Below are positions 1-39,973 of a DNA stretch of 39,973 bases, piece after piece. A program made the translations under genes and the position numbers. Source of the DNA: Hyphomicrobiales bacterium (GTDB lineage: Bacteria; Pseudomonadota; Alphaproteobacteria; Rhizobiales; Aestuariivirgaceae); assembly GCA_027024225.1 (NCBI GenBank), contig JALVSR010000058.1, forward strand, positions 1 through 39,973, written 5' to 3'. A model generated the notes under the pieces. The model worked only from the letters and a program-made list of their open reading frames with translations, searched no databases and was not told the DNA's origin. Each line of letters starts with the position of its first letter. Position 1 is the stretch's first letter.

Positions 1-142
1 GCGGTGGGTGGTTCTTTATGCATTCTGACGTGAGTGGGGTCGCGGGGTGGGGTTGCCGTTCAGCTCATGCACATGCCGGCATTGCGCATTCCCGCAATCG
101 GCTTGTTGAGCCCGCCCTTGCCGTCGTTGCGCTATTCTCATG

Positions 143-171
143 AAAAAACCCCGGCCAAAACATGGCCGGGG
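143..171 (-). terminator. Rho-independent terminator after rpsA
   Basis: A perfect 8-bp stem (CCCCGGCC at 149-156 and GGCCGGGG at 164-171) encloses a 7-base loop. Read on the minus strand, it is followed directly by six T residues (143-148). This is a textbook intrinsic terminator, 41 bases past the rpsA stop codon. Bases 1-142 to its left contain no gene I can support; ihfB, a common downstream neighbour of rpsA, is not visible there. Confidence 0.9.
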
Positions 172-212
172 CTTGCATGTCGTTTGGGCAAAGGCCGCAT
201 GGCGGCCGAGGG

Positions 213-1946
<1,734 letters not shown>

Positions 1947-2187
1947 GTTCCTCTGGTTCCTTCCTGTGACACAAACGAATCGGGTTGGCCCACGGCAATG
2001 TCCGCAGGTCGTCCCGTGAGCGCCAGGCACATCCTTGCGCCGGACCATCACCCACGGGCGGTTTGCCCTCGTTTGCTCTTTTGGTTGCGTTCGCGTTTCA
2101 CCGTGTCCGACCTTTCCGGGCCAGGCCGGAGCAGGGGAAACACGAAACCGGTTTTCCCAAAACGACAAGACCGGCAAGGGCGCTGCC

Positions 2188-2877
2188 TCATGTGCAGGCA
2201 CGCCCCCCGGCCTTGGCTTTCAAGTGCGCGTCGATAATCTCGCGCGCCGCCCGGAATGCGGCACATATATCCAATTCCGACGTGTCCAGCAAGTGGGCGT
2301 CCGCAGCCGGCCGCAAGGGGGCCTCCGTGCGGTTCATGTCGCGCTCGTCGCGCTCGCGCACGGCGGCCAGCACCTCATCAAAGGTCACGTCGCGGCCCAG
2401 CCCGCGCAGCTCCTCGAAACGGCGCTTCGCGCGCACCTCCGGGCTGGCGGTCACGAACAGCTTCACGTCCGCATCCGGCAACACCACAGTGCCGATATCA
2501 CGCCCGTCCAGCACCGCGCCCCTTTCTCCGGCGTGGGCGGCGAAGTCGCGCTGAAACCGCAACAGGGCCTTCCGCACGCCCGGATGCCGCGCCACCTTTG
2601 ACGCCGCCTCGCCCGCCTTGATGCCGCGCAACGCCGGGTCATCCAGAAGCGAAAGGTCCAGGTCGCGCGCCACCTTTTCCGCGGCCTCGGCATCGTCCGG
2701 GTCGAGGCCGGCGCGCAGCATGGCCAGCCCCACGGCGCGATACAACGCGCCGGTGTCCAGGAAGGCCAGGCCATAATGCTTCGCCAGCCGGCGGGCCAGC
2801 GTGCCCTTGCCCGCCGCCGCCGGGCCGTCGATGGCAATGACGAGGCGTTCGCCGCCGTGTGTGCTTTCCTTGCTCAT
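2188..2877 (-). CDS. cmk: Cytidylate kinase
   Basis: This 229-residue enzyme phosphorylates CMP and dCMP to the diphosphates using ATP, in cytosolic pyrimidine nucleotide salvage. The P-loop GPAAAGKGT is at about residues 18-26. It is followed by the CMP-kinase segment [10 protein letters not shown], then by [18 protein letters not shown] and the RAKRR lid region. Start chosen at 2877 ([10 protein letters not shown]), because upstream in-frame sequence overlaps the end of oligopeptidase B and does not resemble a kinase. The gap to the preceding ptrB stop is 32 bases, suggesting co-transcription. The cmk-rpsA order is widely conserved in proteobacteria. The aroA gene often found before cmk is replaced here by ptrB. 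Confidence 0.97.
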
Positions 2878-2909
2878 GCCTTGTCCCGTTTTTCCCGTTC
2901 CGCCGCGGC

Positions 2910-5015
2910 TCAGGCCCGCTCCGGCTCCGGCAGTTCCCACAGCTTGCAGGCAAAGGCGTAGATCAGCGCGATGTCCTTCAGGTGCGCGTAACGCCCCGGC
3001 AGCCCGGCATGCCCCGCCTGCATGTGCGTCTTCAGCAGCAGGAGGTTGTCGTCGCGCTTCAGCTCGCGCAGGCGCGCCACCCATTTCGCCGGCTCCCAGT
3101 AGGTCACGCGCGGGTCGGTCAGCCCCGCCACCGCCATGATGGCCGGGTAATGCTGGGCGCGTACGTTGTCATAAGGGCTGTAGCTGGCGATGTTGAGGTA
3201 ATCCTCCCTGCTCTCGATGGGGTTGCCCCATTCCGGCCATTCGGGCGGGGTCAGTGGCAGGGAGGCGTCCAGCATGGTGGAAAGCACGTCCACGAAGGGC
3301 ACCTCGGCGATGATGCCGCGGAACATCTCCGGCGCCATGTTGGCCACCGCGCCCATGAGCATGCCACCGGCCGAGCCGCCGTGCGCGATGATGTTGCCGC
3401 GTTTCACGTAACCTTCCTCGATGAGGTGCTCGGCCACCGAGATGAAGTCGCGAAAAGTGTTCATCTTGTGCTCGCGCTTGCCCAGCTCGTACCAGCGCTG
3501 CCCTTTCTCGCGCCCGCCGCGCACATGCGCAATGGCGTAAATCACCCCGCGGTTGACCAGCGAGAAGCGCGGCGTGGCAAAGCTCGCCGGCACCGCGTAG
3601 CCATAGGCGCCGTAGCCATAGAGCCACAGCGGCGCGGAGCCATCCAGCGGCGTATCCTTGTGCCACAGCAGCGTCACGGGCACTTCCTCGCCATCGTGCG
3701 CCGGGGCGAAAATGCGCCGCACCTCGTAATTCTCCGGGTCGTGGCCGGAGGGCACCTCCTGCTCCTTGCGCAAACGTCGGGCGCGGCTGGTCATGTCGTA
3801 GTCCCAGGTGCGCCGTGGCGTGGCCGGAGAAGAATAGGTGAAGCGCAGCATCGTGGTGTCGAACTCCAGCCCCGGCTCGATGCCCAGCTCGTAGGCCTGC
3901 TCGGAAAAGGCGATCTCGTGCTCGCGCCCGGTGGAAAGGTCGGTAACGACGATGGCCGGCAGGCCGTTCTCGCGCTGCAGGCGCACCATGTGGCGGGAAA
4001 ACAGCACGTGCGCCAGGATCAGCACGCCTTCCACGTGGCCGACGATATCGTGCCAGTTCTCGCGCCCGGGCGTGGCCACCGGTGCGATGGCGATCTTGTA
4101 GTCCTTCGCGCCATCGGCATTGGTGCGGATGTAGAGCGTGCCGTGCGCCTCGTCGATGAAATACTCCACGCCCTTCTCGCGCGGCGCGATGAGCACCGGC
4201 TCTTGTGCGGGATTTTTCGCGTCGACCAGCCGCACCTCTGTGGTTTCATGATCACCGGCGTGAATGACCACGAAATTGCGCGATGAGGTCTTGTCCAGGT
4301 GCACGAAAAAGCCCGCGTCCAGCTCTTCATACACCAGCACGTCTTTTTCCGGCGCCGTGCCCAGCTCGTGCCGGTGCACGAAACGCGGACGGTGGTTGTC
4401 GTCGAGGCGGTTGTAGAAGATGTGCCTGCCGTCCTCCGCCCACACGGCATCGCCGCCGGTGTCCTTGATGACCACGTCCAGGTCCTCGCCCGTCTCGAGG
4501 TCGCGGATGCGCAGGTCGTAATATTCCGAGCCCTGGTAGTCCGCCATCCAGATGAGATAGCGGTGATCGGGCGAGTGCATGATGGTGGCAAAGTCGAAAT
4601 ATTCGTGTCCCCGCGCTTCCGCGTCGAGGTCGATGAGCACCTCTTCCTCGCCGCCGCCGCGCGGGGTGCGCACATAGCGCGGATGCTGCGCGCCGGGCAT
4701 GTATCGGAAGCGGTATTCATAAGGCCCGTCCGGCCGCGGCACCTGTTCGTCATCGTCCTTGATGCGCCCCTTCATTTCCTCGAACAGGCGTTCCTGCAGG
4801 GCTTCCGTGTCGGCCATCACGGCGTCGCAATAGGCGTTTTCCGCCTCCAGGTAGGCGCGGATGTCCGCGGGCAGGGCATCGGGATTGTGCAGCACCTCCT
4901 GCCAGTTTTCCGCCTTCAGCCAGGCGTAGTCGTCCACCCGCTCGATGCCGTGATGCACGGACTTCACGGGCCGCTTTTCCGCCCGCGGCGGAGTGGGCAA
5001 GGTCTTTCCAGTCAT
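2910..5015 (-). CDS. ptrB: Oligopeptidase B (S9 family serine peptidase)
   Basis: This 701-residue cytosolic peptidase should cleave short peptides after Arg and Lys. The N-terminal half carries the beta-propeller of the prolyl-oligopeptidase family (for example [10 protein letters not shown] and [10 protein letters not shown]). The C-terminal half is the alpha/beta-hydrolase domain. The catalytic Ser is in HGGSAGG (Ser548 from the 5015 start), Asp in LTDPRVT (Asp634) and His in [11 protein letters not shown] (His669). E. coli PtrB is 686 residues. I preferred the ATG at 5015 because the protein then starts like the family. An in-frame ATG at 5066 would overlap the end of msrB and has a weaker ribosome site. 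It lies between msrB (34-base gap) and cmk (32-base gap), probably in one transcript. Assignment as oligopeptidase B rather than prolyl endopeptidase is from overall similarity. Confidence 0.93.
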
Positions 5016-5049
5016 GACAGCCTCTACAGCCTCTTGTTGGCGTGAACAT

Positions 5050-5454
5050 TCATTTTCCGGGTTCATTCTCGCTGGCGGGGCGGAAGTCAAGCGCTGCGCC
5101 GTTGATGCAGAAGCGAAGCCCCGTGGGCTCGGGCCCGTCGGGGAACACGTGGCCCAGGTGCGCATCGCAGCCCGCGCAACGCACCTCCGTCCTGTGCATG
5201 CCATGGCTGGTGTCCTCCAGCAGCTTCAGCGCCTTTTCCGAAACCGGAGCGAAGAAGCTGGGCCAACCGGTCCCCGATTCATATTTCGCCTGCGAGGAGA
5301 ACAACGGCGCGCCGCAACAGACGCAATGATAGGTGCCTGGGGCCTTGTTGTAGTAGTAGGGGTGCGAGAATGCCCGCTCCGTGCCACACAGGCGCGTGAT
5401 GCGGAACTGCTCATCGCTCAGATGCGGATATTTCTTCCTTTCCTCATCGGCCAT
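5050..5454 (-). CDS. msrB: Peptide-methionine (R)-S-oxide reductase
   Basis: This 134-residue enzyme reduces methionine-R-sulfoxide in damaged proteins, using thioredoxin. Visible signatures are the zinc-binding pairs CVCC and CAGC, the segment [10 protein letters not shown], the histidines of AHLGHVF, and the catalytic Cys in [10 protein letters not shown]. Length is typical of single-domain cytosolic MsrB, and there is no signal peptide. The start at 5454 is fixed by a perfect AGGAGG eight bases upstream. It is the first gene of a minus-strand run with ptrB, and it diverges from the DUF2336 gene at 5582. The 127-base divergent gap should hold promoters for both directions. It contains AT-rich sequence around 5485-5545 but no clear consensus. 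Confidence 0.97.
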
Positions 5455-5581
5455 CGAGGGGCCTCCTTTCCTGGGGTTTATGCAATTTACCCAATATTCA
5501 TTCGGATGCATCACAACTTACGGGAACAGTTTTTTCACATCTTGCGGCATGCCGGGGCAAAGGAAAAGGGAAAGAGTGGGA

Positions 5582-6961
5582 ATGCACGCCCGGAAAGAGA
5601 AAACCGCACCCGCATCCGATGATCTGCTGGAGAGGTTGCGCCGCCTGCGCCAGCAGATCGCCGAGATTGGCGCGTCTTCCACGCAAGAACAAGCGCGAGC
5701 ACCGGAAGCGCCATCGCCTGAATCCGTCATCCGCCCCGCGGTGGCCGCCGGCCATCCTCCCGCAACGCCCACCCAGCCGGCAACACCGGTCCACTCCCCC
5801 GTGGCCGCAGGGGAAAAGGCCACGCCAGCCGCCACCTCATCCCACGTATCCCACGCCCAAGATGCGACCGCCTCCGCCAGCGAGGAAAAAGCACAGGTTC
5901 CTTCCGGCGCGGCCGACGTGGCTGACGTGGCCGACGCGGCCGACGCCGCCCGGCCGGACGAACGCCTGAACACCTTGCTGAGCCTGTCCAGCCAGCCTTC
6001 CGCGGCCCTGACGCCATCTGAGCGGCGGCTGGCGCTGGACGCTCTGGGCATTCTGCTGCCACAAGCCTCCCCCACCATGCGCCAGCAGCTCGCCCAGCGA
6101 CTGCAGATCATGGAAAGCCCTCCCCGCGCCCTGGCGCTGGCGGCCTTGCGCGTGCTGCCGAAAGAGGACATCGCGCAGGTGCTGGAAAACGCCCACCTGC
6201 CCGACGATCTGCTGGTGGAAATCATCGAGACGGCTGATCATGCCTTGCTCAAGGCTATCGCGCGCCGACCGCATCTGAACCCCGTGGTATGCGCGGCTCT
6301 GGCCCAACACGCGCCCTCCGACATCCTTGGCCAACTGCTGCGCAACGAGCGCGCCGCCATCACCGAGCCGGTCTTGTGGAAATTGCTGGAGCGGGCGAAA
6401 AACACCGCCTCGTTGCAACTGCTGCTGACAGAACGGTCCGACCTGCCGCCGCCCATCGCCTTCGAATTGTTCTGGCACGTGGCCTCGCCCCTGCGCCAGC
6501 GGCTCATTCTGCACCAGGCCAGCACATCCGGACAGATGGAAGAACTGCTGCGGCTGGCCCAGGCGCCACAGGTGGAAAACGCGCTGGATTTCCTCAAGCG
6601 GCTGCAAATGGCCCTCAACACCCTGCAGGAGGGCGATCGCGAAGGCGCCAGCCGCCTGTTGGCGGCCAAGATGGGCCTGCAAACCGGCACGGTGCGGCGC
6701 ATCCTTCTGGATACATCCGGAGAAGCTTTCACCGTCCTTGCAAAGTGCGGCCAATTGCTGACGCACGACTTCGGCGACATGCTGGACGAGCTGGCCGCCA
6801 GCCGGCTCCTGCATGTCTGGCCTTTCCTGAGAGAACGCAGCAGGTTGCAGGATTTCTACGCCGCCATGAGCGTTGGCCGGGCCCGTCTTGCCCTGCTCTA
6901 CTGGGACTGGCGCAGCCGCAATGCCGGCCCCTACGCCCTGTTGCCTCCCGTGAAGGCCTGA
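5582..6961 (+). CDS. DUF2336 domain protein
   Basis: This 459-residue protein has no known enzymatic activity that I can assign. Residues 1-30 look helical and charged. Residues 35-130 are a low-complexity Ala/Pro/Thr linker, including four copies of an Ala-Asp-Val/Ala tripeptide (about residues 111-122). Residues 130-445 match the DUF2336 family, a mostly helical repeat-like domain common in alphaproteobacteria (for example HLPDDLLVEIIE and RLLHVWPFLRERSRLQDFYA). There is no signal peptide or membrane segment. The start at 5582 has only a weak ribosome site (GAGTGGGA) and could be set slightly differently. It is transcribed away from msrB and has no obvious operon partner. Confidence 0.8.
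   Translation: MHARKEKTAPASDDLLERLRRLRQQIAEIGASSTQEQARAPEAPSPESVIRPAVAAGHPPATPTQPATPVHSPVAAGEKATPAATSSHVSHAQDATASASEEKAQVPSGAADVADVADAADAARPDERLNTLLSLSSQPSAALTPSERRLALDALGILLPQASPTMRQQLAQRLQIMESPPRALALAALRVLPKEDIAQVLENAHLPDDLLVEIIETADHALLKAIARRPHLNPVVCAALAQHAPSDILGQLLRNERAAITEPVLWKLLERAKNTASLQLLLTERSDLPPPIAFELFWHVASPLRQRLILHQASTSGQMEELLRLAQAPQVENALDFLKRLQMALNTLQEGDREGASRLLAAKMGLQTGTVRRILLDTSGEAFTVLAKCGQLLTHDFGDMLDELAASRLLHVWPFLRERSRLQDFYAAMSVGRARLALLYWDWRSRNAGPYALLPPVKA
5912..5947 (+). repeat. Four 9-base tandem repeats inside the DUF2336 gene
   Basis: Four consecutive 9-mers of the form GCNGACGNN (GCCGACGTG, GCTGACGTG, GCCGACGCG, GCCGACGCC) encode Ala-Asp-Val/Ala repeats in the flexible linker. 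The repeat stays in frame, so a change in copy number would lengthen or shorten the linker without a frameshift. Confidence 0.8.
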
Positions 6962-7120
6962 GCCCCTCCCGCGTGGCAAGGCCGGCTTTCTGCATGCCGG
7001 TGCGCGCACGGTTGTCAAACGCCATCTTTGCCTGCAAATGTGCTCTCAATGCCGAGCGTGACGATTTCGGCAAGAAATTCCATCGTGCCATCATGCCACA
7101 AGCGAACGAGGGAGGCTGCC

Positions 7121-7417
7121 ATGCCACTTTTCGCCGTCATTTGCACCGACAAGCCGGGCGAGGGACTTGCATTGCGCAAGGCCAATCGCGAGTTTCACCT
7201 GAAATGGCTGGATGATCTGGGCGATGTGCTCAAGGCCGCCGGCCCCTTCCTGGACGAAGAAGGCAATCCGGCCGGTTCGCTTCTCATCATCGAGGCCGAA
7301 TCGCTGGAAGAAGCCGGCAGAATCGCCGGGCAGGACCCCTACCGCGCCGCGGGCGTTTTCGAGAAGGTGGAAATCCGCCCGTGGAAATGGCTTGTCAAGA
7401 AACCGCAATGGGTCTGA
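7121..7417 (+). CDS. YciI-like protein
   Basis: This 98-residue protein is of the YciI/YCII family, a small ferredoxin-like fold with a conserved His-Asp pair and usually unknown substrate. The opening MPLFAVICTDKPG, the segment RKANREFHLKWL and the closing DPYRAAGVFEKVEIRPW are typical. The start at 7121 is supported by GGGAGG eight to ten bases upstream. It is followed 37 bases later by an EVE-domain gene, and this pairing recurs in alphaproteobacteria, often after tsaD and gpsA, which are not present here. The preceding gap (6962-7120) holds no other gene I can support. Confidence 0.92.
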   Translation: MPLFAVICTDKPGEGLALRKANREFHLKWLDDLGDVLKAAGPFLDEEGNPAGSLLIIEAESLEEAGRIAGQDPYRAAGVFEKVEIRPWKWLVKKPQWV

Positions 7418-7454
7418 GCTTGGGAACATGAGGCCAACAACCGGGGGCAGGAAC

Positions 7455-7898
7455 ATGGCTACCGAAACCCGCTACTGGCTGTTCAAGTCCGAACCTGCCA
7501 CCTGGAGCTGGGAAGACCAGAAGAAACATGACGGCCCGGCCGAATGGGAAGGCGTGCGCAACTACCAGGCCCGCAACAACATGCGGGCCATGAAGGTGGG
7601 GGATCTCGGCTTCTTCTATCATTCGGTGAAGGAAAAGCGCATTGTCGGCATCGTGCGCGTGGCGCGCGAAGCGCACCCCGACTCCACCGATGATTCGGGC
7701 CGCTGGGAATGCGTGGACGTGGAGGCCGTGTGCGACCTCCCCAGGCCCGTGCACTTGAACGAAATCAAGGACAATCCGAAATTGGCCGATATGGTTCTGG
7801 TAAGGAACTCCCGGCTTTCCGTGCAGCCGGTCACGCAGGAAGAATGGGAGGAAGTCTGCCGCATGGCCGGGCTGGATCCCGTTCCCCTCGTTGGGTGA
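7455..7898 (+). CDS. EVE domain-containing protein
   Basis: This 147-residue protein has the EVE fold, which is related to PUA and YTH domains and is thought to bind modified bases in nucleic acid. Typical parts are the start YWLFKSEPATWSW, then EGVRNYQARNNMRAMKVGD, FFYHS and IVGIVRVAREAHPD. Length is as expected for the stand-alone family. The start ATG at 7455 has GGGGGCAGG upstream. It is probably co-transcribed with the YciI gene 37 bases before it. The FAD monooxygenase begins 73 bases later and may also belong to the unit. The biological role of stand-alone EVE proteins is not settled. Confidence 0.93.
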   Translation: MATETRYWLFKSEPATWSWEDQKKHDGPAEWEGVRNYQARNNMRAMKVGDLGFFYHSVKEKRIVGIVRVAREAHPDSTDDSGRWECVDVEAVCDLPRPVHLNEIKDNPKLADMVLVRNSRLSVQPVTQEEWEEVCRMAGLDPVPLVG

Positions 7899-7971
7899 GC
7901 GGCCTGTGTTGTGCCATTCGGAGCGGGCTTGGCCCGGCAATGAAAATTTCCGGTGACGTATTGGTGGCGAC

Positions 7972-9138
7972 ATGGCTTCTTTGATCGTGGCGGGGGGTGG
8001 TATCGCCGGCCTGGCGGCGGCCAAGGCGGCGGCCTTGGCCGGTCACGAGGTGATGGTGCTGGAGCAGGCGCGCAATTTCACCGAGCTGGGTGCGGGCATC
8101 CAGATCGGCCCCAACGGCCGCCGCGCTCTGGAAGAACTGGACGCATGGGACTGGCTGCGCCTGCACGTCTTCCATCCGCAGGCCATCCGCATCCGCCATG
8201 GCGGAAGCGGACGAGACATCGGCCGGGTGCCGCTGGGGGAGGGCTTCCGCCGGCGTTTTCGTGGCACCTACCAGGTGGTTCATCGCGCCGATTTACTGGC
8301 CGCGCTGTTGGCCACGGTGGAGGAAGAGCCCGCCGTCAGCCTGAAAACCAGTGCCCGTGTCACGGGTTTTCGCGAACAAGACGGCCGCGTCACGGTCTTG
8401 CTGGAGGATGGCACGGAATTGCGCGGCGATGCCCTCATTGGCGCGGATGGCATCCGCTCGCGGGTGCGCGCGCAGCTATTGGGCGACCGGCCACCACGGC
8501 TTTCCGGCCACGTGCTCTACCGCGCGCTGGTGGAGCGCGAGGAAGTGCCGGCCGGCGTGGACATGGAAAACGTGAACCTGTGGCTGAACGCGCGCGGACA
8601 CGTGGTGCATTATCCGGTCAAGGGCGGCACCATGTTCAATATCGTCGCCTCGGTGAACGAGCCCTGGGGCGACAACGACACCTGGGGGGAGCCCTCCGAT
8701 GCGGCGGTGGTCAAGCAGGTTTTCGCCAATGCCGCCGATGAGGTGCGCGCGGTGCTGAACACGCCGCGAAGCTGGATGCGCTGGGGCGGCGCGGACAGGG
8801 AGCCGGTGAGCACCTGGGGCCGGGGGCTGGTCACGCTCATAGGCGATGCCGCGCATCCCACCCTGCCCTACCTCGCTTCCGGCGCGGTCATGGCCCTGGA
8901 AGACGCCGTGGTGCTCATGCGCCACCTGGCGCAGGAAAAGGATCTGGCCAGGGCCTTTCGCTCCTACGAGCGGGAACGCCAACCGCGCACCGCGCGCATC
9001 GTCAACAGCTCCTACAAATTGAGTCGCATCTATCACGCCACGGGGCTGATGGCCGCCGGCCGCGACGTGTTCATCCGCCTCACCTCCGGTCCCGCCAGCT
9101 TCGACCGCATGGCCTGGCTATACGACTGGCGCCCCTGA
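7972..9138 (+). CDS. FAD-dependent aromatic-ring monooxygenase
   Basis: This 388-residue flavoprotein belongs to the group A monooxygenases, such as salicylate 1-monooxygenase and 3-hydroxybenzoate 6-hydroxylase. The dinucleotide-binding motif GGGIAG is at residues 8-13. The DG motif LIGADGIRSRVR lies in the middle and the second FAD motif LIGDAAHPTLPYLASG near residues 285-300. No other catabolic gene is nearby, so the substrate is unknown. Similar lone genes are frequent in alphaproteobacteria. It ends 295 bases before the convergent glmM stop. The ribosome site is weak (GGTGGCGAC), but the start agrees with the family N-terminus. Confidence 0.88.
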   Translation: MASLIVAGGGIAGLAAAKAAALAGHEVMVLEQARNFTELGAGIQIGPNGRRALEELDAWDWLRLHVFHPQAIRIRHGGSGRDIGRVPLGEGFRRRFRGTYQVVHRADLLAALLATVEEEPAVSLKTSARVTGFREQDGRVTVLLEDGTELRGDALIGADGIRSRVRAQLLGDRPPRLSGHVLYRALVEREEVPAGVDMENVNLWLNARGHVVHYPVKGGTMFNIVASVNEPWGDNDTWGEPSDAAVVKQVFANAADEVRAVLNTPRSWMRWGGADREPVSTWGRGLVTLIGDAAHPTLPYLASGAVMALEDAVVLMRHLAQEKDLARAFRSYERERQPRTARIVNSSYKLSRIYHATGLMAAGRDVFIRLTSGPASFDRMAWLYDWRP

Positions 9139-9433
9139 CACCCGTCGGCCTGCCGGGAACCGATAATGCCCACGCGCGCGCAGGCAGACCGCCGCCTCGC
9201 GCCACCACCCGAGCCCTTGTTGTCGATACCACCGGGGTGCGCAAGGGTTGACCGGCGCTGGCCGGCCCGTGCTCCCCACGCCCTTGTTTTTCATGATCTG
9301 GAGGTTGGGTGAGGGCGCGGAGTGGCGAGTGGTTCTTTCTGCATCCCGGTAATTTGAGGCTCCGGCGAAGGTGCGGGACGGCGGGCCCTTCCCAATGCAT
9401 TCTTCTGGATCTATCTCGTCCGCAGGAGGCCTC

Positions 9434-10777
9434 TCAGGCGGCCTTGCGCCGCAGCACGCCGGCCAGGTTCTGCGCTATCTGCCGGATGCGGTGTTCGTCA
9501 TCGCCTTCCACCATGATGCGGATGACCGGCTCGGTGCCCGAGGGGCGGATGACAAGTCGCCCCCAGCCCTCCAGCTCCTTCTCCGCCTCGGCGATGGCCC
9601 TCTGCACGGCCGCATTTTCCAGCGGACGGCCGCCTGCGTAACGCACGTTTTCCATCACCTGCGGCACCGGCTCGAACAGGTGGCAGGCCTCCGAGACGGT
9701 CTTGCCCTGTTCTCTCACCGCCGCCAGCAATTGCAGCGCGGCGATCAGGCCATCACCGGTGCTGTTGTAATCGGTCAGAATGATATGGCCGGACTGTTCA
9801 CCCCCCACGTTGCAGCCCTTCTCGCGCATCATCTGGGCCACGTAACGGTCGCCCACCTGCGCGCGGTGCAGTTTCAACCCCTGCGATTGCAGGTAACGCT
9901 CAAGGCCGAGATTGGACATGATGGTGGCCACCACGCCATCGCCCTGCAACTGCCCGCGCGCCTTCATGTGCGTGGCGATGAGCGCCAGTATCTGATCGCC
10001 ATCCACCACCTGACCCTTTTCATCCACCACCAGCACGCGGTCGGCGTCGCCATCCAGCGCAATGCCGATGTCGGCGCGGTGTTCGTGCACCTTCTGCTGC
10101 AACTGGCCGATATCGGTGGAGCCGCAGCCGGCGTTGATGTTCAGGCCATTGGGCTCAACGCCGATGGCATAGACTTCCGCCCCGAGCTCCCACAGCGCCA
10201 TGGGGGCGATCTTGTAGGCGGCGCCGTTTGCGCAATCGATGACGACGCGCAGACCATCCAGCTTGAAGTGCCTCGGGATGGAGCGTTTGACAAATTCGAT
10301 ATAGCGTGCCTGGGCATCCTCGATGCGCTTGGCGCGGCCCAGGTTGTCGTTCTTTGCGGCATAACGCGAGAGGTCGGATTCGAGCAGCACCTCGATGCGC
10401 TTTTCCTGCTCGTCAGAGAGCTTCTCTCCGTTCGGGTCGAAGAACTTGATGCCGTTATCCTGATAGGGGTTGTGCGATGCGGAGATCATCACCCCCAGAT
10501 CGGCCCTGAGAGACCGGGTGAGCATGGCCACGCCTGGCGTTGGCACCGGCCCCAGCAGGAACACATCCAGTCCCACCGACAGGAACCCGGCGGTGAGCGC
10601 CTGCTCGATCATGTAGCCGGACAGGCGCGTGTCCTTGCCAATCACCACGCGCGCGCGCCGGCCATTGGCGAACAGCGAGCCCACCGCCATGCCCAAACGC
10701 ACCACCGTTTCCGGATCCAGCGGCTTTTCATTGGCCACACCACGCACGCCGTCGGTGCCGAAATACTTTCTCGTCAT
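9434..10777 (-). CDS. glmM: Phosphoglucosamine mutase
   Basis: This 447-residue enzyme converts glucosamine-6-phosphate to glucosamine-1-phosphate for peptidoglycan and lipopolysaccharide precursors. The start [13 protein letters not shown] is diagnostic. The phosphorylated Ser101 sits in MISASHNP, and the metal-binding loop DGDADR and the phosphate-binding RPSGTEP near the C-terminus are intact. Length matches the family (445 in E. coli). The ATG at 10777 follows GGGGAAG. It is the last gene of ftsH-folP-glmM, the same order as in E. coli. The 159-base gap to folP contains an AT-rich patch and a palindrome, so an internal promoter is possible. Confidence 0.98.
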
Positions 10778-10886
10778 TTCGCGACTTCCCCGAACTTGCC
10801 TCACCCGCCCGTATCTGCCGTTTGGACATGCTGCGGGAACAGTAGAGTTTCGCATCTCCCCGCATCCTTGTCCCGCATCACGGGAA

Positions 10887-10910
10887 GGTATAGTAAAAAT
10901 TGTGCAATTT
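10887..10910 (-). promoter_or_regulatory. Possible internal promoter/operator for glmM
   Basis: An unusually AT-rich patch lies between folP and glmM. It contains the inverted repeat AAATTG-TG-CAATTT (10897-10910, plus-strand reading) next to a minus-strand TATACC (10887-10892) that could serve as a -10 element. No good -35 is seen at the right distance. The position suggests separate control of glmM, but this is inference. Confidence 0.25.
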
Positions 10911-10936
10911 CCATGTCTTGACGGTGCTCAAGGTGC

Positions 10937-12007
10937 TCAATTTGTCAGCAGCATTCCGAGCATCCGCACCATTTGCGCCGTCTCCTCCACGTCATGCACG
11001 CGCACCAGGTGCGCGCCCGCCACCAGCGCCATCTGCGCCACCGCAAGCGAGCCGGCAAGCCGTGCATCGGCCCGCTCCACTCCCGTGACCTCGCCGATGA
11101 ACCGCTTGCGCGAGGCGGCATACAGCAGCGGCAGGCCCAGCCCGTGCAACAGCGCCAGGTGCCGGGTGAGCGCCAGGTTGTGTTCCGTCTTCTTGGCGAA
11201 GCCTATGCCGGGGTCGATCATGATGTTCGCCCGTGCGATACCGGCCTCCTCGGCGCGGCTCACGGCTTCTTCCAGCTCGTCGAACACATCCAGCGGCGCA
11301 TCCGTATAGTCGGCCAGCTTCATCATGGTATCCGGCTCACCGCGCATGTGCATCAATATCACCGGCACGCCCAGCTCCGCCACCGTGGCGCGCGCCCGGG
11401 GGTCATGTGAAAGGGCCGAGACATCGTTGACGATGCGCGCGCCCGCCTTTACCGCTTCGCGCATGACGGTGGCCTTTCGCGTATCGATGCTGACCGTCAG
11501 CCCTTCCCTCGCCAGCGCTTCGACTACCGGAATCACGCGGTCGAGCTCTTCCCCTTCGGAAACTTCCGACGCGCCGGGGCGGGTGGATTCGCCGCCCACG
11601 TCAATCACGTCCGCCCCGGCCTGGGCCATGCGCAGCCCGTGCTCGATGGCTTTTTTCGCCTCCGCATGCAGACCTCCGTCCGAGAAACTGTCGGGCGTGA
11701 CGTTGAGGATGCCCATGATGCGGGGGGTGTCGAGGCTCATGCCAGCGAACGCCGGGCGGGGGGCGGCCAGCCTGTTCAGCCATTCGGCCAGTTGCGGCAC
11801 CCTTTCGGCTTTCTCGCGCAGAGCCTGCGCGCCCAGCAGACGGCGGGAAATTTCGCCCGTCTCGCCACAACGATGCACCAGCCAGCCGCACGTGAAGGCC
11901 AGGTCGGAGCCGGCGAGCGGCAAGGCGAGCCCGCGCGCCAGCGCCGTCCGCGCCGCCGCGCCGTGCACCTGCCCATCGGGGATGAGATACAGCCTGTCCC
12001 TTTTCAT
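10937..12007 (-). CDS. folP: Dihydropteroate synthase
   Basis: This 356-residue enzyme joins p-aminobenzoate to the pterin diphosphate in folate synthesis. The two family signatures are visible: IMGILNVTPDSFSDGG at residues 97-112 and DVGGESTRPGA further on. IDTRKATV, VNDVSAL and MIDPGIGFAKKTEHN are also present. About 90 residues precede the TIM barrel, an extension seen in alphaproteobacterial FolP, beginning MKRDRLYLIPDG. The start at 12007 is preceded by GAGGGGAA. It lies 81 bases after ftsH in the same operon. Confidence 0.97.
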   Translation of the reverse strand: MKRDRLYLIPDGQVHGAAARTALARGLALPLAGSDLAFTCGWLVHRCGETGEISRRLLGAQALREKAERVPQLAEWLNRLAAPRPAFAGMSLDTPRIMGILNVTPDSFSDGGLHAEAKKAIEHGLRMAQAGADVIDVGGESTRPGASEVSEGEELDRVIPVVEALAREGLTVSIDTRKATVMREAVKAGARIVNDVSALSHDPRARATVAELGVPVILMHMRGEPDTMMKLADYTDAPLDVFDELEEAVSRAEEAGIARANIMIDPGIGFAKKTEHNLALTRHLALLHGLGLPLLYAASRKRFIGEVTGVERADARLAGSLAVAQMALVAGAHLVRVHDVEETAQMVRMLGMLLTN

Positions 12008-12088
12008 TTCCCCTCGCCAGCCTGCAACACAGAGGCGCCCGCCAATGATGCATCGGCGAGCGCCCAATTCCCGTTCATTCGTTGCGGC

Positions 12089-14008
<1,920 letters not shown>

Positions 14009-14400
14009 TGGCGCCTACCTCAAGGATGTTCTGCCGTTGTGCGGCCCCTTTGGCCGTCTCGCCCCTACCGCGGCGTTGAAAGGCTCGTCTTGCCCTTCTC
14101 TCCGCGCGGACAATGGCCGCTCAACATCAATATTCCGCAGGATTGCGGCGATTTGTTGCGCAACATTGCCGCCCGATCATCAGTGGGGCAAGCCACCTTC
14201 CGGCAAATGGCTAACGGCGACCGAGGCCGCGTGATGGTCCACCATTCGTGGCAAAAATAGGCCCGCGCCACGCGATTGCCAAGTGCGGGGCGCGCGAGCT
14301 TGCCATTTGTTCATGCTGCTGCCACGGGGCGGGACAGCGCCGGACATCGGTCTTGCAGAACAGGCTCGCCGCATTCACGGCAGCCCGTCCGCCCGTAACA
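14009..14400. other. Gene-free gap between pheT and ftsH
   Basis: I see no credible gene in these 392 bases; short open frames here lack family resemblance and good ribosome sites. The gap contains a candidate ftsH promoter at 14254-14282, which would give a leader of roughly 240 bases. No clear T-tailed terminator for pheT was found. Confidence 0.6.
14254..14282 (-). promoter_or_regulatory. Candidate promoter for ftsH-folP-glmM
   Basis: On the minus strand TTGGCA (14277-14282) is separated by exactly 17 bases from TATTTT (14254-14259). Both hexamers are close to the vegetative consensus, and the orientation points at ftsH about 245 bases away. Sequence-only prediction. Confidence 0.4.
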
Positions 14401-16827
14401 TCAGCCGCGCAAGGTTCCGCCGGTGGCCTTCGCCACGGCAGCCACCACCTTGTCCATGACCCGCTGGATTTCCTCGTCCGTCAGCGTCTTCTTGCGCGGC
14501 TGCAGGACGATCTCGATGGCCACGGACTTCCTGCCCTCGCCCAGCTGTTCGGCCGCTTTCGCGCCCGCAAACACGTCGAACACGCGCACGTCCGAAATGA
14601 GCGCCTTGTCCGCCCCTTTCGCGGCGCGCACGATGTCGCCGGCGGCCACCGCCTCGTCCACCACGAAGGCGAGGTCGCGCTTGAGCGGCATCAGGTCGGG
14701 CGCGTCCAGTGGCGGTTTGGCCGTGCCCTTGCGCTTTTTCGCGGGCAGTTCGTCGAGGAAGATCTCGAAGCCCGCCACCGGGCCCTTCACGTCCATCTCT
14801 TTCAGCACCGCCGGGTGCAGCTCGCCAAAATGGCCCAGCACCTTTTTCGGCCCCAGCTTCAGCGCGCCCGAGCGGCCCGGGTGATACCATTCGGGCGCCC
14901 CTTCCACATCGATCTGTATCGAATCGGGATTCAGCCCGGCGTTTTCCAGCACCGCCAGCGCATCGGCCTTGGCGTCGAACACGTCCACCGGCCGCGCTCG
15001 CTCCGCCCAGTGGCGCGGCACGGCCATGCCCTGACGAACGCCGGCGGCCATCACCCGCTCGCCCTCCGGTTCGTCGGAATGATAGACGCTGCCCACCTCG
15101 AACAACGCCACGTCGCCAAAACCGCGCGCCACGTTGCGCCCCGCAGCGGCGATGAGGTTCGGCAGCAGCGAGGGGCGCATGTCGGACAGCTCCGAGGAAA
15201 TGGGGTTGGCCAACTCCAGCTCCTTCGCCCCGCCGCCGAACAGCTCGGCATGGCGTTTCGGCAGGAAGGAATAGGTGACGGCCTCCGCCAGCCCGCGGGA
15301 GGCCAGCAGGTGGCGGGCACGCACCTGTTTCAGCTGCAGGTCCGTCAGCACCGGCCGGGCCACCGCATGCGGCCGCTCCAGCGGCACGGAAGGCAGCTCG
15401 TCAAGCCCGACGATGCGCACGATCTCTTCCACCAGGTCGGCCTCGCCATGGATGTCCGGCCGCCAGGTGGGGGCCACGGCCTTCAGGACCTCGCCCTCGT
15501 CGGTGACGACGAAGCCGAGTTTCTCCAGGATCTCCACCTGTTTCTCCAGCGGCACCTCCAGCCCGGCCAGCGTCTTCACCCTGTCCTTGCGCAATTGAAA
15601 AGTGCGCTCCTCTTCCGGCTTCACCGCCGGCTTGCCCGCCTCCACCAGGTGCGAGCACTCGCCGCCGCACAGCTCCAGGATCAGCTTGCTGGCCAACTGC
15701 GCCCCGGCGGGCAGAAAGGCCGGATCCACCCCGCGCTCGAAGCGGTAGCGCGCATCGGTCATGATGTTCAGCTTGCGCCCGGTCATGGCGATGTTGATGG
15801 GGTCGAAGTAGGCGACTTCGAGGAACACCTCGGTGGTTTCCTCCGTGCAGCCCGACTCCTCGCCGCCGATGACGCCGCCGATGGCCTCCGCCCGCTCCTC
15901 GTCGGCGATCACCACCATGCTCTCGTCCAGCTCGTAGGTGTTGCCATCCAGCGCCAGCAGTTTCTCGCCCGGATGCGCGTAGCGCACGTGAATGTCGCCA
16001 TGCACCTTCTGCGCGTCGAACACATGCAGCGGACGATTGAACGAGAACATGATGTAATTCGTGATGTCCACCAGCGCCGAGATGGGCCGCGCGCCCACCG
16101 CCCGCAACCGGTGCTGCATCCACGCCGGCGAGGGGCCGTTCTTCACCCCCCGGAAGTGCCGCCCGATGAAATGCGGACACGGCGGGTTTTCCTCCGCGAA
16201 GTCGAGATGCACCGCGATGGGCGACTCATAGCCGCCCTCGATGTTCGGCACCTCGATGGGTTTGAGCGTGCCCAGCCCGGCAGCGGCGAGATCGCGCGCC
16301 ACGCCATACACGCCCAGCGCATCGCCGCGGTTTGGCGTAATCGCAATCTCGATGACGGGGTCGTTCATGCCCAGCGCCTCGGCCGCCGGCATGCCAAGCG
16401 GCGTGTCTTCGGGCAGCTCGATGATGCCTTCGTGGTCGTCGGAAATTTCCAGCTCGCGCTCCGAGCACATCATGCCCGCCGACTCCACGCCGCGCACCTT
16501 CGCCACCTTCAGGTCAAGCCCGGTGCCGGGAATGTGCGTGCCCGGCGGAGCGAACACGCCCACGAGCCCCGCCCGCGCGTTGGGCGCGCCGCACACCACC
16601 TGCACCGGCTCGCCGCGGCCCGTGTCCACCATGCACACCTTCAGCTTGTCGGCATCCGGGTGCTTTTCGGCCGAGATGATTTTCGCCGTGGTGAAGTCCT
16701 TCAGCTTCTGCGAGGGGTCGATGACTTCCTCCACCTCCAGCCCGATGCGATTGAGCGTTTCCACGATCTCGTCGAGCGAGGCGGAGGTGTCGAGAAAATC
16801 CTTCAGCCAGCCAAGCGTGAACTTCAT
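14401..16827 (-). CDS. pheT: Phenylalanyl-tRNA synthetase beta subunit
   Basis: This 808-residue subunit joins PheS in the (alpha-beta)2 synthetase. The domains run in order: an N-terminal tRNA-binding OB fold (about 40-150, with [13 protein letters not shown]), the B3/B4 editing region (about 210-400, [11 protein letters not shown]), the B5 domain (about 405-475), the catalytic-like domain (about 480-690, [14 protein letters not shown]) and the C-terminal anticodon-binding domain (about 715-808). E. coli PheT is 795 residues. The start at 16827 is decided by a four-base overlap (ATGA) with the end of pheS, which implies translational coupling. GGGAGGG lies upstream. Confidence 0.98.
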
Positions 16828-17909
16828 GCCGAAAGCCCTCCCGCCAGAGTGGGGATCTGCAGCGCGGAGAATCCATAATGTTTCAGCCAGCGGATGTCGG
16901 CGTCGAAGAAGGCGCGCAGATCGGGGATGCCATATTTGAGCATGGCCAGGCGGTCGATGCCGATGCCAAAAGCATAGCCCTGCCATTCATCCGGGTCGAT
17001 GCCGCCGGCCCTCAGCACATTGGGATGCACCATGCCGGAGCCCAGGATCTCCAGCCAGTCATCGCCCTCGCCCACCTTCACCTGGCCGCCTTCCCAGGAG
17101 CAATTGATATCCACCTCCATGCTGGGCTCGGTGAAGGGAAAATGCGAGGCGCGGAAACGCATCTTCACGTTTTCCGTCTCGAAGAAGGCCTTGCAGAACT
17201 CCTCCAGCGTCCATTTCAGGTGGCCCATGTGGGTGTCGCGATCGATGACCAGCGCCTCCACCTGATGAAACACCGGCGTGTGCGTGGGGTCGGAATCGCA
17301 GCGGAAGACACGCCCCGGCGCGATGATGCGGATGGGGGGCTGTTGCGTCTCCATGGTGTGGATCTGCACCGGCGAGGTGTGGGTGCGCAAAAGCTTGCGC
17401 GCGCCGTCTTCCTTCTCGTGGAAATAGAAGGTGTCGTGCTCCTGCCGCGCCGGGTGCTCGGGCGGAATGTTCAGCGCCTCGAAGTTGTACCAATCGGTTT
17501 CGATGTGCGGGCCCTCGGCGACGGAAAAGCCGAGATCGGCGAAAATTTCCACCACCTCTTCCCACACGTGCGAGACGGGGTGCACCACGCCCGCACGCTC
17601 CGGCCGGGCGGGCAGGGTCACGTCCACGCGCTCCTTCGCCAGCTTCTCTTCCAGCGCCCGCTTTTCCAGCGCCGCGCGGCGAGAGGCGATAGCCTTCTCC
17701 AGCTGCTGACGCGCCTCGTTCAGCACCCGGCCGCGCTCGCGGCGCTGCTCGGGGTCGAGCTTGCCCAGCTCCTTCATCTGCGCCGAGACGAGGCCTTTCT
17801 TGCCGAGGTATTTCACCCGCACTTCGTCCAGCGCGCGGATGTCTTCCGCCGCCTCGATTTCCCCGATCGCCGCGCCGACAAGCTCTTGCAGTTCGTCCTG
17901 CCCGCTCAT
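16824..17909 (-). CDS. pheS: Phenylalanyl-tRNA synthetase alpha subunit
   Basis: This 361-residue class II synthetase subunit activates Phe and charges tRNA-Phe. The N-terminal coiled coil (about 1-90, [11 protein letters not shown]) is followed by the catalytic core. Motif 2 is in [15 protein letters not shown] and [16 protein letters not shown], with [11 protein letters not shown] after it. Motif 3 is [19 protein letters not shown] near the C-terminus. The ATG at 17909 follows GGAGAAA. It is 362 bases downstream of rplT. In E. coli pheST is attenuated through a leader peptide. Here the leader region instead holds long inverted repeats and no obvious Phe-rich peptide. Confidence 0.98.
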
Positions 17910-17945
17910 GATGTTTCTCCGGCCTGTTCACTGTATTGGCTGAGA

Positions 17946-17981
17946 GAAGCGCCAATGGCGGCTTTTCGCCATTGGCGCTTC
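17946..17981. repeat. Perfect 15-bp inverted repeat upstream of pheS
   Basis: Arms 17946-17960 and 17967-17981 are perfect reverse complements around a 6-base loop. In the pheS transcript this would be a very stable hairpin ending about 36 bases before the start codon. There is no T-run after it on either strand, so it is not a standard intrinsic terminator. Confidence 0.9.
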
Positions 17982-17992
17982 ATTGCCATTCT

Positions 17993-18076
17993 TTTCCCTG
18001 CCGGTGAATGTCAAGGCCAAAAGCCGCCTCGCGGTGCGCCCACAGGGCGCAGCCTTGACATTCACCGGCAGGGAAA
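17993..18076. repeat. Perfect 25-bp inverted repeat with a nested hairpin
   Basis: Arms 17993-18017 and 18052-18076 are perfect reverse complements over 25 bases. The 34-base loop itself contains TGCGCCC-ACA-GGGCGCA (18035-18051) and a short CCGC-CTC-GCGG. Each arm carries TTGACA. A structure this long is far beyond chance. It could be an RNA control element of the pheS leader or a small repeat element inserted in the gap. Confidence 0.9.
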
Positions 18077-18131
18077 CACGCATCTTCATTTCTCTTCCAG
18101 CAAGTCAAACAAGCATTGCCATGGCCCAATG

Positions 18132-18218
18132 AAAAACCGGCCTGCCGGACGCCATCGGTCCTTGCGCGGCGCGGAGATGTCGCGCCACGGTCTTGACCAA
18201 TAGGGCCCGGCAGGCCGG
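18132..18218 (-). terminator. Large branched terminator-like structure after rplT
   Basis: A 12-bp perfect inverted repeat (CCGGCCTGCCGG at 18137-18148 and its complement at 18207-18218) brackets an inner GGCGCG/CGCGCC hairpin (18168-18186). On the minus strand the last arm is followed by TTTTTC. This fits a terminator or partial terminator between rplT and pheS, though the loop is much longer than usual. Confidence 0.5.
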
Positions 18219-18271
18219 CGAATGTTCGTGGCAAGGGCGCGAATGCCGCGCCCGGTGCTGCGCGCCTTGCC

Positions 18272-18628
18272 TTACAGCGCGGCCTGCGCCTTTTCCACCA
18301 GCGCCTTGAAGGCCTCCGGTTCGCGCACCGCCAGATCGGCCAGCACCTTGCGGTCGATCTCGATACCCGCCTTGCCGAGCCCGTCGATAAATCGGGAATA
18401 GGTCATGCCGTTTTCACGGGCGGCGGCGTTGATGCGCTGGATCCACAGCGCGCGGAAGGTGCGCTTGCGGCGCTTGCGGTCGCGGTAGGCATACTGGCCC
18501 GCCTTTTCCACCGCCTGAACCGCCACGCGGTAGACGTTCTTGCGGCGGCCATAATAGCCCTTGGCCTTCGCGATGACCTTGCGATGACGCTCACGCGAGC
18601 GCGGGCCGCCTTTCTTTGCACGTGCCAT
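18272..18628 (-). CDS. rplT: 50S ribosomal protein L20
   Basis: This 118-residue protein binds 23S rRNA early in 50S assembly. Its very basic N-terminal helix ([18 protein letters not shown]) and the globular C-terminal half ([19 protein letters not shown] and DRKVLADLA) match the family along the full length. In many bacteria L20 also represses its own operon by binding a leader RNA. The start ATG at 18628 is preceded by GGAGAT. It follows rpmI by 66 bases, the usual rpmI-rplT order, and pheST lies downstream as in E. coli. Confidence 0.99.
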
Positions 18629-18694
18629 GACGAAATCTCCTCAGTCGAAAAAACGTTCCGGATTCAGCTTCTGCCAGCCAGTTGCTCCTGCCGC

Positions 18695-18898
18695 TCAGTG
18701 ATAGCGGTAGGGCATGATCTTCTTCACGATCTTGGCATCTCCCTCCGACAGGATGGTGGTGCCACGCTGGTTGCGAATCTGCTTGTTGGTGCGCTTGATC
18801 ATGCCGTGCTGCTTGCCGGCCTGGGTGGCGCGCACCTTGCCTTTCGCGGTGAAGCGGAAGCGTTTTTTCGCTGCGGACTTGTTTTTCAGCTTGGGCAT
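18695..18898 (-). CDS. rpmI: 50S ribosomal protein L35
   Basis: This small, highly basic 67-residue ribosomal protein begins [20 protein letters not shown] and includes the typical [16 protein letters not shown] and MPYRYH ending. Start at 18898 with AGGAAAGAG upstream. The translation initiation factor gene infC, which normally precedes rpmI, is absent; a J-domain gene lies upstream instead. A hairpin 20 bases before the start and a candidate promoter 140 bases before it suggest an independent transcript for rpmI-rplT. Confidence 0.98.
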
Positions 18899-19289
18899 TT
18901 TCTCTTTCCTCGTTGCGGGGGCGAGAACAACCTCGCCCGATTGTCGTTGCGCGCCGCCGCGGCAGCCCATGTTGGCCGGACGGCGCCTTGGTGTTCATCC
19001 GCCACGGGGCACAAGGCCCCATCGCAGACAGGGCGACTTCTTACGCCAAAAGCCCCCTTTCTGGCAAGTGGTGGAAATTTGCGGAAGCCCTCCATTTTGC
19101 CGGATATCGCAGGAACGCGACACATCAGGCCGGATGGGCGGCTCGGACGAAGAGGAATTTGCCCGTGATTTTCGAGCGAAAATCGGTGCGGACTTTCGCA
19201 GGAATAGCAGCGCTATTTCAAGAAAGGCCGTGCCGATTTGCAGCCGAAAAGAATGGGCAAAGCCCCTTTGGACGAGCCGTCCGTCCGGC
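18899..19289. other. Gene-free leader region upstream of rpmI
   Basis: I see no credible gene in these 391 bases. They hold a hairpin GGGCGAG-AACAAC-CTCGCCC at 18919-18938 just ahead of rpmI, a candidate promoter at 19038-19067, and two near-palindromes: GATTTTCG-AG-CGAAAATC at 19167-19184 and AATAGC-AGC-GCTATT at 19203-19217. A weak GGGC/GCCC hairpin with a T-rich tail near 19250-19266 could end the J-domain transcript. Confidence 0.6.
19038..19067 (-). promoter_or_regulatory. Candidate promoter for rpmI-rplT
   Basis: On the minus strand TTGCCA (19062-19067) is followed after 18 bases by TAAGAA (19038-19043), about 140 bases upstream of rpmI. The GC-flanked TAAGAA style resembles promoters of other alphaproteobacterial ribosomal operons. 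Prediction only. Confidence 0.4.
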
Positions 19290-19895
19290 CTAGCACATCT
19301 TCGCCTTGCGCAGCTTGTGATAGGCCTCGATGACCACGCGCAGGCGGGCTTCCTTCACCTTGTCGCCGCCATGCCTGTCCGGATGCAGCTCCTTCACCAG
19401 CTTCTTGTAGCGCGCCTTGATGGCTGCGGCATCGGCCGATTCGTCCAGTCCCAGCGTCTGCAGGGCCTCCATGACCGCGGCCGGCAGGCGGCGTTTGGGC
19501 TTGCCGTAGGTAAAGGCGTCGCCCGTGCCGAACAGTCCGTAGGCGTCGCGCCATGGCCGCGCATGGCGGAATGCGGCGCGAAAGGCCGCGCCGCCGGGCA
19601 TCTCGCGCCCGCCCATGCGCCAGGTGGGGCGATGGCCGGTCACGTTGCGTTCCAGCCACTCGCGCAGTTCCTCGTCCGCCATGCCGGAGAAATAGTTGTA
19701 GCTCTTGTTGTAGCGGCGCACGTGCTCCATGCAGAAGATGAAATACTCTCCTTCGCGGTCGCGTCCCTTCGGCGCCGGGTGTTCCCCCGGCCGGTCGCAA
19801 CCGGGCCAGTCGCATTTGGGCGCCTCCTCGCGCGTGCGACTCTCCGCATCGGGCTTGATGCGCAACCCATCGAGGTATTTCGAATGCAGCTTCAT
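19290..19895 (-). CDS. J-domain protein (DnaJ-like)
   Basis: This 201-residue protein has a C-terminal J domain (about residues 140-201). LGLDESADAAAIKARYKKL is followed by the HPD signature in KELHPDRHGGD, so it can be expected to stimulate a DnaK ATPase. The N-terminal part is not the usual DnaJ Gly/Phe and zinc region. It contains CDWPGC and a later FCMEH, which together could bind a metal. It also contains the conserved NKSYNYFSGM segment seen in alphaproteobacterial J proteins of this layout. I chose the ATG at 19895 (MKLHSKYLDGLRIKP) because GGACAGG precedes it. An in-frame ATG at 19940 has no good ribosome site. The client is unknown. Confidence 0.85.
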   Translation of the reverse strand: MKLHSKYLDGLRIKPDAESRTREEAPKCDWPGCDRPGEHPAPKGRDREGEYFIFCMEHVRRYNKSYNYFSGMADEELREWLERNVTGHRPTWRMGGREMPGGAAFRAAFRHARPWRDAYGLFGTGDAFTYGKPKRRLPAAVMEALQTLGLDESADAAAIKARYKKLVKELHPDRHGGDKVKEARLRVVIEAYHKLRKAKMC

Positions 19896-20022
19896 GAACC
19901 TGTCCGCCACACAAGGAAATCGTTCGCGAATCAACGCCATCTAACATGCATGACCGGCCCGACATGAAGCCGGTTTCATGCATCGTGGAAAAACGGCGCA
20001 AAATCGAAAATTGTCCGCTGTT

Positions 20023-20071
20023 GTTAACGTCCTCGTTAACGTTCTGTGCCTAGGGTGCACAAGGTGCACAA
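20023..20071 (+). promoter_or_regulatory. Tandem-repeat control region
   Basis: Two direct copies of GTTAACGT (20023-20030 and 20035-20042, 12-base period) are followed by two abutting copies of GGTGCACAA (20054-20062 and 20063-20071). Each unit contains a small palindrome (GTTAAC, GTGCAC). The TTAA half-sites are spaced 8 bases, one more than the CtrA consensus. The block lies 50-100 bases upstream of the membrane-protein start at 20122, and in the gap shared with the divergent J-domain gene. Confidence 0.45.
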
Positions 20072-20121
20072 GCAGATGATCACATCACGGATCCTTCAGG
20101 CCCGGCATCGGAGGCAGTATC

Positions 20122-20979
20122 ATGAGCATTACCGGTCAAACAAGATGGCCCTCCATGCGCCAGACGGCATCTTTCCGCCATGTCACCCACGGGCTGCCCG
20201 CGCTCGTCATCGGCGGCGCCCTCGTCCTGGCCATCATATGGGCAACCTCACTGGGGCTGGCAAACATGATGGCCAGAATGCAGGTGGAACAGCGCATGAG
20301 CCTGGTGGCGGAAAAGGTGCGCGACGTGATGAAGGACAATTCCCGCGGCGTGCTCTCCGACAAGACCAGGGAAGCGCTTGCCCATCTGGCGCGCTTTCTG
20401 GACGTGCATCACCTGGAGATCCTGGACGCGAGCGGCCGCAGCCTGTGGCATGGCGAGGCCGGACCGCACCCGCTGGTGCGCCCCACCAGGACGGGAAAGA
20501 CGGTCATCGAGGAACAGGTGGTGGATGGCCTGAGTCGCACCGTGGCCCGGCACTATGCCAATTTTCCAAGCCCTGTGGGCAAGGTGCATGTGATCATCAT
20601 GTCGGATGTATCCGACATCATCACCGGCTACCGCCGCATTGGCATTTTTCTCGCCAAGGCCTTCAGCAGCGTCGTGCTGATCGCCATTTTCCTGATCGGT
20701 TGGCTGCTGATCCTGCGCTGGCGTGAAGAACGCGCCCTCATGGAACAGGTCAGGGCCATGCTGCACTCCGCGCCCGCCAGCCCCACCGGCAACGCCACGG
20801 AGGACGACCGGCAGGTCCGCGCGCTGGTGGAGCAGGCATCTCAACAGAATGTAGCCTTCCTGCGCCAGGTATTGGCGCTGGCGAAGATGGCCGACATGCA
20901 GGAGCGGCCAGATCCCCGCGCCATGGACGCCGGCGCCAACGACGATGCCCACGGGCGGCGCACGGCTCAGCGGCGCTGA
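20122..20979 (+). CDS. Two-membrane-segment sensor-like protein, no output domain
   Basis: This 285-residue protein of unknown function has membrane segments at about 25-47 and 177-199. These bound a periplasmic region of about 130 residues with a PAS/cache-like stretch (LEILDASGRSLWHG). The cytoplasmic tail of about 85 residues is polar and partly helical and ends without a recognisable kinase, cyclase or methyl-accepting domain. The layout resembles the input half of a sensor protein. GGAGG lies seven to eight bases before the ATG at 20122. It diverges from the J-domain gene and converges with the SDR at 21025. I do not recognise a named family. Confidence 0.8.
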   Translation: MSITGQTRWPSMRQTASFRHVTHGLPALVIGGALVLAIIWATSLGLANMMARMQVEQRMSLVAEKVRDVMKDNSRGVLSDKTREALAHLARFLDVHHLEILDASGRSLWHGEAGPHPLVRPTRTGKTVIEEQVVDGLSRTVARHYANFPSPVGKVHVIIMSDVSDIITGYRRIGIFLAKAFSSVVLIAIFLIGWLLILRWREERALMEQVRAMLHSAPASPTGNATEDDRQVRALVEQASQQNVAFLRQVLALAKMADMQERPDPRAMDAGANDDAHGRRTAQRR

Positions 20980-21024
20980 TCCGGATTCCTCGGTCCGCCT
21001 GTCCTGGCTTCCCGAGGGTTTTCG

Positions 21025-21867
21025 TCAGTTGCTGTCGGAGGCCTTGTCCAACACCGCATCCAGCGCCCGCCAGGGCAGAACCCGGCGCAACAGGGCCATG
21101 AGATGGGTGGGGAAGGTAACGTAATATTTCGGCTTCGGCCGCGGGCTTTCCAATGCGTGCACGAGCTTCTTCAACACCGCCTCGGGCGGCAGCTTGAACG
21201 GGCTGGGCCGAGATTCGCCGCGCAGACGCCGCAGCTGCTGCTGATAGACTTCCCGGTAGGGCGAGCTCTCAACGTCGATGTTGCGCTCAAAGTGGTGCAG
21301 CGCGTGTTCGACGAATCTCGACCAGATCGGCCCGGGCTCGATGATCGAGACGTGAATGCCGCTGCCGCGCAGCTCCAGCCGCAGGGTGTCGCTCAGGCCC
21401 TCTATGGCGAATTTGCTGGCGTTGTAGGCGCCGCGCCATTTCAGGGCCACAATGCCCAGCACGGAGGAATTCTGCACGATGCGTCCGGCGCCATTGGCCC
21501 GCATCAGCGGCAGCACCCGCGCGGTGAGATCATGCCAGCCGAAGAAATTGGCCTGGAACTGCGCCTCCAGCACCTCGCGCGAAAGATCTTCCACCGCGCC
21601 CAGCTGTCCGTAGGCGCCGTTGTTGAACAAGGCGAACAGGCGCCCGTCGGTGTGTTCGGCCACCCTTGCGACACATGCGCGGATGCTCTCCGGCTCGGCA
21701 TAGTCCAGGTAGAGCGCTTCCAGCCCATGCGCCCGCAGCTCATGCAGGTCGGCCTCCTTGCGGGCCGTGGCGAAAACCCGCCAGCCGCGCTCCCTCAGGC
21801 CCAGCGCACAGGCGCGGCCTATGCCCGAAGAGCAGCCGGTGATGAGTATCGTCCTTTCTCGCGTCAT
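21025..21867 (-). CDS. Short-chain dehydrogenase/reductase
   Basis: This 280-residue NAD(P)-dependent oxidoreductase has a Rossmann fold. The cofactor motif TGCSSGIG is near the N-terminus (MTRERTILITG), followed by FNNGAYG, the catalytic Ser in VQNSSVLG and the YNASK motif. The C-terminal third resembles the retinol and 17-beta-hydroxysteroid dehydrogenase-like branch (PKPKYYVTFPTHLMALLRR). Substrate unknown. The ATG at 21867 lacks a good ribosome site, but longer in-frame starts do not resemble the family. It is divergent from the heparinase-like gene, with a CtrA-like site between them. Confidence 0.9.
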   Translation of the reverse strand: MTRERTILITGCSSGIGRACALGLRERGWRVFATARKEADLHELRAHGLEALYLDYAEPESIRACVARVAEHTDGRLFALFNNGAYGQLGAVEDLSREVLEAQFQANFFGWHDLTARVLPLMRANGAGRIVQNSSVLGIVALKWRGAYNASKFAIEGLSDTLRLELRGSGIHVSIIEPGPIWSRFVEHALHHFERNIDVESSPYREVYQQQLRRLRGESRPSPFKLPPEAVLKKLVHALESPRPKPKYYVTFPTHLMALLRRVLPWRALDAVLDKASDSN

Positions 21868-21882
21868 TAGCCGTTTGTTAAC
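21867..21882 (+). promoter_or_regulatory. CtrA-like box
   Basis: TTAG-N7-TTAAC matches the alphaproteobacterial CtrA consensus TTAA-N7-TTAAC with one mismatch. It sits in the divergent gap between the SDR (21867) and the heparinase-like gene (21969). Such short sites occur by chance, so this is tentative. Confidence 0.25.
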
Positions 21883-21968
21883 CACATGCGACGTCCAATG
21901 AACAGGAGCGAATCGACACCGGAAACACAGCGCCGAACATCGAAGGCAAGACGTTCGCAAGATTCTGC

Positions 21969-23750
21969 ATGAATATCAATCACTCGCATACCGACGCGGC
22001 ACGCCGGGCCGGTGTGAACTGGTCCGCCCTGGTACGCCAGGTGGGCGGAAGGGCCATGGCCGGCATCGCCCGTCCCTTGCGCAGGCTGCCCCGTCCCGCG
22101 CGGGGGCCGGCGCCCCTTTTCGCCATGCCTCTACCGCTGCGCGACGTGAGGGTGCATGGTGAGGCTCTCTATCACGGCACCTGGTTGCTCGCCGGAATGA
22201 ACGTCGCCACCGGCGGCCGGATCGTCTTCGATGTCGCCGAGGCGCCGCAAGCCTGGCTGCGGGAGCTGCATCGCTTCGACTGGATCTTCGGCCTGCTGAC
22301 GTCACGGCACCGATTGTGGGTCATGATGGCGCGCACCCTGGTGATGGACTGGCTGGAGCGCGCCCGCGGCAACCACCTGCCGGACATCGCCCGGCATCCC
22401 GCCACGGCGGCGCGCCGGCTGGTCAACCTCACCGCCGCCGCCCCCGCCTTGCTGGCGCAAGAGGATGCGGCCTTTCACCAGCGGCTTCTCGCCGGCCTGA
22501 ACATGCTGGCCCGCCAGTTGTTGCGCGAGGCCATCGGGGGGCTGAACGCCGCGGACAGGCTGGAAGTGGTCATGGCGCGGCTGTGGGCTTCGCTGGCGCT
22601 GAACTGCCCACAACGTCAGCGCCAGCACCTGCTGCAACAACTGGGGGAAGAGCTGCGCCGGCAGTTCCTGCCCGACGGCGGGCATGTTTCCCGCTCGCCA
22701 GCGGTGCTGCTGGACATCATGGGAACCCTGTTGCCCTTGCGCACGGCGCTGGACATGGCGGGGATGGAACCGACCGACCCGCTCATGCGCACAGTGGAAA
22801 AGGCCCTGCCCATGCTGCGCCTGTTTCAGCACGCCGACCATGGCCTTGCCCTGTTCCAGGGAGGACGGAGCCGGCAAACCAGATTGCTCAGCGACGTGCT
22901 GGCGCAGGATGCCGCCGCCGGAGCGCCGCTGGATCATGCGCCGCATTCCGGCTATGCGCGGCTGGCCCGGGGCGCCTCGGTACTCATCGCCGATGTCGGC
23001 GCGCCGCCGCCGCCACAGCATTTTCCCACCGGAGCGTTGTCGGCGCTGGGCATCGAGTTTTCCAACAACGGCACACGTATTTTCACCAGTTGCGGCGCTC
23101 CCATGCGGCCCCATGAGGAGCTGGACATGGCCACCCGCCTGAGCGCGGCGCATTGCCTCCCCCTGCTGAACGACGAGGACGCGGGCGTGCTGATGGACAA
23201 CGTGATCACGCGGCTGCTGGCCGATGCGCCGCTGGCGGCCGGCCCGGACGTCGCGGCCCAGGTCCGCGCCGCTGAGGAAGGCATCCGGCTGGAGGCCGCG
23301 CACGAGGCATGGGCCGGGCGCCATGGCTTCATCACCAGGCGCAAGGTATTTCTTTCGTCCGATGGCCGCGACCTGCGCGGCGAAGACACCTTCGAGCCCG
23401 CCGCGGGTGCAACCCGGCGCGAGGTGCCCTTCACCATCCGCTTTCACCTGCACCCGGCGGCCCGGCCCAGCATGTCGCGCGATGGCCGTTCGGTCCTCAT
23501 CGTGCTGCCCGACCGCAGCGCCTGGACCTTCGGCGCTTCGGGAGCGCGCCTGGCGCTGGAAGAGAGCCTGTTCATGGCGGACGAACAGGGCATTCGCCGC
23601 ACCATGCAAATCGTGCTGCACGGCACCTGCCCCACACAGGGATGCCGGGTGGGCTGGCGGCTGCACCGCAGCGATGTGAAATATCCGCGCGCCGGTGCCG
23701 GCGGCCGAAAGGCTCGAGCGTCCACACACGATCCGGCCCTGCCGCTCTGA
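21969..23750 (+). CDS. Heparinase II/III family protein
   Basis: This 593-residue protein has the two-part layout of the family. An N-terminal alpha-helical toroid covers about 60-300 (LHRFDWIFGLL, DGGHVSRSPAVLLDIM). A C-terminal beta-sandwich covers about 325-575 (HSGYARLARGASVLIADVG and FHLHPAARPSMSRDGRSV). The alphaproteobacterial branch, often found near rsmB and purH, is predicted to act on polysaccharide, but its substrate is unproven. Neither neighbour is here. No signal peptide is evident. The ATG at 21969 lacks a Shine-Dalgarno sequence. The ATG at 22056 has GGCGGAAGGG before it and is a real alternative that would remove 29 residues. Confidence 0.85.
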   Translation: MNINHSHTDAARRAGVNWSALVRQVGGRAMAGIARPLRRLPRPARGPAPLFAMPLPLRDVRVHGEALYHGTWLLAGMNVATGGRIVFDVAEAPQAWLRELHRFDWIFGLLTSRHRLWVMMARTLVMDWLERARGNHLPDIARHPATAARRLVNLTAAAPALLAQEDAAFHQRLLAGLNMLARQLLREAIGGLNAADRLEVVMARLWASLALNCPQRQRQHLLQQLGEELRRQFLPDGGHVSRSPAVLLDIMGTLLPLRTALDMAGMEPTDPLMRTVEKALPMLRLFQHADHGLALFQGGRSRQTRLLSDVLAQDAAAGAPLDHAPHSGYARLARGASVLIADVGAPPPPQHFPTGALSALGIEFSNNGTRIFTSCGAPMRPHEELDMATRLSAAHCLPLLNDEDAGVLMDNVITRLLADAPLAAGPDVAAQVRAAEEGIRLEAAHEAWAGRHGFITRRKVFLSSDGRDLRGEDTFEPAAGATRREVPFTIRFHLHPAARPSMSRDGRSVLIVLPDRSAWTFGASGARLALEESLFMADEQGIRRTMQIVLHGTCPTQGCRVGWRLHRSDVKYPRAGAGGRKARASTHDPALPL

Positions 23751-23812
23751 TCTTCCTTCCACGGCTTTTCCGGACGGAAAGGTTCCATGGCGGAAAAGGG
23801 CCTGTAGGCATT

Positions 23813-23842
23813 TTGCCTCCCGTCATCTGCCATTGTTATGAT
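23813..23842 (+). promoter_or_regulatory. Candidate promoter for the FolM-like gene
   Basis: TTGCCT (23813-23818) and TATGAT (23837-23842) are separated by 18 bases. The -10 hexamer matches consensus at five of six positions. It lies about 57 bases before the ATG at 23899, in the right orientation. Confidence 0.4.
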
Positions 23843-23898
23843 CGCGGCACACGCAGTCCGGGATGAGGGCACCGCGAGCAAGGACAGGAGAAATCGAC

Positions 23899-24660
23899 AT
23901 GGCGGGAAAAGTGGCGCTGGTTACCGGGGCGGCAAAACGGGTGGGACGCACCATCGCACTGGCGCTGGCCGAGGACGGATTTGACGTGGCGGTGCATTTC
24001 GGCACCTCCCGCGCGGATGCGGAAACGGTGGCCGAGCGAATCCGCGCCCTGGGGCGCCGCGCCGCCTTGGTGCAGGCCGACCTGGCCGCGGCGGATGCGC
24101 ATGAACGCATCATGCGCGACGTGGCAGAACGACTGGGGCCGCCGGTGGTGCTCGTGAACAACGCCTCACGCTTCGAACATGACGAAATCACCGACATGAC
24201 GGTGGAGCAGTGGGACGCACACCTGAACGTGAACCTGCGCGCGCCGGTGTTCCTGGCTCAGGCATTCGCACGGGCCAAGCCCGCCGGCCGGGAGGGCAAC
24301 ATCATCAACATCATCGACCAGCGGGTGCTGAAGCTCAATCCGTTGTTCTTTTCCTACACCATCAGCAAGGCCGGGCTGTTCACCGCCACCCGCACGCTGG
24401 CCCAGGCGCTGGCACGGCACAACATCCGGGTGAACGCCATCGGCCCCGGGCCGACGCTGCCCAGCAAGCGCATGACGGAAGAGGATTTTGTCAGGCAGTG
24501 TTCGCTGACGCTTCTGGGCTGTGGCACCTCGCCGGAGGAAATCGCCGATGCGGTGCGCTATATCCTGCGCGCCCGGGCCTTCACCGGACAGATGATCGTG
24601 CTGGATGGCGGCCAGCACCTGCTATGGCAGACACCCGACATTACCGAAGTGCCAGAATGA
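23899..24660 (+). CDS. FolM-like SDR (pteridine reductase type)
   Basis: This 253-residue short-chain dehydrogenase has the cofactor motif TGAAKRVG, which fits the TGxxxRxG signature of pteridine reductases and FolM. It also has LVNNASRF and a catalytic YTISK. In alphaproteobacteria such genes often sit beside folB, and the protein may reduce dihydromonapterin or dihydrofolate. No folB is visible here: the sequence after the stop (24661-24805) contains no gene I can support. Start at 23899 with AGGAG nine bases upstream. The exact substrate cannot be told from sequence. Confidence 0.85.
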   Translation: MAGKVALVTGAAKRVGRTIALALAEDGFDVAVHFGTSRADAETVAERIRALGRRAALVQADLAAADAHERIMRDVAERLGPPVVLVNNASRFEHDEITDMTVEQWDAHLNVNLRAPVFLAQAFARAKPAGREGNIINIIDQRVLKLNPLFFSYTISKAGLFTATRTLAQALARHNIRVNAIGPGPTLPSKRMTEEDFVRQCSLTLLGCGTSPEEIADAVRYILRARAFTGQMIVLDGGQHLLWQTPDITEVPE

Positions 24661-24805
24661 GCGCCACCTCCTCCCGCCGATCGATGATGAGGTTTCCGGA
24701 AGGAACGCCAGGGTGGACATGCGCCCGCGCCTCTTCCCGATCAGCCCTTGCGCCATCCCTGAAGAACGAAGGAATGACCCCCCGGATCAAGCGGCACCGC
24801 CCCCA

Positions 24806-25864
24806 CTATTTTCCACATTTTGCGCGTTTCATCTCGCGCGGGGCCTGCAGGCGGGCGGCGCGGGTGTCGGGATATCGCTGGCGCAGGGCGTTCCAGGCCT
24901 TGCACGCTTCCTTTTTCTTGCCCATGCGCTTCAGGCTCTGGCCAAGGCGCAACAGGGCGCGGGAAGCCAGTTGCGCATTGTTACCGGCGGCGCGATAGGC
25001 CTCCACGAACATCTTGCCGGCCTCACGGAAGCGGCCGCGGATATAGAGCGTCTCGCCCAGTTCGTAGAGCACCTCCGGCGCCTGAGAAGCGTGGCCGAAT
25101 CGCGCCAGCCAGGCGCGATAGGCCTGCTCGGCCTTGTCATAGCGGCGCGCCAGGAAGTTCTGTCGCGCCTTCTCCAGCAATTTGCCGGAAGAAAGACCGG
25201 CCAGCGCCGGCGGAATGGCGACCGCTTGGGGCGCGGGTGCGCCCTGGACGGCGCCCCCGGCATGGGCGCCGGAAGGCGGCGGCAAGGGCGCCACGGTCAC
25301 CCGCCCCGGCGCCAGGCTGCCCGCCGCCGATGCCGGCCCGCTGGAGCCGGCGCCCACGGCGTCGGTAACGGCGCCAGGCAGCGGAATGGGACCCGATCCG
25401 GGCCGCGATACTGCCGGAGAGGATGGTGTGGCGGGGCTGGTCGTGGCCGGCGGCGCCCCGCTTTCCCCGATACGCCCCAGCAGCACATCCTGCCGAGGCC
25501 GCGTTTCCTCGTCATCAGGCGAAAGATCCAGTGTCGCCGTCGGCTCCCGCAAGGGCGGCAAGGGCTCGAACAGGACGCCCGCGTCGGCGCGGCGCCCCTT
25601 TTTCCCGGTGGCGGAAGACGGCGCGGGCGCGGATGCCGCTCCCTGCCGGCGCACTTTTCGCAGGGCGGCCTCCAGGTCGCGCAGTCGTGCGTCGTAGTCG
25701 CGTTTCAGGCGCCTGATTTCGGCCTCCAGCCGGATGATGCGGTCATACAGGGCGTTCCAGCGGGCATCGTCCTGTGCCGTCGCCACCTGCGGCATGCCGG
25801 CGAGAGCCACCCACCACGCACACGCCAGCACCAAGCCCGTCTTGCCGCGCCCCGCTCTGATCAT
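24806..25864 (-). CDS. cpoB: Cell division coordinator CpoB (YbgF)
   Basis: This 352-residue periplasmic protein links the Tol-Pal machine with septal peptidoglycan synthesis. Parts in order are a signal peptide ending near VATA-QDD (about residue 31), a coiled-coil trimerisation segment (about 35-72, RIIRLEAEIRRLKRD), a long Ala/Pro/Gly-rich linker (about 73-235) and a C-terminal TPR domain (about 240-345: YDKAEQAYRAWLARFG and VLYELGETLYIRGRF). The linker is longer than in E. coli CpoB. The start at 25864 has GAGGTG upstream. It follows pal by 34 bases and ends the tolA-tolB-pal-cpoB run. The tilS gene, often next, is not adjacent. Confidence 0.93.
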   Translation of the reverse strand: MIRAGRGKTGLVLACAWWVALAGMPQVATAQDDARWNALYDRIIRLEAEIRRLKRDYDARLRDLEAALRKVRRQGAASAPAPSSATGKKGRRADAGVLFEPLPPLREPTATLDLSPDDEETRPRQDVLLGRIGESGAPPATTSPATPSSPAVSRPGSGPIPLPGAVTDAVGAGSSGPASAAGSLAPGRVTVAPLPPPSGAHAGGAVQGAPAPQAVAIPPALAGLSSGKLLEKARQNFLARRYDKAEQAYRAWLARFGHASQAPEVLYELGETLYIRGRFREAGKMFVEAYRAAGNNAQLASRALLRLGQSLKRMGKKKEACKAWNALRQRYPDTRAARLQAPREMKRAKCGK

Positions 25865-25898
25865 GTCCACACCTCTTTTTTCTGGCGCAATCGCCGGA

Positions 25899-26438
25899 TC
25901 AGCCGCGCGCACCACCGGTGATGACGGTCACCGCGCGGCGGTTCTGGGCCCAGCAGCGCTCTTCGTCACACAGCGCCACAGGGCGTTCCTTGCCATAGGC
26001 GATGGTGGAAATGCGGCTGGGTGAAATTCCCTGCGAAACCAGGAAACGCTTCACCGCCGCCGCGCGCCGGGCGGAAAGCGCCAGGTTGTATTCGCGCGTG
26101 CCGCGTTCGTCCGCGTGGCCCTCGATGCGCACGGTCACGGATGGATAGCGCTTCAGCCATTCCGCCTGCCGGCGCAGCGTTTCCTGGGCCTGGGGCGTCA
26201 GGCTCCATTGATCGACCAGGAAATGCACCCTGTCGCCCACGTTCAGGATGAAATCGCGCTCCGAGCCGGGCACCACCGGGCCGCCAGCGCCCTGCCCGCC
26301 GCTGAGCGCGCCATTGTTGGCGTTGGGATCAAGCTGCGGCTTGTCGGAGCTGGAGCAGGCGGCCAGCGCCAGCGCCAGCGAAACCGCCAGCATCAGCCGC
26401 CCGCGGCGGCTTGCGAAGGTAGGAATGGAATGTCGCAT
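25899..26438 (-). CDS. pal: Peptidoglycan-associated lipoprotein Pal
   Basis: This 179-residue outer-membrane lipoprotein anchors the outer membrane to peptidoglycan and partners TolB. The signal peptide ends in the lipobox LAAC with Cys28. A flexible Asn/Gly-rich stretch follows, then an OmpA-like domain with EGHADERGTREYNLALSARRA and the YGKERP ending. The start at 26438 gives a normal lipoprotein signal, though the ribosome site is poor. The 225-base gap before it (tolB side) suggests that pal and cpoB may also be transcribed separately from tolB. Confidence 0.97.
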   Translation of the reverse strand: MRHSIPTFASRRGRLMLAVSLALALAACSSSDKPQLDPNANNGALSGGQGAGGPVVPGSERDFILNVGDRVHFLVDQWSLTPQAQETLRRQAEWLKRYPSVTVRIEGHADERGTREYNLALSARRAAAVKRFLVSQGISPSRISTIAYGKERPVALCDEERCWAQNRRAVTVITGGARG

Positions 26439-26622
26439 CAGGCTACAACCCCCGATCTTCTGGCCATGAGATATCCGGGCAACCTCGTTTGCCGCTCTCG
26501 CGCGGGCCGGGCGGCACTTCGCGCCATTGCCCACCTGGCCCGTATGCCCGCACAATCTGTCGGAAAAGAGGCCCGGGCGGGCCCCCGTCCGATGCTTCGC
26601 ACCTCACTTTGCCGCAGCAGAT

Positions 26623-26637
26623 GTAAGATATGGTTAA
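26623..26637. promoter_or_regulatory. CtrA-like box upstream of pal
   Basis: Read on the minus strand this is TTAA-N7-TTAC, one mismatch from the CtrA core TTAA-N7-TTAA, about 185 bases before pal. Tol-Pal function is tied to division, so CtrA control is plausible but unproven. Confidence 0.25.
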
Positions 26638-26663
26638 CGCTTTTTTGCGGCAAGCCGCCCGTG

Positions 26664-27998
26664 TCATTTCAACAGCGGCGACCAGGCCGGGTCGGAGGCG
26701 AAATTGGGCGTGGGCACGATGCGCTCGTTATAGCCCGTCAAGTCCACGGTATAGAGCCGCGGCCCGCCGTTGGGACCGCGCCGGTCACGGAAAAACATGA
26801 TGATCCGTCCGTTGGGCGCCCAAGTGGGGCCCTCGTTGTGATAGCCCTCGGTCAGGATGCGCTCGCCGGAGCCGTCGGGGCGCATGACGCCAATGGCGAA
26901 ACGCCCCTTGCGCATGCGGGTGAAGGCGATGTAGTCGCCCCGCGGCGACCACACGGGGGTGGAATAGCGCGCCCGGCCGAAGCTGATGCGTTTGGCCGGG
27001 CCGCCCGCGGCGGGCATGACGTAGAGCTGCTGCGAGCCCTCGCGGTCGGACTCGAACACGATGAAGCGGCCATCGGGCGAATAGGACGGCGCGGTGTCGA
27101 TGGCCGGCGTGTCGGTGAGTTTCGTGATCCGGCGCGTGGCCAGATCCATGACATACAGGTTCGAGCCGCCGTTTTCCTCCTGCAGGCTGAACACCAGCCG
27201 CCGGCCATCGGGCGAAAAGCGCGGCGCGAAACTCATGTTGGGAAATTCGCCGATCATCTGCCGCCGCCCGGTGGTCAGGTCCATGATGTAGACGCGCGGA
27301 ATGCCCGTGGCATAGGAGAGATAGGTGATGCGCTGTGCCGCGGGCGAAAAGCGCGGGGTAAGCACCAGCGCGCGTCCGTCGGTGAGGTAGCGCAGGTTGA
27401 AGCCGTCCTGGTCCATGATGGCCAGACGCTTCACGCGTTTCCTCTTCGGCCCCGATTCGTCGATGAACACGATGCGGGTGTCGAAATAGCCCTCATCGCC
27501 GGTGACGGCCTTGTAGACGGCATCGGAAATCTTGTGGCCGATGCGCCGCCATTCCCGCTTGCTGGTGATGAAGCGCAGTCCCACGATCTGCTGCTGGGCA
27601 AAAATGTCCCACAGGCGAAAGGCGCCTTCCACCCGCCCGTCCGGCAACACCGCCACCTGCCCCACCACCAGCGCCTGCGCCTCGATGACCCGCCAGGAGC
27701 CGAATTGCGGCGGCTTGTCGAAAGCGGCGATTCTCTCAATGTAGGCGGCCGGGTCGATGACGCGGAACAGCCCGGAGCGGGCGAGGTTGTCGCGGATGAT
27801 GTCCGCCACCTTGCCGCCCAGCAGCCGCTCGTCGGCATTGCCGCCGATGAAGTCCGGCACCGCCACCGGCACCGGCTGCACCCGTCCGCGGGTGATCTGC
27901 ACCTCCAGCACGGCCTGCGCCGGCACGGCGAACGCGAACAGAACGCAAGCGAGCCACGCCAGCCAGCTCGCCAGCCGGGCCTTTATCCGATCATGCAT
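26664..27998 (-). CDS. tolB: Tol-Pal system protein TolB
   Basis: This 444-residue periplasmic protein binds Pal and TolA. A signal peptide ends in AQA (about residue 29). An N-terminal domain (about 30-165: [31 protein letters not shown]) is followed by a six-bladed beta-propeller whose blades carry repeated motifs such as [31 protein letters not shown] and [11 protein letters not shown]. Length is typical (430 in E. coli). GGTGAGGAAC precedes the ATG at 27998. It follows tolA by 89 bases. Confidence 0.98.
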
Positions 27999-28087
27999 GT
28001 TCCTCACCTTCGACAACCCCCGATTTTCAACGTGCGGATTCTGCCCGGTCCCGTTCGGCGCCGCCGCCGGCCTCCTGACCAATGGGC

Positions 28088-29155
28088 TCAGTTCACGGCC
28101 AGCAGCCGACTGGGATCGAATGTCAATATCACGTCCTGCCACAGGTCGTAACGGTCCGGCGGCAGAAACGCATAGGGCGCACACGCGATGATGGCCCGCA
28201 CCGCGCTTTGCGCAGCGGCCGGAAAGGCCGGATGGTCCATGCGGTTGAGCACCACCGGCCCGCCGACGATCTCGCCCCCCGGCCCCAGCTGGAAGCGAAT
28301 GCGCACCCGCAGGCGTTCCGCGTCGCGCACGCCCGCCGGCACGTTCCAGCATTCCTCGATACGCGCGCGCAGGGCATCGGCGATGTCCGCGGCGATCCTC
28401 GCATCTTCCCCGTCGATGTTGGCCGGGCCAAGCAGCGGCGTGCCGGTGCGCTCGCTTTCGGGCGCCGGCGCGGCGCGCTTCTCGTCCACCTTGTTCAACA
28501 GCGCGGAAATGTCGTCAATCGGGTCCGTCGCCGGCTTCCTTGCGGCGCGCGCCATCTTCCTCGGCTTCGGCTTGGGTTTCCTGCGCACGATCTTCGGGCG
28601 CGCGCGGGGCTTCGGGGCCGGCTTCGCCCGCGCCTGTTTCCTGGGCCTTTCGGCCTTTTTTTCTTCCGGCGGCGTTTCCTTCACCACCTTTTTCAACAGC
28701 TCATCGAGCTTCTTTTCCGCCTTCGGCTTCGGGGCGGGCTCTGGCGCATGTTTGGGTTTGGGCGCGGGTTTCGGTTCCGGCTCGGGTTCAGCCCTGGGCT
28801 CCGGCCTGGGTTCCGGTTCCGGCGCGGGTGCGCGTGCGGCCTGCTTCACCTCCTTCGCCGGCTTCGGCACGGGCTTTTTCGCCTCGCGCTTTTCCTCCTT
28901 TGGCGGAGCGGGCTTTTCGGGCGCCTTCTTCGGCTCCTTCGGCGCCTTCTTGCGCATGGCCGTGCGCCGGGAGACATCCTCGATGTCCACGATCTCCACC
29001 GGCAACGCCTCCTGCGGCGGCGCCAGCAGCTTTTCCGGCCCGCGCAAGTTGATGACCGCCAGCACGATGATGGTCACGTGCAGCAACAGCGATATGATGA
29101 GAGATGCGCGCACGTTTCTCGACCGATTCGGTTTGGTTGCAGCCGTTTCCGCCAA
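28088..29155 (-). CDS. tolA: Tol-Pal system protein TolA
   Basis: This 355-residue inner-membrane protein spans the periplasm to couple proton-motive energy to Pal. There is one membrane helix near the N-terminus ([18 protein letters not shown], about 18-36). A long Lys/Pro/Glu/Ala-rich rod follows (about 65-225), with runs of Pro-Glu and Pro-Lys pairs. The TolA C-terminal domain contains the conserved [11 protein letters not shown] and [11 protein letters not shown]. No ATG is available in a good position. The frame opens with TTG at 29155; a GTG at 29113 is the alternative. The tolQ and tolR genes that normally precede it are absent, so it must have its own promoter in the 297-base gap upstream. 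I could not identify a convincing one there. Confidence 0.93.
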
Positions 29156-29334
29156 TGGCCAGAAAAATCCGGCATTTGCATGACATGTATGATACGCCCG
29201 ATCAACAAATGGTTAGCCACAAGGCCGAAAAGGGGGCGTCAGCATCGGCATGACGCCGCCCCACGCAAGACGGCCGGCCGGCCGGTCCTGCTGCCTTGAG
29301 CCCTCGTGCGGCGGGCGCGGCTGGTCACGCGCGG

Positions 29335-29363
29335 TTGCAACGACCCCGCATCAATGCCAGAAT
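29335..29363 (+). promoter_or_regulatory. Candidate promoter for ubiG
   Basis: TTGCAA (29335-29340) and CAGAAT (29358-29363) are separated by exactly 17 bases, about 90 bases upstream of the ubiG start in the correct orientation. Prediction only. Confidence 0.35.
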
Positions 29364-29452
29364 CCCGATCCGCAAACATCCCGCACGCCGCGTCCGGATG
29401 CGGACAGGGGGCGGACGGGACATCCGATGACACTCACGATGGATGGTTCGAC

Positions 29453-30223
29453 ATGAATGCACAGGCTCCCCAGGCGCCATCGGTTGACGAAGCGGAAGTG
29501 GCGCGCTTTTCCGCCATCGCCGAGGAATGGTGGAAGGAAGACGGCAAATTTGCCGTTTTGCACGCCTTCAACCCGGTGCGGCTGGAATACATCCGCGATC
29601 ACGTGTGTGCCGCCTTTGGTCGCGATCCGCGAGCGGAACGGCCGCTGGAGGGCATCCGCCTGCTGGACATCGGCTGTGGTGGCGGCCTGCTGAGCGAACC
29701 ACTGGCAAGGATGGGGGCGCGGGTCACCGGCATCGATCCATCGGAGAAGAATATCAAGACCGCCCTGGTGCACGCGCGGGAACAGGGCGTGGAGGTGGAT
29801 TATCGCGTCGGCACGGCGGAAGACCTGGCCGCCGCCGGCGAAACCTTCGATGTCGTGTTGAACATGGAGGTGCTGGAGCACGTGAACGATCCGGCCACTT
29901 TCGTGCGGACCTGCGCCGGCATGGTGCGCGACGAAGGGCTGATGTTCTGCGCCACGCTCAACCGCACGCTCAAGTCGTTCCTGATGGCCATCGTCGGGGC
30001 AGAATACGTGCTGGGCTGGCTGCCGCGCGGCACGCATCAGTGGGAAAAGTTCATCAGGCCGGAAGAGCTGGAAGACTGGCTGCGCGCGGCCGGCATGGCG
30101 GTGATCGACCGCACCGGCGTCGCCTACAATCCGTTCACCGGCAAATGGCTGAAGGCGCCGGACGACATGGACGTGAACTACATGCTGCTGGCGCAAAAGA
30201 CCGCCCAGGAAGAGCGGGCCTGA
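29453..30223 (+). CDS. ubiG: Ubiquinone biosynthesis O-methyltransferase
   Basis: This 256-residue SAM-dependent enzyme performs the two O-methylation steps of ubiquinone synthesis. It shows [19 protein letters not shown] at the N-terminus, the SAM-binding motif [11 protein letters not shown] (residues 70-80), the acidic GIDPSEKNI, and the family segments [31 protein letters not shown] and [19 protein letters not shown]. Length fits. The start at 29453 has only GGATGG upstream, but longer starts do not match. It is a single gene, divergent from tolA and convergent with rpmA. Confidence 0.97.
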
Positions 30224-30294
30224 ACCACCGCGGCGCGCGGGTCGGGCCATCCTCGCCCGGGGTGGGGATGGACAGGACAGGGCAGAGAAAGAAC

Positions 30295-30327
30295 GGGGCG
30301 CCGATGATCCGCGATCATCGGCGCCCC
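30295..30327 (-). terminator. Strong hairpin between ubiG and rpmA
   Basis: A perfect 15-bp stem (30295-30309 and 30313-30327) has a 3-base loop. On the minus strand it is followed by a T-rich tail (GTTCTTTCT), so it most likely ends the rplU-rpmA transcript. It may also stop ubiG transcripts from the other side, although that side lacks a T-run. Confidence 0.75.
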
Positions 30328-30361
30328 CGTCATCGTGGTGAATTCCTTTCCCGGGCGAGCG

Positions 30362-30619
30362 TTACTCGGCCGGCACCACCGAAACGAAGCTGCGGCCACC
30401 ACGGCCCTTGTGGAATTTCACGGTGCCTTCCACCAGCGCGAAAATGGTGTGGTCCTTGCCCATGCCGACACCATTGCCGGGGTGCCATTTGGTGCCGCGC
30501 TGACGAATGATGATGTTGCCGGGGATCACACGCTCGCCGCCGAACTTCTTCACGCCCAGGCGCTTGCCAATGGAATCGCGGCCGTTGCGCGAAGAACCAC
30601 CAGCCTTTTTGTGTGCCAT
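30362..30619 (-). CDS. rpmA: 50S ribosomal protein L27
   Basis: This 85-residue protein of the 50S subunit has its N-terminus near the peptidyl-transferase centre. The sequence [16 protein letters not shown], then [20 protein letters not shown] and [22 protein letters not shown] matches the family throughout. The start at 30619 has GGAGAAG upstream. It follows rplU by 78 bases in the usual rplU-rpmA pair, with a strong hairpin downstream. Confidence 0.99.
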
Positions 30620-30697
30620 CGTTCTTCTCCTTCAGATAAGTCCAATTCCTTGCCTTCTTGAATAGGCACGGAGCAGCGCCCCCGCAAGGGCAGGGCG

Positions 30698-31423
30698 TCA
30701 TTTCTTCTTGTTCTGCTCCGCCTTCTTCTGATCCACCTTGGCGCGCGGGGCCTTGCCGGCCATCAGTTCCCTGGCCTGCTCTATCCATTCCTCGCGCTCG
30801 ATGCGCCCACCCAGCTTGAGCTTCTTGTCCAGCTCCTGCGCCTGCTCCGGGGTCAGCTCCGCGATCTGTTTGAAAGTGGTAATGCCCGCCTCGCGCAGCT
30901 TCTTCTCCAGCACCGGGCCAACGCCGGAAAGCAGCGAGAGATCATCACCCTCCGTGCCAGAGGCGGCGCCCTTCTCCTCCTTGGAGGCGGCTGCCTTGGC
31001 TTCCTTCTTGGTTTGCTTCTCGCCTTCCTTTGCGGCCTTGGCCTTTTCGGCGCTCTTCGCGGCGGCCGCGGCTGCGGTCTTGCCGGAGGGCTTCACCGAG
31101 GGCTTGGCGCCACCGGTCAGGATCTCCAGCACCCGCAAAACGGTATAATGCTGGCGGTGGCCCCGCTTGCGACGGTAGTGCTTGCGGCGCTTCTTCTTGA
31201 AGATGATGATCTTCTTGCCGCGGGTCTGTTCCACCAGCTCACACGATACGGCCGCGCCTTCCACCAGCGGCGTGCCCACTTCCAGGCCGGAATCGGTGGC
31301 AACCATCAGCACCTCTTCCAGCACCACCAGATCGCCCGGCTCGCCGTCGATCTTTTCCACCCGCAAGACGTCATTCGGTGCGACACGATACTGCTTGCCG
31401 CCGGTTTTCACGATGGCATACAT
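30698..31423 (-). CDS. rplU: 50S ribosomal protein L21 with helix-hairpin-helix tail
   Basis: This 241-residue protein is more than twice the length of E. coli L21 (103). Residues 1-103 are ordinary L21 (MYAIVKTGGKQYRV, IIIFKKKRRKHYRRKRGHRQ). Residues 104-160 are an Ala/Lys-rich, probably extended linker. Residues 162-225 form a helix-hairpin-helix-like domain (LSLLSGVGPVLEKKLREAG, then a second helical pair). A Lys-rich end follows. Similar long L21 proteins occur in other alphaproteobacteria. The tail may contact rRNA or another nucleic acid, but this is inference. The start at 31423 has GGAGAAG upstream. It is co-transcribed with rpmA. Confidence 0.96.
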   Translation of the reverse strand: MYAIVKTGGKQYRVAPNDVLRVEKIDGEPGDLVVLEEVLMVATDSGLEVGTPLVEGAAVSCELVEQTRGKKIIIFKKKRRKHYRRKRGHRQHYTVLRVLEILTGGAKPSVKPSGKTAAAAAAKSAEKAKAAKEGEKQTKKEAKAAASKEEKGAASGTEGDDLSLLSGVGPVLEKKLREAGITTFKQIAELTPEQAQELDKKLKLGGRIEREEWIEQARELMAGKAPRAKVDQKKAEQNKKK

Positions 31424-31483
31424 TTCTTGCTTCTCCTTTTTCTGTCTGTTCCCGTGCCGCGCGGCGCCGCCGACGGACTGAAA

Positions 31484-31558
31484 GGGCGGGCTTTTATCGA
31501 TTGTTCTTCTGGCCTTGGGCAACGGGAGAGGGCGGGCCACACGAAATGCAGCCCGCCC
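31484..31558 (-). promoter_or_regulatory. Candidate rplU leader with competing hairpins
   Basis: In the rplU transcript an early GGGCGGGC (genomic 31558-31551) can pair with either of two identical downstream GCCCGCCC copies (31537-31530 and 31491-31484). The two pairings exclude each other. The element lies 60-135 bases before the start codon, inside the leader predicted from the promoter at 31580-31609. This resembles the architecture of ribosomal-protein leaders and attenuators. Function is inferred. Confidence 0.4.
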
Positions 31559-31579
31559 CATTTGCCATTCATGGCGCCC

Positions 31580-31609
31580 GATATGCCGCCAAACGCCTTT
31601 TCTTGTCAA
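31580..31609 (-). promoter_or_regulatory. Candidate promoter for rplU-rpmA
   Basis: On the minus strand a perfect TTGACA (31604-31609) is followed after 18 bases by CATATC (31580-31585). This is close to the alphaproteobacterial vegetative style. It predicts a leader of about 150 bases for rplU. Confidence 0.5.
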
Positions 31610-31722
31610 GCACGGATGCGGGAATGCAGCCATGCATGGATGCACGAGATGGGGATGATGTCATCTGCCCCTCCCATCCAGGGGGCCGAGGAGAAGACAT
31701 CCGTCGAACGAGCCCTCGCGGC

Positions 31723-34700
31723 TCAGGCCGCCTGCGCCCGCGCCATGTTCTGAAGCGTCACGTAGTCGGTCTTGCCCGAGCCCAGCACGGGCAGTTCCTC
31801 CACCACGATGATATCACGCGGCACCCACAGCTCCGGCGCCCCCCGCTCTTTCAGCGCCTTGGCCAGCCTGCGGCGGTTCAGATCCGGCGCGGTGGTGATC
31901 AGCACCAGCTTCTCGCCCTTCTTCCTGTCGGGCACGGAAACCACGGCGTGGTCGAAATCCGGAAAGGCCCCGGCGATGGCATTTTCCACCGCCGTCAACG
32001 ACACCATCTCGCCGCCGATCTTGGCGAAGCGCTTTGCGCGGCCCTTGATGGTGACAAAGCCCTCCTCGTCTATGGTCACGATATCGCCGGTGTCATACCA
32101 GCCGTCCTTCGGCGGCTCGATGACGCCCGGTGTATCGGCCCGCAGGTAGCCCTTCATCACGTTGGGCCCCTTCACCACCAGCCGGCCGCCTTCCTCGATG
32201 CCCTCCACCGGATCGATGCGATGCGCCACGTCCGGCAACAGCCGCCCAACGCTGCCGGAGCGGAAATGCATGGGCGTGTTCACGCTCAGCACGGGAGACG
32301 TCTCGGTAGCGCCATAGCCCTCATAGATGCGCAGCCCGAACTTTTCCATCCATTCCTGCCGCGTCTGCTCCTTCACCCGCTCCGCGCCCGCCACCACGTA
32401 GCGCACGTTGTAGAAATCGTAAGGATGAGCGTTGCGGGCATAGCCGTTGAGAAAGGTATCCGTGCCGAAGAAGACCGTGGCGTCGGTATCGTAGACCAGC
32501 TCCGGGATGATCTTGTAATGAAGCGGCGAAGGATAGAGAAACAGCCGCGCCCCCGCCACCAGCGGCAGGAATACCCCCGCCGACAACCCCAGCGCGTGAA
32601 ACATGGGAAGCGCGTTGAACACCCTGTCCGCGGCGTTGAGGTCGATGATGGACAACACCTGATAAGCGTTCGCCAGGACGTTGGCGTGGCTCAGCACCAC
32701 GCCCTTCGGCACCCCTTCCGAACCTGAAGTGAAGAGGATGACCGCGGCGTCGTCCGCATCCATGTTGGCCCCGGCCAGTTTCAGGCCCGAGCGGTTCAGC
32801 TTCGCCAGCAGAAGGCCGCCCAGCTTGTCGCGCGCGCCAATGCTTTCGCGCACGTCCTCCAGCCAGATGATGCGCGCCTGCCTGGAGAGCACCTCCAGCA
32901 TGTCTTCCAGCCCGCCCTGCTCGATGAAGCGCCGCGAGGTGACGATGGTCTTCACCCGCGCCGCCTTGCAGGCTGCGGCCATGTTCACCGCCCCGGTGGA
33001 AAAATTCAGCATGGCCGGCGTGCGCCCACGCCCCAGCAGGCCCAACAGGGTAACGAGACAGGCGGCGGAGGTGGGCAGCAGCACGCCGATGGTCTTCTCT
33101 CCCGGGGTCATGGCGGCGAGCTTGCCGCCCAGGATGTAGCAACCGGCCAGAAGCCGGTTCATGGACAGCGGCTTGCGCTGGATGTCTTCCACCACCTTGT
33201 GCTTGCCGCCATGATCACGCTTCACGTCGATGATGGCCTCCATCAGGTGCCGCCGCCAAGGCTGGCTGCGGAAGGCGGCCGCGGCCATCACGTCATAGAG
33301 CTTGTCCGCCAGATACTTGCGCAGGCGCGGGCCGGCGACGCCTTCTGGCGCATTCATTCGCACCGGTGGCTGGATGGTGATGGTGATTTTCGGAAACAGG
33401 CGCAGACGCTGGCGGTGCGGCTGGCGCGAGAAGAAGCGCGCACGCTCCGCGCCGCGGATGAAGACGGGCACGATGGGCGCGTCTGCCTTGTGCGCGATCA
33501 GCCCCGGACCTTCGTAGATCTTCATCAGCCCGCCGGTGGTGGAGATGCGCCCTTCCGGAAAGATGACCACCTTGCGGTTTTCCTCCACCGCGTGGATGAG
33601 GGTGCGGATGGCCATGGGATTGGCCGGGTCGATGGGCAGCAGGTGAAAGATCCTCGACAGCAGGCGGACAACGGGGCGCTCCGCCTCCGCCGTGTGCACG
33701 GCATAGGCCGTGTCCTGCGGCAGAAAGCTGGCCAGCGCCGGTCCGTCCAGCCACGAAACGTGGTTGGCGACGACGACGGCCCTTTCGCCCACGTCGCGCA
33801 GATGTTCCAGCCCCTTCACCTCCACCCTGTAGAGCAGACGAAAGAGGATGGTGCCGATGCTGCGCAGGAAGGCCCTGGGCATGCGCCAGGCGATGTAGAT
33901 GGCCACCATGCCGTTGGCCGTGGCCAGCAGCAGGAAGATGTTCGGCAGGGCCAGGCCGGATTTCAGCATTGCCGCCAGCGCGAATTGGCCCGCCACCATG
34001 AACAGGGCATTGAGCACGTTGTTGGCGGCGATCACCCGCGCACGTTCCGCCGCCGGCGCCAGATGCTGCACGAAGGCGTAAAACGGCACCACGAACAGCC
34101 CGCCAAAGGCCGAAACCAGCACGAAATCCACCGTGATGCGCAACCCCTGCCAACTGGACAGAAAAGCGCCGAGCGTGCGCAGGCCGCCTATGCCGTCCAC
34201 CGGCCGCAGCCCGCGGCTGGCCAGCCACAGGTCGAACAGCGCGAAGGTCATGAGCAGAGCGGATAACGGCGCGAAACGCACGGAAATCGCCCCTTTCAAC
34301 AGCCGCGAGGCGGAAAGCGAACCGATGGCGATGCCCACCGTGAACAGGGCGATGAAGAAATTCGCCACGTGCTCGTTGCCGCCCAGGTAGGTGCGGGTAA
34401 ACGGCGGCAGCACCGCCAGCAGCACCGCGCCCAGCATCCAGAACCAGGAGATGGCCAGCACGCCGCCCAGCAGCTTGCGATGCGGCGTGACGATGCCGAT
34501 GAGCCGGACGGTGGCGGAGATGATGCCGGGCGTTTTCTTCGACGCCTCCGCCGCCGGCTGCGCCGGCGGCGCCGGCGGAATGCGCTTCGCCGCCAGCCAG
34601 CCCAGCGTCGCCAGCACGATCATGGTGATGGAGACGATGCTCAGCCCCGCCTGCGTAAGAATGAGCAGGCCGCCGAACAACGTGCCCAGCAGGATGGCGA

Positions 34701-35175
34701 AGAAAGTGGCGATCTCGATGAAGGCGTTGGCGTCAACCAGCTCGTCATCGGCCATGTGTTGCGGCAGGATGGCGTATTTGACCGGACCGAAATAGGCCGA
34801 CTGCGTGCCGGCGAGGAACAGCACCAAGAGCATCAGCGGCACCCACTCCAGCCACAGGGAAATGGCAGCGAGCACGGCGATGCCGATCTCGGCCAGCTTC
34901 ACCGCGCGGGCGATGGCGGCCTTGTCCATGCGGTCGGCCAGCTCGCCGGCGTGGCCGGAAAACAGGAAGAAGGGCAGAATGAACACCCCGCCGGCCAGCG
35001 CCACCAGCGTGCTCACGTCCCATCCCTGTTGTTGCGCCAGCCGGTAGGTGATCAGGATGACCAGCGCGTTACGGAACACGTTGTCGTTGAACGCCCCCAG
35101 CGCCTGAGCGACGAACAGGGGCGCAAAACGGCGCGTGCGGAACAGCTGAAAACGACCGCCAACGTTGCTGGACAT
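31723..35175 (-). CDS. LplT-PlsC-acyl-ACP synthetase fusion (Aas-like)
   Basis: This 1150-residue protein joins three modules that salvage lysophospholipid at the inner membrane. Residues 1-410 form a major-facilitator transporter like LplT ([20 protein letters not shown]). Residues about 450-640 form a PlsC-type acyltransferase with the HxxxxD motif NHVSWLD (His472, Asp477) and FPEGRIS. Residues about 690-1150 form an AMP-forming acyl-ACP synthetase with the P-loop [11 protein letters not shown] (about 815), GYGATETSP and YDTGDIV. In E. coli LplT and Aas are two adjacent genes; here they are one. The start at 35175 has GAGG five bases upstream, and longer in-frame starts add nothing like the family. 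It is a single gene with no partner nearby. Confidence 0.92.
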
Positions 35176-35547
35176 GCCTCGTCCCCATGCGTGAAGAGCC
35201 TGCTTTTGCGGCTGATTTGTTGCTTTTGCCAAAAAAATCACCGCCTGAACAGTATTTGCTTGACTTGGCACCGCGAGAGGTCCACCTTGTGCTCACGACA
35301 ACGACGTGGCCAGCGGCGCGGGCCGATGTTCAAATGCCGATCCCGGCAACGAACGGAAGCGAAGCGCCGCCGCGATTCGCAAGAATCGCGAAAGACGATC
35401 TTCCAAGAGACCTCTTTCCCCACATCGTGATCGGACGCCGGGCGACGGGCCCGTATCGGCCCGCTCGTTACGGGGCGTTTTTCACCGGCATTGCCGAGTG
35501 AAAGATTACCTGCACAAGACAAACGCCAGAATTCAAGGAGTTACAAG
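35176..35547. other. Gap holding the cspA leader
   Basis: No credible gene lies in these 372 bases. Divergent promoters for the acyltransferase fusion and the cold-shock gene must be here. There is an AT-rich stretch at about 35216-35265, with TTGACT at 35260-35265 on the plus strand. A structured hairpin at 35371-35390 suggests a long folded cspA leader. Confidence 0.55.
35371..35390 (+). promoter_or_regulatory. GNRA-loop hairpin in the cspA leader
   Basis: A perfect 8-bp stem CGCGATTC / GAATCGCG closes the tetraloop GCAA on the plus strand. It lies about 160 bases before the cspA start. Cold-shock mRNAs often have long structured leaders, so this is a plausible RNA element. Confidence 0.4.
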
Positions 35548-35757
35548 ATGGCGAACGGTACCGTGAAATGGTTCAATCCGGAAAAGGGTTATGGCTTCAT
35601 CGAGCCGGAAGAGGGCGGCAAGGACGCCTTCGTGCATATCTCGGCGGTGGAGCGCGCGGGCCTTTCCACGCTGCACGAGGGACAGAAGGTTTCCTACGAT
35701 CTCGTCGAAGGTCGCGGCGGCCGCATGGCGGCGGAAAACCTGAAGGTGGACGAGTAA
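35548..35757 (+). CDS. Cold-shock protein (CspA family)
   Basis: This 69-residue single cold-shock domain protein binds single-stranded RNA and DNA. Both RNA-binding motifs are intact: KGYGFI (RNP1) and DAFVHI (RNP2), in MANGTVKWFNPEKGYGFIEP. The start at 35548 has AAGGAG about nine bases upstream. The long gene-free region before it and a strong terminator after it suggest a single-gene transcript. Which Csp paralogue it is, and whether it is cold-induced, cannot be told. Confidence 0.97.
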   Translation: MANGTVKWFNPEKGYGFIEPEEGGKDAFVHISAVERAGLSTLHEGQKVSYDLVEGRGGRMAAENLKVDE

Positions 35758-35820
35758 TCCATCCGGGCGATCATGTCCGGGGAAAAAGCCCGCGAATGCT
35801 TTTTCTCACATGAGATCATC

Positions 35821-35849
35821 AGGCCGGTGCGCGACATGCGCACCGGCCT
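35821..35849 (+). terminator. Terminator after the cold-shock gene
   Basis: A perfect 12-bp stem (AGGCCGGTGCGC at 35821-35832 and its complement at 35838-35849) has a 5-base loop and is followed by TTCTCG. It lies 63 bases past the stop codon. A second, shorter CCGGGC/GCCCGG hairpin follows near 35898-35918. Confidence 0.8.
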
Positions 35850-35945
35850 TTCTCGTTGGCCGATGATGACGATCATGCCCGACGGCCTCTCGCGCACCGG
35901 GCTGTTTCGGCCCGGACACGTTCTTTCCATTGCCAAACGGCGGCC

Positions 35946-36731
35946 TCAGGCCACCGTCTGCGGAGCGCGCACGATGGCGGCCCGCCAGCCCCGGTACTCG
36001 CCCCCCAGGTGCGCCGCCGCCTGGGTGATCGCGCGCGTTTCCTCGTCGATGGCCGCCGGTTGCGGGCACATCTCGCGCGAAAATTCCACCAGCCAGGGCC
36101 GGTCGATCAGCGGCGTTTCCGCCGCGGCATCGCCCCCCTGCCAGCGCAGGATGCGTGTGGCAAACCCCTTGCGCCGGGCCCAATCCATGAACGCCAGCGC
36201 CTGGCCGCGGTTTTCGAACATGGCGAGATGCATCACCTCGCGCGGCCGGCTCAGGTCATCCCCTGCCTCCAGCAGACCACACAGGCGCAGCGCGTTCTCG
36301 TGTACGCGCCATTCCTCCGCCGTGGGCATCAGCTCCTCGAAAAAGACCTCATGCCGCGCATCCGGCAGCATCTCCGCACCCAGCGTCACTCCCAGCCTCA
36401 GACCAATGCGATGCACCAGCTCCACCGCTTCCTGCGGGCCACACGCCATGTAGAACAGCCAGGAATGCTGCCCCGCGGCGCTGACCTCGCCCACGAACCG
36501 GCCCCCCGCTGCGCGGATCCATTCGCTCAGCTCCGCGCGCACCGTCTCGATACGCCGCTCATCCTCTTCTCCCGGCAGGCCGTCTTCGTCTGGCTCCCGC
36601 AGCACGTATTGCACGCGCAGCAGATTGGGGACGCCCAGCCCGGGCAGTTCCCGCACGGCGCTCAGGTCCACGCCAATGATGGCCGCCTCTCCGTCGGAGC
36701 AGGTGCAACAGGTTTTCCATTGCAGGTTCAT
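35946..36731 (-). CDS. DUF695 / RraB-like (RNase E regulator) protein
   Basis: This 261-residue protein has a DUF695-like N-terminal part (about 1-130: a beta-rich segment with LLRVQYVLREPDEDGLP and QHSWLFYM). The C-terminal part (about 135-260) resembles RraB, the protein inhibitor of RNase E (EWRVHENALRLCGLLEAGDDLSRPREVMHLAMF, then DWARRKGF). Such two-part proteins occur elsewhere. Whether this one regulates RNase E is unknown. The start at 36731 has GGGGAAGCG upstream. It converges with the cold-shock gene and diverges from the SDR-like gene at 36983. Confidence 0.75.
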   Translation of the reverse strand: MNLQWKTCCTCSDGEAAIIGVDLSAVRELPGLGVPNLLRVQYVLREPDEDGLPGEEDERRIETVRAELSEWIRAAGGRFVGEVSAAGQHSWLFYMACGPQEAVELVHRIGLRLGVTLGAEMLPDARHEVFFEELMPTAEEWRVHENALRLCGLLEAGDDLSRPREVMHLAMFENRGQALAFMDWARRKGFATRILRWQGGDAAAETPLIDRPWLVEFSREMCPQPAAIDEETRAITQAAAHLGGEYRGWRAAIVRAPQTVA

Positions 36732-36982
36732 GATCGCTTCCCCATCGTCGTGTCCATCACGGCCAGGATTCCGCGGATCCGGCTCGCAATTGCATCCGGG
36801 CCGCCTCTGGCGCGGTTTCCATCTTGTGCACATTGTTCCGTCGATGGCTTAACAGCCTCTTGCGTGCGGGAATTGTTGCGGGCACAACACGCCGTGATGG
36901 TTGGCAAGCGGTAAATTTTTCACCACACCGGTTGCCGCCGGACACCGCAGCGCAATCGGCCGGAAACACTCCGGGGGCGAAC

Positions 36983-37780
36983 ATGATCAACGCGATCTGG
37001 AACAGGAAGGGGCCACGCCGCGCCCTGATCACCGGCGCCTCCGCCGGCGTCGGCGAGGCGCTGGCGCATCATCTGGCGGAAGAGGGCTGGGAGCTGGTGC
37101 TGGCGGGGCGCAACGAGACGGAACTCTATCGCGTCGCCGGCGTGGTGAACGCTCACCATGACGTGGACGTACGGGTGGTGGCCACCGATCTTGCGCGGTC
37201 CGAGGGCGTGGATGCGCTGATGGCCCGCCTGGAGGAGCGCGACTGGCTGCCCGATGTTCTGGTGCATGCCGCCGGCATGCGCCTTGCGGGCAGGGTGCTG
37301 GACCTGCCGCGGACGGACCAGTTGCGGCTGCTGGACCTGAACGTGCGCGCGACGGCGGACCTCACCCTGCGGCTGCTGCCGCACATGCGCGCACAAAAGG
37401 CCGGCGGCGTGCTGTTCGTGGCCTCGCCCGGCGCCTTCGTGCCCGGGCCGGGACGGGCGGTTTTTCATGCCGGCGGGGCGTGGGTGGTGTCCTTCGCCGA
37501 AGCGCTTTCGGAGGAAGTGCGCGCCGATGGCCTGAACGTCTCGGTCCTGTGCCGCGGCATTGGCGGCGAAAGCCGTTACCGGCGGGAAAACGCAAGTGTG
37601 CTGGCCCGTCTGTTCCCCGCCATGCGGCCCGACGTTGTGGCGCGTGCCGGCTGGCAGGGATTCAAGGAGGGCCGCGTGGTCATCGTCCCCGGCCTGGTCA
37701 ATCGCCTGTTGGTGCAGGCCTTGCGGCTGGTGCCGCGGGTCATGGTGCGACGCCTGGCCGCGTGGTGGTTTCGCCCCTGA
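36983..37780 (+). CDS. SDR-fold protein lacking catalytic Tyr and Lys
   Basis: This 265-residue protein has a full short-chain-dehydrogenase fold. It shows the cofactor motif TGASAGVG (17-24), DLARSEGVD, VHAAGM, the conserved Asn120 (LDLNVRA) and Ser148 (FVASPGAF). The catalytic YxxxK is replaced: where relatives read like VYYASKA it reads VFHAGGA, so Tyr becomes Phe161 and Lys becomes Gly165. The frame is otherwise intact over its whole length, so it does not look like a decaying gene. It is probably not a normal oxidoreductase and may bind a nucleotide or a partner. Start at 36983 after GGGGGCG. It lies upstream of irr on the same strand, 145 bases apart. Confidence 0.85.
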   Translation: MINAIWNRKGPRRALITGASAGVGEALAHHLAEEGWELVLAGRNETELYRVAGVVNAHHDVDVRVVATDLARSEGVDALMARLEERDWLPDVLVHAAGMRLAGRVLDLPRTDQLRLLDLNVRATADLTLRLLPHMRAQKAGGVLFVASPGAFVPGPGRAVFHAGGAWVVSFAEALSEEVRADGLNVSVLCRGIGGESRYRRENASVLARLFPAMRPDVVARAGWQGFKEGRVVIVPGLVNRLLVQALRLVPRVMVRRLAAWWFRP

Positions 37781-37925
37781 AAACGGTCGCGCGTCCCTTC
37801 ATCCCGTTGACATTTCCTCACCATCTTTTCATCTGGCGAAAATACGCGGGAACTTGAACGATTTGCTTTTTATATTCATTTCATGTTACGGTAATCGCAA
37901 CATACAGCAACAAGTCTGACGGCCG

Positions 37926-38345
37926 ATGAACAAGCGGGACATGAAGAAAATCGAGGAACATCTGCGTGCCGCGGGGCTGCGCCCCACGAAACAACGCATG
38001 GCGCTGGCCGAGCTGCTGTTTGGTCAGGGCGATCGGCACGTGACGGCGGAGCAATTGCATCGCGAAGCCCGTGATGCGGGTTTGAGCGTGTCGCTCGCCA
38101 CCATTTACAATACGCTGAACCAGTTCACCGAGGTGGGTCTGTTGCGCCAGGTGGTGACCACCGGCAATTATACCTATTACGACACCAACACCTCGGAACA
38201 CTATCATTTCTATCTGGAAGAAAGCGACCAGCTCATCGACATCCCGCGCGACCAGCTGGATCTGACGAACCTGCCGTCCTTGCCCAAGGGCAAGCGTATC
38301 AAGGGCGTGGATATCATCATCCGGCTCTCGTCCGACAATACCTGA
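37926..38345 (+). CDS. irr: Iron response regulator Irr (Fur family)
   Basis: This 139-residue transcription factor of the Fur superfamily controls iron and haem genes in alphaproteobacteria. The winged-helix part reads LRAAGLRPTKQRMALAELLF, with the recognition helix VSLATIYNTLNQF. The dimerisation part has YYDTNTSEHYHFYLEE and IDIPRDQ, typical of Irr rather than Fur. The His triad of the haem/metal site is H-Y-H (92-94) instead of H-H-H, and the N-terminal haem regulatory motif of Bradyrhizobium Irr is missing, as in many relatives. The upstream 145 bases are AT-rich near 37860-37885, with TTGACA at 37807-37812. The ATG at 37926 has a weak ribosome site. Confidence 0.92.
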   Translation: MNKRDMKKIEEHLRAAGLRPTKQRMALAELLFGQGDRHVTAEQLHREARDAGLSVSLATIYNTLNQFTEVGLLRQVVTTGNYTYYDTNTSEHYHFYLEESDQLIDIPRDQLDLTNLPSLPKGKRIKGVDIIIRLSSDNT

Positions 38346-38404
38346 GGCCGCGCTTCGCCACGCTCCATCCTTGGGAACGTGCAATTCATGGGGCTTGCGC
38401 CCGG

Positions 38405-39802
38405 TTAGGGGCTTTTGCCGCTCCGCAAATCCGGCCATTCCATTTCCGTACATGGCGGCAGCAACGTGGCCGAGACGGCATCGAACGGTGCACGCGCACA
38501 CCGCCACTCCAGCGCCGGCAGGGCGGCCAGAAAGGCGGGGCCGCCTGCGCACCCGGTCGCGCACACCACCGCCGGCTGCGCCCGCCAGACGAAGGCGGGC
38601 ACCGCCTTGGGACGGCCGGGAACTTCCGGCGCCGTGGCCGAACTGGCCCCCAGCATTTCCGCCTCCGCCAGCATCATCACCCGCACCGGCGCACGCAGGC
38701 CAGTGGCCTCGATGCGAAAACGTCTGTCCCAGATGCCCTCCGCCAAGTCGCCCGGGGCGAGCTCCAGCACCGGGCCCGGACGCCCCGGCTCGCGGCCCAT
38801 CAGGATTTCCCGCTTGCGCCGCACCAGCTGCGCGCCAGCCAGCACCCGCGCCCGTCCCTGCCCGCTCTCCAGCCAGCCCAGCAGCCGCTCCAGCCCGGCC
38901 ATGTCCCGCAGGCGATCCCCATTTCCGCCCAGCCAGCCCATCAACACGGCCAGAATTCTCAGACGGATCTCCGGCTCGCACGTTTCGAATGCCAGGCGCT
39001 TCAGCGTGGCGAACCCCAGCGCATGCACGCGGGCATGGACCCGCAGAAACGCCGCCGCCTCCCGCTCCAGCGCCGCGCGCGCCCGCTGCAGCCGTCGCGT
39101 GCTGGACAGAATGGCCCGTGGCGAAATGCCGTTGCGCTCCAGAAGCGGCAGCAGGGCGCGCAGGCGCACCCGCTCGAACCGCAAATCCCGGTTGGCCGGA
39201 TCTTCATGCCACCGTTCCCCGCGCGCCTTCAGCAGGGCGCGCAAGGAAGCGCGCGAAACACTCAACAGCGGCCGCAACAATGGCACCGGCGGACAGGCGC
39301 CCGGCACCCGGGCGCGAACGGACATGGCGCACAGGCCATCCAGACCCGAGCCCCGGGCCAGCCGCATGAGAAAGGTTTCCGCCTGGTCTTCCAGCGTGTG
39401 CGCCGTCACCAGCGCCGCGTCATGTGCCCGACACCATTCGGCCAGCAGGCCATAGCGCGCCTCGCGGGCGGCCTCTTCCACGCCGGTTCGCGGTTTTTCG
39501 CCCCGCCAGCGCAACACCTCGCAAGGCAGCCCCAGCGCCGCCGCCCGCCGGCAGACGTCCGCCGCGGTCGCCGCCGAATCGGCACGGAGCCCATGATCCA
39601 CCGTCAATACCTGCAACCGCGGAACGGATGCGCCCGCCGCACGCAGGCGTGTGGCCCATTCCACCGCCAGGTGCATCAAGGCCAGCGAATCACCCCCGCC
39701 GGAAACAGCCAGCGCCAGCACGGGCCATTCGCGCAATGGCGCGAACAGCGCCTCGATCTGCTCGACGGCGATGGCAGCCCGATCGGACGACGTTGCACTC
39801 AT
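38405..39802 (-). CDS. tilS: tRNA(Ile)-lysidine synthetase
   Basis: This 465-residue enzyme attaches lysine to C34 of the minor tRNA-Ile so that it reads AUA. The PP-loop ATP pyrophosphatase motif SGGGDS is at residues 34-39, followed by LTVDHGLRADS, VTAHTLEDQAETFLMRLARGSG and the tRNA-contact segment EDPANRDLRFERVRLR. The C-terminal half is less conserved. The start at 39802 (MSATSSDRAA) has a weak ribosome site; an upstream in-frame extension exists but has no family similarity. In many proteobacteria tilS lies between cpoB and ftsH. Here it is about 12.5 kb from cpoB and 24 kb from ftsH. It converges with irr. Confidence 0.95.
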   Translation of the reverse strand: MSATSSDRAAIAVEQIEALFAPLREWPVLALAVSGGGDSLALMHLAVEWATRLRAAGASVPRLQVLTVDHGLRADSAATAADVCRRAAALGLPCEVLRWRGEKPRTGVEEAAREARYGLLAEWCRAHDAALVTAHTLEDQAETFLMRLARGSGLDGLCAMSVRARVPGACPPVPLLRPLLSVSRASLRALLKARGERWHEDPANRDLRFERVRLRALLPLLERNGISPRAILSSTRRLQRARAALEREAAAFLRVHARVHALGFATLKRLAFETCEPEIRLRILAVLMGWLGGNGDRLRDMAGLERLLGWLESGQGRARVLAGAQLVRRKREILMGREPGRPGPVLELAPGDLAEGIWDRRFRIEATGLRAPVRVMMLAEAEMLGASSATAPEVPGRPKAVPAFVWRAQPAVVCATGCAGGPAFLAALPALEWRCARAPFDAVSATLLPPCTEMEWPDLRSGKSP

Positions 39803-39939
39803 GCCGAATTCCCGTGCATGCAGGAAATCCCTGTCCAATAGCCGAACATACCCTTTCCCGCGCCATAATGCACTTTCATGGGCCTGGCCCGGCATGAGCC
39901 GCACGGGCGAATCCCAGGAGATCTTTCCGGCGCGAAAGC

Positions 39940-39973
39940 AAAGAAAAAGCCCGGCCATCGGATGATGGCCGGG
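39940..39973 (-). terminator. Terminator of a gene beyond the right edge
   Basis: A 10-bp stem (CCCGGCCATC at 39950-39959 and its complement at 39964-39973) with loop GGAT is followed on the minus strand by CTTTTTCTTT. It should end a minus-strand gene that lies outside the window. The gap 39803-39939 contains no gene I can support. Confidence 0.75.

What the first reader, a model, noticed from the sequence alone, without database searches (positions are those of the whole stretch)
17946..18076. Nested perfect inverted repeats in the pheS leader
Two separate perfect inverted repeats (15 bp and 25 bp, the longer with a further 7-bp hairpin in its loop) are packed into 131 bases directly upstream of pheS. 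Neither has a T-run, so they are not simple terminators. They could be a new RNA control element for pheST, replacing leader-peptide attenuation, or a small palindromic repeat element. A 53-codon frame with GGAAGAG before it (17928-18089, minus) runs through both.
Basis: partly seen in the sequence, partly recalled or inferred. Interest (0 to 1): 0.55.

Follow-up and report, generated by a model that had tools for sequence, protein, structure and literature searches.

The report
Dispersed hairpin repeat, not pheS leader
The two hairpins in front of pheS are one copy of a small mobile-looking DNA repeat scattered through this bacterium and its close relatives; its long stem differs in sequence from copy to copy yet usually still pairs with itself, which makes it a useful natural case for studying how hairpins stay intact.

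Summary
The inverted repeats are real and beyond chance, but they are not a pheS control RNA. The 131 bases are one of 21 full-length copies in this genome. Matches occur in 9 of 11 genomes of the genus and in 0 of 29 relatives outside it. In the rplT-pheS gap 2 of 7 readable genomes carry the unit, in opposite orientations.

The unit has two hairpins. H1 (15 bp) is nearly constant. H2 (about 26 bp) has a constant inner end, but 12-13 bp of its stem differ between copies while both arms change together (20 of 26 pairs). The H2 loop occurs in both orientations; one pair of copies has identical free arm segments and an inverted loop. H2 also occurs without H1, and in another family inside a different frame. 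Units lie in convergent or co-directional gaps, 1 of 48 in a divergent one. One site is empty in 6 relatives and decayed in a seventh.

Best reading: a non-autonomous palindromic repeat (REP/MITE-like, new variant) whose H2 arms are kept paired at DNA level, probably by template switching. The mobilising enzyme is unknown.

The parts
17934..17945 (+). left edge of the repeat unit (family pattern about TTTTGGCTGAGA)
   Evidence: base counts over 50 short units
17946..17981 (+). H1: 15-bp perfect hairpin, loop 6, nearly constant between copies
   Evidence: copies were found partly through H1, which favours its constancy
17982..17992 (+). linker between H1 and H2 (family pattern about nTTGCCATTCT)
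   Evidence: 0.31 mean difference per site in its first 10 bases
17993..18017 (+). H2 arm 1: free outer part, then constant TGTCAAGG
18018..18051 (+). H2 loop with two small hairpins; family members have it in either orientation
18052..18076 (+). H2 arm 2, CCTTGACA and the complement of the free part
18077..18078 (+). right edge (family pattern GAAAC A)
18137..18218 (-). not part of the repeat: GC-rich hairpin followed by T's between rplT and the repeat; the feature that relatives keep in this gap
   Evidence: (by eye in 6 of 7 gaps), fold of two
16824..17909 (-). pheS (context)
   Evidence: Pfam PF01409 and PF02912
18272..18628 (-). rplT (context)
   Evidence: Pfam PF00453

Best explanation
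The feature is one copy of a dispersed, non-autonomous palindromic repeat of about 131-150 bp, built from two hairpin modules, which lies in the rplT-pheS gap by insertion and has no special tie to pheS. SHOWN: it is repeated across the genome, found in one clade, present or absent at orthologous places, placed mostly at gene ends, and its H2 arms change together. INFERRED: it spreads or spread by an unidentified transposition activity (a 254-bp form with terminal inverted repeats carries one unit). INFERRED: H1 and the inner end of H2 stay constant because a protein reads them. INFERRED: the middle of the H2 stem is free in sequence but stays self-complementary because hairpin-directed template switching during DNA synthesis copies one arm onto the other, which can also turn the loop around. 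Any effect on pheS would be a by-product, such as a hairpin in the mRNA.
For: 21 full-length copies in the own genome, matches in 9 of 11 genus genomes and 0 of 29 outside. Empty site in 6 relatives and a decayed remnant in G008 at one site. rplT-pheS gap: unit in 2 of 7 genomes, opposite orientations. H2: 20 of 26 pairs with changes on both sides, 124 double-change cells against 29.8 in 500 shuffles and at most 33 in slid registers; H1 none. 51 short units: 1270 of 1306 arm pairs Watson-Crick, 16 G.T, 12 A.C, 8 other, so no clear mark of selection on the RNA of one strand. Loop in one orientation in 14 units, the other in 30, unclear in 7; L236 and L237 share their 13 free bases and differ by a loop inversion. 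A 254-bp carrier with inverted ends and 8-bp direct repeats beside four copies. Template switching is described as a source of perfect stems, multibase compensatory change and loop inversion in PMC8794818 (abstract and passages).
Against: The mechanism step is not observed, only inferred. Template switching alone does not explain why the inner TGTCAAGG and the H1 arms hardly drift or why the free part keeps its length. In 20 MITE-borne copies mismatches are 15 G.T to 2 A.C, which leans towards RNA selection, though these copies share ancestry. No terminal repeats or target duplications were found for the short unit itself, no mobilising enzyme was found, and placement at gene ends also fits an RNA role. 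At the L015/L216 site the stems differ more than the flanking genes do.
Confidence: 0.58

Rival explanations
1. The repeat is kept because it works as an RNA element at gene ends: its hairpins stop transcription or protect mRNA 3' ends, and the H2 stem covaries because RNA pairing is selected.
For: 18 of 48 units in convergent gaps and 1 in a divergent gap, against 17 and 47 of 203 other gaps; convergent units lie a median 32.5 and 28 nt from the two stop codons. G.T exceeds A.C in MITE-borne copies, 15 to 2. REPs with the same placement are thought to act as RNA (PMC3733652, passages).
Against: No T-run directly after either stem; the one terminator-like pattern found is at shuffle level. In short units G.T (16) hardly exceeds A.C (12). 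Loops occur in both orientations within each gap class. A copy has decayed in G008 and six relatives do without one at that site. The gap classes rest on a home-made gene caller.
Confidence: 0.25
2. H2 is a substrate recognised by shape, as a folded single DNA strand, by a transposase or recombinase (working like an attC site or the ends of IS200/IS605 elements), so only copies with a paired stem moved, whatever the stem sequence.
For: Free stem of nearly set length between constant edge and constant core, in two unrelated outer frames (12-13 bp here, 8 bp in G070); H2 found with and without H1.
Against: No Y1 transposase match in the own genome (the relatives were not searched); no candidate enzyme; integrases were not searched. 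It does not by itself explain why stems differ so much between copies whose other parts are alike.
Confidence: 0.1
3. The variety of H2 arises by recombination or gene conversion between copies, which swaps arms and loops.
For: L348 in G070 has one arm unlike the other (3 of 8 mismatched) and its loop and right arm match L345. L013 and L217, at orthologous places, share most of the arm but have different loops.
Against: A crossover in the core gives mismatched arms, as in L348, so it cannot alone keep 27 of 51 units perfect; 46 of 47 sampled 12-mers are distinct.
Confidence: 0.05
4. A pheS-specific leader RNA or attenuator.
For: Position 36 nt before pheS and covarying stem.
Against: Many copies elsewhere; absent, or reversed with another stem, in 6 of 7 readable gaps other than or including relatives as listed (5 absent, 1 reversed); no Rfam family at its gathering score.
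Confidence: 0.02

Closest known systems
REP sequences / REPINs, including GTAG and CGTC REPs (PMC3116915, abstract seen; PMC3733652, passages seen)
   Same: Short palindromic intergenic repeats in many copies, mainly between convergent or co-directional genes, non-autonomous
   Different: Larger two-hairpin unit; no GTAG or CGTC tag at the foot of H1; no Y1_Tnp match in the own genome; one hairpin with free but paired stem and invertible loop
[quoted passage not shown]
   Same: The 254-bp form has inverted ends GGGGCTGTCC...GGACAGCCCC and 8-bp direct repeats beside four copies
   Different: Most units here (51 of 71 classed) are not of that form and show no such ends; no autonomous partner found
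Template-switch hairpins (PMC8794818, abstract and passages)
   Same: Multibase compensatory change and loop inversion
   Different: Described there in RNA genes; here in a dispersed intergenic repeat with stems of about 26 bp and loops of about 31 nt
Integron attC sites (recalled)
   Same: Structure kept while part of the stem sequence varies
   Different: Dispersed, not in cassette arrays at the copies read; boxes and integrase not tested

Membership tests
REP / REPIN | Many copies in intergenic space, avoiding divergent gaps | tested here: met
REP / REPIN | GTAG or CGTC tag at one end of a 20-40 bp palindrome | tested here: not met
   H1 is flanked by GAGA or AAGA and by nTTGCC
REP / REPIN | RAYT (Y1 transposase) in the genome (for the GTAG type) | tested here: not met
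   PF01797: 0 matches in the own genome, controls positive in 5 of 14; relatives not searched
MITE | Terminal inverted repeats | tested here: met
   254-bp form only: both ends found by pattern in 9 copies; not seen for the short unit of the window
MITE | Target-site duplication | tested here: inconclusive
   8-bp repeats beside L066, L017, L011, L211; not beside L016, L018, L073, L074, L081; none identified for the short unit
MITE | Related autonomous transposon | tested here: inconclusive
   None among end-motif loci of the genus; several loci stop at contig ends
pheS leader RNA / attenuator | Conserved at the pheS leader of relatives and specific to it | tested here: not met
Intrinsic terminator | Stem followed at once by a T-run | tested here: not met
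   scan finds one site at shuffle level
Known Rfam family | Score at or above gathering | tested here: not met
   0 matches at gathering in the window; best sub-threshold scores far below it
Integron attC | R/L boxes and an integron integrase | not tested
   Considered from memory only

The most novel reading that the evidence does not exclude
H2 is a new kind of mobile or recombining hairpin recognised by shape: a constant core (TGTCAAGG, loop, CCTTGACA) on a stem of set length whose sequence is free and is rewritten, so that most copies bear their own self-complementary tag. The same core has been taken into unrelated outer frames in different families of the order and is turned over and re-copied by an unidentified enzyme.
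Probability: 0.12. Interest if true: 0.75.

Novelty: new variant of a known kind. Interest (0 to 1): 0.45.

Why it matters
It corrects a plausible but wrong reading (a pheS riboregulator). It also supplies some 70 copies in which one hairpin does not covary and its neighbour covaries almost freely, with inverted loops. Covariation is often taken as proof of a functional RNA; here it appears in a dispersed repeat whose short units show no clear strand preference in their mismatches. That makes the question of how much covariation comes from DNA-level copying directly testable, by mutation accumulation or by timing copies at orthologous sites.

Tried and rejected
pheS leader or attenuator: rejected by copy number and by relatives. 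Known RNA family: none at gathering score. RAYT-driven REP: no Y1_Tnp match in the own genome, relatives not searched. IS1595 as mover of the 254-bp form: one transposase, in 1 of 11 genus genomes, with other end sequences. Autonomous element with the MITE ends: none seen in the loci at hand, several of which stop at contig ends. Variable stem copied from the insertion site: not supported, best matches in own flanks 9.59 of 13 against 9.73 in other copies' flanks, 41 copies. sigma-70 promoter from the TTGACA in the arms: none found by scan. H2 core on plasmids, phages or viral contigs: no match to one core sequence or to one exact pattern. A convergent gap (L009) gave no empty site: in G002 its two flanks lie about 7 kb apart and elsewhere they fall on different contigs or only one was found.

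Limits of the counts. Copies were found through similarity to this copy and to H1, so the constancy of H1 is favoured by the sampling; the inner motif of H2 was used as an anchor, which favours its constancy too. From relatives I fetched the best listed matches, not all (the list is cut). Of 83 H1 places 71 with a stem score of 13 or more entered; 12 were dropped, among them places with H1 but no H2. Searches count mismatches differently: 33 uses a fixed 26-position register on 55 non-MITE copies (21 perfect), 54 counts within the called arms of 51 units (27 perfect). Three of 51 units without both neighbours were left out. 'MITE' copies were classed by their H2 sequence, not by their ends. 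A2 mixes copies with their own reverse-strand matches, so I rely on A1. L358 was anchored wrongly by the script. In one search a distant actinomycete row (L137) was dropped, and the gaps of G003, G005, G008 and G010 were not resolved. In one search each genome had at most 11 candidates scored, under stricter filters; one of its four matches outside the genus (G132) is a terminator-like hairpin unrelated to H2.

Full report
OBSERVATION. Perfect inverted repeats of 12 bp or more with loops up to 60 number 5 in the window and 0 in each of 5 shuffles. pheS and rplT are confirmed by Pfam; both are on the minus strand, so the element as written (plus strand) is antisense to them. The 53-codon frame exists but is open in the same register in 17 of 71 copies.

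IT IS A DISPERSED REPEAT. A DNA search of the own genome (2.2 Mb, 155 contigs) with the 131 bases gave 50 alignments at about two dozen places. I fetched copies with about 1 kb of flank, aligned 21 full-length ones (A1) and built a covariance model (R1). With it the own genome has 21 full-length copies at 116 bits or more and one at 75; 9 of 11 genus genomes have matches (not G005, G009) and 0 of 29 genomes outside the genus. In a draw of 297 genomes from the order, four outside the genus had weak matches. By pheS the nearest named isolate is Thermopetrobacter sp. TC1 (78% identity); the other close hits are MAGs labelled Hyphomicrobiales or Alphaproteobacteria, 77-89%.

THE rplT-pheS GAP. The gap could be read in 7 genomes. 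This one and G004 (same gap sequence as JALUAB010000084.1) have a unit, in opposite orientations and with different H2 stems. G006 has another palindromic repeat at the place, G007 a different long inverted repeat, and G001, G002 and G009 no such insert. What relatives keep is a GC-rich hairpin followed by T's between rplT and this place (window 18137-18218, minus): seen by eye in 6 of the 7 gaps, folded for two. That terminator- or attenuator-like hairpin, not the finding, is the conserved feature of the gap.

ANATOMY. Left edge about TTTTGGCTGAGA; H1, 36 nt, 15-bp stem; linker about nTTGCCATTCT; H2, about 26 bp; right edge GAAACA. Among the short units the mean pairwise difference per site is 0.05 and 0.02 in the two H1 arms, 0.40 in the H1 loop, 0.31 in the first 10 linker bases, 0.62 in 12 free bases of H2 and 0.06 in the next 6 inner bases (H1 and the inner motif were used to find and anchor the copies, which favours their constancy). 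Of 47 sampled 12-mers 46 are distinct. In A1, H1 has no pair changed on both sides (11 of 15 pairs never vary), H2 has 20 of 26; double-change cells are 124 against 29.8 in 500 shuffles, and no slid register exceeds 33. In 51 units 1270 of 1306 arm pairs are Watson-Crick, 16 G.T, 12 A.C, 8 other; 27 units have perfect arms, 17 one mismatch, 7 more. In 20 MITE-borne copies G.T is 15 and A.C 2; these share ancestry, and the result leans the other way from the units.

THE LOOP TURNS. The loop of H2 resembles one consensus in 14 units, its reverse complement in 30, and neither clearly in 7; all 20 MITE-borne copies have the first form. L236 and L237, two places in G002, have the same 13 free arm bases and a similar H1 but opposite loops; inverting one loop makes the alignment run through with few differences.

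TWO CARRIERS, AND H2 ALONE. Twenty of 71 copies, classed by their H2 sequence, belong to a longer repeat of about 254 bp with ends GGGGCTGTCC...GGACAGCCCC; both ends were found by pattern in 9 of them, 253-256 bp and one of 229. 8-bp direct repeats are visible beside L066, L017, L011 and L211, not beside L016, L018, L073, L074 and L081. No autonomous element with these ends was found. H2 also occurs without H1: eight places in the own genome (L351-L356, L358, L361), L363 in G006 and L366 in G002; L362 in G006 keeps part of H1 by eye. In G070, another family of the order, 10 copies carry the same core (TGTCAAGG, a loop with CCGCTTCGCGG, CCTTGACA) in a quite different outer frame, again with a free segment, here of 8 bp; it is perfectly paired in 8 of the 10, L343 has one mismatch, and L348 has three and looks like a hybrid of two copies. 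G167 and G053 have single H2-like hairpins.

MOBILITY AND AGE. At a junction of two co-directional genes (they look like aroK and aroB; names recalled, not searched) this genome has a unit; of seven relatives compared, G002, G004, G005, G006, G007 and G010 have none and G008 has a decayed remnant. At another site G000 and G008 share the upstream junction and G004 has a unit in the same gap and orientation; the H2 stems of the three differ, with both arms changed together, and the loops are of two types. L013 and L217 share most of the arms but not the loops. So copies are inherited, decay, and have H2 changed.

POSITION. With a home-made gene caller trained on 12 window genes, 48 short units with both neighbours called lie in 18 convergent, 29 co-directional and 1 divergent gaps; 203 other gaps of the loci at hand split 17, 139 and 47 (Fisher p 2.6e-6 for convergent, 3.4e-4 for divergent). 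Convergent units lie a median 32.5 and 28 nt from the two stop codons. The same preference is reported for REPs (PMC3733652, passages). It fits harmless insertion as well as an RNA role.

MECHANISM. Paired change with little one-strand wobble in the units, plus loop inversion, is what hairpin template switching would leave. PMC8794818 (abstract and passages) names loop inversion with compensatory change as the strongest support for that process and found it very rare in rRNA. I take it as the likeliest reason why H2 stays paired while its sequence drifts. It does not explain the constancy of H1 and of the inner TGTCAAGG, or the nearly set length of the free segment; these point to a protein that reads the edges and the core. 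No such protein was found here. The free segment does not appear to be copied from the insertion site.

LITERATURE. Searches for Thermopetrobacter, for REP with compensatory or template switching, for alphaproteobacterial palindromic repeats, for quasipalindromes, for RIME/Bru-RS, and for loop inversion with REPIN returned nothing that describes this repeat in the listings I saw; two other searches returned no paper. The library holds open-licence papers only, so this is weak evidence of novelty.

VERDICT. Ordinary in kind (a palindromic intergenic repeat), unusual in its H2. The pheS reading is not supported.

Noticed in passing
window 18137-18218, minus strand: GC-rich long hairpin followed by T's between rplT and the repeat, kept in 6 of 7 readable gaps of the genus by eye; a candidate terminator or attenuator of its own.
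   Followed up: partly
L066 and other MITE-borne copies, about 254 bp: A MITE with ends GGGGCTGTCC...GGACAGCCCC, which carries one H1-H2 unit; 8-bp direct repeats beside four copies; no autonomous partner seen.
   Followed up: partly
L350, L357, L359, L360 (own genome): A further family of long hairpins, arms of about 25-27 bp with a 10-11 nt loop, again alike but not identical between places and paired within each.
   Followed up: no
L337-L345, L348 (G070, another family of the order): The H2 core in a different outer frame (CCTTACATTCCATGGTGAG ... GCATTTTC) with a free 8-bp paired segment; L348 looks like a hybrid of two copies.
   Followed up: partly
L189 (G006) and L184 (G007), rplT-pheS gap: Other palindromic repeats sit in the same gap in two relatives, so the place seems to tolerate or attract such inserts.
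   Followed up: no
L238 (own genome, C26:1579-2004): One IS1595-type transposase with ends GGCGATATTATA...; the same end sequence follows a MITE left end in G010 (L287).
   Followed up: no
window 30295-30327: Another perfect 15-bp inverted repeat, loop 3, outside the finding.
   Followed up: no
G003 C15, C16, C18; G008 C139, C141, C318: Several copies lie at contig ends, so the repeat seems to break draft assemblies and copy numbers are lower bounds.
   Followed up: no
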